DNA from: an uncultured Bacillota bacterium | GTDB lineage: Bacteria > Bacillota > Clostridia > Christensenellales > Borkfalkiaceae | DNA: 58,037 bases | NCBI GenBank assembly: GCA_949287815.1 | Contig: CASEHS010000008.1 | Span: 1-58,037 of the forward strand | Direction: 5' to 3' | Shown here: positions 1-58,037 of the stretch, in pieces | Layout of the letters: each line of letters opens with the position of its first letter | Position numbering within the stretch: the first letter of the stretch is position 1 | Made by a program: the position numbers and the translations under genes | Notes under the pieces: model-generated | Told to the model about the DNA's origin: nothing | The model's database searches: none | The model's input: only the letters and a program-made list of their open reading frames with translations

Positions 1-93
1 CGCTTACCTTTATAATTAAAATTTTTTATTTCCTTAAAATTTTAGCTCTATATCCTGACAAAAAGCCGACTTTATATTTTGCTGAAAATACCG

Positions 94-888
94 TCAATTA
101 AGTCCCAGCAGTTTTTCCGCATTGATATGGCAAATACGGCTCAGCTCTTCCTTAGAAAAAGATGTTTTACTCAACCATTCAAGAGTATTTTTCGGAGTAT
201 CCCAAGGACAATCCGTTCCGAATAAAGTACGCTCCACCCCGAACGCGCGTACAACTTCTTCCATTCTTTCGGCACTCACGCAACGAGATCCGAAACTGAT
301 ATCGATAAAAGCAGGTGTATCCGAAAGACAGCGAACCGCCTCTTCCGTCATATCCTGTCCGCCCAAGTGAGCCACGACAAACTTTCCGCAAGGAAAACGG
401 TCGACAACCCTTCTCATACGGTCGGGCGCCGTCTTTACGGGCGGTTTAAAAGCCCTGTCCGCCCCGCCGTGAAAGAGCATAACGAAACCGTGTTGTACAC
501 ACTTTTTATAGACGGGAAGCGCTTTCTCGTCGTCCACAAAAAAATTCTGATATTCGTTATGAAATTTTATTCCCTTTATTCCGGCTTCCGCAAGCCTGTC
601 CAATTCCGCAAACGCGTTTTCCGAATAGGGATGAACGGAACCGAACGGAATCACATTCTCACGTCCTAAAAGAGAAAGTGCAAAATCATTTACGCTTTTT
701 TCCGTTTTCGGGGAAACTGCAATGTTCAGCGCAACAAATTTATCCACGCCCTGCGCTTTCATAAACGCTTCCATTTCCGAAAACGACGCACCCGTAAAAG
801 GAGTAAAACCCGCTTTTTGCGCAAGAGAAGCAACTGCCCCCGCAGCAAGTTTATCCGGAAATACGTGTGCATGAAAATCGATCAGCAT
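94..888 (-). CDS. Amidohydrolase-2 family metal-dependent hydrolase
   Basis: A 264-residue TIM-barrel hydrolase of the amidohydrolase-2 (PF04909) type. The N-terminal metal site shows as FHAHVF near residue 5, followed by KFHNEY around residue 109, LFHGG around 138, VAHLGG near 174 and FGTDCPW near 223, which is the usual succession of metal-binding His and the catalytic Asp. The family includes decarboxylases and C-C or amide hydrolases, so the substrate cannot be assigned. It is the last gene of a minus-strand run that begins with rnjA; its ATG directly abuts the stop codon of the membrane protein upstream, which implies translational coupling. Full length for the family. Confidence 0.85.
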   Translation of the reverse strand: MLIDFHAHVFPDKLAAGAVASLAQKAGFTPFTGASFSEMEAFMKAQGVDKFVALNIAVSPKTEKSVNDFALSLLGRENVIPFGSVHPYSENAFAELDRLAEAGIKGIKFHNEYQNFFVDDEKALPVYKKCVQHGFVMLFHGGADRAFKPPVKTAPDRMRRVVDRFPCGKFVVAHLGGQDMTEEAVRCLSDTPAFIDISFGSRCVSAERMEEVVRAFGVERTLFGTDCPWDTPKNTLEWLSKTSFSKEELSRICHINAEKLLGLN

Positions 889-1827
889 TTATTTTTCCTC
901 GCTGTTTTCTTTTTCCTCTTCAACTAATTTACGCATTTGTGATGAAGGTGTTTTATCCTTTTTATTTCGGGTAAGATGCACATAAAAACCGCCTAATGCA
1001 GTAAACCCGAATAAACAAACTATATTTACAATGAAAAGCGATAAGTATACACCGTCGTGCTTTAAAAGTTCACCGATCGCAATCCAGCCGCCTTCCGTCA
1101 TTTTTGCCTCTACCGCAAAACTGAGTCCAAACGCCGCACAAGATAGTATAAAGGAAAGAATTACACACATAACGGTTTTATAATTTGATTCCCTGCCGCC
1201 CGCTTTCCGATAAAGATATCCCGCAAGCACGGGCGAGAACAGACACGCGAACGCGCCGATGTTTGTCCATAAATACAGTATAAGAAATAATCCTGCGCAA
1301 AGAAGCGCACCCAAAAATGCCGCAAGGGTAGCCACAGGTTTCTTGTCGGTTGCAGCCTCTGTTTTTTCCTTTGCCAAACGAGCGGCATAAGCCGAATCAA
1401 AACAACTCTCATGCGCCAAAAACGGAACATCCGATTCCGAAACGTTTATACCGTTTCCGTTTAACGGCTGCGCACAATAAGGACATACCTGCGCCCCCGA
1501 ATATCCTTCGCGCATAAGATGCGCAGTTACTTTATCAAGAATGATTTGCGCGGACGCAAAAACGTCGGGCTTGGGTTTAGGACTCACCATAAGTCCCAAT
1601 CCCACGACGCCGAAATTTGAAATATTAAATTCCCTTATGTGTTTTCTGAGATATGTTTCAAGCGCACCTTTTCTTTCTTCCGCACGCGTCACGATCGTAA
1701 TTAAACAACTCGGGCTGGACATTTTCGAATATTTTATATGCACAAAATATCCTTTGTATATACCATGGCAACATTTTTTTCCGAGCGTAAGCCCGTTTTT
1801 TTCTGCAAATTCGGCTAATTTATCCAT
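889..1827 (-). CDS. Zinc-ribbon membrane protein of unknown function
   Basis: 312 residues, family not recognised. The N-terminal ~110 residues are soluble and contain two adjacent cysteines (KKCCHG). A CPYC pair near residue 115 and a later HESC suggest a small zinc ribbon. Roughly residues 165-285 form four hydrophobic segments, and the C-terminus is a short charged tail rich in Lys and Glu. It lies 51 bases after the DNA polymerase gene and is immediately followed by the amidohydrolase, so all three are probably co-transcribed. Proteins with a zinc ribbon ahead of membrane helices are common in clostridia, but no specific job follows from this sequence. Confidence 0.75.
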   Translation of the reverse strand: MDKLAEFAEKNGLTLGKKCCHGIYKGYFVHIKYSKMSSPSCLITIVTRAEERKGALETYLRKHIREFNISNFGVVGLGLMVSPKPKPDVFASAQIILDKVTAHLMREGYSGAQVCPYCAQPLNGNGINVSESDVPFLAHESCFDSAYAARLAKEKTEAATDKKPVATLAAFLGALLCAGLFLILYLWTNIGAFACLFSPVLAGYLYRKAGGRESNYKTVMCVILSFILSCAAFGLSFAVEAKMTEGGWIAIGELLKHDGVYLSLFIVNIVCLFGFTALGGFYVHLTRNKKDKTPSSQMRKLVEEEKENSEEK

Positions 1828-1878
1828 CTTTTCTCCTGTGTATTTTTATATTGAACAGTTCTTCCTGATCGGAAAACT

Positions 1879-3216
1879 TTATTCAGTCTTTTTATCTTTT
1901 CCTTCCCTTTCATAGTCGGGAAAATCTTCCGAAAAGACTTCTCCACGGTCGTATTCCCCCTCATCCTGTGAAGCGATCTCACCGTCCACACCGCCGGGGC
2001 GAACCAGCCTTTCCCCGCGGACATCCATAAGCAGCGTCGTTCGATCTTCAAACATTATCCCGCGCTGCAATTTGGAATATCCGTATTTTTTCCGTATCAT
2101 CGAAGCGGCGCGCTCCGCCTTTTCTTTCTTTTCATAATCCCCGCTCAGGCTATCCAAACTTAACTGTTCAATCCCCTTGTCAAAGCCTGAAACGGTCACT
2201 CCCAATCCCCTGACAGCACGCTTTGCCGTATACTGACTCATAAAAAGCGAAAATGCGGCTTCCGCAATTTCTCCGCAAAGCGCGGTCGGGCGTACTTTTT
2301 TCTGAAAACCGTAAGATTGCAATTCTTTATCCCTTACCCAAAGGTGGACTGTATTTGCTTTACCGAGTCCCGAATCTTTCAGCCTTTCCGAAACGCTCTC
2401 CGAAAGCACGTAAATCAGCCTTTTGATATCTTCGTACTTATAGATATCTTCCCGATAAGTGAGAGAATTTCCGATCGATTTGAGATCGGAAGATTCGTGC
2501 ATGCTCCTTACGGGCGTTTCATCTTTGCCTCGGGCATAGGACGACAACGTCAGTCCCCATTTTCCGAGATACTGTTTCAAAAACGCAGGATCTGCCGCCG
2601 CCAATGCCCCGATCGTGTTGATTCCAACTTTGGATAACCTCGCCGAAGTGGCTTTTCCCACATATAAAAGATCGCTCACCGGAAGCGGATAAATCTTTTC
2701 CGCAACATCTCCCCTTGAAACACAAGTTACCGCGTCTGGTTTTTTAAGATCGCTTGCAAGTTTTGCAAAAACCTTATTAAAACTTACTCCCACCGAAACG
2801 GTAAGAGAAAGTTCTTCTTTAACTTCCTTTCTTATTCTTTCGGCGATCTGCCTGCCGTCGCCGAACACACCGCAGTCGGTCACATCCAGCCAACATTCAT
2901 CAATCCCGAACGGCTCGATCTTATCGGTATAACGAGCATAAATATCTCGTACCATTTTCGAATATTTCACATACTCCGAAAATCTGACGGGACGTATGAC
3001 AAGAGCGGGACATTTCCTCTTTGCCTCCCAAATCACATCGCCCGTTTTTATTCCGAACTTTTTCGCTTCTTCGCTTTTAGCGAGAACTATGCCGTGCCGC
3101 GACTCTTTGTCTCCGCACACAGCGATCGGAAGCCCCGTAAGTTCGGGAAACATTTTTCTTTCTACCGTCGCATAAAAATTGTTCAGATCGGAATGCAAGA
3201 TCACCCTCTCTTTCAC
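1879..3216 (-). CDS. dinB: Y-family DNA polymerase (Pol IV/UvrX-like)
   Basis: Translesion DNA polymerase of about 445 residues. The first catalytic motif is HSDLNNFYATVE at the N-terminus and the second is GIDECWLDVTD, with the paired acidic residues for the two metals. The sequence GIDECWLD rather than SIDEAYLD places it with the Gram-positive UvrX-like branch instead of classical E. coli Pol IV. Palm, thumb (helix-hairpin-helix LYVGKATSARLSKVGI) and little-finger regions are all present, followed by an acidic tail of about 45 residues without a recognised clamp motif. I chose GTG at 3216 because GAGGGGAGGG lies 5-7 bases upstream; the longer ATG start at 3258 lies inside the preceding gene. 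Confidence 0.9.
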   Translation of the reverse strand: MKERVILHSDLNNFYATVERKMFPELTGLPIAVCGDKESRHGIVLAKSEEAKKFGIKTGDVIWEAKRKCPALVIRPVRFSEYVKYSKMVRDIYARYTDKIEPFGIDECWLDVTDCGVFGDGRQIAERIRKEVKEELSLTVSVGVSFNKVFAKLASDLKKPDAVTCVSRGDVAEKIYPLPVSDLLYVGKATSARLSKVGINTIGALAAADPAFLKQYLGKWGLTLSSYARGKDETPVRSMHESSDLKSIGNSLTYREDIYKYEDIKRLIYVLSESVSERLKDSGLGKANTVHLWVRDKELQSYGFQKKVRPTALCGEIAEAAFSLFMSQYTAKRAVRGLGVTVSGFDKGIEQLSLDSLSGDYEKKEKAERAASMIRKKYGYSKLQRGIMFEDRTTLLMDVRGERLVRPGGVDGEIASQDEGEYDRGEVFSEDFPDYEREGKDKKTE

Positions 3217-3232
3217 CGCAACCCTCCCCTCT

Positions 3233-4429
3233 TTAATGCGCCTCGTTTTCAGGCACAAGCCGCAATATATCCCCTGCGCTCAGCGGATAAGGACACGAAA
3301 TGCGTACTTTCTGCTGTACTCGCTTTACATCTTCTACTTTGTTTCCCGCCTCGTCCATGATATTTTCCGCCACGAAAGTCTTATTGAAATATTCATTGGG
3401 AGACAATATTTCAAAGACATCGCCTATGCGAAAACGGTTGCGCATTTCCGCAAGCACAAAACCGTTCTCCGAGCCGAGAACGTTTGCCGCATATGCGCGT
3501 CTGCCCTGCGTCTGTGAATCCGCATAATTGACCGTATGCGCGTTTTCACCGAACGCAAAAGCCGTGGTATATGCCCTGTGTGCACATTTGCACAACTCTT
3601 CTTCCATACCCTTTTCGCCCGAAAGAGCGCGCCTGTATGCGTTGACGACCGTCGCCAGATAATATCCGCTCTTCATTCGACCTTCGATTTTGAACGAATC
3701 GACGCCTGCTCCGATCAGATCTTGAAGATAAGGCAGCAAATTGAGATCTTTACTGTTGAAAATATACGTTCCCCGTCCGTCCTCTTCGGCTTCGCATTCC
3801 TCTTTTCCTTCCGAACGCACGAAATATTTCCTGCGGCAAGCCTGTACGCACTCGCCGCGATTGGAATCCCGCGCGTCGAGATAATTACTTAAAAGACACC
3901 TTCCGCTGTATGAAATACACATTGCGCCGTGAACAAAGACTTCCACTTCGAGTTCAGGGCAAACCTCTTTGATTTTCGCAACTTCCGAAACAGACATTTC
4001 GCGCGCGGCGACGACCCTTGAAATACCCTGCTCATACCAGAATTTTGCCGCATAAGCATTGGTCGTATTAGCTTGCGTGGAAAGGTGCAGACAAAGTTTG
4101 GGCGCAACTTTTTTTGCAAGCGAGATCACACCCGCGTCGGTTACGATCGCCGCATCCGCACCCGCACTTTGCAAAAATGAAAAATAATCGGAAAGTGCGC
4201 CGAAATCCGCATTTTTTGCAAAGATATTCGCCGTAACGTACACCTTTTTCCCTTTTCCGTGAGCATACGAGATCGCCTTTTTCATTTGCTCTTCGTCAAA
4301 ATTATCAGAAAAAGCGCGGAGCGAAAAGGATTTTCCGCCGAGATATACGGCGTCCGCCCCATACAAAATTGCTGTTTCCAGTTTTTCAAAATTGCCCGCA
4401 GGCGCGAGCAATTCAGGTAATTTATTCAT
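3233..4429 (-). CDS. trhP: U32-family tRNA U34 hydroxylation protein TrhP
   Basis: 398-residue peptidase-U32 family protein. It opens with ELLAPAGNFEKLETAILYGA and carries the cysteine-rich core (MCISYSGRC, SNRGECVQACRR) expected for the iron-sulfur cluster of TrhP/YegQ. In established work this family makes 5-hydroxyuridine at tRNA position 34 using prephenate. The assignment to tRNA modification rather than proteolysis rests on the neighbour: trmR, the enzyme that methylates this hydroxyl, lies 90 bases upstream, the same arrangement as yrrM-yrrN-yrrO of Bacillus subtilis. Here there is one U32 gene instead of two. The polymerase gene start overlaps its end. Confidence 0.88.
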   Translation of the reverse strand: MNKLPELLAPAGNFEKLETAILYGADAVYLGGKSFSLRAFSDNFDEEQMKKAISYAHGKGKKVYVTANIFAKNADFGALSDYFSFLQSAGADAAIVTDAGVISLAKKVAPKLCLHLSTQANTTNAYAAKFWYEQGISRVVAAREMSVSEVAKIKEVCPELEVEVFVHGAMCISYSGRCLLSNYLDARDSNRGECVQACRRKYFVRSEGKEECEAEEDGRGTYIFNSKDLNLLPYLQDLIGAGVDSFKIEGRMKSGYYLATVVNAYRRALSGEKGMEEELCKCAHRAYTTAFAFGENAHTVNYADSQTQGRRAYAANVLGSENGFVLAEMRNRFRIGDVFEILSPNEYFNKTFVAENIMDEAGNKVEDVKRVQQKVRISCPYPLSAGDILRLVPENEAH

Positions 4430-4519
4430 TCGTTTTCTCCGCCGAAAATCGAAAAAATCCGTTATTTCCTGAACGAAACATCGTTTTTATCAATTTAAAC
4501 AGATTTTGTCATTTTCAAA

Positions 4520-5146
4520 TCAGTTTCTTTTCACACTTACGGCCACTCCGTTTCCCAAATGCAAAACGGAGGTAAGCAGTTCTTCATCTACGCTGACCGC
4601 TTCAAGATATTCCTTTATCTTTCTTACGATAGAACGCCGTTTATCGGGCACAGGTTCTTCCCCGCTCACCCAGCCGAACAACAGCACGTCGTCGGCAAAA
4701 AGCACTCCGCCTTTGACCAGCAGACGTTTGAGATCGGGAAGATAATGAAGATACTGCGCTTTGGGACCGTCCAGAAAAATAAGATCAAACGGTTTTTCCA
4801 AAGAAGTGATGACGTCCGCTGCATCCGCAAACACGCAATCTACGCGTTCGGAAAGCCCGAGTTCTTCAAAATTCTTTTTTGCGCGCAGATACATTTCCTC
4901 GTCGCATTCTATGGTCGTAAGATGTGCATCGGGAGCTTCCAAAAGCATTGCCGCTCCCGAAATTCCTTCCGCCGTACCGATTTCAAGGATCCTTTGTGGT
5001 TTCAGACAACGGACGGTAAAAAGAAGATAATTGAGCGTTTCGTCATCCGCCGAAGGATTCCTGCGCTCTTTCGCTCCTTCCCGCAATGCAAGAATACGCT
5101 TGTCCGTATTCAGACGGACAAGCGAACGTGTATACGGTGTACTCAT
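4520..5146 (-). CDS. trmR: tRNA 5-hydroxyuridine O-methyltransferase TrmR
   Basis: 208-residue class I SAM methyltransferase of the O-methyltransferase-3 family. The SAM-binding motif ILEIGTAEGISG is near residue 55, IECDEE follows, and the metal-binding region reads DLIFLDGPKAQYLHYL with a later FADDVL. In B. subtilis TrmR (YrrM) converts tRNA ho5U34 to mo5U34. The adjacent TrhP-type gene supports this reading over a small-molecule catechol methyltransferase. The ATG overlaps the rnjA stop by four bases, indicating coupling to RNase J translation. Confidence 0.88.
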   Translation of the reverse strand: MSTPYTRSLVRLNTDKRILALREGAKERRNPSADDETLNYLLFTVRCLKPQRILEIGTAEGISGAAMLLEAPDAHLTTIECDEEMYLRAKKNFEELGLSERVDCVFADAADVITSLEKPFDLIFLDGPKAQYLHYLPDLKRLLVKGGVLFADDVLLFGWVSGEEPVPDKRRSIVRKIKEYLEAVSVDEELLTSVLHLGNGVAVSVKRN

Positions 5147-7080
5147 ACTCTGATAATGATCGCCATAATGACAGGATTCTGTTTGGTCTTTTTATAAATG
5201 AAATTCTTGACCGACTTTTTGATAGCCGCCGAAAGTTCGATATTCTGCACGTCAGACCTTACATCTACCTGAGAAACGCAATTCACCACGATCTGACGGA
5301 TATCCGAAACATAATCGGCGTTTTCGGGCATGACAAATCCGCGGTTGATCACTTCGGGATCGCTTAAAAGATCTCCGCTGCGTTCGGATACACAAGCCGT
5401 TATCACAAAAATTCCGTCTTCGGAAAGATGCTTACGGTCTTTCATTACGATACTGTTCTCTTTATCTTCCACGTTCGCACCGTCCACCAGCCTTGAACCG
5501 GAAGATACGCTTTCCCCAAACTGCATCGTATCCTTTGTAAGTTCCACACAGTTCCCGATATCGGGAAGCAATATATTGTTTTCGCTCATTCCGAGGCTCG
5601 CCGCCAAAAGTGCGTGACGTTTAAGGTGCCTGTATTCACCGTGTATGGGCATAAAGAACTGCGGTTTTAAAAGAGAGTGCATAATTTTCAGCTCTTCCTG
5701 ACAAGCGTGTCCCGAAACGTGAATTTTTTCAAGCGATTCATAAACGACGTCCGCGCCCTTTCTGTAAAGATTGTTGATAACGCGGCTGATCATTTTTTCA
5801 TTGCCCGGGATCGGACTTGCGGAAATTATGATCGTATCGTTGCTGCCTACGGTTACTTTATTGAATTCGCCCGAAGCCATACGCGTAAGTGCGCTCATCG
5901 GCTCGCCCTGACTGCCCGTAGAAACGATCACGATCTCTCTGTCAAAATAATTCTTGATTTTTTCAACGTCGATCAAAACCCCTTCGGGCACGGAAAGTTC
6001 GCCGATCTTGCTTGCAGCGTCTACAACGTTGAGCATACTTCTGCCCGAAAGCGCGACTTTTCTCCTGTATTTTGCGGCAAGATCGATAATCTGCTGCAAA
6101 CGGTGTACGTTGGACGCGAAAGTCGCCACAATGATACGCCTCGTCATATTTTCGGAGAAAAGGTGATCGAGCGTCGTACCTACGACCGTCTCGCTCATCG
6201 TATAACCGGGACGTTCTACGTTTGTGGATTCACAAAGAAGAAGCCGCACGCCCTCTTTGCCGATCTCCGCGATTCGGGAAAGGTCGATCCTTTCCCCTGC
6301 CACAGGCGTAAGATCGATCTTGAAATCTCCGCTGTGAAAGATTTTTCCTTGCGGCGTATCGATACAAAGCGCGACCGCGCCCGCAATGGAATGATTCACA
6401 TTGATAAATTCCACTCCGAAACAACCGAGTTTGATTTTGTCGCCCGGCTTTACACAGCAAAGTTGTGCTTTATTAATGCGCTGTTCACGAAGTTTGTTGT
6501 CGGCAAGTGCCAAAGTAAGTTTTGTTCCGTAAACAGGCGCGGAAATTTCTTTGAGAAGATAAGCGATCCCGCCCACATGGTCTTCATGTCCGTGCGTGAT
6601 CAGAATGCCGCGTACTTTATTCTTATTCTGTACAAGATAACTGATATCAGGGATAACCAGATCGATTCCGGGAAGTTCCTCATCGGGGAAAGTCAAGCCC
6701 GCATCGATAACGATAATATCGTTTCCGTACTCGATCGCGGTCATATTTTTTCCGATCTCGCCCACACCGCCCAAAAAGATCACTTTAACGGGATTCTTGC
6801 CTCTTTTGCCTTTTCCCGTATGCACTGCCTTGTTTTTTACCTTAGGCTGATTTTTTTTCGTGTTCTGTGCTATCTCTCCCGTAAAAAAGGTTTTCATCTC
6901 TTCCTTTCGTTCGGTTTTTGCAGGCTTTGCGGTCTTACCGTTTTCCGAACGAGAAGCTTTGCTTTTACGGTCTTTCGTATTTCCGAAATATTGAGGCAAA
7001 CGCCTCTTTGCCGCGGCAGGCTTGCCGCGGTTTTCTTTGGACGGAACGACTCCGTCCTGTCTGTCCTGTTTCAAATCCAT
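5143..7080 (-). CDS. rnjA: Ribonuclease J with basic N-terminal extension
   Basis: Metallo-beta-lactamase/beta-CASP ribonuclease of about 645 residues. HGHEDHVGG near residue 163 is the metal-binding motif; HSGDFKIDLTP, the beta-CASP region and SGHACQEELK follow. RNase J has 5'-3' exonuclease and endonuclease activity in mRNA decay and RNA maturation. The enzyme core starts near VKVIFLGGVGEIG, so about 95 residues precede it; they are Lys/Arg/Gly-rich and low in complexity. Start choice is uncertain: ATG at 7080 has its GGAAAGGAG touching the codon, whereas TTG at 7074 sits six bases from the same site and may be the true start. Confidence 0.93.
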   Translation of the reverse strand: MDLKQDRQDGVVPSKENRGKPAAAKRRLPQYFGNTKDRKSKASRSENGKTAKPAKTERKEEMKTFFTGEIAQNTKKNQPKVKNKAVHTGKGKRGKNPVKVIFLGGVGEIGKNMTAIEYGNDIIVIDAGLTFPDEELPGIDLVIPDISYLVQNKNKVRGILITHGHEDHVGGIAYLLKEISAPVYGTKLTLALADNKLREQRINKAQLCCVKPGDKIKLGCFGVEFINVNHSIAGAVALCIDTPQGKIFHSGDFKIDLTPVAGERIDLSRIAEIGKEGVRLLLCESTNVERPGYTMSETVVGTTLDHLFSENMTRRIIVATFASNVHRLQQIIDLAAKYRRKVALSGRSMLNVVDAASKIGELSVPEGVLIDVEKIKNYFDREIVIVSTGSQGEPMSALTRMASGEFNKVTVGSNDTIIISASPIPGNEKMISRVINNLYRKGADVVYESLEKIHVSGHACQEELKIMHSLLKPQFFMPIHGEYRHLKRHALLAASLGMSENNILLPDIGNCVELTKDTMQFGESVSSGSRLVDGANVEDKENSIVMKDRKHLSEDGIFVITACVSERSGDLLSDPEVINRGFVMPENADYVSDIRQIVVNCVSQVDVRSDVQNIELSAAIKKSVKNFIYKKTKQNPVIMAIIIRV

Positions 7081-7107
7081 CTCCTTTCCGTATGGGATAC
7101 ACAAAGT

Positions 7108-7310
7108 AAAAGGCTGAACGCATCAGCCTCTTCTTTCGATTGATTCACGCGGTTTTTACCGACGTAATATGCACGCGGAAATCCCGCGGATTTTGTTCAA
7201 TACGGCCCATACGGGGCGGTACTTGCCGCCTCTTTCTTTATATTCTGCCCGCGCCCGAAAGGACTTTGCGGGACTTTATTCTTTTTTATTCAGTCCAACT
7301 TTAAGGCAAA
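7108..7310 (-). promoter_or_regulatory. Structured leader or small RNA upstream of rnjA
   Basis: Read on the minus strand, about 200 bases hold a succession of short stems: GGACT/AGTCC (loop of 17), CCCGC/GCGGG with an inner GTCC/GGGC, GGCGG-CAAGTA-CCGCC, CGCGG-GATTT-CCGCG, CGGT-AAAA-ACCG, and finally AGGCTGA-TGCGT-TCAGCCT followed by TTTT (7110-7132). The last is terminator-like and ends only about 30 bases before rnjA. I do not recognise the fold as a known riboswitch. It could be an rnjA leader with premature termination or an independent small RNA. Confidence 0.4.
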
Positions 7311-7350
7311 TTTTTTATTTACCTTTTCATGCAACACTTTGACCCTCAGA

Positions 7351-9120
7351 TTATTTCACCCTTGTATTCGCAATTTTCTGCGCCAACTCTTCTACAAGTT
7401 TTTTAGAGAGTGAATCAGGATTTTCATCCTTCATTTTAATACTGCGATGTACGGTACGCAAAGGCTGATCTGTCTTTTCCATGCGGTTATCCTTTGAAGA
7501 GACCGCAGGACGCAGAACTCGAGGCTTTTTCACCGAATTTCCCGAATGAACGACACCTGTAATTTTTACATCATCCGTTAGCGGTGCAACTTTCTGCTCC
7601 GCTTGCGGCGCTGCAACCGTTACGTTGATATGTCTGATTGCATCGAGAATGGTTTCCGTATCAACAGAAGATACCGCAGAATGATTTTCTTCCGCCACCG
7701 CGGGTGCAAAATCGATAAATCCTGCAAGATTGAAAGACATAAGTTCTTTTTTCAGCTGCGTAAGGTCTGCCACCTGAGATTCATCGGGTGTCTGATCTCC
7801 TATCTCTTCACGCAATCTTAAAAGTTCGGAGAGAGTATCTCTGTCGATAGATGCCTGATCGGAGTCATTGAACAACGTATTTTTTGTTCTGATAACCTTA
7901 TTGGCAGTTTCATCGTCCGCAAGCGCAGAACTCTGCTCAAACTCAACGCACGCGTCACGGAATGCCGTAAATGCTTCCTCCGAATACAACATAGGCAAAG
8001 AGTTTTCTTTGATGGCGTCATTCACAGCCGAAAGAGCCGTGCCGCCCCATACATTGACACGGGTAAGGCGGATACGAAGGTCAGAGAGCATAGTTTCTCC
8101 GCGAAGTATATTTCCGCTCAAAATATATCTGTTGGAAAGATTTTTGATCGTATCCGAAGTCACAAGAATATCGGGAATAAGGTCATACGAAAAAGTATGC
8201 AGATATTCGGCAATCAAAGCGTCAAGTTTTTTGAACTCGGGAAGCTGACGCACACTGACCGCACCGCTGAGCGTATTCTGAACAGTGTCCAGTTTGCGTT
8301 CTACCGCGGACAACTGAGCAACTTCCACGCCCTGCGCGGCTGTATTTGCGGCTAAAATGGCTGCAACTCTTCCTGCGAGCTTATCATAATCGATCGTCTG
8401 AACAGGCACTTTCTCGGAAAGTCTTTCCGCAAGTTCGTCATAATTGATCGGTTGGAGATTATCGAGTTTTTCGTTCAGTTCGACGAGTGCCTGCAAGGGT
8501 TTCAGCCTCTCCTCCAAAGCCGTAAGATCGATTTTGGAAATTGCGTCTATTCTTGAAGCAAGATCGTCATAAATTGCCATATCCTGCTTATAGGTATATT
8601 TCATTTCTTGCAGGATATCGTCGCGCATTTTCTCGATATCCATAGAAAGACCCGTATACATACTTTCCAGCGCGAGCGAATTATCCCCTTTACGGAATGA
8701 CTGCACAGCGTTATCCGTAGGCGACAAAGCGTTTTTGGCCGCCTTTTCCGAATATGCAGCGACTGCCTTCTCTGCTTCCTTGCGGGCGATCTCGGCAGTG
8801 CTTTGCTCTGCTTTGCGACGAACATCTTCCGCGTCACGTTTAACCGCGGCAGTTCTTGCAGCTATACTGCGTTCATTTGCCTCTATTTCGTTCAGGATCG
8901 CGTTTTTCTGCTTTTTCAACTCAACGATCATCTTTTCAACGGAAGAACGCTTATATCCGCCCACTTCGTCCGACTTTTTCTTATTGCCTTTCGCGCGCAA
9001 TGCCGCGATTTCGTTCATAGACGTCAAAACGCCTTCCAGTTCCGCAAGATATTTTTCGGTTACTTTCAGACGTTCCACAGCAGAAAGACCGTTCCGTTTA
9101 TCATTAATGGGAGTAGACAT
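7351..9120 (-). CDS. Unknown coiled-coil protein
   Basis: 589 residues, not recognised. No signal peptide or membrane segment is visible. Residues ~15-130 are highly charged heptad-like sequence (ELKKQKNAILNEIEANE, AAVKRDAEDVRRKAEQ), residues ~170-260 contain two parallel phrases (INYDELAERLSEK, IDYDKLAGRVAAI) and a further helical region precedes a Lys/Arg/Ser-rich disordered tail from about residue 520. A cytoplasmic scaffold or filament-associated role would fit, but this is guesswork. It has its own promoter (9176-9204) and an AGGAGG site. The gap to rnjA suggests separate regulation. Confidence 0.6.
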   Translation of the reverse strand: MSTPINDKRNGLSAVERLKVTEKYLAELEGVLTSMNEIAALRAKGNKKKSDEVGGYKRSSVEKMIVELKKQKNAILNEIEANERSIAARTAAVKRDAEDVRRKAEQSTAEIARKEAEKAVAAYSEKAAKNALSPTDNAVQSFRKGDNSLALESMYTGLSMDIEKMRDDILQEMKYTYKQDMAIYDDLASRIDAISKIDLTALEERLKPLQALVELNEKLDNLQPINYDELAERLSEKVPVQTIDYDKLAGRVAAILAANTAAQGVEVAQLSAVERKLDTVQNTLSGAVSVRQLPEFKKLDALIAEYLHTFSYDLIPDILVTSDTIKNLSNRYILSGNILRGETMLSDLRIRLTRVNVWGGTALSAVNDAIKENSLPMLYSEEAFTAFRDACVEFEQSSALADDETANKVIRTKNTLFNDSDQASIDRDTLSELLRLREEIGDQTPDESQVADLTQLKKELMSFNLAGFIDFAPAVAEENHSAVSSVDTETILDAIRHINVTVAAPQAEQKVAPLTDDVKITGVVHSGNSVKKPRVLRPAVSSKDNRMEKTDQPLRTVHRSIKMKDENPDSLSKKLVEELAQKIANTRVK

Positions 9121-9408
9121 TTAGCCTCCTTTGAAGCCGCCGCTTCACCGTAAATCCCTATAATCTCTTTATTCTATTTTACTACATTCAGTAAAAAAAG
9201 TAAATACTTTTACCCAATTATTTTTTGACAATCCGTTCATCTTTTTATACTTCATCGAAAAAAACAAAATAATTTCCCCTATAAATCTTTTTAAGAGGGG
9301 CAAACACTTGTCAAACGCATAACTTTATTATATAATTTATAGAAAGCACGTAAAATCGTGTAATGATTTTTCTGTTTTGCAATCATAATCTTTAAGGAGA
9401 TTTATAAT
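9121..9408. promoter_or_regulatory. Divergent promoter region, coiled-coil gene / serC
   Basis: Holds two outward-facing promoters. On the minus strand TTTACT (9199-9204), 17 bases, TAAAAT (9176-9181), followed in the leader by a small hairpin GAAGC-GGCG-GCTTC (about 9133-9146) just ahead of the AGGAGG of the coiled-coil gene. On the plus strand is the serC promoter, given separately. No T-box or serine-responsive riboswitch was seen, and no small ORF is supported. Confidence 0.6.
9308..9336 (+). promoter_or_regulatory. serC-serA promoter
   Basis: TTGTCA (9308-9313), 17-base spacer, perfect TATAAT (9331-9336). The leader is about 65 bases and ends with AAGGAG ten bases before the serC ATG. 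Confidence 0.75.
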
Positions 9409-10482
9409 ATGAGAGTTTACAATTTTTCAGCAGGTCCTTCCATGCTTCCCCTCGAAGTTCTGGAAGAAGCACAGAAAGAGTTCCTCGATTTCGCCGGAAC
9501 AGGCATGAGCGTTACCGAAATCAGCCACAGAGATAAGGCATTCGCGCCGATCGTGGAAGAAGCCGAAGCGCTTTTGAGAGAACTCATGAACATTCCCGAA
9601 AACTACTGCGTACTTTTCGTGCAGGGCGGTGCAAGCCAGCAGTTTGCAGCAGTTCCGCTCAACCTGATGAAAAGCGGTAAAGCCGATTATATCGTAACGG
9701 GCAATTTTGCAAAGAAAGCATGGCAGGAAGGTAAAATTTACGGAGATGCGCGCGTAGTTGCTTCTTCCGAAGACAAGACCTATACCTACATTCCCGATGT
9801 AGATAAAATCGCATTCAACGACGATGCCGACTATGTTCATATCACTTCCAACAATACGATTTTCGGAACACGCTATGTGAAATTCCCCGAAACAAAAGCT
9901 CCTCTCGTATGCGATATGAGTTCTGAGATCCTTTCCCGTGAGATCGACGTAAATAAATTCGGCGTGATCTATGCAGGCGCACAGAAAAACCTCGCTCCCG
10001 CAGGCGTTACCATTGTCATCGCGCGCAAAGACCTCATTGAGAATCCTCTGCCCATCTGCCCGACGATGCTCAAATGGAAGACTCAGGCGGAAAACGGCTC
10101 TTTGTATAATACACCTCCCTGCTTCTCTATTTATATGGCGAACCTCGTTCTCAAATACCTCAAAAAACTGGGCGGCGTAAAAGAGATCAACAAGATCAAC
10201 GAGTACAAAGCAGGTCTTCTGTACGACTTTATCGACAACTCTTCCTACTATACGAACAGCGTAGAAAAGAAATACCGTTCTATCATGAACGTACCTTTCG
10301 TTACGCCTTCCAAAGAAACGGACGAAAAATTCGTAAAAGAAGCAAAGGCGGCAGGTCTTGTAACCCTGAAAGGACACAGACTCGTCGGCGGTATGCGTGC
10401 TTCCATTTATAATGCTATGCCCGTTGAAGGCGTAAAAGCACTGATCGAGTTTATGAAAAAATTCGAAAAAGAAAACGCATAA
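9409..10482 (+). CDS. serC: Phosphoserine aminotransferase
   Basis: 357-residue PLP-dependent aminotransferase that converts 3-phosphohydroxypyruvate and glutamate to phosphoserine, step two of serine synthesis. It begins with NFSAGPSMLP, the SerC signature, contains the phosphate-contacting HITSNNT stretch and the PLP lysine in YAGAQKNLAPAG, and ends with GGMRASIYNAMP, all diagnostic of SerC. Normal length. It is followed after 31 bases by serA in the same orientation with no terminator between, so the two first steps of serine synthesis are one operon. No phosphoserine phosphatase gene is seen in the window. Confidence 0.97.
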   Translation: MRVYNFSAGPSMLPLEVLEEAQKEFLDFAGTGMSVTEISHRDKAFAPIVEEAEALLRELMNIPENYCVLFVQGGASQQFAAVPLNLMKSGKADYIVTGNFAKKAWQEGKIYGDARVVASSEDKTYTYIPDVDKIAFNDDADYVHITSNNTIFGTRYVKFPETKAPLVCDMSSEILSREIDVNKFGVIYAGAQKNLAPAGVTIVIARKDLIENPLPICPTMLKWKTQAENGSLYNTPPCFSIYMANLVLKYLKKLGGVKEINKINEYKAGLLYDFIDNSSYYTNSVEKKYRSIMNVPFVTPSKETDEKFVKEAKAAGLVTLKGHRLVGGMRASIYNAMPVEGVKALIEFMKKFEKENA

Positions 10483-10513
10483 ATTTTCTTGTAAACGATA
10501 AGGAGAAACGCAA

Positions 10514-11671
10514 ATGGCTAAAATTCTTAAACTCAATGCAATCAGCCCCGTTGCTGACGGAGAATTTCCCGCAGGATATACTTTTTCCGAGGATGTAAAA
10601 GCTCCCGACGGGATTATGCTGAGAAGTTTCAATATGCACGATTACCCTCTGAACGACGAATTGCTCGCTGTTGCGCGCGCAGGCGCAGGCACGAACAATA
10701 TCCCCATTCCCGCTTGCACGGAAAAAGGTATCGTCGTATTCAATACACCCGGTGCAAATGCCAACGCCGTAAAAGAACTCGTGCTTTGCGAACTCTTCCT
10801 CGGCGGAAGAAAAATTACCGACGCGATCGACTGGGTAAAAACCCTCAAAGGCAGCGAAGGTCTGAGCAAAACGGTGGAAAAAGGCAAATCTAAATTTGTC
10901 GGCCACGAAATTTCAGGCAAAACACTCGGCGTTATCGGTCTCGGCGCAATCGGCGTAATGGTTGCGAACACCGCCGCTGACCTCGGTATGGAAATCATCG
11001 GTTATGACCCCTACCTCTCCGTTGCGGGAGCGCTTCATCTCGATAACCGCGTAAAAGTTGCGGATCTCGATACGCTTTTGAAAAACGCTGATTTTATCAC
11101 CGTTCACGTGCCTCTGACCCCCTCCACCGAAAAAATGTTCAATACCGAATCTTTCGCAAAGATGAAAGACGGTTCGGTTCTGATCAACAACTCCCGCGGC
11201 GAACTCGTAGACAACAAAGCGGTTATTGCTGCTGTGGAGAGCAGTAAACTGGAAAGATATATCACAGACTTCCCCGCAGACGAACTGATCGGCGTTCCCA
11301 ACGTGATTTGTGTTCCCCACCTCGGAGCAAGCACTCCCGAAGCGGAAGACAACTGCGCTAAAATGGCAGCAAAAGAACTCGTTGATTATATCGAAAACGG
11401 AAACATCACACACAGCGTAAACTTCCCTGACGTTTCTTCTCCGAGAAGCTCGGTTGCAAGAATCACTGTTCTGCACGGAAACATCAAAGAAACCATTTCC
11501 AAAATTACGGCGATTATTTCCGGAAAAGGCATCAACATTGCAAATATGCTGGATAAATCCAAAGGCGAAATGGCTTATATGATCGTCGATCTCGACGAAA
11601 AACCTTCTGCCGATGTGATCAAAGAGATCGAAAAACTCGACAGCGTATTGCGTGTACGCGTTTTTGACTGA
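10514..11671 (+). CDS. serA: D-3-phosphoglycerate dehydrogenase with ACT domain
   Basis: 385-residue D-isomer-specific 2-hydroxyacid dehydrogenase that oxidises 3-phosphoglycerate, entry step of serine synthesis. The Rossmann motif is GVIGLGAIG, the substrate region shows AGAGTNNIP, and the catalytic residues sit in NNSRGELVD (Arg) and PHLGASTPEAE (Glu/His region). The last ~70 residues form an ACT domain (NIKETISKITAIISGKGINI), which in this family binds serine for feedback inhibition. It lacks the intervening domain of long SerA forms, giving the short clostridial type. An intrinsic terminator follows directly. Confidence 0.97.
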   Translation: MAKILKLNAISPVADGEFPAGYTFSEDVKAPDGIMLRSFNMHDYPLNDELLAVARAGAGTNNIPIPACTEKGIVVFNTPGANANAVKELVLCELFLGGRKITDAIDWVKTLKGSEGLSKTVEKGKSKFVGHEISGKTLGVIGLGAIGVMVANTAADLGMEIIGYDPYLSVAGALHLDNRVKVADLDTLLKNADFITVHVPLTPSTEKMFNTESFAKMKDGSVLINNSRGELVDNKAVIAAVESSKLERYITDFPADELIGVPNVICVPHLGASTPEAEDNCAKMAAKELVDYIENGNITHSVNFPDVSSPRSSVARITVLHGNIKETISKITAIISGKGINIANMLDKSKGEMAYMIVDLDEKPSADVIKEIEKLDSVLRVRVFD

Positions 11672-11690
11672 AAAATTAAATGATAATTTT

Positions 11691-11728
11691 AACAGGTATT
11701 GCCGAACCCGACAATACCTGTTTTTTTA
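11691..11728 (+). terminator. serA intrinsic terminator
   Basis: Stem ACAGGTATTG / CAATACCTGT (11692-11701 with 11712-11721) followed by a run of T. Located 20 bases past the serA stop. Confidence 0.9.
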
Positions 11729-11758
11729 TCAAGCACAATCTGTTTTTATAAACCAAAC

Positions 11759-11794
11759 GCCGCTAAGTGTAAAATTTTTACACTTAGCGGCGTT
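11759..11794. terminator. Long perfect inverted repeat, terminator of the MATE gene
   Basis: CGCCGCTAAGTGTAAAA and its perfect complement meet almost without loop. It lies past the 3' end of the MATE gene and past the serA terminator; on the minus strand it is followed by a T-rich stretch, so it can serve both directions. A second hairpin, GAAAATTGCTT/AAGCAATTTTC, abuts the MATE stop at 11837-11860. Confidence 0.7.
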
Positions 11795-11858
11795 CTTTAC
11801 ATATAACTTTATTTTTAAAGTCACATAAAGTTTTTTGAAAATTGCTTTTAAGCAATTT

Positions 11859-13292
11859 TCAGCTTTTTTCAGAAGACTGTTCCGACTCTTTTTTGCAGTT
11901 TAAATAAAATTTCAAATAAATATAAATTGCGAAAGCCGCCGCCAGAAATTCCGAAATCGGATATGTTATCCATGCACCGCTCAGCCCCCAAAGCGGCATA
12001 AAACAAAGCGACAGTGTCGGAATAAAAATAAATTGCCTGATCACGGTGATCAACAGAGATTTTATGCCCATACCGAGTGCTTCAAAAACCCCAGACAATA
12101 TCACCCCGAAGGTTGAAACAATAAACCCCGAACTCAAAATACGCAGTGCGCTTACGCCGATACTTTTTATATTGGAATCATTGCCGAACAGTGCAAGGAT
12201 CTGTTTGGGAAAAAGCTGAAAGATCAATGTCCCCAGCACACAGAACGCCCCCACAATGAGAACACTCCATTTCACCGTATCGTGCATCCTCTTATATTCT
12301 CCCGCGCCGTGGTTATACCCTACGATCGGACGCATACCCTGTACCAATCCCGAAGCGGGAACATAGACGAGTGTCTGCAATTTATAATAAATACCGAAAA
12401 AATTCACCGCGGAATCGGATACGGTATCCAGAATAGCGTTCATGATCCCGACAAGAACGGACGGCATAGCCATCATCAGAGCCGAAGGCACGGCAACCGC
12501 ATAGATCGCACGAATCTCTTTTCCGTTCGGACGGTAACCGCGAAATCTGACTTTAAGACCGTTCCCTTTCAGAAAAAACCACAAAAGCGATACGGCGCAA
12601 GCGCAAGCCTGTCCGATTACCGTTGCAACCGCCGCCCCCGTTACCCCCATTTCCGGAAATATCCATACCCCGTAAATGAGAAGCGGATCGAGTATCAGGT
12701 TGATCACCGCGCCGAGTGCCTGCATCAGCATGGGGAAAGTCGTATTGCCCGTAGCCTGAAAAAGTTTCTCCACGGAAATATGCACCAACGAAAATACCGC
12801 ACACCCCACAACGATCGTACCGTAAGAGATACCGTACTGCATTATTTCGGCATCATCTGTAAATAAACTTAAAAAAGGACGAATAAAAAAAGCACCGAGT
12901 AGCAAAAACACTACGCTATGTATTCCGCTAAGAACAAATCCGTGAGTTGCATAAGCGTTTGCCGAATCTTTTCTCTTTGCACCCAAAGCACGCGAAATAC
13001 AGGAATTCAGACCGACACCGGCCCCCACCGCAACCGCAAGCACTAAATTCTGTAAAGGATAGATAAGCGAAACTGCATTCAGTTGTTCTTCCCCAAGCCT
13101 TGCTACAAATATACTGTCCACAATATTATACATAGACTGTATAAACATGGAAAGCATTGTAGGAAGCGCCATTCTGACAAGCAGGCGCAAGATCGGACTT
13201 TTACCGAGCATATTGTCTGCCGACTTTTCTTTATCCGCAAGGTTTTCACTGCCCTGCGGACATTCCGCTTCCGCAGAAATATTCTTATCCAT
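11859..13292 (-). CDS. MATE-family multidrug efflux transporter
   Basis: 477 residues with twelve predicted membrane segments arranged as two related halves, the pattern of Na+ or H+ coupled MATE exporters. Characteristic pieces are LALPTMLSMFIQSMYNIVDS at the start of helix 1 and GMRPIVGYNHGAGEYKR between the halves. The N-terminal ~30 residues are a charged soluble leader. Substrate cannot be read from the sequence. Its transcript appears to begin at a strong promoter at 13390-13418 and to pass through a terminator-like hairpin at 13315-13361 before the gene, so expression may depend on antitermination. Confidence 0.93.
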   Translation of the reverse strand: MDKNISAEAECPQGSENLADKEKSADNMLGKSPILRLLVRMALPTMLSMFIQSMYNIVDSIFVARLGEEQLNAVSLIYPLQNLVLAVAVGAGVGLNSCISRALGAKRKDSANAYATHGFVLSGIHSVVFLLLGAFFIRPFLSLFTDDAEIMQYGISYGTIVVGCAVFSLVHISVEKLFQATGNTTFPMLMQALGAVINLILDPLLIYGVWIFPEMGVTGAAVATVIGQACACAVSLLWFFLKGNGLKVRFRGYRPNGKEIRAIYAVAVPSALMMAMPSVLVGIMNAILDTVSDSAVNFFGIYYKLQTLVYVPASGLVQGMRPIVGYNHGAGEYKRMHDTVKWSVLIVGAFCVLGTLIFQLFPKQILALFGNDSNIKSIGVSALRILSSGFIVSTFGVILSGVFEALGMGIKSLLITVIRQFIFIPTLSLCFMPLWGLSGAWITYPISEFLAAAFAIYIYLKFYLNCKKESEQSSEKS

Positions 13293-13314
13293 TCTCTTTT
13301 TCTCCGCAAAAAAA

Positions 13315-13361
13315 ATGCTATAAGCCGCTGTTTATCTCAGAAACAGCAAAACTTATAGCAT
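13315..13361 (-). terminator. Terminator-like hairpin in the leader of the MATE gene
   Basis: On the minus strand ATGCTATAAG pairs with CTTATAGCAT (outer arms 13352-13361 and 13315-13324), and inside it GCTGTTT pairs with AAACAGC (13341-13347 and 13327-13333). Seven T follow, then GGAG and the MATE start codon. Because a good promoter lies upstream of the hairpin, this looks like an attenuator rather than only the end of the neighbouring gene. Confidence 0.6.
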
Positions 13362-13389
13362 TTCTGCAATCTAATTATTTAACGTAAAT

Positions 13390-13418
13390 AGTATAACTGA
13401 TTTTTTATTTTCTGTCAA
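13390..13418 (-). promoter_or_regulatory. Promoter of the MATE gene leader
   Basis: TTGACA (13413-13418), 17-base spacer, TATACT (13390-13395) on the minus strand. The expected start, near 13383, is about 20 bases ahead of the hairpin. Confidence 0.75.
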
Positions 13419-13454
13419 ACAGTTTATAAGTCAACATTAACTCGAATTTTAATC

Positions 13455-13925
13455 TCACCTCAATATCTTTTCATAAAAGAAAACATTTAAATCCATAGGC
13501 TTTCCTTCCGAAGAAATACTTATCAAATGCTCTTTTATTTTCTTAAAACCCATGTGATCGTAAAATCCGTAATTACACGTACTATCTGTAAAAAGATACA
13601 CGCGCTTTACTTCCTTTGTTTTCCAATAAAAATTCAACTGCTTTAACAAATTTTTACCGATCCCGAGATTTTGGTATTCTTTTCTTAAAGCGAACAATGT
13701 CAGGATACCGTCATAATTTTTTTCAGTACCTTTTAAAAATTCTTTATATACACGGCTGACTTTCTTATAGTCTTTCAGATTTTCTTTTCGCCCGAACGAA
13801 CGCAAAGCCGCTCTCAGCCTATAATAAATACACGCAAATACCGCTTTACTGTGTATTTTCAAACTGTAATCTGATTTAGCCTGCCCCATGATCACTCCGG
13901 CAACATTTCCGTCCGTCTCCGCCAC
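13455..13925 (-). CDS. GNAT acetyltransferase domain, likely the 3' part of a frameshifted fusion
   Basis: From its only canonical start (GTG at 13925) this encodes 156 residues containing the GNAT acetyl-CoA motif (RKEYQNLGIGKNLLKQL) and the C-terminal YDHMGFKK stretch. The frame is open for about 79 further codons upstream, back to a G5 run at 14159-14163, with no ATG, GTG or TTG. Those codons supply the missing first strand and helix of the GNAT fold (VFYRDIKKDDFESVASIIS). The domain therefore seems to be made by reading on from the antiporter gene after a +1 shift. Acceptor substrate unknown. Confidence 0.75.
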   Translation of the reverse strand: MAETDGNVAGVIMGQAKSDYSLKIHSKAVFACIYYRLRAALRSFGRKENLKDYKKVSRVYKEFLKGTEKNYDGILTLFALRKEYQNLGIGKNLLKQLNFYWKTKEVKRVYLFTDSTCNYGFYDHMGFKKIKEHLISISSEGKPMDLNVFFYEKILR

Positions 13926-14049
13926 GCGGCAGAAAGTCTGTTCTGAAAGGCACGCATACAGATAAGCTTTCGTAAAATATTTCAGAATTTTCTCGTCATG
14001 AATATAATTTTTTAAGAAAAACGCCTCGCTTATGATCGAAGCGACCGAT

Positions 14050-15723
14050 TCAAAATCGTCTTTTTTTATGTCGCGATAAAAAACCGTATTTGAGCCGACA
14101 AGATCGGAATTTTTCCGTGTCTGAAAAGCGGCATTTAATAACTCTACGCACTCTTCCGCCCCCGACTGTTGCGGTGTTAAAGTATAAGTCGTAATCTTCT
14201 TTATTTTTCGGAACTTCCGAACCGATATACGCTTTTACCGCGTTATCCCTTTTCTGTAATACATCAAAGCAATCACCGATACAAACGCAGGAACCAAACA
14301 ATACATTTTTCTCACTTTCCGATAAAATTTGTTCCCCTCCGTCAGCAACTTTATTTTCAAAAGTATAAAAAGGAACACGCAATTTATCCGCAAGTTTTTT
14401 ACCTATCTTTCTGCAAATATCGGGATCATTACCCTCAACGGCGACCATTGCGGGAGATTCACAGTCAAAACAGATCTCTTTTGAAGCATCTTTCTGCTCT
14501 GCCGCTTTACCAAACTCCCCTGCCCATTCAAAACCTTTCTTCGCCGTTATTACAGCTATAATTTCATTAATAATTGCTGCCGCCGCTATTGTTCCCTGCA
14601 AAATCTGCGCACATTCCGGCGCAGGCCCTATCAGTACAGATACCGCAACTCCCGTAAATACCAACGATACCCCCGAATGCGGCAACAACGTCAATCCCAG
14701 ATATCTCTTTACGGTTTTAGGCGACTTCGTGATGCTTGCACCAAAGTATGCGCCGAAATATTTACCGAATGCCCTTGCCAGAATATAAATTGCCGTATAC
14801 AACCCTGCGCCCAAAATCAAATGATAATCGAGCGGCGCACCCAGATTTAAAATTACAAAGATCATCGCTACGCCGAGAAAAGGGTTGAATCCTTTCATCA
14901 AGACTTCCAACCTTTTCTCGCTGATCATATTTGAAAAAGTCGCAGAAAAAGCCATACCGATCAACATAAAGTTCAAAACAGGACTCGGTAAGATCAGATT
15001 GTTAAAAATAAAGCCCACTCCTGCCGCCACGAGAATCATTGGAAATAATATTGCTAATGTTGCGCCCGTTCCCCGATCCTTACGCAAGAACAATCCTGCA
15101 AATACGCCTACCACTATACCTATAAGCAACGGCAAAACAATGATCAGAACAAGCATATATGCAGGCATCTGTCCCGAAGACAAGTTACCGCTGACAACAG
15201 CTATAGTTGTAAAAAATATTACGCACCCGACAATATCATCCAACGCCGCCATAGGGATGAGCGTTTTTGTGACAGGCCCATCCGTTCTGAACTCGCGCAC
15301 AATGGAAAGCGCGGGAGCAGGCGCAGTTGCCAAAGCTATCCCGCCGAATATAAAGGCAAGATATAAAGGAACTTCCGCAAAATAAAAAACAACCCCGAAG
15401 ACCAAAGTGACTACTAAAAAAGTACCCAATGACTGCGTCAAAGTCGTTATGAAGATGGCTTTGCCTGAGCGTTTTATCTTTTTCCAAACTAATTCCGTAC
15501 CGATCATCAGCCCGACTGCCGTTTCCAAAATATGAATGAAAACCTGATACCCTTCTGCATCCAGAATTTCCTGATCGACCAACGCGATCGCGTGCGGACC
15601 GAATATCATTCCCGTGATCAGCCAGCCTAAAATAGACGGTAACTTTAATTTTGAAACAAGTTTACCTGCAATCCATGCTATAACGGCTACTGCCAACAAT
15701 TTCAGTATCATTAAAACAGCCAT
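14050..15723 (-). CDS. CPA2 (Kef-type) cation:proton antiporter with cytidylate-kinase-like domain
   Basis: 557 residues as read. Residues 1-395 are about twelve membrane segments of the CPA2 exchanger fold with ATAPAPALS and the ALDDIVG aspartate pair, so an electrogenic Na+ or K+/H+ exchange is plausible. Residues ~425-520 resemble a cytidylate-kinase-like domain (MVAVEGN, then IGKKLADKLRVPFYTF, later DYDLYFNTATVG), but the P-loop Gly-Lys-Ser is absent, so ATP use is doubtful. After a G5 run the frame turns into an implausible basic tail (GGGRVRRVIK to the stop). Removing one G gives VGAEECVELLNAAFQ, a natural end for the domain, and continues into the GNAT domain. SD GAGGTAG precedes the ATG. 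Confidence 0.85.
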   Translation of the reverse strand: MAVLMILKLLAVAVIAWIAGKLVSKLKLPSILGWLITGMIFGPHAIALVDQEILDAEGYQVFIHILETAVGLMIGTELVWKKIKRSGKAIFITTLTQSLGTFLVVTLVFGVVFYFAEVPLYLAFIFGGIALATAPAPALSIVREFRTDGPVTKTLIPMAALDDIVGCVIFFTTIAVVSGNLSSGQMPAYMLVLIIVLPLLIGIVVGVFAGLFLRKDRGTGATLAILFPMILVAAGVGFIFNNLILPSPVLNFMLIGMAFSATFSNMISEKRLEVLMKGFNPFLGVAMIFVILNLGAPLDYHLILGAGLYTAIYILARAFGKYFGAYFGASITKSPKTVKRYLGLTLLPHSGVSLVFTGVAVSVLIGPAPECAQILQGTIAAAAIINEIIAVITAKKGFEWAGEFGKAAEQKDASKEICFDCESPAMVAVEGNDPDICRKIGKKLADKLRVPFYTFENKVADGGEQILSESEKNVLFGSCVCIGDCFDVLQKRDNAVKAYIGSEVPKNKEDYDLYFNTATVGGGRVRRVIKCRFSDTEKFRSCRLKYGFLSRHKKRRF

Positions 15724-15758
15724 TTTACGCTACCTCGATTCTTTTTACAACCCTGTTT

Positions 15759-16379
15759 TTATTCTTCTTCGGCTATCCCGTATAACACAAGATCAAAAAA
15801 CACTTCCATTTTTTCTTCGTGCTTGCCGATCAACACATTAAAATCCTCGTCGGTTTTTAATTGCATCTGAAAATATGCGTTATACATTTCCACAAAAGCA
15901 GAAAAATACTCCGTTGCAACTTCTGAAGGTATTCCTTTGCGTAATTTCATTTTACTGAAAACAAGCTTGAAAATATTATAATTAAATTCATCAAACTCAT
16001 AGCGCAACTTTTCTATCTCATCCGCCAAATGCTGCGGTTTACGGAACAATATGTTAAAAAATATATTTGTATGATAAGGATGACTGTTAAAAAATTCCCT
16101 TCGCACTGCCATAGCTTTTTTCAGACACTCTTTCATTCCGCCTTCAATGCCCATTGTTTTTTTCCAAAATTCCGACATATCGCAAAAACACTTCTGAACA
16201 CAAGCCAAATATAATTGGTCTTTGTGCTTATAATTATGATAAATCAATCCTTTTGATAAATCATTTTTTTCACAAATCCGATTCATTGACGCCGCCTCAT
16301 AACTATGAGTGCCGAACTCTTCCATCGCTGCCGATAAAATCCTTTCTTTTGTCTTTTTTGTTTTATCCGTCTGTTTCAT
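15759..16379 (-). CDS. TetR-family transcriptional repressor
   Basis: 206 residues. The N-terminal helix-turn-helix is typical (TKERILSAAMEEFGTHSYEA, then ICEKNDLSKGLIYHNYKHKD). The C-terminal ligand domain is unspecific. It lies 35 bases upstream of the antiporter on the same strand, so it probably controls that gene and itself. A perfect palindrome overlapping its promoter (16405-16424) is the likely operator. Inducer unknown; a response to ions, pH or a toxic compound would fit the exporter next door. Confidence 0.92.
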   Translation of the reverse strand: MKQTDKTKKTKERILSAAMEEFGTHSYEAASMNRICEKNDLSKGLIYHNYKHKDQLYLACVQKCFCDMSEFWKKTMGIEGGMKECLKKAMAVRREFFNSHPYHTNIFFNILFRKPQHLADEIEKLRYEFDEFNYNIFKLVFSKMKLRKGIPSEVATEYFSAFVEMYNAYFQMQLKTDEDFNVLIGKHEEKMEVFFDLVLYGIAEEE

Positions 16380-16404
16380 ATTCTTCCTCTGATCTTTTTA
16401 TAAA

Positions 16405-16424
16405 AATAGACCGCATGGTCTATT
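16405..16424. promoter_or_regulatory. TetR operator palindrome
   Basis: AATAGACC-GCAT-GGTCTATT, eight-base perfect arms, the style of operator bound by AcrR/TetR dimers. It covers the expected transcription start of tetR and overlaps the last bases of the -10 element. Confidence 0.7.
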
Positions 16425-16449
16425 ATATAAAAAATATCATAAATGTCAA
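16422..16449 (-). promoter_or_regulatory. tetR-antiporter promoter
   Basis: TTGACA (16444-16449), 16-base spacer, TATAAT (16422-16427) on the minus strand, overlapping the operator palindrome. Confidence 0.75.
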
Positions 16450-16547
16450 TCTTTTTGTAAACGTAATTTATTTTACCTTAAAACAATTTCCTAAGTCGAA
16501 CTTTTCTATAAACAATACTGACATATCAATAAAATATTAAAATAAAA

Positions 16548-16587
16548 ATGCGCTTTACTTCGCAAAATATTACGACGTAAAGCGCAT
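16548..16587 (-). terminator. Terminator of the tail-fibre pair
   Basis: ATGCGCTTTAC / GTAAAGCGCAT arms (16548-16558 with 16577-16587); on the minus strand the stem is followed by TTTTTATTTT. It lies about 40 bases past the stop of the small chaperone-like gene. Confidence 0.75.
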
Positions 16588-16624
16588 ACAAAAAAGAAAT
16601 TATTTATAAAATACTATCTGACTT

Positions 16625-16984
16625 TTAGTCTGATAAATTTGTTTGAGCCGCCAATTCTGATTCAAACTTATTTATTTCAGACCTTGCCTCTTTCCTTTTT
16701 ATCAAAATTTCAGAATATTCGGCTAACAACTGCGTTTGCAGTTCTGTATCCCCTTCCGCAACCGCTTCTGATATTTTTGTAATCACATAATCGGTCTGTG
16801 CAAGGTATTCTTTCTTTATCCGAATTGATTCTGCAATTTTTAACTGTTGCTCTTCGGCTTGCTCTTCCGCTGTTTGATCCTCATAATGTTCGTTCACAAG
16901 TTCACCGTTTACAACACGCCATGCAAAGAATTCTGGAGATGATAACGTCTCATTATACAATTTTTCTTCAACTATCTTTTCCAT
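16625..16984 (-). CDS. Small phage tail-fibre-associated protein (chaperone-like)
   Basis: 119 residues, strongly helical and acidic. The C-terminal half (LAQTDYVITKISEAVAEGD ... YSEILIKRKEARSEIN) has the TDY...KxxEA...R...R...I pattern seen in small proteins encoded just after phage tail fibres and thought to help their assembly. It starts 11 bases after the tail-fibre stop with a GAGGTG site. It is AT-richer than its chromosomal neighbours. Family assignment is by pattern only. Confidence 0.6.
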   Translation of the reverse strand: MEKIVEEKLYNETLSSPEFFAWRVVNGELVNEHYEDQTAEEQAEEQQLKIAESIRIKKEYLAQTDYVITKISEAVAEGDTELQTQLLAEYSEILIKRKEARSEINKFESELAAQTNLSD

Positions 16985-16995
16985 TTTTCACCTCA

Positions 16996-19485
16996 TTATT
17001 TTGTGCTAAAACCTATTGCTAACCAAGCAAAACCTTTTCCGCCATAAGAACGTGCAGTAAATCCTGACGGACTTACTTTATCCCCTCTAACCCAACCATA
17101 CATATTTTCTATCTGGCCTGTATCAGAAGAATTTCCATAATATGTTGTAAATACAATCGGAGCCATTTGAAATTTTGCTCCTGTCGGGAAAGTAATATTT
17201 TCAAACAACGCAGATGAACCAGCGCTATCTTTTTTACCGTACACTATTGTCAGACGTCTTGTTGCGTTATACGGTATACGAAACCATTTTACATAAGTAG
17301 GTGATGCTGAAATATTGGCATAATCGTCTGTAATAGCGTTGAATACCCATTTCCAAGTAAACTTTGAATTTTCATATATAGGTAATGTTTTATCTTCCTC
17401 AGGTGCTCCTGAATTTGTAACTACTTGTTCCCAAGGATCGTTATTTGAATAATACGAATTCCAGTCATATACAAAATATCTGGTATCTGTACCAGCAGAA
17501 TTTATTCTAATTGAATAATAAAATGTAGCACGATTATTATCTTTTTTAATTCCCCAGAAATGACCTGTATTTTTAACCCCGTTTGGAATTAACAACGGAT
17601 ATTGATCTTTTCCAACATAAGCGTCTATAAATGAATTATCTTCCATTGCAGCAGCTAACTGATCCATTGTTGTAGTTGTTCCAAAAGAAGAATCAACATC
17701 AAGTACATCAAAATACATTTTAGCAAATGTGTCAGTCTTTTTTGCATATGTATCTGAAATTTTATTTCCGTCGCTATCATTTGTTGCAGCATCTGCTTCC
17801 GAAGCATGATTTGAAAAACCCACAGTAAGATCAGGATATGTACCAACTTTTTTTACATATGTATCAGCAATACTATCCCCGTTCCCATCATTGTCTGCTC
17901 TTGTTGAACGTGTTGCATAACCGACATTTAACCCTGCATAAGTACCGTTTTGTTTGGCATATGTAGAAACAATGGGATTCATATCTATATCATTTACTGC
18001 TGTATTTGCACTCGTGGCATGACCAACACTCATAGCGGCATATGTACCGTCAATTAATGCATAATCGCCTGCCTGCTGAGCATTGATATTTGTCCTTGCC
18101 TGTAATTTCTCAGCATCTGACAGTGACTGTTCTGTAAATTTGACAGCGACAGGGTCTGATCCCGCAGTTGCTGAGATCACATCATCTATGATCGTAATGT
18201 TACTTCCCGCAGTCAATGTCTTCTGATATTTTTCAGAAAGTTCGACTGCACCCGTTGCACCATCCACCGAAGTTACAGGATAAGGAGGCGGATTTTGCGC
18301 TGAATATTGCCGAACATTTTCGACCGCAGACAATCCAATCTGAGCCTTGGTTACTGTATGCGGATTATTTTTATCCGAAAGATGCTCGGATACTTTTGAA
18401 TCCGTCACTGCAAATTGTGTTTTTGTGACATACTTTTCAGAAAATAATGTTCCGTCCGCATCTTTCTGCGCTGTTTCCGCACTTGTCGCCTTTCCTACGC
18501 TCATTTGTGCATATGTCCCATTGACCTTTGCGTAATCAGAAAGGTCTAATCTTGTAGATCCGATATACTCATACTTTTTGCGATCGGGAACCCAGATATA
18601 TTCTTCGTAATAATCGGATTCGCTCTCCGTAGGCGACGCAATGAGATAAATAAACTTCGTACTTCCCTCTGTCGGAAGTTCCTCAAAGGAAGCATAATCG
18701 GTATTAGGTATAATACCCATTTCCGCATACTTTTTGGCAAGTTCCGCACTTGCCGCAGCGGCATCCGCTTGCGCTTTCACCAAATCTGCTCCGTCTTCCA
18801 AAACCTGTTTGAGGTTGTCCATATATGCCGTGGAAATCTGGTCAAAATCCACAACTTCTTCCCAAAACTCAGCATTTATCTCATTATCTGAAAAAGGCTG
18901 GTTCCCTTTATTATCGTCAACCTTTGAGCGTACAAAAGCGCCGTATTCTCTAGCATTTGCACAAAACACAAGTTCATTTGCACCGTAAACCGCCACTTCG
19001 TTCCACGCGTAAATAGAACGAGAACAATAACTGCCGTTGTGAAGTTCCTGAGAAAGAGCGGAAATACCGGAAAGTATACTTTCATAAATTGTTTGCGTAG
19101 GCGTTTCCGGCAAAACAGCTCCTGTACCCTTTTCCACCGTAAACGAAGAAGAACCGGTCGCTGTAATTACTCCTTCTTGCGCCGAATAAAAATAAAACTG
19201 TACGGAAACCACCCCATAATATCTCGTGATATTACTGGGCAAGGTGTAACTCCACCCCGAAAAAACACGTCCGTCCTCAGAAAACACCCCCTCTATTTCC
19301 TTTTGCGGAATCATGGCGACAAGCGGAGTATGTACACCGTTTGGCAGACAAAAAGCAAGAGTGACTGCACAATCAGCCGCAAAGGGCGCGACTAGGAAAA
19401 TATCGTTTGTATTTGCCGAACCCTGATAAACGTGCGAAGGTTGTGTTTTGACGATAGTACCGTCATTACCTGCAAAAAAAATCAT
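16996..19485 (-). CDS. Phage-type tail fibre / receptor-binding protein
   Basis: 829 residues from the ATG at 19485, chosen because AAGGAGG lies five bases before it; longer readings lack such a site. The N-terminus (IVKTQPSHVYQGSANTNDI) resembles BppU-type baseplate proteins. The middle has 4-5 imperfect repeats of about 35 residues built on YAKxNGTYAxMSVGxATSA and DxDGNxIxDTYxKK, typical of phage fibre shafts. The C-terminus ends FAWLAIGFSTK, like receptor-binding tips. No other phage structural, lysis, integrase or packaging gene is nearby. The region is AT-richer than its surroundings, which suggests transfer. Confidence 0.8.
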   Translation of the reverse strand: MIFFAGNDGTIVKTQPSHVYQGSANTNDIFLVAPFAADCAVTLAFCLPNGVHTPLVAMIPQKEIEGVFSEDGRVFSGWSYTLPSNITRYYGVVSVQFYFYSAQEGVITATGSSSFTVEKGTGAVLPETPTQTIYESILSGISALSQELHNGSYCSRSIYAWNEVAVYGANELVFCANAREYGAFVRSKVDDNKGNQPFSDNEINAEFWEEVVDFDQISTAYMDNLKQVLEDGADLVKAQADAAAASAELAKKYAEMGIIPNTDYASFEELPTEGSTKFIYLIASPTESESDYYEEYIWVPDRKKYEYIGSTRLDLSDYAKVNGTYAQMSVGKATSAETAQKDADGTLFSEKYVTKTQFAVTDSKVSEHLSDKNNPHTVTKAQIGLSAVENVRQYSAQNPPPYPVTSVDGATGAVELSEKYQKTLTAGSNITIIDDVISATAGSDPVAVKFTEQSLSDAEKLQARTNINAQQAGDYALIDGTYAAMSVGHATSANTAVNDIDMNPIVSTYAKQNGTYAGLNVGYATRSTRADNDGNGDSIADTYVKKVGTYPDLTVGFSNHASEADAATNDSDGNKISDTYAKKTDTFAKMYFDVLDVDSSFGTTTTMDQLAAAMEDNSFIDAYVGKDQYPLLIPNGVKNTGHFWGIKKDNNRATFYYSIRINSAGTDTRYFVYDWNSYYSNNDPWEQVVTNSGAPEEDKTLPIYENSKFTWKWVFNAITDDYANISASPTYVKWFRIPYNATRRLTIVYGKKDSAGSSALFENITFPTGAKFQMAPIVFTTYYGNSSDTGQIENMYGWVRGDKVSPSGFTARSYGGKGFAWLAIGFSTK

Positions 19486-19732
19486 TTTTTCCTCCTTGCG
19501 TTTCGGTTTCTGCGGCACGGTGCGGAACAACAAAACGCTTTTTTAATCATTATAAACGGCTTTTAGCTAAAAACAAAGCCTGACTGCCAGCAAGAAACCA
19601 CAAAAGTAACTGCTTTTGTCAATTCAATTATAATGAACATATAGCGCTTTTCCTCTAAAAAATATCAAACTTGCTTTTTAATTGTTTTTCTTTATTAAAA
19701 ACTTACTTTGTATATCAATTTTTAAACTTAAA

Positions 19733-19762
19733 AAGCCCTTGCGCAATTTTGCGCAAGGGCTT
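19733..19762 (-). terminator. tpiA intrinsic terminator
   Basis: AAGCCCTTGCGCAA / TTGCGCAAGGGCTT, 14-bp perfect stem with a two-base loop, followed on the minus strand by TTTTTAAGTTT. About 35 bases past the tpiA stop. Confidence 0.9.
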
Positions 19763-19798
19763 AATTTATCTGACCTATATCATCGATCAATTATTATG

Positions 19799-20545
19799 TT
19801 ATTTATTATAGTTGACGATAATAGAAAATTCTTCCGCTTTCAGAGAAGCTCCGCCGATCAGTCCGCCGTCGATTTCAGGCATAGCCATAAGTTCTTTGCA
19901 GTTCTTGGCATTCATGCTTCCGCCGTACTGAATGCGTACTTTTTCCGCGCACTTCGGGCAGAAAACTTCCGCACAAGTTTTACGGATAAACGCGATCGTT
20001 TCATTTGCCTGCTCAGCCGTTGCGGTTTTACCAGTTCCGATCGCCCAGACAGGCTCATAAGCAATGACGATAGAAGAAACATCTTCCAATCCTTTTAAGC
20101 CCTCTCTGATCTGTACATCGAGTACCTGCTCGGTCTTGCCCGTCTCGCGCTCTTCAAGGCTCTCACCCACGCAGACGATCGGAGTAAGTCCTGCCGCCAG
20201 CGCTGCGTGCATACGCTTGTTTACTGTTTCATCTGTTTCACCGAAATACTGTCTTCTTTCGCTATGACCGATGATGACATACTCTACACCGAACTCTTTG
20301 AGCATCGCCGCAGAAATTTCTCCCGTATAAGCACCTTTTTCCGCAAAGTGTACGTTCTGCGCGCCAAGGTGAATATTGCTTCCTTTAACAGCTTCTGCCG
20401 CCGCGGGGATGTCCGTAAAAGGCACACAAGCAACGACGTCGCAATCCGCATCTTTCACCAAGGGTTTGAGCGCTTCAAGAAGCTTTACGCCTTCCGAAGC
20501 GGTATTGTTCATTTTCCAGTTTCCTGCAATAATAGGCTTTCTCAT
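19799..20545 (-). CDS. tpiA: Triosephosphate isomerase
   Basis: 248 residues, usual length. It interconverts dihydroxyacetone phosphate and glyceraldehyde 3-phosphate. Catalytic lysine is in AGNWKMN near the N-terminus, the histidine in [13 protein letters not shown], the glutamate in [15 protein letters not shown], and the phosphate-binding loop is GLIGGASL. I use ATG at 20545 (preceded by AAGAGG); an upstream in-frame ATG at 20608 would add 21 residues that are not part of the enzyme. It follows pgk by about 110 bases and shares its transcript. Confidence 0.97.
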
Positions 20546-20653
20546 TTTTAACCTCTTAAAAATTTTTTCTTGATCTGTTGACAAAATTGTAAAATCTGTC
20601 TCTTTCAAAACATATAAATTCCGCCCGCCGCATACGGCAGGCGGAAATAAAAT

Positions 20654-21973
20654 TTATTCTTTATCGTTGAGGCATGCAATACCGGGCAGAACTTTTCCTT
20701 CAAAAAGTTCAAGCGATGCGCCGCCACCCGTGGAAATATGCGTCATTTTATCAGCAAAACCAAGCTGCTGTACAGCCGCTGCGCTGTCGCCGCCGCCGAT
20801 AATTGTCGTAGCGCCGCTTGCTTCTGCCATTGCTTCCGCAATCGCGATCGTTCCTTTTGCCAGCGTAGGATTTTCAAATACGCCCATAGGTCCGTTCCAG
20901 ATGACCGTCTTTGCGCCCTTGATCGCGTCAGCAAACAATTTTCTTGTCTCTTCGCCGATATCCAAGCCTTCCATATCCGCAGGAATTGCGCTAACTTTGA
21001 CCGTCTTTACCTCGATAGGTGCATCGATGGGATTCGGGAAATCTTTCGCGATCACAGTATCTACGGGCAGAAGAAGTTTTTTGCCCATATCTTTTGCTTT
21101 CTGCATCATATCTTTGCAGTAGCCGAGTTTTTCGTCGTCAACGAGCGATTTACCGATTTCATATCCTTCCGCTTTCAGGAAAGTATATGCCATACCGCCG
21201 CCGATGATCAATGTGTCGCATTTATTGAGAAGATTGGAAATAACATTGAGTTTATCCGCAACTTTTGCACCGCCGAGTACCGCAACAAACGGACGTACGG
21301 GATGTTCAAGACTGTCTGCCATAACTTCGAGCTCTTTCTGGATCAAGAATCCGCAAACAGCTGTTTTTACAAAACCGTATTCCACGATCGCCGCCGTAGA
21401 TGCGTGAGAACGGTGTGCCGTACCGAACGCATCGTTCACATATACGTCGCAATAGGAAGCAAGTTTTTTGCAGAACGCCTCGTCTCTTCCCTCTTCACCT
21501 GCATAGAAACGAAGGTTTTCCAAAAGAACACATTCGCCTTCTTTGCAAGCCGCAACTTTTGCTTCCGCATCCGGACCGATAACATCTGCAGCAAATGCCA
21601 CTTTATTATCGAGAAGCTGATTGAGCCTGTCCGCAACCGGTTTGAGCGTCAGTTTTACAGGATCGTTTTTCTTTGCCTTTTCAATATATTCAGCCGTTGC
21701 TTTCGCCTGCTCTTCTGCAGGAAGTGCCTCTACCGCTTTCTTTTCTTTCTTGTTGAGTTTGACTTTCTCATCAAAAACATTGTGAGGCTTACCCATATGA
21801 GAACAGAGGATGACTTTCGCGCCCTGATCCATCAGATATTTGATTGTGGGCAAAGCACCCATAATACGATTCTCGTCAGTAATTTTTCCGTCCTTCATGG
21901 GAACGTTGAAATCACAACGAACGAGTACTCTTTTACCTTTTACCTCGACATCGGTTACAGACTTTTTGTTCAT
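20654..21973 (-). CDS. pgk: Phosphoglycerate kinase with N-domain insertion
   Basis: 439 residues against roughly 395 for most bacterial PGKs. It catalyses the ATP-forming step from 1,3-bisphosphoglycerate. Substrate and nucleotide motifs are intact: [53 protein letters not shown] and [11 protein letters not shown]. The extra length is one lysine/glutamate-rich helical insert at about residues 65-107 ([18 protein letters not shown] onward) between GKP and LKPVADRL, where other PGKs have a short loop. It begins a pgk-tpiA transcript from the promoter at 22010-22038. Confidence 0.97.
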
Positions 21974-22009
21974 AACGCAATCTCCTTGATTTTTCTTTTT
22001 CCTCTTATA

Positions 22010-22038
22010 ATGATATACTTTTTTTAAATTTTTGTCAA
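22010..22038 (-). promoter_or_regulatory. pgk-tpiA promoter
   Basis: TTGACA (22033-22038), 17-base spacer, TATCAT (22010-22015) on the minus strand, about 40 bases before the pgk ATG, which has AAGGAG upstream. Confidence 0.75.
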
Positions 22039-22089
22039 TGATTTGGCTTCATCTAATTGGATTTATCAGCAAATCCGAACCTGTAAAAA

Positions 22090-22578
22090 TTACTTTTTAT
22101 GTGTAAGCGCACCTTCCCTCACGCCGCTCGAATATCCGTTTTGCCGCCATGCTTCATAAACAGCCACCGCCACGGAATTGGAAAGGTTCAAAGAGCGTAT
22201 TTCGCCTGCCATCGGGAGTCGCACGCAATGATCATAGTGCGCTTCGAGTAAAGATTCGGGCAAGCCTTTCGTTTCTTTTCCGAATACAAGAAAATCACCC
22301 TCTTTATAAGCAACATCGCTGTGCGTATTTTTTGCTTTTGTAGTGAAAAAGTAAAAATTGGAATTCTGAAAAGCAGAAAAAACTTCGTCTATGGAATCAT
22401 AATAGCGGATATCTACAAAATGCCAATAATCCAGTCCTGCCCGCTTCAAATATTTATCCGAAACCTCAAAACCGAGAGGCCTTACTAAATGAAGCCTGCA
22501 ACCGGTAGCCGCACAGGTTCGTACAATATTGCCCGTATTTTGCGGAATTTCAGGCTCAACAAGAACAATATTAAACAT
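22090..22578 (-). CDS. trmL: tRNA (cytidine/uridine-34 2'-O)-methyltransferase TrmL
   Basis: 162-residue SPOUT methyltransferase, the short TrmL/YibK type. It begins FNIVLVEPEIPQNTGNIVRTCAATG, has the FGKETKGLP segment and ends with RSLNLSNSVAVAVYEAWRQ, the knot region that binds SAM. TrmL methylates the 2'-hydroxyl of the wobble nucleotide in tRNA-Leu. It lies upstream of pgk on the same strand, but a separate pgk promoter sits between them. Confidence 0.93.
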   Translation of the reverse strand: MFNIVLVEPEIPQNTGNIVRTCAATGCRLHLVRPLGFEVSDKYLKRAGLDYWHFVDIRYYDSIDEVFSAFQNSNFYFFTTKAKNTHSDVAYKEGDFLVFGKETKGLPESLLEAHYDHCVRLPMAGEIRSLNLSNSVAVAVYEAWRQNGYSSGVREGALTHKK

Positions 22579-22683
22579 AAATTTACCTCAAAGAAAAATA
22601 TAAATATATGTAAAACAAATCCGCATTTTTTATCAGTCAACAACTGAATAAAGTGCGTTTTTTTTGATTTTTTTCAAAAAAAC

Positions 22684-22712
22684 TTGACTTTACCTATGAA
22701 AATCACTATAAT
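22684..22712 (+). promoter_or_regulatory. Orphan plus-strand promoter
   Basis: TTGACT (22684-22689), 17-base spacer, perfect TATAAT (22707-22712). No protein gene follows on this strand before 26050, and valS runs the other way. Confidence 0.7.
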
Positions 22713-22718
22713 ATATTT

Positions 22719-22856
22719 AATAATTTACTTAAAAAAATTTTGTATTTTGTTGTTGACAAAATACTGGTTTTTTTCAATCAGATCACTCTCACTACCCATA
22801 TTTTTTCTCATTTGTTTTAGGAGAACGGCCCGCCGCAAGGCAGGCCGTTCTTCTTA
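22719..22856 (+). ncRNA. Candidate small RNA of unknown family
   Basis: Expected transcript from the promoter at 22684-22712. It passes an AT-rich hairpin GTATTTTG/CAAAATAC (22742-22749 with 22757-22764) followed by seven T, then a GC-rich hairpin AGAACGGCC/GGCCGTTCT (22822-22830 with 22843-22851) whose inner part closes as GCC-GCAA-GGC with a GNRA-type loop, then TCTTAT. There is no start codon with a ribosome site in between. It would be roughly 55 or 135 nt depending on which hairpin terminates. Confidence 0.4.
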
Positions 22857-23111
22857 TCTGATTTATAAACTCATCATAACAGAACGACAATTAACGATCT
22901 TTATTTCTTCATAAAAATAACATTATTCTCTGATGATTTTATTTTACTTTCTAAACATGACAACCACATTCAACACTTCTCCGAAATTTGTTGAACATAT
23001 ACTTCCCCTTAAACCTACTAGCTTTATTTTATCATGAAAAATATTAACAGTCAACACTTTTTTATTTTTACCTGCCGCCTTAAAAACAAATAAATCCACT
23101 TTTTATTACAG

Positions 23112-23156
23112 AAATACAGGCATCTTTGAAAGGTATTTTCAAAGATGCCTGTATTT
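23112..23156 (-). terminator. valS terminator, 20-bp perfect hairpin
   Basis: AAATACAGGCATCTTTGAAA and its exact complement separated by five bases, 32 bases past the valS stop. Symmetrical A/T ends allow use in both directions. Confidence 0.85.
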
Positions 23157-23187
23157 AAAATTTCAGAAATTTCGTTTTCATTCACTC

Positions 23188-25809
23188 TCAGAATTCTTTG
23201 AGCTGCTGTTCGATCTTCTGTTTCATTTCAATAAACTTTTCCAGCTTTTCGCGTTCTGCTTCCACGAGGTTTTTCGGAGCTTTATCGATAAATCCGCGGT
23301 TATGCAATTTGCCGTCTGCCCTGCCGATCTCACCGATGACTCTTTCCAGTTCCTTTTCAAGCCTTTCTTTTTCCTTGGCAAGGTCAACCATCTCGCCGAG
23401 CGGTATACACACCGTACAGATCTCCGTGATCTGTGTAAGTGTTTTCTCTTCAAAAGTTGCGGTATCTGCAAAACAGATTTCGCTTGCACCTGCAAGTTTT
23501 GCTATGCACGCAGCATTAGATGAAATAAGTCGCTTATTCTGTTGAGTCACGACATAAACTTTAACTTTCTTTGCAGGAGGGCAGCCGACAGAAGTTTTCA
23601 TGTTACGGATACTCTTGATCACATCCATCACTCCTTCAAACGCTTTTGCTTCCTTTTTATAGGAAAGTTTCGCATTATAACGAGGGAACTCGGAAACCAT
23701 TATGCTTCCGCTTGTTGTCGGCAAATTCTGATAAATTTCCTCTGTAATAAACGGTACAAAAGGATGCAAAAGTTTGAGCGCATTTTCAAGCACAAAACAA
23801 AGCACCGAAAGTGTAGCCGATTTTTTCGCCGCATCGTCGCCGTACAGCGATGATTTGCAAAGTTCTATATACCAGTCGCAGAAGTCGCTCCACATAAAGT
23901 CGTAAAGCGTTCCTGCCGCAATACCCAGTTCAAATTTACCCATATTAAGGGTCACTTCTTTGATACAGCTTTCCAACCTGCTTATGATCCACTTATCCGA
24001 AGTCGAAAGCTTTACCTGATCGATCGGAAGAATTTCCTGCCCTTCCGTATTCATGATCACAAAACGGGACGCATTCCAGATCTTGTTCATGAAATTGCGC
24101 ATTGCTTCTACTTTGGCGCGGCTGTAACGGCTGTCGTTACCGGGTGCAACGCCCGAGATAAGCGCAAAACGCAAAGAATCGGCGCCGTATTCATCGATTA
24201 CTTCCAAAGGATCAATACCGTTACCGAGCGATTTGGACATTTTCCTGCCCTGCTCGTCTCTGACGATACCGTGCAGCAATACATCACGGAAAGGCACTTT
24301 TTTCGTATGCTCTATACCCGAGAAAATCATGCGGGCGACCCAGAAGAAAATGATGTCGTAACCGCAGGAAAGTACGTCCGTCGGGTAGAAATAGTTGAAA
24401 TCTTCGGTACGGTCGGGAAATCCGAGCGTCGAGAACGGCCAAAGCGCGGATGAGAACCAGGTATCGAGAACGTCTTCATCCTGTTTGAGGTTTGCCGAGC
24501 CGCAATGCGGGCAAACCGTAGGATCCGTTTTGGATACGATCACTTCCCCGCAGTCCTGACAGTCCCATACGGGAATACGATGTCCCCACCAGAGTTGTCT
24601 GGAAATACACCAGTCTTTGATGCCTTCCATCCAGTTATAATAAATTTTAGAGAACCTGTCGGGCGTGAAATTAATCTTATTTCTGACCACAGCGTCTATC
24701 GCAGGTTTTGCGAGCGGCTGCATTTTCACAAACCACTGCTTGGATACGATAGGCTCTACCGTGCTCTTACAGCGGTAACAATGCCCTACGTTATGCGAAT
24801 GAGGCTCTATCTTGACGAGCGCGCCGCACGCTTTGAGATCTTCAACGATCTTTTCGCGGGCAACAAATCTGTCCAATCCCTCATATTTTCCGGCATTCGC
24901 ATTCATCGTGCCATCATCGTTCATGACCCGCACGACTTCAAGGTTATGGCGAAGCCCCACTTCAAAGTCGTTAGGATCGTGTGCAGGCGTGATTTTAACC
25001 GCGCCGCTTCCGAATTCCATATCTACGTATTCATCGGCAACGACGGGAATTTCTCTGCCGACAAGGGGCAGAACAAGCGTCTTGCCTACAAGATTGGTAT
25101 ATCTTTTATCTTTGGGATTGACTGCGACAGCCGTATCGCCGAGCATCGTTTCGGGACGGGTCGTCGCAACCGTAATGGATTCGTCGCTGTCCTTTACAGG
25201 ATATTTGAGATGCCAGAAGAAAGACGCATCTTCACTGTATTCCACTTCCGCATCCGACAATGCGGTCTTACAACCGGGACACCAGTTGATAATTCTGTCG
25301 CCCCTGTAAATCAGTCCCTTTTCATAGAGATTTACGAATACTTCACGCACCGCTTTGGAACAACGCTCGTCCATTGTGAATGCGAGCCTTGACCAGTCAC
25401 AGGAAACACCCATCTTTTTGAGCTGCTCCACGATCCTGCCGCCGTATTTTTCTTTCCAGTTCCAGGCACGACGCAAAAACTCCTGTCTTCCGACGTCCTG
25501 CTTGGTCAAACCTTCTTTTTTCATTTCTTCCACGATCTTGACTTCCGTAGCAATGGACGCATGGTCGCAACCGGGAAGATACAGAGCTGAATACCCCTGC
25601 ATTCTCTTGAAACGGATCAGAATATCGATGATCGTATTGTCGAGCGCATGGCCGAGATGTAACTGTCCCGTTATGTTCGGAGGCGGAATAACGATCGTAA
25701 ACGGAATTTTGGACGGATCCGCTTCCGCGCGGAAATAGTTTTTATCCACCCAATCGGCATAAAGCCTGTCCTCGAAATCTTTAGGATTGTAAGTCTTTTG
25801 CATTTCCAT
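23188..25809 (-). CDS. valS: Valyl-tRNA synthetase
   Basis: 873 residues, full length. Charges tRNA-Val. The class I signatures are [17 protein letters not shown] near residue 43 and [11 protein letters not shown] around residue 520; the editing domain carries [10 protein letters not shown], and the C-terminal ~70 residues form the usual coiled-coil arm ([19 protein letters not shown]). I take ATG at 25809; the upstream GTG at 25824 lies within the purine-rich ribosome site. A strong promoter is 96 bases upstream; the leader is too short for a T-box. Confidence 0.98.
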
Positions 25810-25904
25810 AATCGCACCCCCCACCCGCTCACTTCGGATGGCATTTATTTTTGTTCCGTCTGCCTGAAAAATCTTTCCGACACACTTAAACTGTGATGAA
25901 AATT

Positions 25905-25933
25905 ATTATAAACAATCCCCGCCGACTTGTCAA
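25905..25933 (-). promoter_or_regulatory. valS promoter
   Basis: TTGACA (25928-25933), 17-base spacer, TATAAT (25905-25910) on the minus strand: a full consensus match. Confidence 0.85.
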
Positions 25934-26049
25934 TTAAAAACACCCTTCAATCAATTACTCGGCCCTGTTCTGCAATGAAAAATACTGTCAAAAGTATGCG
26001 CTGCGGCATACGATATAGTATTCTCAAAATCTAAACTAAGGAGAACTCA

Positions 26050-27057
26050 ATGAAAAAAATTATTACAGCTGTACTAAGCTTCACTTTTGCCATTCTTACC
26101 CTTTCTGCCTGCGCCAAAGACGAAGGCGGATTGAAAAAAGTACGCATCAGCGAAGTTACTCATTCTATTTTTTATGCGCCGATGTATCTTGCAGATGCGC
26201 TCGGCTACTTTGAAGAAGAAGGCCTCAATGTCGAACTGACCAATGCAGGCGGCGCAGACGCCGTCATGGCGGCGGTTCTTTCGGGCGGTGCGGATATAGG
26301 TTTCTGCGGTCCTGAGGCGGCATTATACGTTCATATCGGCGGTAGCAGCAATGCTCCGATCGTATTCGGACAACTGACAAAGCGAGACGGGTCTTTCCTT
26401 GTTTCCCGCGTTGATGAAAAAGAGACGTTCACATGGGCGTCCCTTGAAGGCAAAGAGATCCTTGCCGGAAGAAAAGGCGGCGTGCCTGCCATGACTTTTG
26501 AATACATCCTCAATGAAAACGGACTCTATGACGGCGAAAACGTAAACATGAACTATGACGTAAACTTCAATTATATGACCGCAGCATTTGAAGCGGGAAC
26601 GGCGGATTACTGCACAATGTTCGAACCTGTCGCTTCCGAATATGAAAAAGCGGGAAAAGGTTATGTAGTCGCATCCGTCGGTGAAGCGTCGGGTGAAGTC
26701 CCCTATACCTGCTATATCGCGCGTGAAAATTATCTCAGTAAAAACTCAGAAACCGCGGAAGGCGTTCTGCGTGCCGTAATGCGCGGCATACGCTATCTCG
26801 ATGAAAACACATCGGCAGACGCTGCGAAATTACTTGCGCCCTATTTCGACGGAACAAGCGAGGAGTCGATAGCCGTATCTCTCGACAGCTATAAGGCGAT
26901 CGACGCATGGCAGAAAGATATGACGATGACAAGCGACGCATTTAACCGTTTACAGGATATCATCGACAATGCCGGAGAACTGGAAAAACGCGTTGAATTT
27001 GAAAAACTTACCGATACTTCGATCGTTAAAAAAGTATACGAAGAAGTATACGCATAA
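26050..27057 (+). CDS. ABC transporter substrate-binding lipoprotein (NitT/TauT family)
   Basis: 335 residues. A lipoprotein signal (KKIITAVLSFTFAILTLSAC, lipobox LSAC with Cys21) anchors it outside the membrane. The mature part reads FYAPMYLADALGYFEEEGLNVEL and GGADAVMAAVLSGGADIGF, the hallmark of SsuA/TauA/ThiY-like binding proteins. The ligand is not evident: this family takes sulfonates, nitrate, pyrimidines and other small organics, and no pathway gene or riboswitch lies next to it. AAGGAG precedes the start. A small inverted repeat GTATGC/GCATAC (25994-26011) lies upstream. Confidence 0.92.
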   Translation: MKKIITAVLSFTFAILTLSACAKDEGGLKKVRISEVTHSIFYAPMYLADALGYFEEEGLNVELTNAGGADAVMAAVLSGGADIGFCGPEAALYVHIGGSSNAPIVFGQLTKRDGSFLVSRVDEKETFTWASLEGKEILAGRKGGVPAMTFEYILNENGLYDGENVNMNYDVNFNYMTAAFEAGTADYCTMFEPVASEYEKAGKGYVVASVGEASGEVPYTCYIARENYLSKNSETAEGVLRAVMRGIRYLDENTSADAAKLLAPYFDGTSEESIAVSLDSYKAIDAWQKDMTMTSDAFNRLQDIIDNAGELEKRVEFEKLTDTSIVKKVYEEVYA

Positions 27058-27117
27058 CTCACCAACAAACCAACTAAACGGAAAAACCTCCGCTTTGTGC
27101 GGAGGAGGAGAAATAAT

Positions 27118-27879
27118 ATGAAGGATATGCACCTGCTTGCGTTCAAAAACGTAGATCTGACCTATCATTCGAAAGAGGGTGAGACGCACGCGGTGAAAGA
27201 CATGAATTTCGATGTACGCGAAGGTGAATTTCTGGCGGTGATCGGGCCGTCCGGTTGCGGAAAAACGACTGTTCTTTCCCTAGCCGCGGGACTTATGAAA
27301 CCTTCTTCGGGTACAATCACCGTTCGGGGAAAAGCGGCAAACGAACGGGCGGAAAGTTTCGGATATATGCTGCAAAAAGACCATCTTTTCCCCTGGCGGA
27401 CAGTAGAAAAAAATCTTTTGCTGCCGCTGGAAATAAAAAAGCGGAATACTCCCGAAAACAGAAAAAGAGTTCTCGCTCTTGCGGAAAAGTACGGACTTAA
27501 AGATTTTTTATCCAACTACCCTGATCAGCTTTCGGGCGGCATGCGTCAGCGTGCCGCACTCATCCGTACTCTTGCCCCCGACCCGGAGATCCTTTTGCTC
27601 GACGAACCTTTTTCCGCACTCGATTATCAGACCAGACTATCCGTCTGCGACGATGTTTTCCGAATCATCCGCAGTGAAAAAAAGACAGCAATGCTCGTCA
27701 CGCATGATATCGGGGAAGCCGTATCTCTTGCCGACAGAATTTTAGTTCTCACTGCAAGACCTGCCACAGTTGCCGCGATCCATGAAATCGGATTCGGTGA
27801 CACTGAGCCTCTCGCCAGAAGAGAATCTCCCCTCTTTTCCTCGTGGTTCGAAAAACTATGGAAGGAACTCAACGTATGA
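27118..27879 (+). CDS. ABC transporter ATP-binding protein (NitT/TauT family)
   Basis: 253 residues from ATG 27118, which follows GGAGGAGGAG; the reading could extend to 27097 but that codon lacks a site. Walker A is GPSGCGKTTVLS, Q-loop region FGYMLQKDHLFPW, signature LSGGMRQRAA, Walker B ILLLDEPFSALD, and the H-loop VTHDIGEA. It energises import with the permease that overlaps it by four bases and the lipoprotein upstream. Confidence 0.95.
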   Translation: MKDMHLLAFKNVDLTYHSKEGETHAVKDMNFDVREGEFLAVIGPSGCGKTTVLSLAAGLMKPSSGTITVRGKAANERAESFGYMLQKDHLFPWRTVEKNLLLPLEIKKRNTPENRKRVLALAEKYGLKDFLSNYPDQLSGGMRQRAALIRTLAPDPEILLLDEPFSALDYQTRLSVCDDVFRIIRSEKKTAMLVTHDIGEAVSLADRILVLTARPATVAAIHEIGFGDTEPLARRESPLFSSWFEKLWKELNV

Positions 27880-28691
27880 AAAATGTAAAGAAACAAACCT
27901 TTTCGGCGGAACACCTTGCTTATCTTAAAAAAGAACGGCGCGGTAAAATTTTTGTGATCCTTGCAAGGATCGGGCTTTTGATCCTTCTGCTCGGAATGTG
28001 GGAACTGGTCGCAACTATCGGAATTGTCGACCCGTTTATTTCCAGTTCGCCCTCCCGTGTCATCAAAACGATCGCAGAACTTTACCAAGGCGGCTCACTC
28101 TTTTACCATATAGCAGTCACCCTTAAAGAAACTTTGCTAGGCTTTATTCTTGCCGTCGCGATCGGTACACTTACAGCGCTTGCACTCTGGTGGAGCGACA
28201 CCGCACGCAAGATCTTAGAACCGTATATCGTCGTACTCAACAGCCTGCCTAAGATCGCCCTCGGACCTTTGATCATCATCTGGTTCGGAACAGGCTCATC
28301 TTCCATCGTATTCATGACGGTGATCGTAGGCGTGGTTGTTGCGATCATGAATATGCTGGGCGGTTTTCTCGCCACCGACAAAAACAAAATCATTCTTTTG
28401 CGCTCAATGGGCGCAAGTAAATTTCAGATACTTATCAAACTCGTGATCCCGTCCGCACTTCCGCAATTTATCGGCATGCTGAAAATATGCGTCGGCATGG
28501 CGTGGATCGGCTCGATCATGGGAGAATATATCGTATCCCGAGCGGGGCTCGGTTATCTGATCGTTTACGGCGGTCAGGTATTCCGTCTTGATCTTGTAAT
28601 GGCGTCGACCGTGCTTCTCTGTGCATTGGCGGCGGCAATGTATTTTCTCGTCGTGTTGCTCGAAAAAATAGTTATACGCCATCCCCGCTGA
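27876..28691 (+). CDS. ABC transporter permease (NitT/TauT family)
   Basis: 271 residues, six membrane segments, with the EAA-type cytoplasmic loop (LRSMGASKFQILIKLVIPSA) that contacts the ATPase. ATG at 27876 overlaps the ATPase stop (ATGA) and has GGAAGGA upstream. Together with the two preceding genes it makes a complete importer. Its 3' end overlaps by 20 bases the end of the convergent YkvI-like gene. Confidence 0.95.
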   Translation: MKNVKKQTFSAEHLAYLKKERRGKIFVILARIGLLILLLGMWELVATIGIVDPFISSSPSRVIKTIAELYQGGSLFYHIAVTLKETLLGFILAVAIGTLTALALWWSDTARKILEPYIVVLNSLPKIALGPLIIIWFGTGSSSIVFMTVIVGVVVAIMNMLGGFLATDKNKIILLRSMGASKFQILIKLVIPSALPQFIGMLKICVGMAWIGSIMGEYIVSRAGLGYLIVYGGQVFRLDLVMASTVLLCALAAAMYFLVVLLEKIVIRHPR

Positions 28692-29736
28692 CAGAACGGG
28701 CGCGCCGCACTTCTTTGCCGCGCGCCTCTTTTTTATCCGATTTTTTCCCTTGTAAAAGCCGAAAAGCGCATATAAACAAAAAAATCAGCCCCACGCTGCC
28801 CAATACAGGATATACAAACGCGACAATGTTTTTCAGCCCCAGCCTCGAAAAACCAAATAAAACAAAACAGACAATAAACCTTGTCAGGCGCGTACGCCTG
28901 CTCTTTCCGATATAACCCTCCAACGGATAAAAAGAAGAAAACAGTGTTGTCAGAATGCCGCATACGCAAATCAACGAAAATACCTTTCCTTTCCCTCCGA
29001 CCGCATACAGCAAGGGCAAACTTGCAGTCAATGCGTTTGCCCCCGCGCGGAAAATAACGGAAAGAATAACGGAAATGCAAAATCCGATGGCGGCGGCAGA
29101 AAGAAGCGCAGAAAAACTTCCCGAACCTCTCGCCCCCGAGTCGCAGACGACGGGCTCGGCAAGAAACACATTCATTCCCGCATACAAAAAGACAAGTATC
29201 AGACACCTTGCAGGATGATTTCCGCCATAAAAAGTAGCAGTGTTTTCATATCCGCCTGCAAGGCGGGCGATAAAGATAAAAATAAAGGGTACAAGACAAA
29301 GATTAATTATCCCCACCGCCCCTATTCCTTTGCCTGAAAGAAAAAAGACCAGAATAACAGCGGCGGCAGAAAAAACGGGAAAATGCAATTCTGAACCAAA
29401 CCCTTCACAGAGGACTGCGTCCAGCCCCGCAAGCATGGATGCGCATATGACCGCCGAACAGATAGAAATAACTATTTTAAAGACAGCGGAAAACTTTCCG
29501 AAAACAAAGCGCAGCGTTTGTTCATAGCCGCCCGTCTTTGCACCCAATTTCAGAAGCAGAAAAAAGCCCGCAAACATCAGAAGCCCTGCAAGAAGCACAT
29601 AAGGAAGATATCCCCTTAAAGGAAAAAACCGTACAAGCTCCGCCCCTGAAACAAATCCCGCTCCGACCACCGTTCCGAACAATACAAAAGCCGTTTTTAT
29701 ATCGGAAGCAGACTTTTTTAAACCGTTTTTTAACAA
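28672..29736 (-). CDS. YkvI-like membrane transport protein
   Basis: 354 residues with about ten hydrophobic segments. The start (SASDIKTAFVLFGTVVGAGFVSG) matches the YkvI family, distant relatives of amino-acid/cation symporters whose unwound first helix has a similar Gly-rich stretch. Substrate unknown. The C-terminus is a short basic tail. No terminator separates it from the convergent ABC operon. Confidence 0.8.
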   Translation of the reverse strand: MLKNGLKKSASDIKTAFVLFGTVVGAGFVSGAELVRFFPLRGYLPYVLLAGLLMFAGFFLLLKLGAKTGGYEQTLRFVFGKFSAVFKIVISICSAVICASMLAGLDAVLCEGFGSELHFPVFSAAAVILVFFLSGKGIGAVGIINLCLVPFIFIFIARLAGGYENTATFYGGNHPARCLILVFLYAGMNVFLAEPVVCDSGARGSGSFSALLSAAAIGFCISVILSVIFRAGANALTASLPLLYAVGGKGKVFSLICVCGILTTLFSSFYPLEGYIGKSRRTRLTRFIVCFVLFGFSRLGLKNIVAFVYPVLGSVGLIFLFICAFRLLQGKKSDKKEARGKEVRRARSVSGDGV

Positions 29737-29863
29737 AACACTTCTCTCCTTTGCTAAAACAAAAATCAGTCCTCTTTATCTTATGCACAAAAATACTCCG
29801 ATATTTTTAATTATCCTTAAAAAGACCGTTTGCATAGAATCCGCGAAAAACTTGCAAAAAGAA

Positions 29864-29897
29864 AAACGGCACGCAGTTTTTTAACTGTGCACCGTTT
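29864..29897 (-). terminator. Terminator of the [FeFe] hydrogenase gene
   Basis: Imperfect stem AAACGG..CGCAGTT with AACTGTG..CCGTTT; on the minus strand TTTTTCTTTTTG follows. It is 35 bases past the stop. Confidence 0.75.
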
Positions 29898-29931
29898 GCT
29901 TCCTTACTATAAAATTTTATTTTTGTTTTGA

Positions 29932-31443
29932 TCAATCCAGTCTGATTTCCGCAAGCCCCTGCGGAGGTATTTTTTCGGCAGAAGCATCCACGGCCTTTTT
30001 CACGTTTGCCGTTGCCTTAGCGATCGGAATATTTGTGCCCGCGCCTGCGACACAGCCCCCGGGACAAGCCATTCCTTCGATCAGGCTGCCGTTGAGTTTT
30101 CCCATCTTGGCAAGAAGCAAGATCTTTCGGCAGTCTTCCAAACTTTCAACGTGCTGAATATTTACCTTCGTATCGGGATAATATGCCGCTATGCACTTTT
30201 CTATTGCCCCCGCAACACCACCCGAAACGGCATAGCCTCTGCCCGCACCCGTCGCGTCGTTCATCTCCGCCGTCTTATCAAAGTTTTCAAAGTCGATGCC
30301 TTTCACTTCAAAAATCGCGGACAGCTCTTCAAAAGTTATGACAAAATCCACATCGCTTCTTACGCTTCTTCTGGAAGCTTCCAGTTTTTTTGCAGCACAA
30401 GGTCCGATAAATACCACGCGCGAATCGGGATACTTCTGCTTGATCGTGCGCGCCGTTGCGACCATGGGCGTGAGCGTATTGGAGATCTTGTCCGCCGATT
30501 CAGGGAAATACCTTCGGATCAGCATTGCCCAGGCAGGACAGCAGGAAGTGAGCATGAACGGTTGCTTACCCGTTGCCACCTTCTCCACATAATGTTCCGC
30601 CTCTGTTGCTGCGCCTATATCCGCGCCGAGAGCAACTTCAAACACATCCTTGAACCCGATCTGTTCCAAAGCCGCCTTGAATGCCGCGGGCGTCGCTTTT
30701 TCGCCGAACTGTCCGACATATGCGGGCGCAACTTCCGCTACGATACTGTCCCCCCTGCGCAAAGCACGAATCAACTGGAAAAACTGCGATTTGTCCGCGA
30801 TCGCACCGAACGGACAACTCACCATACACATACCGCAGGAAACGCATTTATCGTTGTTGATTTTTGCTCTGCCGAGATCGTCACTCTCGATCGCCTTTAC
30901 CCCGCAGGCCTCCGCACAAGGACGTGTATGGTGTGCGATCGCATCGTAAGGACACACGCTCTTGCATTTTCCGCATTTGATACAGACGCTTTCATCGATC
31001 ACCGCTCTGCCGTTTTGAATGGAAATACACTGCTTCGGGCAGACCGCCGTGCAGGGATGTGCCACGCAACCACGGCAATTATCGGTCACTTTATATTTAT
31101 TCGGAGCACAAGCGGCACAGGCGGACGGGATCACCTGCATCAGCGGCGGTTCATAATATTTTTCCGCCACGTCACTCTCATTCAATCCGCTCGTTACGTG
31201 TACAGGTACATCTTCGGGTCTTAAACTGAGTCCCATTGACAGGCGAACGCGCTCTGAACAGATCGCACGCTCCCGCCAGATGCTTTCACGATAAAGCGGC
31301 TTATCGCCGGGAGTGATCTTATAAGGAATCGCTTCTATTGCGTCCTTTATTTCTCCTTTTTCCTTTTCAAAAGCAACCCTCGCAACTTCCACAAATACCT
31401 GACGCCTGAGCTTCTTCAAAGGGGTAAGCAAACCTCTTTCCAT
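29932..31443 (-). CDS. Ferredoxin-type [FeFe] hydrogenase
   Basis: 503 residues. An N-terminal region of ~100 residues precedes cysteine clusters (SACAACAP, CRGCVAHPCTAVCPKQC, CIKCGKCKSVCP, CVSCGMCMVSCP) for several 4Fe-4S centres. The H-cluster domain has all three motifs: TSCCPAW (299-305), GPCAAKKLE (347-355) and EGMACPGGCVAGAG (456-469). It lacks NADH-binding or thioredoxin-like domains, so electron exchange with ferredoxin is expected. The motif variants (Gly in place of Met before the second Cys) fit the group B/monomeric clostridial type rather than classical CpI. Probably cytoplasmic. Maturases HydEFG are not in the window. Confidence 0.9.
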   Translation of the reverse strand: MERGLLTPLKKLRRQVFVEVARVAFEKEKGEIKDAIEAIPYKITPGDKPLYRESIWRERAICSERVRLSMGLSLRPEDVPVHVTSGLNESDVAEKYYEPPLMQVIPSACAACAPNKYKVTDNCRGCVAHPCTAVCPKQCISIQNGRAVIDESVCIKCGKCKSVCPYDAIAHHTRPCAEACGVKAIESDDLGRAKINNDKCVSCGMCMVSCPFGAIADKSQFFQLIRALRRGDSIVAEVAPAYVGQFGEKATPAAFKAALEQIGFKDVFEVALGADIGAATEAEHYVEKVATGKQPFMLTSCCPAWAMLIRRYFPESADKISNTLTPMVATARTIKQKYPDSRVVFIGPCAAKKLEASRRSVRSDVDFVITFEELSAIFEVKGIDFENFDKTAEMNDATGAGRGYAVSGGVAGAIEKCIAAYYPDTKVNIQHVESLEDCRKILLLAKMGKLNGSLIEGMACPGGCVAGAGTNIPIAKATANVKKAVDASAEKIPPQGLAEIRLD

Positions 31444-31563
31444 AAATCAAACCTTCTTTGTATATTTCACCATTATGCACGGGCGATCCTCTGCTCCGAC
31501 CGCCGCACATTCCCCTTTATTTGACTTAAAAACAATTTTTTATTCTATAAACCGCAAAAAATC

Positions 31564-33063
31564 CTATGCTCTGCCGTATTTTTCCGCTAAACCGCGAAGA
31601 TAATCCGCAGTCTTTTCCGAAGGAAGGCGGCTGAGCCTGAATGTCCAGTTCCCTTCGGCTGTGGACGGCGTATTCATTCTTGCTTCATTGTCCAGAAACA
31701 TAACATCCTGCACAGGCAGAACGGTAAGGCGAGATCTGCACGCAAACGCACACTCAATCAATGCACCAGCGCAGTTTTTTATCCCCGAAATACGTTGATT
31801 TATACCTTCCTTTAAGACCGCTTCTTTTATGCACGGCTGAATCTCTGAAAGATTAGATTTTTTCAAAAAACCGATGAGTGTATCGTTGTCATGCGTGCCA
31901 GTATAACATATACTGTTTTCACCGATATTTTCGGGCAGATACGGGTTTTGCGGGTTGCCGTCAAAAGCAAACTGCAAAACTTTCATGCCCGGATAACCCG
32001 TCTTTTTCATCAATCGGTAAACGCCCTTATCGAGCGTACCGAGATCCTCCGCTATAAAATCAGATTTTCCGAGTCTGCTTTCAATGACCTTAAACAACTT
32101 TTCTTTCGGCCCCTGCGCCCAGTGTCCGTTTATCGCATTTTCCGCTTTTGCGTCGATCTCAAAGTATCTGTCAAAACCGCGGAAATGATCGATACGCACG
32201 ACATCGTAAAGCAAAAATGCTCTGCGCATACGGTCCGTCCACCAAGCGAAATTTTCTTTTTCGTGCTCCTCCCAATTATAGACGGGATTGCCCCATAATT
32301 GACCCGTTTCCGAAAAACAATCGGGCGGAACTCCCGCCACTTTATAAGGTTTTCCGCTTTTTGTAAGCTTAAACAGATTGCGGTTTACCCATACATCCGC
32401 CGAATCTTCGGCAACATACAGGGGCAGATCGCCTATGATGCGTATCCCTTTTCCGTTTGCATATTCTTTCAGCCTTTTCCATTGCTTAAAAAAGCAGAAT
32501 TGCACAAATATCCAAAATAAATATTCTCTCTCATGTTCCAGACAAAATTCCTGCAAAAAAACGGGATCTCTGTCACGGTATTTTTTCTCCCAACAGACAA
32601 ACGGTTTGCCCCTGTGAAAATTTTTCAAGGACATAAATAGAGCATAATCGTGAAATTCTTTTAAACTTACAAATTTTACAAACTCGTCGTTTTTACAATC
32701 AAAGCGGGAGTACGCCTTTCTTAAAGCCTCAAATTTTTTCTCATACAAAAACCCGTAATCCGTTTCACCGCTTTTATAGCAGCGCGAAACCTCCTTTTGC
32801 GTGAGAAGCCCTTCCGCCTGCAATTGAAAAAGGTCAATAAAATACGGATTTCCCGATCCTCCGAAAACCGACTGATAAGGAGAATCTTTAAAGCCTGTAT
32901 GAACAAGAGGAAGAACCTGCCAGTAATTCATTTTCGCCTTGGCAAGAAAATCTACAAAGCGGTATGCGCTTTCACCCATTGTGCCTACGGCTTCTCTTCC
33001 CGGAAGAGATGAAATGTGCATAAGCAAACCTGCCGCACGTTTTTTTACGTTTTCTGTGGACAT
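31564..33063 (-). CDS. malQ: 4-alpha-glucanotransferase (amylomaltase)
   Basis: 499 residues, glycoside hydrolase family 77. It moves maltodextrin segments between chains, releasing glucose, and works in glycogen or maltodextrin metabolism. Characteristic pieces are the start AAGLLMHISSLPG, SPYQSVFGGSGNPYFIDL, GDLPLYVAEDSADVW, the nucleophile Asp in VVRIDHFRGFDRYFEID, the acid/base region FIAEDLGTL, and the stabiliser CYTGTHDNDTL. Complete. No other glycogen gene is adjacent. Confidence 0.96.
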   Translation of the reverse strand: MSTENVKKRAAGLLMHISSLPGREAVGTMGESAYRFVDFLAKAKMNYWQVLPLVHTGFKDSPYQSVFGGSGNPYFIDLFQLQAEGLLTQKEVSRCYKSGETDYGFLYEKKFEALRKAYSRFDCKNDEFVKFVSLKEFHDYALFMSLKNFHRGKPFVCWEKKYRDRDPVFLQEFCLEHEREYLFWIFVQFCFFKQWKRLKEYANGKGIRIIGDLPLYVAEDSADVWVNRNLFKLTKSGKPYKVAGVPPDCFSETGQLWGNPVYNWEEHEKENFAWWTDRMRRAFLLYDVVRIDHFRGFDRYFEIDAKAENAINGHWAQGPKEKLFKVIESRLGKSDFIAEDLGTLDKGVYRLMKKTGYPGMKVLQFAFDGNPQNPYLPENIGENSICYTGTHDNDTLIGFLKKSNLSEIQPCIKEAVLKEGINQRISGIKNCAGALIECAFACRSRLTVLPVQDVMFLDNEARMNTPSTAEGNWTFRLSRLPSEKTADYLRGLAEKYGRA

Positions 33064-33129
33064 ACACCAACCGTTTTCAGAATTTTTTTATTTTTTGCAA
33101 AGCATTATATCATCTTTTTTTTAATGCTG

Positions 33130-33522
33130 TCAATATCTTCGGGCGTTTAATATGCTGTTAGCCATATCTTTAAGTTGCTCACCACATTCGTTGAAAAAAC
33201 TTTTATAACTTTGACAATAAAAATTCAACGACGGCTTTTCATTGGAAAAGGGTTCTCTGTATCTGCGGCATCCGCCGCGGCAAAGTGAAAACCATTTACA
33301 ATCTTTACATTCTTCCGAAACAGGTAAAGATTTTTTTATAAATTTGCTGAAAATCTCTGAACGTGCAATATCTTCAAATGAATTTAAATTTACATTTCCT
33401 GCACAATACTTATCTGTAACGTAAAAATCGCAAGGATAAACACTTCCGTTCCCTTCAATCACGAAATAACAAGAACAAACGCCGTTCATCCCGCAGTTCT
33501 CAGCGGGACGCCCCAATAACAA
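33130..33522 (-). CDS. SPASM C-terminal part of a split radical SAM maturase
   Basis: 130 residues encoding the auxiliary iron-sulfur domain of an anaerobic sulfatase-maturase-like enzyme: CGMNGVCSCYFVIEGNGSVYPCDFYV, then CKDCKWFSLCRGGCRR and a final Cys. The frame is open upstream of the nominal start into the preceding gene fragment: dropping one A from the A9 run at 33560-33568 joins the two parts through FLSIRNFDNYISLLLGRP, giving about 373 residues, the normal length. Not expected to work alone. Confidence 0.8.
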   Translation of the reverse strand: MLLGRPAENCGMNGVCSCYFVIEGNGSVYPCDFYVTDKYCAGNVNLNSFEDIARSEIFSKFIKKSLPVSEECKDCKWFSLCRGGCRRYREPFSNEKPSLNFYCQSYKSFFNECGEQLKDMANSILNARRY

Positions 33523-33535
33523 AGATATATAATTG

Positions 33536-34252
33536 TCAAAATTCCTTATACTTAAAAACTTTTTTTTTCAAAAAGCAGGAATAATATTTTATGAAAGATT
33601 TTATCAGAAAATCCGCATAACTCGAAGGAGATAAAGACCATTCCTGTTGTTCTCTCTCGAAACCGTCTAAACAGGGAATGAACTGCAAAAAATCAAAGCC
33701 TGAATTTATAAAAAAATTAAGAACTTTATTTGCATTTTTAGCGACCGATTCTGTAACAACGCACAAAAGATTATATTCCACGCCGAAACGGTCGAATATA
33801 TTTATGGTTTTTCTGATCCTGTTGAAAGTTCCCTCTCCTTTTCTGTCTTTACGGTAAAAATCATGAATTTCCTTAGGTCCGTCAAGCGAAAGCCCGACAA
33901 GAAATTTATTTTCGAAAAAAAATTCAGCCCAAGTCTCATCTATAATATATCCGTTTGTTTGCAATGAATTAAAAATCTTTACATTTAATTTTGAGTATTT
34001 CTTGCAAAGTTCAATGTGCCTTTGAAAAAATCCCAATCCTGCCAACGTCGGCTCTCCGCCTTGAAAAGCAAAGGAAACACTGCCTTGGGCATAACTCATT
34101 GCATTTTTGACTAAATTTTCATGCGTGACATGATCCATAATCCCCAAATCAGCAACATTTCTATGAGAAACAACATCTTTATAAAAACAATATTCACAAG
34201 CCATATTGCATAACGATGAAGCCGGCTTAATTAAAACACTGATCGGGGGCAT
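33536..34252 (-). CDS. Radical SAM N-terminal part of a split anSME-like maturase
   Basis: 238 residues. The SAM-cluster motif CNMACEYCFYKD is near residue 15, followed by FAFQGGEPTL and SLQTNGYIID, then LSLDGPKEIHDFYRKD, all as in anaerobic sulfatase maturases. These enzymes oxidise Cys or Ser of a sulfatase to formylglycine. The frame breaks at nine consecutive A (33560-33568) and stops 24 bases later; the SPASM part follows in the next frame. No sulfatase or precursor-peptide gene is nearby, so the partner is unknown. A functional product would need slippage, or the extra base may be an assembly error. Confidence 0.82.
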   Translation of the reverse strand: MPPISVLIKPASSLCNMACEYCFYKDVVSHRNVADLGIMDHVTHENLVKNAMSYAQGSVSFAFQGGEPTLAGLGFFQRHIELCKKYSKLNVKIFNSLQTNGYIIDETWAEFFFENKFLVGLSLDGPKEIHDFYRKDRKGEGTFNRIRKTINIFDRFGVEYNLLCVVTESVAKNANKVLNFFINSGFDFLQFIPCLDGFEREQQEWSLSPSSYADFLIKSFIKYYSCFLKKKVFKYKEF

Positions 34253-34302
34253 ACAAACTTTCCTTTTTTATTATTGATTCAGAATTCAGATCAACAGCAA
34301 AA

Positions 34303-34327
34303 TCCGTCGCGGTAAACCCGCGACGGA
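34303..34327 (-). terminator. purA terminator
   Basis: TCCGTCGCGG / CCGCGACGGA with a five-base loop, about 50 bases past the purA stop, followed by T's on both strands. Confidence 0.75.
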
Positions 34328-34378
34328 CAAACTTTTTTCGACCGACAAATTTACCTAGTGATAAAATGCCGCACCGGC

Positions 34379-35653
34379 TCAATACATCTCAATATAAGCG
34401 TCACGCTCCGCACCTACCGAAACGTAACGGATCTTGCATTCACAGCTCTCTTCTATGAAACGGATATAATCAAGCGCTTCCTTAGGCAGATCTTCCTTTT
34501 TACGGCAATTGGAGATATCCTTGTTCCAGCCTTTCACTTTTTTGAAGACAGGTTTGCAATCATCCAGAACGTCCGTAAACGGGAACTCTGTCAAAACTTT
34601 ACCGTCAAGTTCATAACCGACACAAACTTCCAGTTCTTCGTGTCCCGATAAAATATCCAGTTTTGTCAACGCTATCTCATCCGCACCCTGACAGCGAATA
34701 CCGTATTTGGAAGCAACGACGTCAAAAGGACCTACCCTTCTGGGTCTTCCCGTAGCCGCACCGTACTCACCGCCTGCATTGCGGAGTTTTTCAGCTTTTT
34801 CTCCGAAATATTCCGCCGCAAACGGACCTTCGCCTACGCAAGAAGAATACGCTTTCATGATACCGATCGTCTTGGTAAGTTTAAGATTGGGAACGCCCGC
34901 ACCGATCGGAGCATACGCCGCGATCGTCGACGAAGAAGAAGTATAAGGATAGATGCCGAAGTCAATATCCCTGAGCGCACCGAGTTGTGCCTCGAACATG
35001 ATCTTCTTTCCTTCCTTTGCGGCGTTGTTGAGGTAAAGTCCCGTATCGCAGATATAATCTTTGAGCGGCTCACCGTACTCCTTGAAATATTCCATCATTT
35101 CCTCTGTCTTGACAGGAGTCGAACCGTAAGCATTGACGATCGTAAGGTTTTTCCATTCCACGATATCGGGAACACGCTTAGCCAGACGATCCATGTTCAG
35201 CAGTTCACCCATACGGAAGGATTTTTTGAGATACTTATCCGCATAGACAGGAGCAATACCGCGTTTGGTAGAACCGAACTTTTTATCTGCAAGACGTTCT
35301 TCTTCCAGGCAGTCCTGCTGTACGTTGTAAGGCATAGTGATGACCGCGCGGTCACTGATTTTCAGATTTTCAGGAGAAATTTTGATACCTGCATCGCGCA
35401 AACGTTTCATTTCGCCTGCAAGATGTTTAATATCGATGACCATTCCGGGCCCCATCACACAGACAACTCCGTCACGAAGAATACCCGAAGGAAGAAGGTT
35501 AAGAATAAACTTACCCCGTTCGTTGATTACGGTATGACCCGCATTATTGCCGCCCTGATAACGGCAAACGATATCGAAATCTTTGGACAAAAGATCGACC
35601 ATTCTGCCTTTCCCTTCATCACCCCAGTTGATCCCGACAATAGATGTTAACAT
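34379..35653 (-). CDS. purA: Adenylosuccinate synthetase
   Basis: 424 residues, standard length. Joins IMP and aspartate with GTP hydrolysis, first committed step to AMP. GINWGDEGKGRMVDLL and GGNNAGHTV at the N-terminus carry the catalytic Asp and His and the P-loop; GTTKRGI-type IMP contact appears as GSTKRGIAP, and the GTP-specifying region is LTKLDILSG. Monocistronic: own promoter (35719-35747) and terminator. Confidence 0.98.
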   Translation of the reverse strand: MLTSIVGINWGDEGKGRMVDLLSKDFDIVCRYQGGNNAGHTVINERGKFILNLLPSGILRDGVVCVMGPGMVIDIKHLAGEMKRLRDAGIKISPENLKISDRAVITMPYNVQQDCLEEERLADKKFGSTKRGIAPVYADKYLKKSFRMGELLNMDRLAKRVPDIVEWKNLTIVNAYGSTPVKTEEMMEYFKEYGEPLKDYICDTGLYLNNAAKEGKKIMFEAQLGALRDIDFGIYPYTSSSSTIAAYAPIGAGVPNLKLTKTIGIMKAYSSCVGEGPFAAEYFGEKAEKLRNAGGEYGAATGRPRRVGPFDVVASKYGIRCQGADEIALTKLDILSGHEELEVCVGYELDGKVLTEFPFTDVLDDCKPVFKKVKGWNKDISNCRKKEDLPKEALDYIRFIEESCECKIRYVSVGAERDAYIEMY

Positions 35654-35688
35654 ATTCCTAACCCTCGCTTAAATGAGTTTACTCGTAA

Positions 35689-35705
35689 AAGTACCGATGG
35701 TACTT
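35689..35705. promoter_or_regulatory. Palindrome in the purA leader
   Basis: AAGTACC-GAT-GGTACTT, seven-base perfect arms, just downstream of the expected start of purA transcription. Could be an operator or a small hairpin; it does not look like the AAAACACGAAC-type PurBox. Confidence 0.4.
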
Positions 35706-35718
35706 CTCCGACTGATAT

Positions 35719-35747
35719 ATTATACTACATTTTTTAAAAGACTGCAA
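35719..35747 (-). promoter_or_regulatory. purA promoter
   Basis: TTGCAG (35742-35747), 17-base spacer, TATAAT (35719-35724) on the minus strand. Confidence 0.7.
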
Positions 35748-35866
35748 AGCAATAAACACTAAAAATACAAGATTTCCTGTCACAGCATTTATTTTTTCAG
35801 AAAATATATGCTCAATAATAAAAAACTCTTGTATTCCGTCTCAGCTTTTCGGTATATTTCCTAGAT

Positions 35867-35902
35867 ATGCCCCGCGCCGTAATCTTACACGGCGCGGGGC
35901 AT
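35867..35902. terminator. GC-rich 14-bp hairpin after the mreB-like gene
   Basis: ATGCCCCGCGCCGT / ACGGCGCGGGGCAT, loop of eight. T's follow on the plus strand (TTAATTTTT) rather than the minus, so it is an imperfect intrinsic terminator for the gene it serves by position. Confidence 0.55.
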
Positions 35903-35949
35903 TAATTTTTAAACGATTTTAAATTTAATAACTTTTTGATACTTCAAGT

Positions 35950-36948
35950 TTAGTAATCCAGACGTATTGTATCGATCAGATCGTCGTTCCCGATCGCCGC
36001 GCCGCCGCCCAAGATAACCGCCATCTGCGGTTCATCGGCAACTGACACATCCATCTGCAATTTTTCGCTAAGATAATCATCGAATCCAATCAATTTCGCC
36101 ATACCGCCGGAAAGCCCGATGCCGCCGTGCCAAATAGACGCGGAAACCTCTGCGGGAAGTTTGGAAAGAACAAGTCCGGTATACTCGGCAACCTTATCCG
36201 CAAAAACCTGCATACATTCATAAACATCCGACGAACACACGGAAACCGAACGCGGCATTCCAGTAGTAATATCCCGCCCGTTCACGACCATACTTTCATT
36301 ATCGTTGCGATAAAGACTTCCTATCGTCATCTTTATTTTTTCGCTTGTCTGTAACCCAATTTTTAAATTAAAACTCTCTGCGATTTTATCTATGATATGA
36401 CTGTCAATATTTCCGCCGCCGATACCGAGAGAGATCCCTGCAATGATTCCGTCGAGCGAAAAAGCGGCAATATCCGTGCTGCCGCCCCCGATATCGATAA
36501 TGAACGCGGGATTTGTTTCATTCAAGATAAGATTCTGACCGAACGCAGATAAAAAAGGCGTTTCCGCAAATTTCACGCTTCCTAAACAGCATTCATCGGC
36601 AAGTCGGTAATATTTATCCAAAAGTTCTTCGGATGCTCCGCAAGGCACTGCAAATACTGCTTCCGCTCGCTTTGCCTGAGATTTCCCCACCCCTACTTTT
36701 TTCAGAAAATATCCGAGCATTACTGCCGCCATTTTTTCATTTACGATATCCGATTCGAAAACGGGAGATACAATAGTCGTATACTCAGCCGTTTTCCCGA
36801 TCAGCCTCTTTGCCTCATCGCCGATCGCTTTGACCGTATCTGTGGCGGAAGCAACTGCAACACAGCTCGGCTCGGCAAGCACAATACCGCTGCCGATCTT
36901 AAATATTTTCGTTACGGATGATCCTAAATCGATTGCAAGTTTTATCAT
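35950..36948 (-). CDS. MreB-like actin-family protein
   Basis: 332 residues of the actin/Hsp70 ATPase fold, closest in look to MreB/Mbl: DLGSSVTKIFKIGSGIVLAEPS at phosphate site 1, IIDIGGGSTDIAAFSLDGI at phosphate site 2, and GIGLSGGMAKLIGFDDYL for adenosine binding. MreB forms membrane-associated filaments guiding cell-wall elongation. The first motif (SSVTK instead of GTANT) makes it a divergent member, and mreC/mreD are absent. It overlaps maf by four bases, a common partnership with shape and division genes. Confidence 0.75.
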   Translation of the reverse strand: MIKLAIDLGSSVTKIFKIGSGIVLAEPSCVAVASATDTVKAIGDEAKRLIGKTAEYTTIVSPVFESDIVNEKMAAVMLGYFLKKVGVGKSQAKRAEAVFAVPCGASEELLDKYYRLADECCLGSVKFAETPFLSAFGQNLILNETNPAFIIDIGGGSTDIAAFSLDGIIAGISLGIGGGNIDSHIIDKIAESFNLKIGLQTSEKIKMTIGSLYRNDNESMVVNGRDITTGMPRSVSVCSSDVYECMQVFADKVAEYTGLVLSKLPAEVSASIWHGGIGLSGGMAKLIGFDDYLSEKLQMDVSVADEPQMAVILGGGAAIGNDDLIDTIRLDY

Positions 36949-37505
36949 TTGATTATCCCGAGTGATCTGAATTGTTTTTCTATTTCCTCAGACGGAAGCC
37001 CGATCACATTCGTAAGACTGCCGTCAATTTTAGCCGCAAACCTCTCATCGTCCTGAATGCCGTAACTGCCCGCTTTATCGAAAGCCCTTCCGCTTTGAAT
37101 ATAACTGCGGATAAACGACTCGTCCAGAACATTGAACCATACTTTGGTTTTTACAAAGCCGCTTTTCCTGATCCCCTTTCCTAAAATGCACCAACCGGTA
37201 TAAACTTCATGATCTTTTCCGCTCAGGCGGGAAAGTGTACGAAAAGCATCTTCCGCGTCAGTCGGTTTTCCGAGGATCTCCCCGTTAAAAGCGACCACGG
37301 TATCCGCCCCCAGAACTATCGCGTCATTATGCAACGCAAATACGCTCTCTGCTTTTACCGTAGCCAGCAGCCTTGCGGTTTCGGCAGGCGTTTGAGCAAT
37401 GATCCCGCTTTCATCCGCGCCCGAAGGCACAATTTCAAAATCTCGCACAATTTCTGACAAAATCTCTTTTCTGCGCGGAGAAGCGCTTGCAAGTATAATT
37501 TTCAT
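36945..37505 (-). CDS. maf: Maf-like nucleoside triphosphate pyrophosphatase
   Basis: 186 residues from ATG 37505, where the family signature MKIILASASPRRKEIL starts; an ATG at 37514 would add three residues. It hydrolyses dTTP/UTP or modified nucleotides to monophosphates; Maf affects septum formation. SGADES, LGADTVV, and GSYGIQDDERF are the conserved catalytic stretches. A stem-loop (37524-37548) lies just upstream, after the ppx stop. Confidence 0.93.
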   Translation of the reverse strand: MKIILASASPRRKEILSEIVRDFEIVPSGADESGIIAQTPAETARLLATVKAESVFALHNDAIVLGADTVVAFNGEILGKPTDAEDAFRTLSRLSGKDHEVYTGWCILGKGIRKSGFVKTKVWFNVLDESFIRSYIQSGRAFDKAGSYGIQDDERFAAKIDGSLTNVIGLPSEEIEKQFRSLGIIK

Positions 37506-37523
37506 TTTTCCCATTAAGCAAGG

Positions 37524-37548
37524 ATTGCCGCAATTCGATTGCGGCAAT
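37524..37548. repeat. Inverted repeat between ppx and maf
   Basis: ATTGCCGCAAT / ATTGCGGCAAT, 11-bp arms around a three-base loop. No T-run follows on the minus strand, so it is not a standard terminator. It could stabilise the upstream message or hinder maf translation. Confidence 0.5.
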
Positions 37549-37557
37549 TCCCATTCC

Positions 37558-39072
37558 TTAAAGAATTTCAAGATTTTTACGGAAAGATTTTCTGAATTCG
37601 GCATTGGCGGTCATCGCATCGCGGATCTCCAAAGATGCGTCCCCGTCCACTTCCGTCTTCATAATTACGGAATCGCCCAAAACGTCGCAGTTGATACCTT
37701 TGATCGTACCCGAACTGCTTCTGTCAAGACTCTCCGCAATACGAAGCATTACGCCGAGTTTTTTGACGGCTTCCAGATCTTCTTCCAAAACGATATCTTT
37801 ATATTTGATCCAATCGGAAAGATTGATATCCTCTTTCTTATGGCATCCCGCAACAAACGCCGCCAGCACGATTTCACGGTGTGTGATTCCGTACAGAGTC
37901 GCATTCAGGATCATGTAGCAACTATGCTTTTGATGATTATAGAATTTCACTCTCGTGCCGCAGTCATGCAGGGTAGCCGCAACTTTAAGAATTTTGAGAT
38001 ACTGACGAGGGAATTTGTGCAGAACGCGCAGCTGTTTGAACAGTTGTACGGAAAGATTCACTACGTGCTCCACGTGCTTTTCATCACATTCGTAGTATTT
38101 CACCAGACTGTTAAGACTGTACCCGAGAATATCCGAAATGGGTTTTTCCAGAGTGATCGGCATTGCCTGATTGAACATGATACCTTCACGAAGTCCGGAT
38201 CCGCCGATAACAAAATTATCATAGTGCATATACTTCACAAAGGACTTGACGACCGCAAGCGCGGCGGGAAGAATATCCGCCCTGCCCGAAGAAAGGCCTT
38301 TGATCTTCTTTTTCTTGTCAAGGTCGAGCACCTTGATCATATCGTAAATGGATTCGAAATCTTCTACGGGCAAATTGTAATTATGCACAGTATCCAGCGG
38401 ATATTTTCTGACCATCTTACTGATCTTGAAAATATTTCTGAAAGAACCGCCTACACCGATCATCTGCACGTCGGGTTCCACCTCGGAAAGCCAAGGGATA
38501 CGGGAAAGCTGTTCGGTAAAGAACTCCTCAACCTTTTCCGCCTGTTCTTCGGGAGATAAATTGCCGTCCTTAAAAAGATCGGTAAGCGTTACTGCGCCGA
38601 AAGGAAGCGTTTCGTAATTGAGCATATTTCTGCGGTTGTAGTAAACGATCTTCGTACTGCCGCCGCCGATTTCGAGAATGATCCCTTTGGGAATATCCAT
38701 CGAATTGATGACACCGCGATAGACGAGCGTTGCCTCTTCCTCTTCGCTCAAAACTCTTACTTTAATACCGCAAGTTGCCTGGATCTCATCGAGAAAACTG
38801 CGCTGATTTTTCGCTCTGCGCACGGCCGCCGTCGCAACCGAGATGATCCTGTCCACCCTGCTTGCATCGCAAAGCTTTTTGAACATTTTAAGGGTTTTGA
38901 TCGTCTCAGCCACACGCTGAGGCTTCAAAAACCCGTCTCTTTCCATATCCTGACCGAGTCTCACGCTCTCTTTAAGCTCGTCAACGACCATGAAATGCCC
39001 TTCGCCAAACAGTTCCACAATTACCAGCCTCGCCGAATTGGAACCTAAATCAATGATGCCTATTTTTTCCAC
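37558..39072 (-). CDS. ppx: Exopolyphosphatase / pppGpp phosphatase family protein
   Basis: 504 residues. The N-terminal ~300 residues are an ASKHA phosphatase: IIDLGSNSARLVI, ATAAVRRAKNQRSFLDEI, VLSEEEEA, and ILEIGGGSTKIVYY. The C-terminal part is an HD-like helical domain with ATLHDCGTRVKFYNHQKHSCYMI. Enzymes of this pair of families degrade polyphosphate or convert pppGpp to ppGpp; the sequence does not separate them. It has its own promoter and leads the ppx-maf-mreB-like transcript. Confidence 0.9.
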   Translation of the reverse strand: MEKIGIIDLGSNSARLVIVELFGEGHFMVVDELKESVRLGQDMERDGFLKPQRVAETIKTLKMFKKLCDASRVDRIISVATAAVRRAKNQRSFLDEIQATCGIKVRVLSEEEEATLVYRGVINSMDIPKGIILEIGGGSTKIVYYNRRNMLNYETLPFGAVTLTDLFKDGNLSPEEQAEKVEEFFTEQLSRIPWLSEVEPDVQMIGVGGSFRNIFKISKMVRKYPLDTVHNYNLPVEDFESIYDMIKVLDLDKKKKIKGLSSGRADILPAALAVVKSFVKYMHYDNFVIGGSGLREGIMFNQAMPITLEKPISDILGYSLNSLVKYYECDEKHVEHVVNLSVQLFKQLRVLHKFPRQYLKILKVAATLHDCGTRVKFYNHQKHSCYMILNATLYGITHREIVLAAFVAGCHKKEDINLSDWIKYKDIVLEEDLEAVKKLGVMLRIAESLDRSSSGTIKGINCDVLGDSVIMKTEVDGDASLEIRDAMTANAEFRKSFRKNLEIL

Positions 39073-39142
39073 TTTTTGCTCCTTGCTTTAAGATAACAGA
39101 ACTTTTCTATCTTATCTCTACTATAAATACTTAACCGCATAC

Positions 39143-39171
39143 ATTATATCACCCTTATGCGATTTTGTGAA
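39143..39171 (-). promoter_or_regulatory. ppx promoter
   Basis: TTCACA (39166-39171), 17-base spacer, perfect TATAAT (39143-39148) on the minus strand. Confidence 0.7.
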
Positions 39172-39309
39172 GATACTTTTTGAGAATTTGTGCATTTTTT
39201 TTATAAAAATTATTGACTGATAATATTTTGTCTATACATAACACACTTAAATGTTTCAACTTAACATTTTATGTGAATTAAATGTCAAAAATTACCATAT
39301 AAAACAAAA

Positions 39310-39341
39310 AAGCGGACTGTACAAAATGCACAATCCGGCTT
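39310..39341 (-). terminator. Terminator of the rnf-HAD operon
   Basis: Imperfect stem AAGC-GGACTGTACA with TGCACAATCCGGCTT; on the minus strand six T follow. About 50 bases past the HAD gene stop. Confidence 0.75.
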
Positions 39342-39393
39342 TCTTTAATGATTGAATTCATACTATTTGATCACAAAATAATTTTATTAAAGA

Positions 39394-40038
39394 TCAAAGT
39401 AGTTGCATTAATTCGTTAAAATTCTGAACCACGGCAACGGCGCCTGCCTGTTCGAGTTCCCCTTCTTCGGCGAAATCACAGGCTCGGATACCTATACAAT
39501 CTATGCCGCACGCTTTCGCACCCAGAACGTCATATTTGCGATCTCCGATCATCACGCACTCGGAAAAATCTTTCACTCCTAAAAGATCCATTGCCGTGCG
39601 CACGACTTCCTGCTTCTCCGAACGGGTATCATCGGGCAGTGCACCCACGACACAATCAAAATAATCTTTCATTTTGAATCTTTCCAAGATCTGAACAGCA
39701 AAAACTTCGGGCTTAGATGTTGCAACGGCAAGTTTATATCCTGCTGATTTCAGCTTTTGAAGACATTCCAAAACCCCTTCCACGGGTTTACATTCATAAA
39801 CCCCTTTTTCGCGGTAATATTGGCGGTAAATCATTTTTGTATTTATCGCTTCCTCATCCTGCATCCCTAAAATTTCTTTAAATGCCGAAATAAACGGAGG
39901 ACCGATAAATAAATGTAATTCCTCTTCTTTATAAGGATAACCGATCTTTCCAAACGCATAACGCAGACTGTTTTTTATTCCTTCGCTCGTGTCGAAAAGT
40001 GTCCCGTCAAAATCAAAAAGTATATATTTGTAACGCAT
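39394..40038 (-). CDS. HAD-superfamily phosphatase (Gph/PpaX-like)
   Basis: 214 residues. Motif I FDFDGTLFDTSEG holds the nucleophile Asp, motif II is VATSKPE, motif III lysine in RSEKQEVV and motif IV MIGDRKYDVLGA. The cap is the helical type of phosphoglycolate phosphatases. Substrate unproven. It begins 14 bases after rnfB on the same strand and ahead of the shared terminator, so it rides on the rnf transcript; a link to Rnf function is not evident. Confidence 0.88.
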   Translation of the reverse strand: MRYKYILFDFDGTLFDTSEGIKNSLRYAFGKIGYPYKEEELHLFIGPPFISAFKEILGMQDEEAINTKMIYRQYYREKGVYECKPVEGVLECLQKLKSAGYKLAVATSKPEVFAVQILERFKMKDYFDCVVGALPDDTRSEKQEVVRTAMDLLGVKDFSECVMIGDRKYDVLGAKACGIDCIGIRACDFAEEGELEQAGAVAVVQNFNELMQLL

Positions 40039-40051
40039 AATTTATCTGTTT

Positions 40052-40846
40052 TTAATGTTCCTTAATGCAATGACGAGGGCATTTTGCCACACAAGTCATA
40101 CAACCCGTACACTTGGTATAATCGATCTTCGGAAGGTCATTTACCATTGTTATGGCACCTTCGGGGCAATTTTTTGCACAGATACCGCAAGCAATACAAC
40201 CATTCTTGCAAAGTTCCATAACATCTTTGCCCTTGCCGTGATTGGAGCAAGCTATATAAACTTTTGCGCTCTTGGGAATACGCTCGATAATGCCTTTCGG
40301 ACAGTTAGAAATACACACACCGCAGGAAACACACTTTTCTTTATTTACAACGGAATAGCCGTTATCGCCCACATCGATCGCACCGTAGGCACAAACGTCT
40401 GCACAAGTCTTTTTTCCGATACAGCCTACGGGACAAGCCTTGATCCCGCCGGCGATCAACTCGCAGGAAGCACAGTTTCCGTAACCCTGATATTCGTATT
40501 TATTGTAACAAGCATTTCCGCCGCAGCAATGAACAACGGCAACAGTCTCTTCCCCGATCTCCCCGCCGCCGAGGATCTCTGCAATTTTTTCCTTATTTTC
40601 CTTGGATGTTGCCCTGCAATCGGAAAGTTTGGCTTCACCCTTTACGAGAGCCTCCGCAAACTGGGCACAGCCTGCTTTACCGCAGCCGCCGCAGTTGGAT
40701 TTGGCAAGGAGGTTTTCCACCTTTTCCGTGCGCTCGTCTTTTTTGATCGCAAATACATTGGAACAGATGACGAGAATGATCCCGAATACCAATGCGATGG
40801 CGAGCATGATACCGCCCGCAAGAAGCACCTGAATAAAATTATCCAT
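40052..40846 (-). CDS. rnfB: Rnf complex subunit RnfB (polyferredoxin)
   Basis: 264 residues. One N-terminal membrane helix, then the four-Cys Fe-S domain (CGGCGKAGCAQFAE), CASCELI, and three ferredoxin-like sites (CVSCGVCISNCP, CIACGICAKNCP, CTGCMTCVAKCP). RnfB accepts electrons from reduced ferredoxin on the cytoplasmic side and passes them into the membrane part. Last Rnf gene of the cluster; order C-D-G-E-A-B is the usual clostridial one. Confidence 0.97.
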   Translation of the reverse strand: MDNFIQVLLAGGIMLAIALVFGIILVICSNVFAIKKDERTEKVENLLAKSNCGGCGKAGCAQFAEALVKGEAKLSDCRATSKENKEKIAEILGGGEIGEETVAVVHCCGGNACYNKYEYQGYGNCASCELIAGGIKACPVGCIGKKTCADVCAYGAIDVGDNGYSVVNKEKCVSCGVCISNCPKGIIERIPKSAKVYIACSNHGKGKDVMELCKNGCIACGICAKNCPEGAITMVNDLPKIDYTKCTGCMTCVAKCPRHCIKEH

Positions 40847-40852
40847 ATTCCG

Positions 40853-41440
40853 TTACCCCGCTAAAATACCTGCAAAACCAGCAAACGCCATTGCCATGAT
40901 CGCCGCCGTAACGAGCGTGATCGGGAAACCTTTAAAGCATTTGGGGATATCCGCCCTGTCCGACTTCAAACGCACACAGGCAAGCAATACGATCGCAAAC
41001 AGAAATCCTACGCCCGTTGCAACCGACACGCCGAACGTATAAGCAAAATTATAACTGTTGAACACCACTGCCGCGTTTGCCGTACCGAGTATGGCGCAGT
41101 TCGTTGTGATCAGAGGCAGATAAACGCCGAGCGCGCTGTAAAGCGTGGGAGAATATCTCTTTACTACCATTTCCGTGATCTGTACAAGACTTGCGATCAC
41201 GAGAATAAACGCCATCGTATACAGAAAATCCAGTTCCAACGGCACTAAAATGAAATTATAGACGAGATAGGTAAATACCGACGAAATAGCCATGACAAAG
41301 ATGACCGCAAAGCCCATACCTGCCGCACTGGAAATTTTCTTGGAAACCCCGAGGAAAGGACAAATCCCCTGATACTGGGAAAGAACGATATTATTGGAAA
41401 TGATCGCGGCAAACATCAAAGATATGATAGAAGTTGTCAT
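40853..41440 (-). CDS. rnfA: Rnf complex subunit RnfA
   Basis: 195 residues, six membrane helices. The conserved stretches NNIVLSQYQGICPFLGVS and ITTNCAILGTA contain the Cys residues that, with RnfE, hold a 2Fe-2S cluster inside the membrane. Its start overlaps the rnfE stop by four bases. Confidence 0.97.
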   Translation of the reverse strand: MTTSIISLMFAAIISNNIVLSQYQGICPFLGVSKKISSAAGMGFAVIFVMAISSVFTYLVYNFILVPLELDFLYTMAFILVIASLVQITEMVVKRYSPTLYSALGVYLPLITTNCAILGTANAAVVFNSYNFAYTFGVSVATGVGFLFAIVLLACVRLKSDRADIPKCFKGFPITLVTAAIMAMAFAGFAGILAG

Positions 41441-42114
41441 TTCACAGCCTCCCCTTCAAGTCCTTCGACCTTCCCTTCGGAAAGGGGCAGGACCTGTTCT
41501 TTTAATTTTTGCTTGCGCTCATTGGTTTTCTGAATTACGAAATTGAAAAGCGCCATAAGGCATCCGAATACGATAAATCCGAACGCACTCGCACCCGTTC
41601 CCTCCATAACGGGAAAACCGGGTATCTTTATTCCTGCAAACGATCCGCCCGCAAAAAATTCACGGACAAGGCCGATCAGGCAAAGCGCACCAGTAAATCC
41701 TATTCCGATAGAAACGCCGTCAAGCACGCTGTACAGGGGTTTATTGCAGGACGCAAAACTCTCCGCCCGCGCAAGAATAATGCAGTTGACAACGATCAGT
41801 GCAATAAAAGTCTTCATCGTATCGTAAAGATCGGGAAGAAATTTCTGCATGACCATCTGCACTATAATGACAAACGTAGAAATGATAACTATATAGCAAG
41901 GAATTCTCACTTTGTCTGGTATCAGGTTGCGTAAAAGGCTGACAAACAAATTTGAGAAAATCAGCACAAAAGTGGTGGCAAGCCCCATCGCGAACGCCTG
42001 AGAAAGGCTCGTTGTCATTGCGATCGTGGGACAAGTACCAAGCACAAGCACAAAAGTCGGGTTGTTCTTGATAATGCCGCCGAGAAATGTTTCTTTTAAT
42101 TTCGACCTATCCAT
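41437..42114 (-). CDS. rnfE: Rnf complex subunit RnfE
   Basis: 225 residues, six membrane helices, with NPTFVLVLGTCPTIAMT and IVVNCIILARAE, the paired motifs matching those of RnfA. Forms the inverted-topology partner of RnfA. A charged C-terminal tail of about 30 residues is cytoplasmic. The start overlaps rnfG by eight bases. Confidence 0.97.
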   Translation of the reverse strand: MDRSKLKETFLGGIIKNNPTFVLVLGTCPTIAMTTSLSQAFAMGLATTFVLIFSNLFVSLLRNLIPDKVRIPCYIVIISTFVIIVQMVMQKFLPDLYDTMKTFIALIVVNCIILARAESFASCNKPLYSVLDGVSIGIGFTGALCLIGLVREFFAGGSFAGIKIPGFPVMEGTGASAFGFIVFGCLMALFNFVIQKTNERKQKLKEQVLPLSEGKVEGLEGEAVK

Positions 42115-42658
42115 TGCTCTTTCCTCCGACTTTCGTATTGTAGTAAGTTACGGCAGCATCGATCGCATTACGAACTGCGGTGGAACTCATTGTCGCACCC
42201 GATACAAGATCGACCGATGAAGGTTTTAACGTAGCGACTTCCTTACCTACAAAGTTATCATAAAATTTTGCTTTTTCCAGCTCACTCATAAAAGTCTGCT
42301 GCTCGTAATCTCCCGGTGTGATCTTTGTGATCTTTTCATCCTTTATGAAAATATACACGGGAACTTTTTCGCCTTTATAGCCTCCGCCGCCCTTTGCAAG
42401 AAAGGCGTGTACTCCGTCTGTGGAAACCGCATAGTAGACGATCGTTCCGTTTGTTCCTTCCACTGCCGTCTCTTTTTCCACGATCATACTGCTGAACTCG
42501 CCCTCTGCGCCGCTTTCCTCTTTAAATCTGTCGTATGCCGACTGCAACGGATCCACATAAGTGAAAAGCCTTACCGCACCGAGAAGAAGTCCGCTCACAA
42601 GAGCGATCAGCGCAAGAACTAAAATACACTGTATTACCGATTTGGTTTTTGCTGTCAT
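42107..42658 (-). CDS. rnfG: Rnf complex subunit RnfG (FMN-binding)
   Basis: 183 residues: one N-terminal membrane anchor (residues ~8-32) and an outside FMN-binding domain (PF04205 type). The flavinylation motif is intact: VDLVSGATMSSTAV, where the Thr of SGAT carries FMN covalently after ApbE action. It overlaps the rnfD stop by four bases. This domain is the clear relative of the five repeats fused to RnfD upstream. Confidence 0.96.
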   Translation of the reverse strand: MTAKTKSVIQCILVLALIALVSGLLLGAVRLFTYVDPLQSAYDRFKEESGAEGEFSSMIVEKETAVEGTNGTIVYYAVSTDGVHAFLAKGGGGYKGEKVPVYIFIKDEKITKITPGDYEQQTFMSELEKAKFYDNFVGKEVATLKPSSVDLVSGATMSSTAVRNAIDAAVTYYNTKVGGKSNG

Positions 42659-45507
42659 GCCCGATCACCTCCCGCAAGGTCATATTCCCCGAAACATTCC
42701 AGTATCATTGCTTTGAGCGTAGTGTTTGTTCTCGTCGCAGAGGTCTGCGGATCGCCGGTTCCGAGATTTGTAAGTCCTTTGATCACTTCGGCCGTCTTTC
42801 CGATAAAGAAAGTCAATTCTGCGGTATAACCCATAGTACTCTGCTTAACGGGCTCAATAGTCAAAACCCTGCCATCTTTTATAACTACGATATAAGAAAG
42901 CGGCTGTTTATAATTATATTCCGAAAGATCGGCATATCCCGTAACGTAATAAGCATCGCCGCCAAACAAAGCCGAATTGTATTCTGCTCGAATATATGCC
43001 GCATCTTCCTTTAAAGTCATTCCGCCTGAAAGCATATCTTCCGCAAGGAAACATTCGAGTATCATTGCTTTGAGTGCGGTATTCGTCTTGGTTGCGGAAG
43101 TGTTCGGATCTCCTGTTCCTAAATCTGTAAGACCGCTGATCTCTTCGTAAGTCTTTCCGACAAAGAAAGAGAGTTCAGCCGTGTATTTTCCACTCTGCAT
43201 TATGGATTCTATGGAAGAAACTCTTCCTCCTTCCAGCATAACCATAAAGGCAAGTTTCTGTATTTTATCGGCATTAATCTCCACACTACCCGTAACAAAA
43301 TACGCACTTCCGCCGAACAGAGCAGAATCTGCCGCCGCCGAAATATAACTGAATCCCGCGGGAAGCGTTTTTGCTCCCGCAATCAGATCTTCTGCTATAA
43401 AACATTCAAGGATCATCGCTTTAAGCGTGATATTAACAGCGGAAATATTCGGATCCCCCGTATCGAGATTTGTAAGTTCTTTAATTGCCTGATAATTTTT
43501 TCCGACAAAGAAGGAAAGTTCTGCGGTATAATCCTCCGTACTCTGTTTAACAAGTACGATTTCGGATACTTTACCCTCTTTCAATACGATCACGAATGCG
43601 AGCGGTTGTGTATACGAAGAAGTAATTGCTGCTTGTCCGACTGCGAGATAAGCCCTTCCGTCGAAAAGTGCCGAGTCAGCTGCCGCCGAAAGATACTGGA
43701 ATCCCGCAGGAACGCTCAGAGCGTTTTTCTGGAAATCGGCTGCAAGGAAACATTCGAGAAGCATTTCTTTAAGAGCAACGTTGGTCTTTGTCGCGGATAC
43801 CACGCCGTCTCCCGAAACAGTCAGATCTTCAAGCGCATTGATCTCTTCATAAGTCTTTCCTACAAAGAAGGAAAGCTCCGCTTTATATCTTCCGCTTTGG
43901 GTTACGGGAAGCACTGAAAATACTTTATTCTCTTTGAGCCTTACAACATATTCCAACGGCTGAGTACGTTCGTCGTTGATTTTAAGTTCTGTCTTTACCG
44001 TAAACAGATCGTCGCCGCCAAAGCCCGCTTTAACATAGGAATCTATATAACTGAATCCGTTCGGAACGGTGTATTCTTTATTTTCGTAACCTGCATCGTT
44101 GATAGCACGGTAACATTCAAGCAGCATTTCTCTAAGCGAAGTATTGACTATCGTAGCCCCCGTCTGCATATCTCCTGCAGGTATCTCTTCGATTTCCGAA
44201 TAGGTCTTACCTTCAAACAGGGAAAGTTCCGCTTTATATTTTCCGCTCTGTTTTACAGGCGAAATATCTTTAACTGTATAGATCGAACCGATCGTCACAT
44301 TATATTCAACGTCCTGTCCGCCCGGAACGGAAAGAGAATCCTGAACATTGAAATAGAAATTGCCGCGGATATCTTTCTGCATAGACCGAACGTATTCATA
44401 AGACTCGGAAACGGGAATATTTTCCCTCCTTGTAAGTCTTGTATATTCCATCACGGGCGCAGCGATTGCAAGCGTTGCCGCCATTGCGATACACAGCGCG
44501 CGCATCAGCCATTTCATGACCTGAGGCTTAGGTTTGCCGCTCTTTGTCATCTGACCGAACCGCACGGGTACAAGGAAGGTATCCATCGCAGGGACAAGAA
44601 GGTTCATAAACAGAATTGCAAGCGATACCCCTTCCGGATAAGTTCCGAATCTGCGGATAACAACAGTAAAAACACCGAGTCCGATCGCATACAGGATCCT
44701 GTTCATTCTCCATTTCGGAGAAGTCGCATAATCGGTCGCCATAAAAAATGCCGCAAACATGAGTCCGCCCGAAAAAAGCTGAGGCAGTATTTCACCAGCG
44801 CTCTGATAACACACAAGCACCATAAACGCGCTCGTAAGAAGATATACAAGCGGAATGCGCCAGTCGATCACGCGGCGGACCATCAGATATGCGCCGCCGA
44901 GAAGTATTGCAGGGACACAAGTTTCGCCGATACTTCCGCCCGTATAGCCGAAAAACATACTGAGCACGCCGCCCCAGTACCCTTCTTTACCGAACAAACC
45001 TGCAACGGAGCCGCCGCCAAGATAAGTCGCCGCTATCGTACCGTCCGAAATCAAATTGCCGGAAATATCCGCACCGATAAAGCGCGTCATTGCTCCGCCG
45101 TACGCGAGAAGCAGAAATACGCGTGCCGTAGCCGCAGGGTTTGCAAAGTTCTTGCCAAGGCCTCCGAACAGCATTTTCACGATCACGATCGCAAACACAC
45201 CGCCGATCACCGCAAGATACCAAGGAGCCCGCGCAGGCAGATTCAAGCCGAGAATAACGCCCGTTACGATCGCCGAAAGGTCTGTCGTAAACGGCTTTTT
45301 TCTTACTAAATTATAAACCTGCTCACTTACAAAACAAGTGACCGTACAAATGACTACCAGCAAAAGCGCATACAGTCCGAAATAAAGAGTACCAATGATC
45401 ACACAGGGCAAAAGCGCAATGATCACGTCGAGCATAATCCTGCGCGTATTCAAAGAGTCCAGTTTATGCGGAGAGATCGCTACATTATAATTTTTTATCT
45501 CAGCCAT
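42655..45507 (-). CDS. rnfD: RnfD fused to five FMN-binding-like repeats
   Basis: 950 residues, where RnfD is normally 310-350. Residues 1-320 are a standard RnfD/NqrB membrane core with LNLPARAPWYLAVIG and NFANPAATARVFLL; at the usual flavin site it has TIAAT (157-161) instead of SGAT. Residues ~329-351 form an additional membrane helix after a basic loop, followed by five repeats of ~118 residues (to 950). Each repeat has a VIVLKEGKV-type strand, AELSFFVGKTYEEI, then a motif at TGAT (449), VSAT (570), ISAV (688), TSAT (803), TSAT (922) leading into LKAMILECF. The repeats align with the RnfG FMN domain. Inferred role: an enlarged extracytoplasmic flavin module on Rnf. Confidence 0.93.
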   Translation of the reverse strand: MAEIKNYNVAISPHKLDSLNTRRIMLDVIIALLPCVIIGTLYFGLYALLLVVICTVTCFVSEQVYNLVRKKPFTTDLSAIVTGVILGLNLPARAPWYLAVIGGVFAIVIVKMLFGGLGKNFANPAATARVFLLLAYGGAMTRFIGADISGNLISDGTIAATYLGGGSVAGLFGKEGYWGGVLSMFFGYTGGSIGETCVPAILLGGAYLMVRRVIDWRIPLVYLLTSAFMVLVCYQSAGEILPQLFSGGLMFAAFFMATDYATSPKWRMNRILYAIGLGVFTVVIRRFGTYPEGVSLAILFMNLLVPAMDTFLVPVRFGQMTKSGKPKPQVMKWLMRALCIAMAATLAIAAPVMEYTRLTRRENIPVSESYEYVRSMQKDIRGNFYFNVQDSLSVPGGQDVEYNVTIGSIYTVKDISPVKQSGKYKAELSLFEGKTYSEIEEIPAGDMQTGATIVNTSLREMLLECYRAINDAGYENKEYTVPNGFSYIDSYVKAGFGGDDLFTVKTELKINDERTQPLEYVVRLKENKVFSVLPVTQSGRYKAELSFFVGKTYEEINALEDLTVSGDGVVSATKTNVALKEMLLECFLAADFQKNALSVPAGFQYLSAAADSALFDGRAYLAVGQAAITSSYTQPLAFVIVLKEGKVSEIVLVKQSTEDYTAELSFFVGKNYQAIKELTNLDTGDPNISAVNITLKAMILECFIAEDLIAGAKTLPAGFSYISAAADSALFGGSAYFVTGSVEINADKIQKLAFMVMLEGGRVSSIESIMQSGKYTAELSFFVGKTYEEISGLTDLGTGDPNTSATKTNTALKAMILECFLAEDMLSGGMTLKEDAAYIRAEYNSALFGGDAYYVTGYADLSEYNYKQPLSYIVVIKDGRVLTIEPVKQSTMGYTAELTFFIGKTAEVIKGLTNLGTGDPQTSATRTNTTLKAMILECFGEYDLAGGDRA
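42658..44370 (-). repeat. Five tandem ~350-base repeats inside rnfD
   Basis: Coding repeats visible also as DNA, for example the repeated block around TCATTGCTTTGAG (42709 and 43063) and GAAAGTTCTGCGGTATA-like strings (42815, 43517). Repeats 3-5 (nearest the 3' end) are most alike; repeat 1 is most diverged and keeps the only canonical TGAT. This gradient suggests growth by recent duplication toward the C-terminus. Confidence 0.8.
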
Positions 45508-46793
45508 TATATGCCCTTCTCCTTGATCTTTTTCTTAGCCAGTTTCACGCTCTGAACGAGGAACCTCTTTGCAGGGCAGACATAAGAGCAACACCCGCAG
45601 CCGATACATGCTTCCGCGCCGTAATGCTTTGCTTCCTTATAATCTTTACTGAAAAGTGCTCTTTCGATAAATACGGGAGAAAGCCCCATCGGGCATGCCG
45701 AAACGCACTTACCGCAGCCGATACAAGGCTCTGCGGACTTGCTTTCGCATTCCGTTTCATCCAAAAACAATAAGGAAGACATTCCCTTTCCCGTACATAC
45801 TTTCAGCGAAAACACAGGCTCGCCCATCATAGGTCCGCCTGACACGATCCTTGCACAGTCCTCTTTTCCGTCGCAGAACTCTGCGATATCACGAAGAAGC
45901 GTACCGTTTTTCACCCAAATGTTACAAGGTTTGTCCACTGCTTTTCCGCTCACCGTCATGACTCGCTCATAACAGGGGGTATTTTCTTCCACCGCCTTAT
46001 AGATAGAAAACGCCGTGTGAATATTTACGACCACCACACCCGCGTCGGCAGGAAGTTTTCCTTCGGGAATCACACGCTTTGTGCAGCAATACACGAGCTG
46101 TTTTTCCGCGCCTTGCGGATATTTTGTCTTTAATGATTTTACGGTAATTTCTCCGCCGCAGGCTTCTTTTAAAACAGTGATTGCTTCGGGCTTGTTTTTC
46201 TCAACACCGATCACCGCGCGCTTTGCACCACAGGCAAGCATTGTAAATTTTATGCCCTGGATCAGTTCATGAGTATATTCTTTCATGATCCTGTAATCGC
46301 AGGTAATATAAGGCTCGCATTCTGCGCCGTTGATTACAAGCGTATCCACTTTACCCTCTTCGACGCCGAGTTTTACAGCGGTAGGGAAAGTTGCGCCGCC
46401 CATACCGACAATACCCGCTTCCGCTATTCTGCCGAGAACGCTCTCTCTCGAAATTTCCGAAAGCGGAGGCAAGGATACACTTTCATCCTTAAAATCGTTT
46501 TCGATCAGAATATGATCCCGTTTTTTGCCCGCAAGCGTAATATGCCCCACGACACCGCGAACCGTGCCCGAAACGGGAGAATATACATTCGCCGAAAGCC
46601 CCTTTGCGGCCTTTCCGATCAACTCACCGCGGCGAACATAGGCGCCCGACTCCACCACCGGTTCGGCAGCAACGCCGATATGCTGAGACAACGGAACATA
46701 TACCTGTTTAGGTTCCGGACCGCGCATGATCGGTTCTTCGGCGCTCAGATATTTGCACCCTTTCGGATGCACTCCGTTTGCAAAAGTAAACAA
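45507..46793 (-). CDS. rnfC: Rnf complex subunit RnfC
   Basis: 429 residues from TTG at 46793, preceded by GGGAGG; the protein then begins LFTFANGVHPKGCK like other RnfC, so longer starts are unlikely. It is the NADH-binding and FMN-containing peripheral subunit: GMGGATFPTAVKL and INGAECEPYITCDYRIM are the flavin/NADH region related to complex I NuoF. Two ferredoxin-type sites (CIGCGKCVSACP, CIGCGCCSYVCP) follow near the C-terminus. First gene of the operon behind the promoter at 46856-46884. Confidence 0.95.
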   Translation of the reverse strand: MFTFANGVHPKGCKYLSAEEPIMRGPEPKQVYVPLSQHIGVAAEPVVESGAYVRRGELIGKAAKGLSANVYSPVSGTVRGVVGHITLAGKKRDHILIENDFKDESVSLPPLSEISRESVLGRIAEAGIVGMGGATFPTAVKLGVEEGKVDTLVINGAECEPYITCDYRIMKEYTHELIQGIKFTMLACGAKRAVIGVEKNKPEAITVLKEACGGEITVKSLKTKYPQGAEKQLVYCCTKRVIPEGKLPADAGVVVVNIHTAFSIYKAVEENTPCYERVMTVSGKAVDKPCNIWVKNGTLLRDIAEFCDGKEDCARIVSGGPMMGEPVFSLKVCTGKGMSSLLFLDETECESKSAEPCIGCGKCVSACPMGLSPVFIERALFSKDYKEAKHYGAEACIGCGCCSYVCPAKRFLVQSVKLAKKKIKEKGI

Positions 46794-46855
46794 CTGAAAA
46801 AGCCTCCCTGATAACACCTTTGCCGTTAAATTTTTTATACGGCAATAACGTCCAT

Positions 46856-46884
46856 ATTTTACCATTTTTTTAATAATTTGTAAA
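46856..46884 (-). promoter_or_regulatory. rnf operon promoter
   Basis: TTTACA (46879-46884), 17-base spacer, TAAAAT (46856-46861) on the minus strand. An inverted repeat TTGCCGT/ACGGCAA (46820-46845) sits in the leader, between promoter and the rnfC ribosome site. Confidence 0.6.
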
Positions 46885-46955
46885 CGATTTCATCAACAAA
46901 TTCACTTCAAGATCACTTTTAAACCTCTTGTAAAATTTTTTCCCGCCATCCGAAA

Positions 46956-47372
46956 TCACATACCTTCTTTTGCAGATTTTTCTTTTTTGCCTGCATTTTT
47001 TTGAGCCAAAACACTCTTTAAACCTGTCCGAAGCTGAAAAACAGACAAAGCGCAGAGAAAAATCCCGAATGCAATGCGCAAGCCGTTTTTCGGCAAAGCA
47101 GGCACGAATATTCCTCCGATCACCGAAAACAATACGGCTGGCGGAATCATCCATTGTGTACCGCGAGGCTGCAAAAGTTTATTTGACGCATGCACTTTCA
47201 GGGAAAGTATCGCCATGGGCAAAAATGAAAACAAATTTACCGACTGCGCCAGTTTCTGTTCCACTCCGCAAAACATTGTCAAAATCGGGATCAGCACCGT
47301 TCCTCCGCCCATTCCCATACCGCCGAGGATCCCACCGACCAGTCCCGCCGTAAGATAAACTATAAACCGCAT
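46956..47372 (-). CDS. Half-size TSUP (TauE/SafE) membrane protein, second of pair
   Basis: 138 residues, four hydrophobic segments. The N-terminal GGILGGMGMGGGTVLIPIL is the TauE/SafE glycine-rich motif that occurs once per half in full-length (about 250-residue) exporters. Here each half has its own gene; this one and the next would pair to form one carrier for sulfite, organosulfonates or similar anions. Short Lys-rich tail. Starts 22 bases after the partner. Confidence 0.85.
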   Translation of the reverse strand: MRFIVYLTAGLVGGILGGMGMGGGTVLIPILTMFCGVEQKLAQSVNLFSFLPMAILSLKVHASNKLLQPRGTQWMIPPAVLFSVIGGIFVPALPKNGLRIAFGIFLCALSVFQLRTGLKSVLAQKNAGKKEKSAKEGM

Positions 47373-47394
47373 TGACCAATTCTCCTTTTATTTT

Positions 47395-47757
47395 TTAAAA
47401 TATCATTCTCAACCCTGCCGCAAACATTACGAGCGAAAACACGATTGTTGCCCAACCGTCAGAAAAACCGTTGAGAAGAACCGCACCCGTAAATCCGCCG
47501 AACAATACCCCGACGCTCACTGCCGTAAAAAGTTCTGCAGCAAAATATCCGTTTACCAAATACACTATCGCGCTCGCCAAACTGACAGGCAGGATCACAA
47601 GAATGGCAGTAGCATGCGCCACCCTTGCCGGTTTTGAAAGAATGGAGCTGAGAAAAGGCACAACCACCATTCCTCCTCCGCCCCCGAAGATACCGTTCAA
47701 CACCCCTGTAACCGTGCCAGCAGAAACCAATAAAAATTTTTCTTTGATATTTTTCAT
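47395..47757 (-). CDS. Half-size TSUP (TauE/SafE) membrane protein, first of pair
   Basis: 120 residues, four hydrophobic segments with GVLNGIFGGGGGMVVVPFL near the N-terminus, again a single TSUP half. Adjacent and same-strand to the other half; dimerisation of the two is expected. Divergent from the large surface lipoprotein gene. Confidence 0.85.
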   Translation of the reverse strand: MKNIKEKFLLVSAGTVTGVLNGIFGGGGGMVVVPFLSSILSKPARVAHATAILVILPVSLASAIVYLVNGYFAAELFTAVSVGVLFGGFTGAVLLNGFSDGWATIVFSLVMFAAGLRMIF

Positions 47758-47890
47758 ACTATCCTCCGAATTTGCGGCACATTTTTATAGCGCAAATCCT
47801 TCTTTCCTTTATTATTTCTCTTTTTATAATAAGATTGTGCGTATAAGATAAAAATAAATTCAATTTTCACGTTTTTTTAACCGTTATTGC

Positions 47891-47919
47891 TTGCTTTTCC
47901 CGCTCTTTTATATTAAAAT
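47891..47919 (+). promoter_or_regulatory. Promoter of the large lipoprotein gene
   Basis: TTGCTT (47891-47896), 17-base spacer, TAAAAT (47914-47919), about 85 bases before the start codon. Confidence 0.5.
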
Positions 47920-48009
47920 AAGATAGTACGATTTTCCATGAAGAACCCGCGTTCTTTATGGTTTGCGGTTTTTAATCGCTCAGAAACAATAACTGCGAAA
48001 AGGTGTTAT

Positions 48010-51000
48010 ATGGCAAAGAACAAACAACTGACCAAAACAAGAATTACTACCTGGATTCTGGCATTCGTTATGCTGCTTTCCGCCTGTACGCTGATTTTTA
48101 CGGCGTGCGGAAAATCGTCCACCGATGACGAATCTGAGGACGACAAGAAAAAAACGGATACCCAGACCTTCGCAAATGCGGACTTCGAATATTTCGAAGA
48201 CAGCGACGGTTCTTATATGATCGCTACTCCAGACAGCTGGACAAAAGCGGCCGATTCCAACTCTAGCGGAAGCTCGGCAAGTTCTTCCACTGCAAAATCG
48301 GGAACAGTCGACACTTCCGTTAACTGGGGTGAAAAATATCTTTATGCTCGCAATACCTATGAAGAGTATAAAGATGAAGACGATGAAGACAAGCTTCCCG
48401 AGGAATATTATACCGATATCGACAACGATTATGATATTCCCGGCTGGGATCTTGCAAAAGCCGCTTATGACAAAAATGAGGAGAATGAAGAAGATTTCAC
48501 TCTTGACAACCTCAAAGCGGAAGACATTGACAAGGTCAACCCCGGCACACCTTTTAAAAAGGCGGGAGAAGAAGATAAAGATAACGGTACGCACGTTCTG
48601 ATGGTGCATAACTATCGTACAAACGAATACGGTACCGCCACGAAATACACAGCTACTTCAATCACCCTTGCAGCTAACACGAGCGCTAAATTCTCCGTAT
48701 GGGTAAAAACTTACGGTATGTCTTATGCCGAAGGTGAGACCGTAAACGGCGATCGCGGCGCATTCATCAGAGTTACGAATACCGTAGGCGGCGCATCTCA
48801 GGATCCCCTTACGATCAAAAATATCGACACCGAAAAACTGAATCCCGAAGGGCAGAATAACGGCTGGGTACAGTATACCGTATATTTAAAAGCTTCCTCT
48901 TATGCAACCACTACTTTCAACGTGGTTCTCGGACTCGGTGAGCAGGTAGAAAGCGCAACAGCAAACAAATACGGTTATGTGCAGGGATATGCATTCTTTG
49001 ATGCTCTCACGTATGAAGTTCTGACCAACGAAGAATATGCAACGCAGACCGCTGCACTCCCCGACTCCGTAAAGACCGAGCTCAATCTTTTCTCTTCGGA
49101 TGACAGTAAGAAATTTGACGCCGTATCCGATGCTAATAAAACAAATCGTGCTTTTGCACTTGATCTTGATGTTCTCAAAACGGATACACAGACGCTTACC
49201 TTGAACAACGTAAAGGTAAACGGCACTACCGAAAAACAGGATGGTATCGCTTACGGAATCGATAAATACCTCGGCAATGCAGCGGAAAATCTTAAAGACG
49301 CAAACGATGCTTCAAGATCCGGTATGACAACGGCAAGCAATGTTGCAGACGGTAATTATCCCGCTTCCGTACAAAAGGCTTTCAAAAATTATCCTTTCAA
49401 TAATGAAAACCTTCTCATGATTTACAGCGGAAAAGGCGCACCCTACACTACAGAAGTTACGAACAGCAATCTTACTTCCAATCTATTTGAAGTCGGAAAA
49501 GATGAAAGCCTGCTGATCAGTTTCTGGGTCAAAACTTCTGAAATGAACGGCGGCACGGGCGCAACGATCAATCTTGTAAATTACGAAACCAAAAACACCA
49601 TCGGTGCAGTAGATACCACAACACTTGACACAGTTGACCTCAAAGACGACAGAGGCACGGTCAAAGAAGATCTTTTTGACGGCTGGCAGCAATGTTATTT
49701 CTTTGTAACGAATGACACTGATTCTTCCATTACTTTCACAATGCAGTTCTCATTCGGCCCCACTACCCTTTCCGGTACGACGTTGTCTTCTTACAGCGAC
49801 GGATTTGCGGCTTTTGCGAACTTTGCTTATACATCCCTTGAAGAGGAAGAACTCAATATCGTTTCCACTGGTTCCTATGCCGTAAAAGCGACTTTGGCTG
49901 AAGATGCTGACAACGCGGATTCTTCCGTAGTATTCGACACCCCCGCTTATACAGGCAGCACCGAAGGCAACAGCGATATCGAAAAAGGTTTTGCAGATCT
50001 TGCAAATTACAACGGCGTATACGGCGATTCCAAATATGTAGGCGGAGACAGCTATACGACCGATCCTGAAAAGAATCAGATCAACTCCTACGAAAATGCA
50101 GGTCTGATCAATAAAAAATATGCAACAAACTATAACGGACAGCCTTGGCTGACTTGTGTTTTGGAAAATTACAGCAGTATTACCGATGCTCTCAATCCCG
50201 GAAATGATTGGTGGTCGACCGTATTCGGAAACAACTGCACGCAACCCCTTCTGATCGTTAATCCCGATACAGTTTCTGATGCTTACGGATTTATCGGAAA
50301 ATCGACAAGTATTTCGACTTCTTCCTATACCACAGTCAGTGTACGCGTTAAGCTCAGTGCCAATGCAACGGCTTATGTATATCTTATTGATACAACCGAA
50401 CCCGAAGATGAAAACGAAGTCATGTACAAAAACGGTCTTTCCTACTCTGCGGGTGTATCTTACAGATATGACGAAAACGGAAATGTAGTCTTGAAAGACC
50501 CCGAAGCGGATGACTTCAACGAAGATACCGATATCCTCTTCTATAAGCAAGACAACGGTCTGTGGGCAGATTCCGAAAATTACACCGGTTCTGATTTCTA
50601 TGCTAACCTTGCCAACTACGAAAAGGATAAAGACGGAAATCTCACCGACGGCAACGACAATATTATTTATTATCTGCACAACGACACCTACTATCGTTAC
50701 TATGATGAAGAAAAAGAAACTTATAGCGTAGCGGTAAAAGATTTCACCTCTTACTCAGACGCAGATAAAGTTGCTCAGGCCACATTGCAGAATCTTACAA
50801 ACAAAGACAAGGTTCTTGTACAGAAAATCGAAGGCACACCTGAAAATGCAAACAAATGGATCTATGTAAACTTCTATATTGCAAACGGTTCTGTTGAAGC
50901 CAAGAATTACAGATTGGAAGTTTGGAACGGTTCCAGAGACAACACCGATAAAATGGAAGCAGCCAGCTATGTTGCATTTGACGGAGTGACTTATGACGCA

Positions 51001-51765
51001 TTGACAGCCGATACGTTCAACGCCCTGATCGAAGAAGGAATGGAATCTCTCGGCAAAAAGGGTAATTTCGCGGACGGAAAAACTTACAATACTGTAAAAG
51101 AAATTCAGGACGCATACAATGCTTCACCTGACAGCTTTATTACCGAAACGGAAAATAAAGCATCTCTCGTTTATTATCACTTCTCCCTCTTTGACGATAA
51201 GGCATATGCCCCCTACGACAAAGATTATGATGAAGACGAAACAGGCGATCCTTATGCAGACTATACTGCAAGTTCTTATTCGGATACAGTAGCTTACCTG
51301 CGCTTTGACAGCTCCCTTGCCGATAATAAGACAGGTGTTATCGAATACAACACATTCGTAAATTACGGAGCAAGCGAAATCAGCGTTGCAATCTCCACAG
51401 ACGATGGCGAAGAAGAAACAACGACGCCTTCCGATACAAACAATGTAAACCTGTGGCTCCTGATTCCTTCCATCGCACTTGCTGCGGCATTGTTCTTCAC
51501 TTTGATCACAATGTTGGTCAAGAAACTTCTTGCCAACATCAAACGCAACAAAGTACGTTACACACCTCAGTACAATGCTAAGCGTAAACGCTATATCAGG
51601 AAACTGAGATTGGAAGAATCCGAACAGGATGAAGACGCAACAGCACCCGATGTTCTTCCCGATGAAGATGAAATCACTGAAGAAGACATTTACAAAGTCG
51701 AATCAGAAGATCAGTCTGAAAGCACGGAAAACTCGGATCCCGAAAAAACGGATGAAGAAAAATAA
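48010..51765 (+). CDS. Large surface lipoprotein with C-terminal membrane anchor
   Basis: 1251 residues from ATG 48010 (AAAAGG six bases upstream). An N-terminal signal ends with two possible lipobox cysteines (LLSAC26, FTAC33). The outside part is acidic and Ser/Thr/Asn/Tyr-rich with three related beta-sandwich-like domains: around 170-350 (TSAKFSVWVKTYGM, YAFFDALTYEVL), 440-630 (ESLLISFWVKTSEM, FAAFANFAYTSL), and 700-1010 (TTVSVRVKL, VAFDGVTYDAL). Such modules resemble carbohydrate-binding or adhesion domains, unproven. A membrane helix (1148-1170) is followed by an ~80-residue tail, first basic then acidic. Anchoring at both ends is unusual. Function unknown. Confidence 0.8.
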   Translation: MAKNKQLTKTRITTWILAFVMLLSACTLIFTACGKSSTDDESEDDKKKTDTQTFANADFEYFEDSDGSYMIATPDSWTKAADSNSSGSSASSSTAKSGTVDTSVNWGEKYLYARNTYEEYKDEDDEDKLPEEYYTDIDNDYDIPGWDLAKAAYDKNEENEEDFTLDNLKAEDIDKVNPGTPFKKAGEEDKDNGTHVLMVHNYRTNEYGTATKYTATSITLAANTSAKFSVWVKTYGMSYAEGETVNGDRGAFIRVTNTVGGASQDPLTIKNIDTEKLNPEGQNNGWVQYTVYLKASSYATTTFNVVLGLGEQVESATANKYGYVQGYAFFDALTYEVLTNEEYATQTAALPDSVKTELNLFSSDDSKKFDAVSDANKTNRAFALDLDVLKTDTQTLTLNNVKVNGTTEKQDGIAYGIDKYLGNAAENLKDANDASRSGMTTASNVADGNYPASVQKAFKNYPFNNENLLMIYSGKGAPYTTEVTNSNLTSNLFEVGKDESLLISFWVKTSEMNGGTGATINLVNYETKNTIGAVDTTTLDTVDLKDDRGTVKEDLFDGWQQCYFFVTNDTDSSITFTMQFSFGPTTLSGTTLSSYSDGFAAFANFAYTSLEEEELNIVSTGSYAVKATLAEDADNADSSVVFDTPAYTGSTEGNSDIEKGFADLANYNGVYGDSKYVGGDSYTTDPEKNQINSYENAGLINKKYATNYNGQPWLTCVLENYSSITDALNPGNDWWSTVFGNNCTQPLLIVNPDTVSDAYGFIGKSTSISTSSYTTVSVRVKLSANATAYVYLIDTTEPEDENEVMYKNGLSYSAGVSYRYDENGNVVLKDPEADDFNEDTDILFYKQDNGLWADSENYTGSDFYANLANYEKDKDGNLTDGNDNIIYYLHNDTYYRYYDEEKETYSVAVKDFTSYSDADKVAQATLQNLTNKDKVLVQKIEGTPENANKWIYVNFYIANGSVEAKNYRLEVWNGSRDNTDKMEAASYVAFDGVTYDALTADTFNALIEEGMESLGKKGNFADGKTYNTVKEIQDAYNASPDSFITETENKASLVYYHFSLFDDKAYAPYDKDYDEDETGDPYADYTASSYSDTVAYLRFDSSLADNKTGVIEYNTFVNYGASEISVAISTDDGEEETTTPSDTNNVNLWLLIPSIALAAALFFTLITMLVKKLLANIKRNKVRYTPQYNAKRKRYIRKLRLEESEQDEDATAPDVLPDEDEITEEDIYKVESEDQSESTENSDPEKTDEEK

Positions 51766-51790
51766 GCTATTCCGTTAAAAGCAAATCAAT

Positions 51791-51822
51791 CCCCTCCCTT
51801 AATTAAGGGAGGGGGTTTTATT
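51791..51822 (+). terminator. Terminator of the large lipoprotein gene
   Basis: CCCCTCCCTTAA / TTAAGGGAGGGG, 12-bp perfect stem, then GTTTTATTTTTT. Starts 26 bases past the stop. Confidence 0.9.
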
Positions 51823-51921
51823 TTTTCATTTAATTCGGAAATGATTTAACAAAAATATATTTGCCCCTTTAAAATTAAAACCTACAAAAAATCGTCAAAT
51901 ATTTTTATTTTATAAAAATCT

Positions 51922-51966
51922 AGGATGTAGCACTTACTGTATTAGTTGCAGTAAGTGCTACATCCT
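51922..51966. terminator. 18-bp perfect hairpin, terminator of the rsmF-like gene
   Basis: AGGATGTAGCACTTACTG and its exact complement with a nine-base loop. T-rich on both sides. It lies about 100 bases past the end of the minus-strand methyltransferase gene; the rest of the 51766-52068 gap shows nothing else. Confidence 0.65.
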
Positions 51967-52068
51967 TTAAAACTTTTTATATTAAACTTAAAACTTTTTG
52001 TAAATCTTAAAAACTTTTACTTCCTTTCAAAAAAAGTTTTTTATCAAACCGAAATTATTTCAAGCCTT

Positions 52069-53358
52069 TTAATTATGTCTGAGCCCTTTGGGAAAGTGAT
52101 TTTTGACCACTCCTCCACTGATCTTGCCAAGACCGACAGGATATCCTTTCACCGAAACGGCACACCAACCGTTTTCTGCGCGTGACGGCATGATCTCGCC
52201 TTTAAAATAATTCAAAATTTCTTCCTCGTCATAATCGGAAAGATTCGCAACCTCTTTTCTGTTTGCCGCCATCACCAACGAATGTGCAGGCTCAAACCGA
52301 TCACCTTTCAACTCACCGAGCCTTATTCCTGCCCTTAAAAATTTAAGTCTGTCAAGCGAAAACAACTCTTCGGGGACGAGATAAAGCGCACTTCCGATTT
52401 GTAAAAATTTGCCCGAAAGCGGCTTTAAAAGAAACCCTCTTTCGAAAGCGCGATATCTTTCCACTATACGCTTTTCAGCAGGTTTGTCCGTGCGCATAGA
52501 TTTATTTTCCGCTTTACTTTCTCCGTCCGTCTTTTCCAAAAGTGCCGCAAAATGCCCCTCACCTCTAACTCTGTGCGGCCAGAGTTTTTCAGCCTTTAAA
52601 AGCCTGAATTCTCTATGGCAAGCAAGAAATCTTTCCACGTTTTTCTCATCTTCATCTTCCGAAAACGTACAGGTGGAATACACCATTTTTCCGCCTGCAC
52701 GCAGCATTTTTGCGGCGCTGTCCAAAATTTTTGCTTGTCTTTGCGCGCACATCTGAACATTACTTTCGCTCCAATTCTCCAATGCCGCAGGCTCTTTCCT
52801 GAACATCCCTTCCCCCGAACAAGGGGCGTCGACCAAAATTTTATCAAAGTAATTTTCAAATTTTAAAGCAAGAATTTCAGGATCTGAATTTGTGACAACT
52901 GCATTGCGAATTCCCGCGCGCTCTACGTTTGAAGATAAAATTGCAGCTCGGTCGGGTATTTTCTCATTGAGTACAAGTATGCCCTCACCGCGCATTTTTT
53001 CAGCGATCTGCGTACCTTTCCCACCGGGGGCGGAACAAAGATCTAAAACTTTTTCGCCGGGATTTACATCCAAAAGCGGAACGGCACACATCGCGCTTGG
53101 TTCCTGAACATAAAAAAGCCCCGCCTCAAAAAACGGACTTTTCCCCGGCTTTTCTTCTCGGATATAAAATCCATTCTCCGCCCACGGTACTTTATCTTCA
53201 AGCGGAAACGGCGGCGCCGAAGCAAATGCTTCGGCGGTAATTTTCAATGTATTAACTCTCAATCCCTTTACAGGAGCATCATTCATTACAGAAAAATACT
53301 CTTTTGCATCGGAAAGAGTTTCTTCCAGCCTTTTTTTGTAACTTTCAGGCAGTATCAT
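52069..53358 (-). CDS. RsmF-like rRNA/tRNA cytosine-C5 methyltransferase
   Basis: 429 residues of the NOL1/NOP2/Sun family. SAM site VLDLCSAPGGKGTQIAEKM, motif IV VDAPCSGEGMF with one catalytic Cys and motif VI MVYSTCTF with the nucleophile Cys. A C-terminal RNA-binding part follows (residues ~290-429, PUA-like). RsmF in E. coli methylates C1407 of 16S rRNA; YebU/RsmF-type order fits, but the exact target is not shown by sequence. It overlaps the exonuclease gene start by four bases. Confidence 0.9.
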   Translation of the reverse strand: MILPESYKKRLEETLSDAKEYFSVMNDAPVKGLRVNTLKITAEAFASAPPFPLEDKVPWAENGFYIREEKPGKSPFFEAGLFYVQEPSAMCAVPLLDVNPGEKVLDLCSAPGGKGTQIAEKMRGEGILVLNEKIPDRAAILSSNVERAGIRNAVVTNSDPEILALKFENYFDKILVDAPCSGEGMFRKEPAALENWSESNVQMCAQRQAKILDSAAKMLRAGGKMVYSTCTFSEDEDEKNVERFLACHREFRLLKAEKLWPHRVRGEGHFAALLEKTDGESKAENKSMRTDKPAEKRIVERYRAFERGFLLKPLSGKFLQIGSALYLVPEELFSLDRLKFLRAGIRLGELKGDRFEPAHSLVMAANRKEVANLSDYDEEEILNYFKGEIMPSRAENGWCAVSVKGYPVGLGKISGGVVKNHFPKGLRHN

Positions 53359-54329
53359 ACTTCCTCCAAACCGAGCAGTCTTTGAAACTCTGGCAAAGTA
53401 TAAACTTCGTCTATCTTTCCTTCCTCTTTCATCTTGTGAGCAGTTTCTGAGCGTACAGACGCATCGTCCTCCCTTTCTACAAATACATTACACGCAGAAA
53501 GCTTAAAAACGTATCTACCGCCCCTTGCAACAATTTCTCTGACCAGATTTTTAGCAAGAGTCAGATCTTCTTCTATATCTTTTGCAAAACAAAATCTTTT
53601 TCCTTTAAGCTCGCGTGTTTTGGGGCGCTCCTTATAACCTAGCACAAAATTATTAAACTTTGAGCGGATTTCGCCTTTCTCTCTTTTCTCTTTGCGCTTC
53701 TCGGAAAGATATTTGTTTCTGCTCTGCGACACGCAATTACTGAACCGATAATCTGCAATTTTTCCGCTACGTATTCCTAATTTGATAAGCAATTCCGAAA
53801 GCGTACAGTTTTCCTTTTCACACATAGCCTGCGCCACTTTCATTGTTGCATACGCATCATCTGCCGCACAATGCGGAGTATATTCCACTTCAAAAATCTG
53901 CGTCAACGCTTCCAGCCCAGACTGACGGTCAAAGGTCTGCGTCATAGCCATATACAAAACTTGTGTATCTGCAAACGTAAATTTAAAAGACGGAAGCTTA
54001 TATCTTCCCGTTTCCAGACAAAGATATTTCACGTCATTTACTGCGGCGTGACCGAAAACAAGTTTGTTCTCTCCTTCGAGTATCTCTTTGATCTTGGGAT
54101 AAAAATACGGAAACGGAGGATATTTTTTAAATTCTTCGTAATCATACGGCAGAACAATCCCTTCCCCGCCGCGATCGGTCAAATGAAACTTTCCGTTGGG
54201 ATTGATAAGAATATCTTCTTTCTTTAAAATATTAAATTTTTCATCACATACAACATATCCGAATACGCAGATCTTAGCAACATTTTTATATACGCAAGCG
54301 CATTCGATATCAAAAAAGACGTATTCCAT
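53355..54329 (-). CDS. DEDDh 3'-5' exonuclease with BRCT-like C-terminus
   Basis: 324 residues. Residues 1-180 are an RNase T/DnaQ-type exonuclease: FFDIECACV (metal-binding Asp and Glu), VFGHAAVNDVKYL, and HCAADDAYATMKV (His and last Asp). After a basic linker (SEKRKEKREKGEIR), residues ~240-320 read LKGKRFCFAKDIEED ... LVREIVARGGRYV ... VFVERED, a pattern like a BRCT domain. DNA proofreading, repair or RNA trimming are all possible. Confidence 0.82.
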   Translation of the reverse strand: MEYVFFDIECACVYKNVAKICVFGYVVCDEKFNILKKEDILINPNGKFHLTDRGGEGIVLPYDYEEFKKYPPFPYFYPKIKEILEGENKLVFGHAAVNDVKYLCLETGRYKLPSFKFTFADTQVLYMAMTQTFDRQSGLEALTQIFEVEYTPHCAADDAYATMKVAQAMCEKENCTLSELLIKLGIRSGKIADYRFSNCVSQSRNKYLSEKRKEKREKGEIRSKFNNFVLGYKERPKTRELKGKRFCFAKDIEEDLTLAKNLVREIVARGGRYVFKLSACNVFVEREDDASVRSETAHKMKEEGKIDEVYTLPEFQRLLGLEEV

Positions 54330-54498
54330 ATTCCCCGACTCTTTCTTTATTCGCTTTGAATTATATCATAATCGGCGCCGTATGTAAAGCCATTTGCTTT
54401 TCCGCCTGAACTCTTTTTAACAGTATGAAACATTATTAATTTTCAATCTTAATTTTTATTTTCTACAGTCATAACTTTTGTTTTTTCATACAGATAAT

Positions 54499-54527
54499 TT
54501 GCAAAAATTTACGTTTTCTGATAAAAT
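54499..54527 (+). promoter_or_regulatory. pfs-luxS-ung promoter
   Basis: TTGCAA (54499-54504), 17-base spacer, TAAAAT (54522-54527); GGAGG precedes the pfs start. Confidence 0.65.
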
Positions 54528-54553
54528 ATATTTATCTTTGGAGGTCAATAAAT

Positions 54554-55210
54554 ATGCTGACCGTGATCTGCGCTATGCGCAACGAAGCGGATGCTTTACT
54601 TTCTCAATCAACAATAATTAGCAAAGAAAAAAAATTCGGTAAAGAGATTTTTTACGCAGAAGCATTTAACCACAAATACGCCCTTATTCTTGGCGGAATA
54701 GGAAAAACAAATGCCGCAGCATCTGCAATGATCGCCGTAACTTTTCTTCACGCGGAAAAGATACTTAATTTCGGACTTGCGGGCGGTATCTCCGAAAAAG
54801 CTAAAATCGGGGATGTTTTTTATATTTCACGGGCAGTACAGTACGATTTTGATCTTAGCGAAGTCAACCATACTCAGATAGGAACATTGGACGAATACTC
54901 TGAACCCTATTTTTACCTGCCGAAAATTGATTCCGCGTATCCTATCGCTACTCTTGCGACAGGCGATCGTTTTACAAATTCGACTTCAGATCTATCTCTT
55001 CTAAACGAGTTGAATGCAGACGTAAGAGATATGGAAGGTGCGGCGATTGCACACATTGCTCAATTTACAAAAACTCCGCTCTTTATGTATAAAGGCATCT
55101 CCGATACTGTCGGAGAAAACAGCGTAGATCAATATCTTGCAAACACGAAAAAAACACTGGAAGCTCTTAAAAACGCAATACCTGCCATCTTAGGAGAAAT
55201 TTATGGATAA
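54554..55210 (+). CDS. mtnN: 5'-methylthioadenosine/S-adenosylhomocysteine nucleosidase
   Basis: 218 residues. Removes adenine from S-adenosylhomocysteine and methylthioadenosine. The start reads LTVICAMRNEADALL with the catalytic Glu, ALILGGIGKTNAAASA and NFGLAGGI follow, and VRDMEGAAIAHIAQ carries the nucleoside-contacting Glu. A little shorter than typical (~230). It overlaps luxS by eight bases, so the two steps from S-adenosylhomocysteine to homocysteine are coupled. Confidence 0.95.
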   Translation: MLTVICAMRNEADALLSQSTIISKEKKFGKEIFYAEAFNHKYALILGGIGKTNAAASAMIAVTFLHAEKILNFGLAGGISEKAKIGDVFYISRAVQYDFDLSEVNHTQIGTLDEYSEPYFYLPKIDSAYPIATLATGDRFTNSTSDLSLLNELNADVRDMEGAAIAHIAQFTKTPLFMYKGISDTVGENSVDQYLANTKKTLEALKNAIPAILGEIYG

Positions 55211-55688
55211 AATACCTTCTTTTCAAAAGAATCATGATCTTCTGCAACCCGGTTTTCATTTTTCCACCCTGCAAAGCGGAATTACCACATATGACCTCAG
55301 ATTTAAAAAGCCGAATGCAGGAGATTTTATCTCCCCTGCGGCGCTGCATAGCATTGAGCATATGCTTGCAACCATTCTCAGAAACAGTGATAAAAAAGAG
55401 GACATCATTTATTTCGGACCTATGGGCTGCCGTACAGGATTTTATCTTTTGACTGTAAATCTTACTTACAACGATACTTTGCTGTTACTTAAAAAAGCCT
55501 TTACCGATGCGCTCAATCTTAGCGAAGTTCCTGGTGCGAAAAAGGAAGAATGCGGCAATTACCTTGAACACGATCTTGAAGGCGCCAAAAAAGAATGCAA
55601 GTTATATCTTGAAATTTTAGAAAGCCTTGACAAAAAAATACTTGCCGAAGAGCGTGAAAAAGAAAATATTGCAAAAGAACGGAGATAA
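55203..55688 (+). CDS. luxS: S-ribosylhomocysteine lyase (AI-2 synthase)
   Basis: 161 residues. Cleaves S-ribosylhomocysteine to homocysteine and DPD, the precursor of autoinducer-2. The metal ligands lie in LHSIEHMLAT (HxxEH) and in a later Cys-containing KEECGNYLEHDL, and the catalytic Cys in MGCRTGFYLL. Full length. Translationally coupled to the nucleosidase upstream; ung follows after three bases. Confidence 0.97.
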   Translation: MDKIPSFQKNHDLLQPGFHFSTLQSGITTYDLRFKKPNAGDFISPAALHSIEHMLATILRNSDKKEDIIYFGPMGCRTGFYLLTVNLTYNDTLLLLKKAFTDALNLSEVPGAKKEECGNYLEHDLEGAKKECKLYLEILESLDKKILAEEREKENIAKERR

Positions 55689-55691
55689 ATC

Positions 55692-56357
55692 ATGATCGAA
55701 CTTGGCGGTGGATGGGACGATGTTCTTGCCCCCCTTTTTCAGGATGAAAGATACCTGAAAATCAGAGAATTTCTTAAAACAGAATACTCACAGCATACCG
55801 TATACCCGGATATGTTCGATATTTTCAACTGTTTCCGCTATACACCTTTTGATGATGTTAAAGCGGTTCTGCTCGGTCAGGATCCCTATCACAATGTAGG
55901 TCAGGCTCACGGGTTGTGTTTTTCTGTTAAAAAAGGGATCGAACCTCCTCCCTCTCTAATAAATATTTTTAAAGAACTTAAAAGCGATTTAGGATGCACG
56001 ATTCCAAATAGCGGTGATCTTACAAAATGGGCGAAACAAGGCGTTCTTCTTTTGAACACTGCTCTCACAGTCAGAGCGCATCAGGCAAATTCACACAAAA
56101 ACTGCGGCTGGACATGGTTTACAGACAGTATTATTTCGCTTCTCAGCGAGAAAAAAGAACATCTTGTGTTTATCCTTTGGGGCAGAAACGCGCGCTCTAA
56201 AAAGCCGCTGATCGATCAATCCAAGCATCTGATCCTTGAATGCGCGCATCCTTCCCCGCTTTCGGCGTATAACGGTTTTTTCGGATGCAGGCATTTTTCA
56301 AAAACAAACGAATATCTTAAAGCAAACGGAATCACGCCAATTGATTGGCAATTATAA
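55692..56357 (+). CDS. ung: Uracil-DNA glycosylase
   Basis: 221 residues, family 1 UDG. Removes uracil from DNA. LLGQDPYHNVGQAHGL carries the catalytic Asp, LLNTALTV the uracil-contacting Asn and HPSPLSAYNGFFG the Leu loop that enters the helix. Complete. Its start follows the luxS stop by three bases with GGAG inside luxS, so it belongs to the same transcript although unrelated in function. Confidence 0.98.
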   Translation: MIELGGGWDDVLAPLFQDERYLKIREFLKTEYSQHTVYPDMFDIFNCFRYTPFDDVKAVLLGQDPYHNVGQAHGLCFSVKKGIEPPPSLINIFKELKSDLGCTIPNSGDLTKWAKQGVLLLNTALTVRAHQANSHKNCGWTWFTDSIISLLSEKKEHLVFILWGRNARSKKPLIDQSKHLILECAHPSPLSAYNGFFGCRHFSKTNEYLKANGITPIDWQL

Positions 56358-56424
56358 ATAATTTTTAAGTCTTAACCTTTCAGGATAATAAAAATAAGTT
56401 TTCCGAAAACAGGAGATATCAACT

Positions 56425-57550
56425 ATGATGAAATACATCGTCGTACTTGGCGACGGCATGGCAGATTATAAATTGGATGAACTGGGCGGAAAGACGCCGC
56501 TTCAAGCAGCAGAAAAAACTACAATAGATAAACTTGCTGCTCGTTCTTTAATCGGGCTTTGTAAGACCGTTCCTGACGGATTTAAACCGGGCAGCGACGT
56601 TGCCAACCTTTCGGTCATGGGCTATGATCCGCACGATTGTTATACGGGGCGTTCCCCTCTTGAAGCCGTTTCGATCGGAATTCAACTTGCTGATACAGAC
56701 GTTACTTTAAGATGCAATCTCGTAACTTTGAGTGATGAACCCGATTATGAACAAAAGCGCATGATCGATTATAGTGCAGGAGAAATTTCTACGGAAGAAG
56801 CCAAGGAACTGATCACCTACCTCAAATCTTACTTCGACGACGAAGTTTTCACGCTTTACGCAGGTGTCAGTTACAGGCATTGCCTTGTCGTAAAAAACGG
56901 AAAAACAGGCAATACTTTCACTCCTCCTCACGATATTACAGGAAAGCCTATCAAAGATTGTTTGCCTCAGGGAGTGTACGGGGAAAAATATCTGAATTTT
57001 ATGAAAAGATCGCACGAGATCCTTAAAAATCACCCGATCAACCTTGCTCGCATAAAAGCAGGCAAGAACCCCGCCAACTCAGTATGGTTCTGGGGAGAAG
57101 GAACAAAACCCGCCCTTGAAAACTTTGAAAAGAAATTCGGGCTCAAAGGCGGGGTCATCTCAGCAGTGGATCTCGTAAAAGGCATCGGAATTCTTGCAGG
57201 TATGCAGATCATAGAAGTACCCGGCGCGACGGGCAATTATGACACAAATTTCCGAGGCAAGGCAGACGCCGCGCTTTCCGCCCTTAAAAACGGACTGCAT
57301 TTTGTCTATATACACATGGAAGCGCCCGACGAATGCGGCCACCAGGGAGATATAAAACATAAGGTTTATTCCATAGAACAGATCGATAAAGAGGTTGTTG
57401 CGCCGCTGATCAGCGGCTTGCAAGAAGCAAACCTTCCCTTCCGTATGCTTATCTGTCCTGATCACCTCACTCCGATCGCTGTAAGGACCCATGTTTCCGA
57501 TCCTGTGCCGTTTTTACTGTATTCTTCGGATAAAGAGCAAAGCTGTGGCG
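56425..57550 (+). CDS. apgM: Archaeal-type cofactor-independent phosphoglycerate mutase, C-terminus cut
   Basis: Interconverts 3- and 2-phosphoglycerate (alkaline-phosphatase superfamily, metal-dependent). The start VVLGDGMADYKLDELGGKTPLQ, the nucleophile-serine region PGSDVANLSVMGYDP, and HMEAPDECGHQGD and CPDHLTPIAVRTH for metals are all present. The sequence follows the family up to DPVPFLLYSSDKEQ, then turns into a short unrelated end (stop at 57567), so about 25-30 C-terminal residues are missing. The break coincides with a change in base composition, so truncation is probably an assembly artefact. Confidence 0.9.
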
Positions 57551-58037
57551 CAACTGATAGAATTTGACGGGAAAACCGTCTTTGGCAGAGAATTTGCGCA
57601 CCACATCGCCCTCGCCCGCCGCATAAAAGAAGCCCTTAAACGTTTCCGGATTGCTCTGCCAATAAGCGCGACAGACTTCCAGCAAATTGGCCGTACCGTC
57701 ACCCATAACCGGACGGCGCGCTTTTTTTACCGCGGCCAAATGCAACACAAATTCTATCTCTATGCCGGCTTTTGAGGCGGTGTTGAAAATTGAGGCCAAA
57801 AAAGAAATATCGGCGACATCGCCAAAGCAAAACTGCACATTGTGTTCCTTAAACGCCGCGGCGGATATCGGCAGCGCCGAAGTCGCTTTTATCAGACGGT
57901 TGTTTTCCGCCAACGGGGCAAACGCCTCTTCCGAATCGCCCAACGCCAAAACCTTGCGCCCGGAAGCTACCAACTCGTTTAAGATATACTGCCCGACAAA
58001 ACCGGTCGCGCCGGTAATCAAACAAACTTTTACAGCC
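57545..58037 (-). CDS. Partial NAD-dependent epimerase/dehydratase, probably from another genome
   Basis: About 160 residues of the N-terminal Rossmann part of an extended short-chain dehydrogenase/epimerase. The nucleotide motif LITGATGFVGQYIL is near the start, and VLHLAAVKKARRPVMGDGTANLLEVCRA matches the family. The 5' end lies beyond the window and the 3' part stops at the junction with apgM near 57545, where the reading becomes antisense apgM. The segment is clearly GC-richer than the rest. Most likely a chimeric contig end rather than a resident gene. Confidence 0.7.

Follow-up and report, generated by a model that had tools for sequence, protein, structure and literature searches.

The window analysed here, a 58,037-nucleotide stretch of a genome of Candidatus Borkfalkia (Borkfalkiaceae), a genus of gut bacteria, carries on its minus strand an rnf operon in the order rnfC-D-G-E-A-B, in which rnfD is flanked by rnfC (45507..46865; TIGR01945, E 5.8e-141), rnfG (42107..42658), rnfE (41437..42114; PF02508, NF009070 and TIGR01948), rnfA (40853..41440; PF02508 and TIGR01943) and rnfB (40052..40846; TIGR01944 and NF041836); Rfam gave no match within the window. 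RnfG is a separate FMN subunit of 183 aa with the motif DLVSGAT (PF04205, E 1.7e-8) and, having one domain only, it falls outside the multi-flavinylated RnfGs, which are recognized by several FMN_bind domains. RnfD, encoded by the ORF 42655-45507(-), is 950 residues long. As a sequence-only reading of this DNA had proposed when it described a 950-codon rnfD with a normal core, residues 1-318 (44554..45507, minus strand) form the ten-helix membrane part: PF03116 matches residues 9-318 (E 4.2e-99, 332 bits against a cut-off of 27.7), TIGR01946 (rnfD) matches residues 12-319 (263 bits against a cut-off of 207), and the top Foldseek chains for the full model are 9eri_D, 7zc6_D and 8ahx_D. With both profiles above their cut-offs and the rnf operon around it, the protein belongs to the RnfD family. 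Its core also has the Thr predicted to attach FMN covalently, Thr161 (45025..45027, minus strand) in D-G-T-I-A-A-T, equivalent to Thr153 of C. tetanomorphum RnfD and Thr156 of A. woodii RnfD; all 50 aligned RnfD cores have Thr at this position. An RnfC-RnfD fusion came into consideration because three genomes show stop-to-stop frames of 909-1085 aa, but the RnfD start Met is kept and, at E<=10, no similarity to RnfC was seen in any of ten upstream stretches longer than 60 aa; the frames thus overlap and happen to be open, and are not fusions.

Behind the core, the basic stretch TKSGKPKPQVMKWLMR leads into a hydrophobic segment (residues 330-348, mean hydropathy 1.67) that lies within a modelled helix of residues 329-359 (44431..44523, minus strand), bearing out the basic loop and new membrane helix suspected at this point. 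Published RnfD structures allow us to deduce that this eleventh helix would place the rest of the protein at the same face of the membrane as RnfG, that is, outward. The remaining tail consists of five repeats of about 110 residues with a start-to-start spacing of 115-118, each scoring E 8.6e-31 or better against a profile made from the repeats of this genus, these five included. In order, and all on the minus strand, they are repeat 1 (residues 372-477, 44077..44394; DMQTGAT, Thr452, loop QSGKY), repeat 2 (487-598, 43714..44049; DGVVSAT, Thr573, loop QSGRY), repeat 3 (605-714, 43366..43695; DPNISAV, with Val691 instead of the flavinylation Thr), repeat 4 (721-831, 43015..43347; DPNTSAT, Thr806, loop QSGKY) and repeat 5 (838-950, 42658..42996; DPQTSATRT, Thr925, loop QSTMGY, FIGK). 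The flavin loop is shortened or altered in repeats 1, 2 and 4, and repeat 5 is the best preserved, the change of Gly to Ser being its only one. The four-residue motifs start exactly where the sequence-only reading had put them, at residues 449, 570, 688, 803 and 922, and its description of them as TSAT or TGAT holds for repeats 1, 4 and 5; repeat 2 has VSAT and repeat 3 has ISAV and no Thr, so that at most four of the five could be flavinylated. The strict ApbE motif D-x-x-[ST]-G-A-[ST] is fitted by repeat 1 alone and, if Ser is permitted for Gly, by repeats 4 and 5 as well; repeat 2, with Val at the [ST] position, and repeat 3, lacking the Thr, do not fit.

The homology of these repeats to FMN_bind domains is too distant for the Pfam profile to reach the tail, and the match to PF04205 anticipated for the tail did not appear: searched against the whole RnfD of the window, this profile gave nothing at E<=1, the gathering cut-off not being reached. 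PF04205 is nevertheless the sole Pfam family that matches more than one of 28 single repeats (seven at E<=10, the best at 8.8e-4). The other rows on the tail were taken as chance; they are Pfk_N on residues 647-711 (E 1.2e-4, 22.8 bits, under its cut-off of 26.8 and with no single stretch passing), SteA-like_C on 330-359 (E 0.069) and the NCBIfam LolA2_flexi on 863-893 (E 0.0039, far under its cut-off). An HMM of single-domain RnfGs gives 5 bits or more to 64 of 66 repeats, a level reached by 10 of 1320 shuffled copies and by none of 66 reversed ones, and profile-profile alignment with hhalign pairs the repeats with RnfG of the genus (70%, P 5.2e-6) and of other families (65%, P 8e-6), against at most 0.1% (P at least 0.33) for six control families. 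The likeness to the FMN domain of RnfG that had been noticed by eye is thereby confirmed for the repeats as a set; among those of the window, which score 3.3, 8.8, 9.7, 11.6 and 11.6 bits from first to last with the RnfG HMM, repeat 1 taken alone is not above shuffles. The fold model of repeat 5 (pLDDT 87.5, pTM 0.84) retrieved, from 350,542 Foldseek chains, CbFMN4 domain 1 at ranks 1-2 and SaFMN3 domain 2 at rank 9, with weak E values of 0.33-1.1. The secondary structure of the repeat models agrees with the FMN_bind fold, and in all five repeats the last modelled helix starts at the motif or at most two residues away. When the PDB was searched by sequence with the repeat profile, no FMN_bind chain came up; the two matches obtained, a CAP repeat protein (8.3e-4, through repeated pieces of low score) and a hypothetical protein (0.33), were set aside. 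The same profile weakly matches RnfG-sized frames in two genomes of the genus (E 5.7e-4 and 9.3e-4), and in an order-wide scan it matched 4 of 396 genomes. Two of these belong to this genus; in the others, G215 and G226, the partial matches (E 9.9e-4 and 7.2e-4) fall on proteins that read as FMN_bind-like from their sequence. A class-wide match in G556 reads, again by sequence, as an HflX-like GTPase and was taken as chance. RnfG profile, profile-profile alignment and, with its weak Foldseek E values, the fold model agree in indicating that the repeats are divergent FMN_bind domains.

Divergence raises the question of whether these domains hold flavin at all. Across the repeats of the genus, the Asp (67/67), Ala (66/66) and Thr (65/66) of the site, the Thr at +2 (60/66), the loop Thr (56/67) and the Lys of FxGK (61/67) are retained, while the motif Gly is lost in 52 of 66, mostly to Ser. 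Together with the missing Thr of repeat 3 and the shortened loop of repeats 1, 2 and 4, this loss of Gly is what might be expected of flavin-free domains serving as a spacer, wall anchor or docking arm, a structural role that we regard as quite improbable given that the Asp, Ala and Thr are among the most constant positions of a repeat whose mean column identity is 53%, even if one Gln, one Ser and one Cys match them in constancy. Ser also occurs at the same position in genuine sites: position -2 is G18 A17 S12 T2 E1 in 50 RnfD cores and G28 S5 N1 in 34 RnfGs, and the A. woodii Thr156 that bears covalent FMN sits in DTVTTAT. The Gly is thus dispensable at genuine RnfG and RnfD flavinylation sites. 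Against flavinylation of the repeats counts a result for another ApbE substrate, in which replacement of the Gly by Ala gave about 50% flavinylation, as reported in PMC12052999. Calling the repeats degenerate, as had been done, does not suit the family, with its near-invariant Asp, Ala and Thr (n=66), but it does suit part of the protein in the window, namely repeat 3 and, in repeats 1, 2 and 4, the flavin loop.

The survey of RnfD in related genomes that the sequence-only reading had suggested places the tail in 37 of 40 genomes of the genus, including 34 of 34 with an RnfD in a first survey, while the repeat profile, run on 358 genomes from the rest of the family, found it in none; RnfD frames of 498, 461 and 435 aa from other genera gave no match with this profile. 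The window comes from a fragmented draft assembly (94 contigs, 89.8% complete), one relative (G017) has its RnfD divided between two frames and in two other relatives RnfD ends at a contig end, all of which could invite suspicion of faulty assembly or gene calling. This explanation is extremely improbable, because the tail recurs in independent genomes and the repeats have diverged from one another, repeats 1-4 being 37-57% identical to repeat 5. The number of repeats per RnfD ranges from one to five across the genus. Placed on the RnfD tree, this number has changed at least 12 times, and G023 shows a recent duplication, with 6 mismatches over 354 bases.

Our preferred reading, which we hold to be somewhat more probable than all else, is that of an outward, ApbE-flavinylated relay fused to RnfD. 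In this genus, RnfD would have acquired an eleventh membrane helix followed by one to five FMN-binding domains similar to RnfG, which would hang at the outer face of the membrane next to a normal RnfG. Each intact repeat, of which there are four here, would most likely receive its FMN from ApbE, on the Thr of D-x-x-x-[GS]-A-T, and such flavinylation we consider probable. The enzyme is encoded in the genome (C5:51135-52007, 184.6 bits), where its lipoprotein-type start makes it apparently an extracytosolic lipoprotein, and in 38 of 40 genomes of the genus. Electrons could then be exchanged between the domain nearest the membrane and the FMN of either RnfG or the RnfD core, and could travel outwards along the string, so that the ferredoxin/NADH pump would have a side branch leading to an acceptor within the cell wall or outside it; for this relay function the balance is even. 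The single repeat of ten relatives would be too short for a long wire, and in the window the lost Thr of repeat 3 and the shortened loops also count against relay and flavin.

Alternatively, although we deem it rather unlikely, flavinylated repeats might act within the Rnf cycle, as extra tethered RnfG-like shuttles or as a store of electrons between RnfG and RnfD, and would lead nowhere outside the cell. A lone repeat would be positioned like a second RnfG, and an RnfD-RnfG fusion from another family of the order (G046), in an operon without any other rnfG, suggests that Rnf can tolerate such a tether. Searches of the genome with PF04205, PF00890 and the repeat profile revealed no electron-acceptor partner, and PF04205 no FMN_bind protein besides RnfG; of 11 places with FAD_binding_2, considered as a possible outside reductase, the best match is NadB-like, since it sits between nadA- and nadC-like genes. 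On the other hand, up to five repeats, the frequent changes of copy number and the G023 duplication suggest that length is selected or tolerated, which would be odd for a precise shuttle.

Multi-flavinylated Rnf is already known, described on RnfG; a string on RnfD would be a variation on it. The RnfG systems (Meheust et al. 2021, eLife, PMC8238504, as far as the text available to us goes) likewise combine Rnf with several extracytosolic FMN_bind domains, a second electron path to outside acceptors has been proposed for them, and some of them belong to Christensenellales, the order in which NCBI places Candidatus Borkfalkia. They carry the string on RnfG, whereas here RnfG has a single domain and the string stands on RnfD behind an added helix, with repeats under the PF04205 cut-off and a Gly-to-Ser motif. 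CbFMN4-type proteins, whose domain 1 is the top fold match, also have tandem small FMN_bind domains but, in the descriptions at hand, they are soluble and stand-alone, with DxxxGAT motifs, and do not belong to a pump subunit. Two-subunit Nqr/Rnf-like complexes, for which one-way electron export has been proposed, also pair an RnfD-like membrane protein with an outer FMN_bind domain; in the portions available of PMC8238504 and PMC11334425 they bear a cytosolic NAD-binding domain, while the rnfCDGEAB operon is retained here. The G046 fusion has an RnfD core, an extra helix and one FMN_bind-like domain (site TGAT) in a single chain without a separate rnfG, whereas the tail described here is additional to rnfG.

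RnfD would thus be a second Rnf subunit able to carry a multi-flavin string, and such strings can hide under standard domain cut-offs. If ApbE accepts Ser for the motif Gly, as we predict, the set of predicted flavoproteins would be enlarged, and the one to five copies within one genus offer a natural length series for asking whether multi-flavin proteins are wires. More tentatively, the whole genus may possess a branched Rnf in which RnfD, not RnfG, bears one to five covalent flavins on the variant D-x-x-T-S-A-T site, lined up as an outward wire. One ferredoxin pool could then either drive ion pumping or be discharged to the outside, and the wire, whose length would evolve fast between species, would have moved between neighbouring subunits within one family. 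Borkfalkiaceae appear often to add domains to the outer side of Rnf, since RnfG is long in 11 of 23 sister-genus operons in which RnfD is short and, unlike in this genus, repeat-free. These long RnfGs (e.g. L154, L155, L171, L174) carry their extra domains after RnfG, with several GAT-type sites in some, and pose the same question on another subunit; the repeat profile weakly matches 3 of the 23 sister-genus RnfGs (E 0.004-0.016).

A complete rnf operon lies on the minus strand of the window, its adjacent genes touching, overlapping or sitting a few bases apart: rnfC (45507-46865), rnfD (42655-45507), rnfG (42107-42658), rnfE (41437-42114), rnfA (40853-41440) and rnfB (40052-40846). As the sequence-only reading had described it, RnfD is a protein of 950 aa in which a normal core is followed by a basic loop, an extra membrane helix and five repeats; the open reading frame, PF03116 (residues 9-318, 332 bits) and the repeat matches agree on this, TIGR01946 also matches, and the motif positions 449, 570, 688, 803 and 922 are confirmed. 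The tail begins with TKSGKPKPQVMKWLMR and continues with a hydrophobic segment and the repeats. Given the published RnfD structures, that of Clostridium tetanomorphum among them, and since this eleventh helix follows the basic loop, we deduce that the repeats sit outside, on the RnfG side of the membrane. Each window repeat holds one cysteine in this deduced outward-facing domain (465, 586, 702, 819 and 938; window 42658-44394), and the last-helix Cys (ECF) is kept in 64/66 repeats of the genus.

The proposed search of the tail with PF04205 (FMN_bind) gave no match, and across the window's genome this profile found RnfG alone, even at E<=10. Against Pfam, the tail's 630 residues matched just Pfk_N (E 1.2e-4, under the cut-off, which none of its separate stretches passes either) and SteA-like_C (E 0.069), and against NCBIfam LolA2_flexi alone (E 0.0039, far under the cut-off), all of which we take as chance. 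Because the single-profile search was negative, other homology tests were applied, and these support the proposed resemblance to the FMN domain of RnfG. When 28 repeats were scanned singly, FMN_bind was the sole Pfam family to match more than one (7/28, best E 8.8e-4). A profile built from 40 RnfGs (34 from the genus and six from other families of the order, with frames >320 aa and weaker matches excluded) reached at least 5 bits in 64 of the 66 repeats scored, two cut-off repeats being excluded, versus 10/1320 shuffled and 0/66 reversed copies. Window repeats 1-5 obtained 3.3, 8.8, 9.7, 11.6 and 11.6 bits, so that repeat 1 is not distinguished by this test alone. With hhalign, the repeats aligned to RnfG of the genus (70%, P 5.2e-6) and of other families (65%, P 8e-6), versus at most 0.1% (P >=0.33) for six controls (RnfE, RnfA, RnfB, RnfC, a HAD protein and the RnfD core). 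In genome scans the repeat profile weakly matched the RnfG of one genome (G010), a 183-aa frame, and a 198-aa downstream frame in another (G542), as well as two proteins from the order whose site reads DAISGAT or DAVTDAT.

Structure prediction points in the same direction. The fold model of repeat 5, built from 51 repeats (pLDDT 87.5, pTM 0.84), retrieved CbFMN4 domain 1 (two chains) at ranks 1-2 and SaFMN3 domain 2 at rank 9 among 350,542 PDB chains with Foldseek, at E 0.33-1.1, not significant by itself. The full-length model (pLDDT 75.6, pTM 0.50) matched RnfD and NqrB chains of known structure and, in 39th place, Acetobacterium woodii RnfG (9eri_G; probability 0.99, E 0.18, 187 columns), the aligned part probably being the tail. 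In this model the last long helix of repeats 1-5 starts at 450, 570, 686, 804 and 923, near the motif positions; in SaFMN3, NqrC and RnfG the Thr that is flavinylated is likewise reported at a helix start (PMC10339131, PMC4348036, PMC9588780).

Numbered from the flavinylation Thr, Asp(-6) is present in all 67 repeat rows reaching that position, Ala(-1) in 66/66, the Thr itself in 65/66, the exception being window repeat 3, and Thr(+2) in 60/66. The Lys of FxGK is kept in 61/67 repeats, as is a Thr in 56/67 in the loop that we matched to ETPG of NqrC, where the loop and +2 Thr are reported to bind flavin N5 and N3 (PMC4348036). Position -2 is Ser in 51 of 66 repeats (Gly 14, Asn 1); of the window's repeats, 1, 4 and 5 carry the described TSAT/TGAT motif, repeat 2 reads VSAT and repeat 3 ISAV. 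Position -2 also varies in genus RnfG (G28 S5 N1, n=34) and in RnfD cores (G18 A17 S12 T2 E1; n=50, 34 from the genus and 16 from other families). A. woodii RnfD Thr156, which bears covalent FMN in the published model, falls in DTVTTAT when positions are counted along the alignment, and Thr153 of C. tetanomorphum RnfD similarly lies in DGVTTAT; for that species a UV band on gels was reported for RnfG, not RnfD. Because residues other than Gly thus occur at RnfG, RnfD core and A. woodii sites, Ser at -2 does not indicate decay; against this counts the ~50% flavinylation reported for a Gly-to-Ala change in fumarate reductase (PMC12052999). In 15/50 RnfD cores Pro replaces the Ala directly before the flavinylated Thr (A-P-T), which is unusual for a core site.

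The suggestion that the repeats are degenerate and have turned to a structural use finds some ground in the window, where repeat 3 lacks its Thr and the STMG of the loop is replaced by SGK or SGR in repeats 1, 2 and 4; the nearest relative (G005) has the same loop altered in its first two repeats. Judged from these residues, the window's species is less intact than the genus, with repeat 5 best preserved. Degeneration does not extend to the genus, given the near-invariant Asp, Ala and Thr, and we consider a structural use distinctly improbable.

Surveying RnfD in related genomes, as had been proposed, revealed the tail to be genus-wide: 34 of 37 same-genus genomes examined have RnfD, and all 34 show at least its start. 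The 68 repeats are distributed as one (n=10), two (n=15), three (n=3), four (n=3) or five (n=1, the window) per RnfD, copy number not being readable in two tails interrupted by contig ends (G024 and G033); one draft RnfD (L036, in G017) is broken over two reading frames. The repeat profile matched 37/398 genomes of the family, all of them among the 40 of Candidatus Borkfalkia (placed in Christensenellales by NCBI), and 0/358 genomes in 17 other genera; the three genus genomes without a match (G008, G014 and G025) also gave no RnfD. Rnf is common in those other genera, since they supply 67 of the 87 PF03116-positive genomes among 161 of the family. Matches were found in 4/396 genomes across the order (two of the same genus and two weak), 2/391 across the class (the window's own and a chance match) and 1/398 across the phylum (the window's own). 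A quick tree comprising 33 RnfD cores of the genus plus four outgroup rows requires 12 or more changes of copy number, this number being known for 31 rows and 13/34 inner branches being unsupported. The array is still changing, as a 354-base unit is duplicated in one genome (G023) with 6 mismatches between copies.

Among 23 operons of other genera (three chosen for long RnfD frames, 20 spread by hand across genera), the repeat profile matched none of the RnfD frames (314-498 aa). Eleven have RnfG frames >320 aa (338-606 aa, stop to stop; loci L154, L155, L171 and L174 among them), of which three weakly match the repeat profile (E 0.004-0.016), and two long RnfGs carry tandem TGATYSN units; all 34 genus RnfG frames are <300 aa. 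Within the family, it thus appears to be RnfG that is extended in some genera and RnfD that is extended in Candidatus Borkfalkia, and the string may have moved between subunits. In other families of the order, one operon has an RnfD-RnfG fusion (L041, 4212-5894) and no separate rnfG, and RnfG-like frames of 702, 470, 452 and 406 aa (L045, L043, L079 and L040) each contain at least two [ST]GA[ST]-type matches.

Electrons are reported to follow a U-shaped path in Rnf, from RnfB through the RnfA/E cluster, RnfG FMN, RnfD FMN and riboflavin to RnfC (PMC12174285, PMC11889175). A flavin domain tethered to RnfD just outside the membrane could take electrons from the RnfG or RnfD flavin, and further repeats could pass them outwards, an outward branch of the same sort as Méheust et al. 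proposed for multi-flavinylated RnfG (PMC8238504). The repeats may form an outward electron relay, a reading that we hold with about even confidence; that they act as an internal shuttle or store within Rnf is rather unlikely. Multi-flavinylated Rnf is already known as a kind, and among the matches listed in open-licence literature, subscription papers and supplementary tables aside, FMN_bind domains on RnfD were not reported; new, as far as we have seen, are the choice of subunit, the added helix, the variant motif and a length series that spans the genus.

The window's genome has one ApbE, a putative lipoprotein by its VGC box, and ApbE matches occur in 38/40 genus genomes. This gene is on a different contig from rnf (L002, 1351-3580); the genes after it read as a small protein with a membrane anchor and a Gx-transporter-like protein. 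Two other stretches of the window gave no NCBIfam match at E<=1e-5: two adjoining small membrane proteins (46956-47757; 138 and 120 aa), which we take to resemble halves of a TauE/SafE-type exporter, and a 1275-aa protein (47938-51765) that appears to start like a lipoprotein and to have a hydrophobic segment close to its C-terminus.
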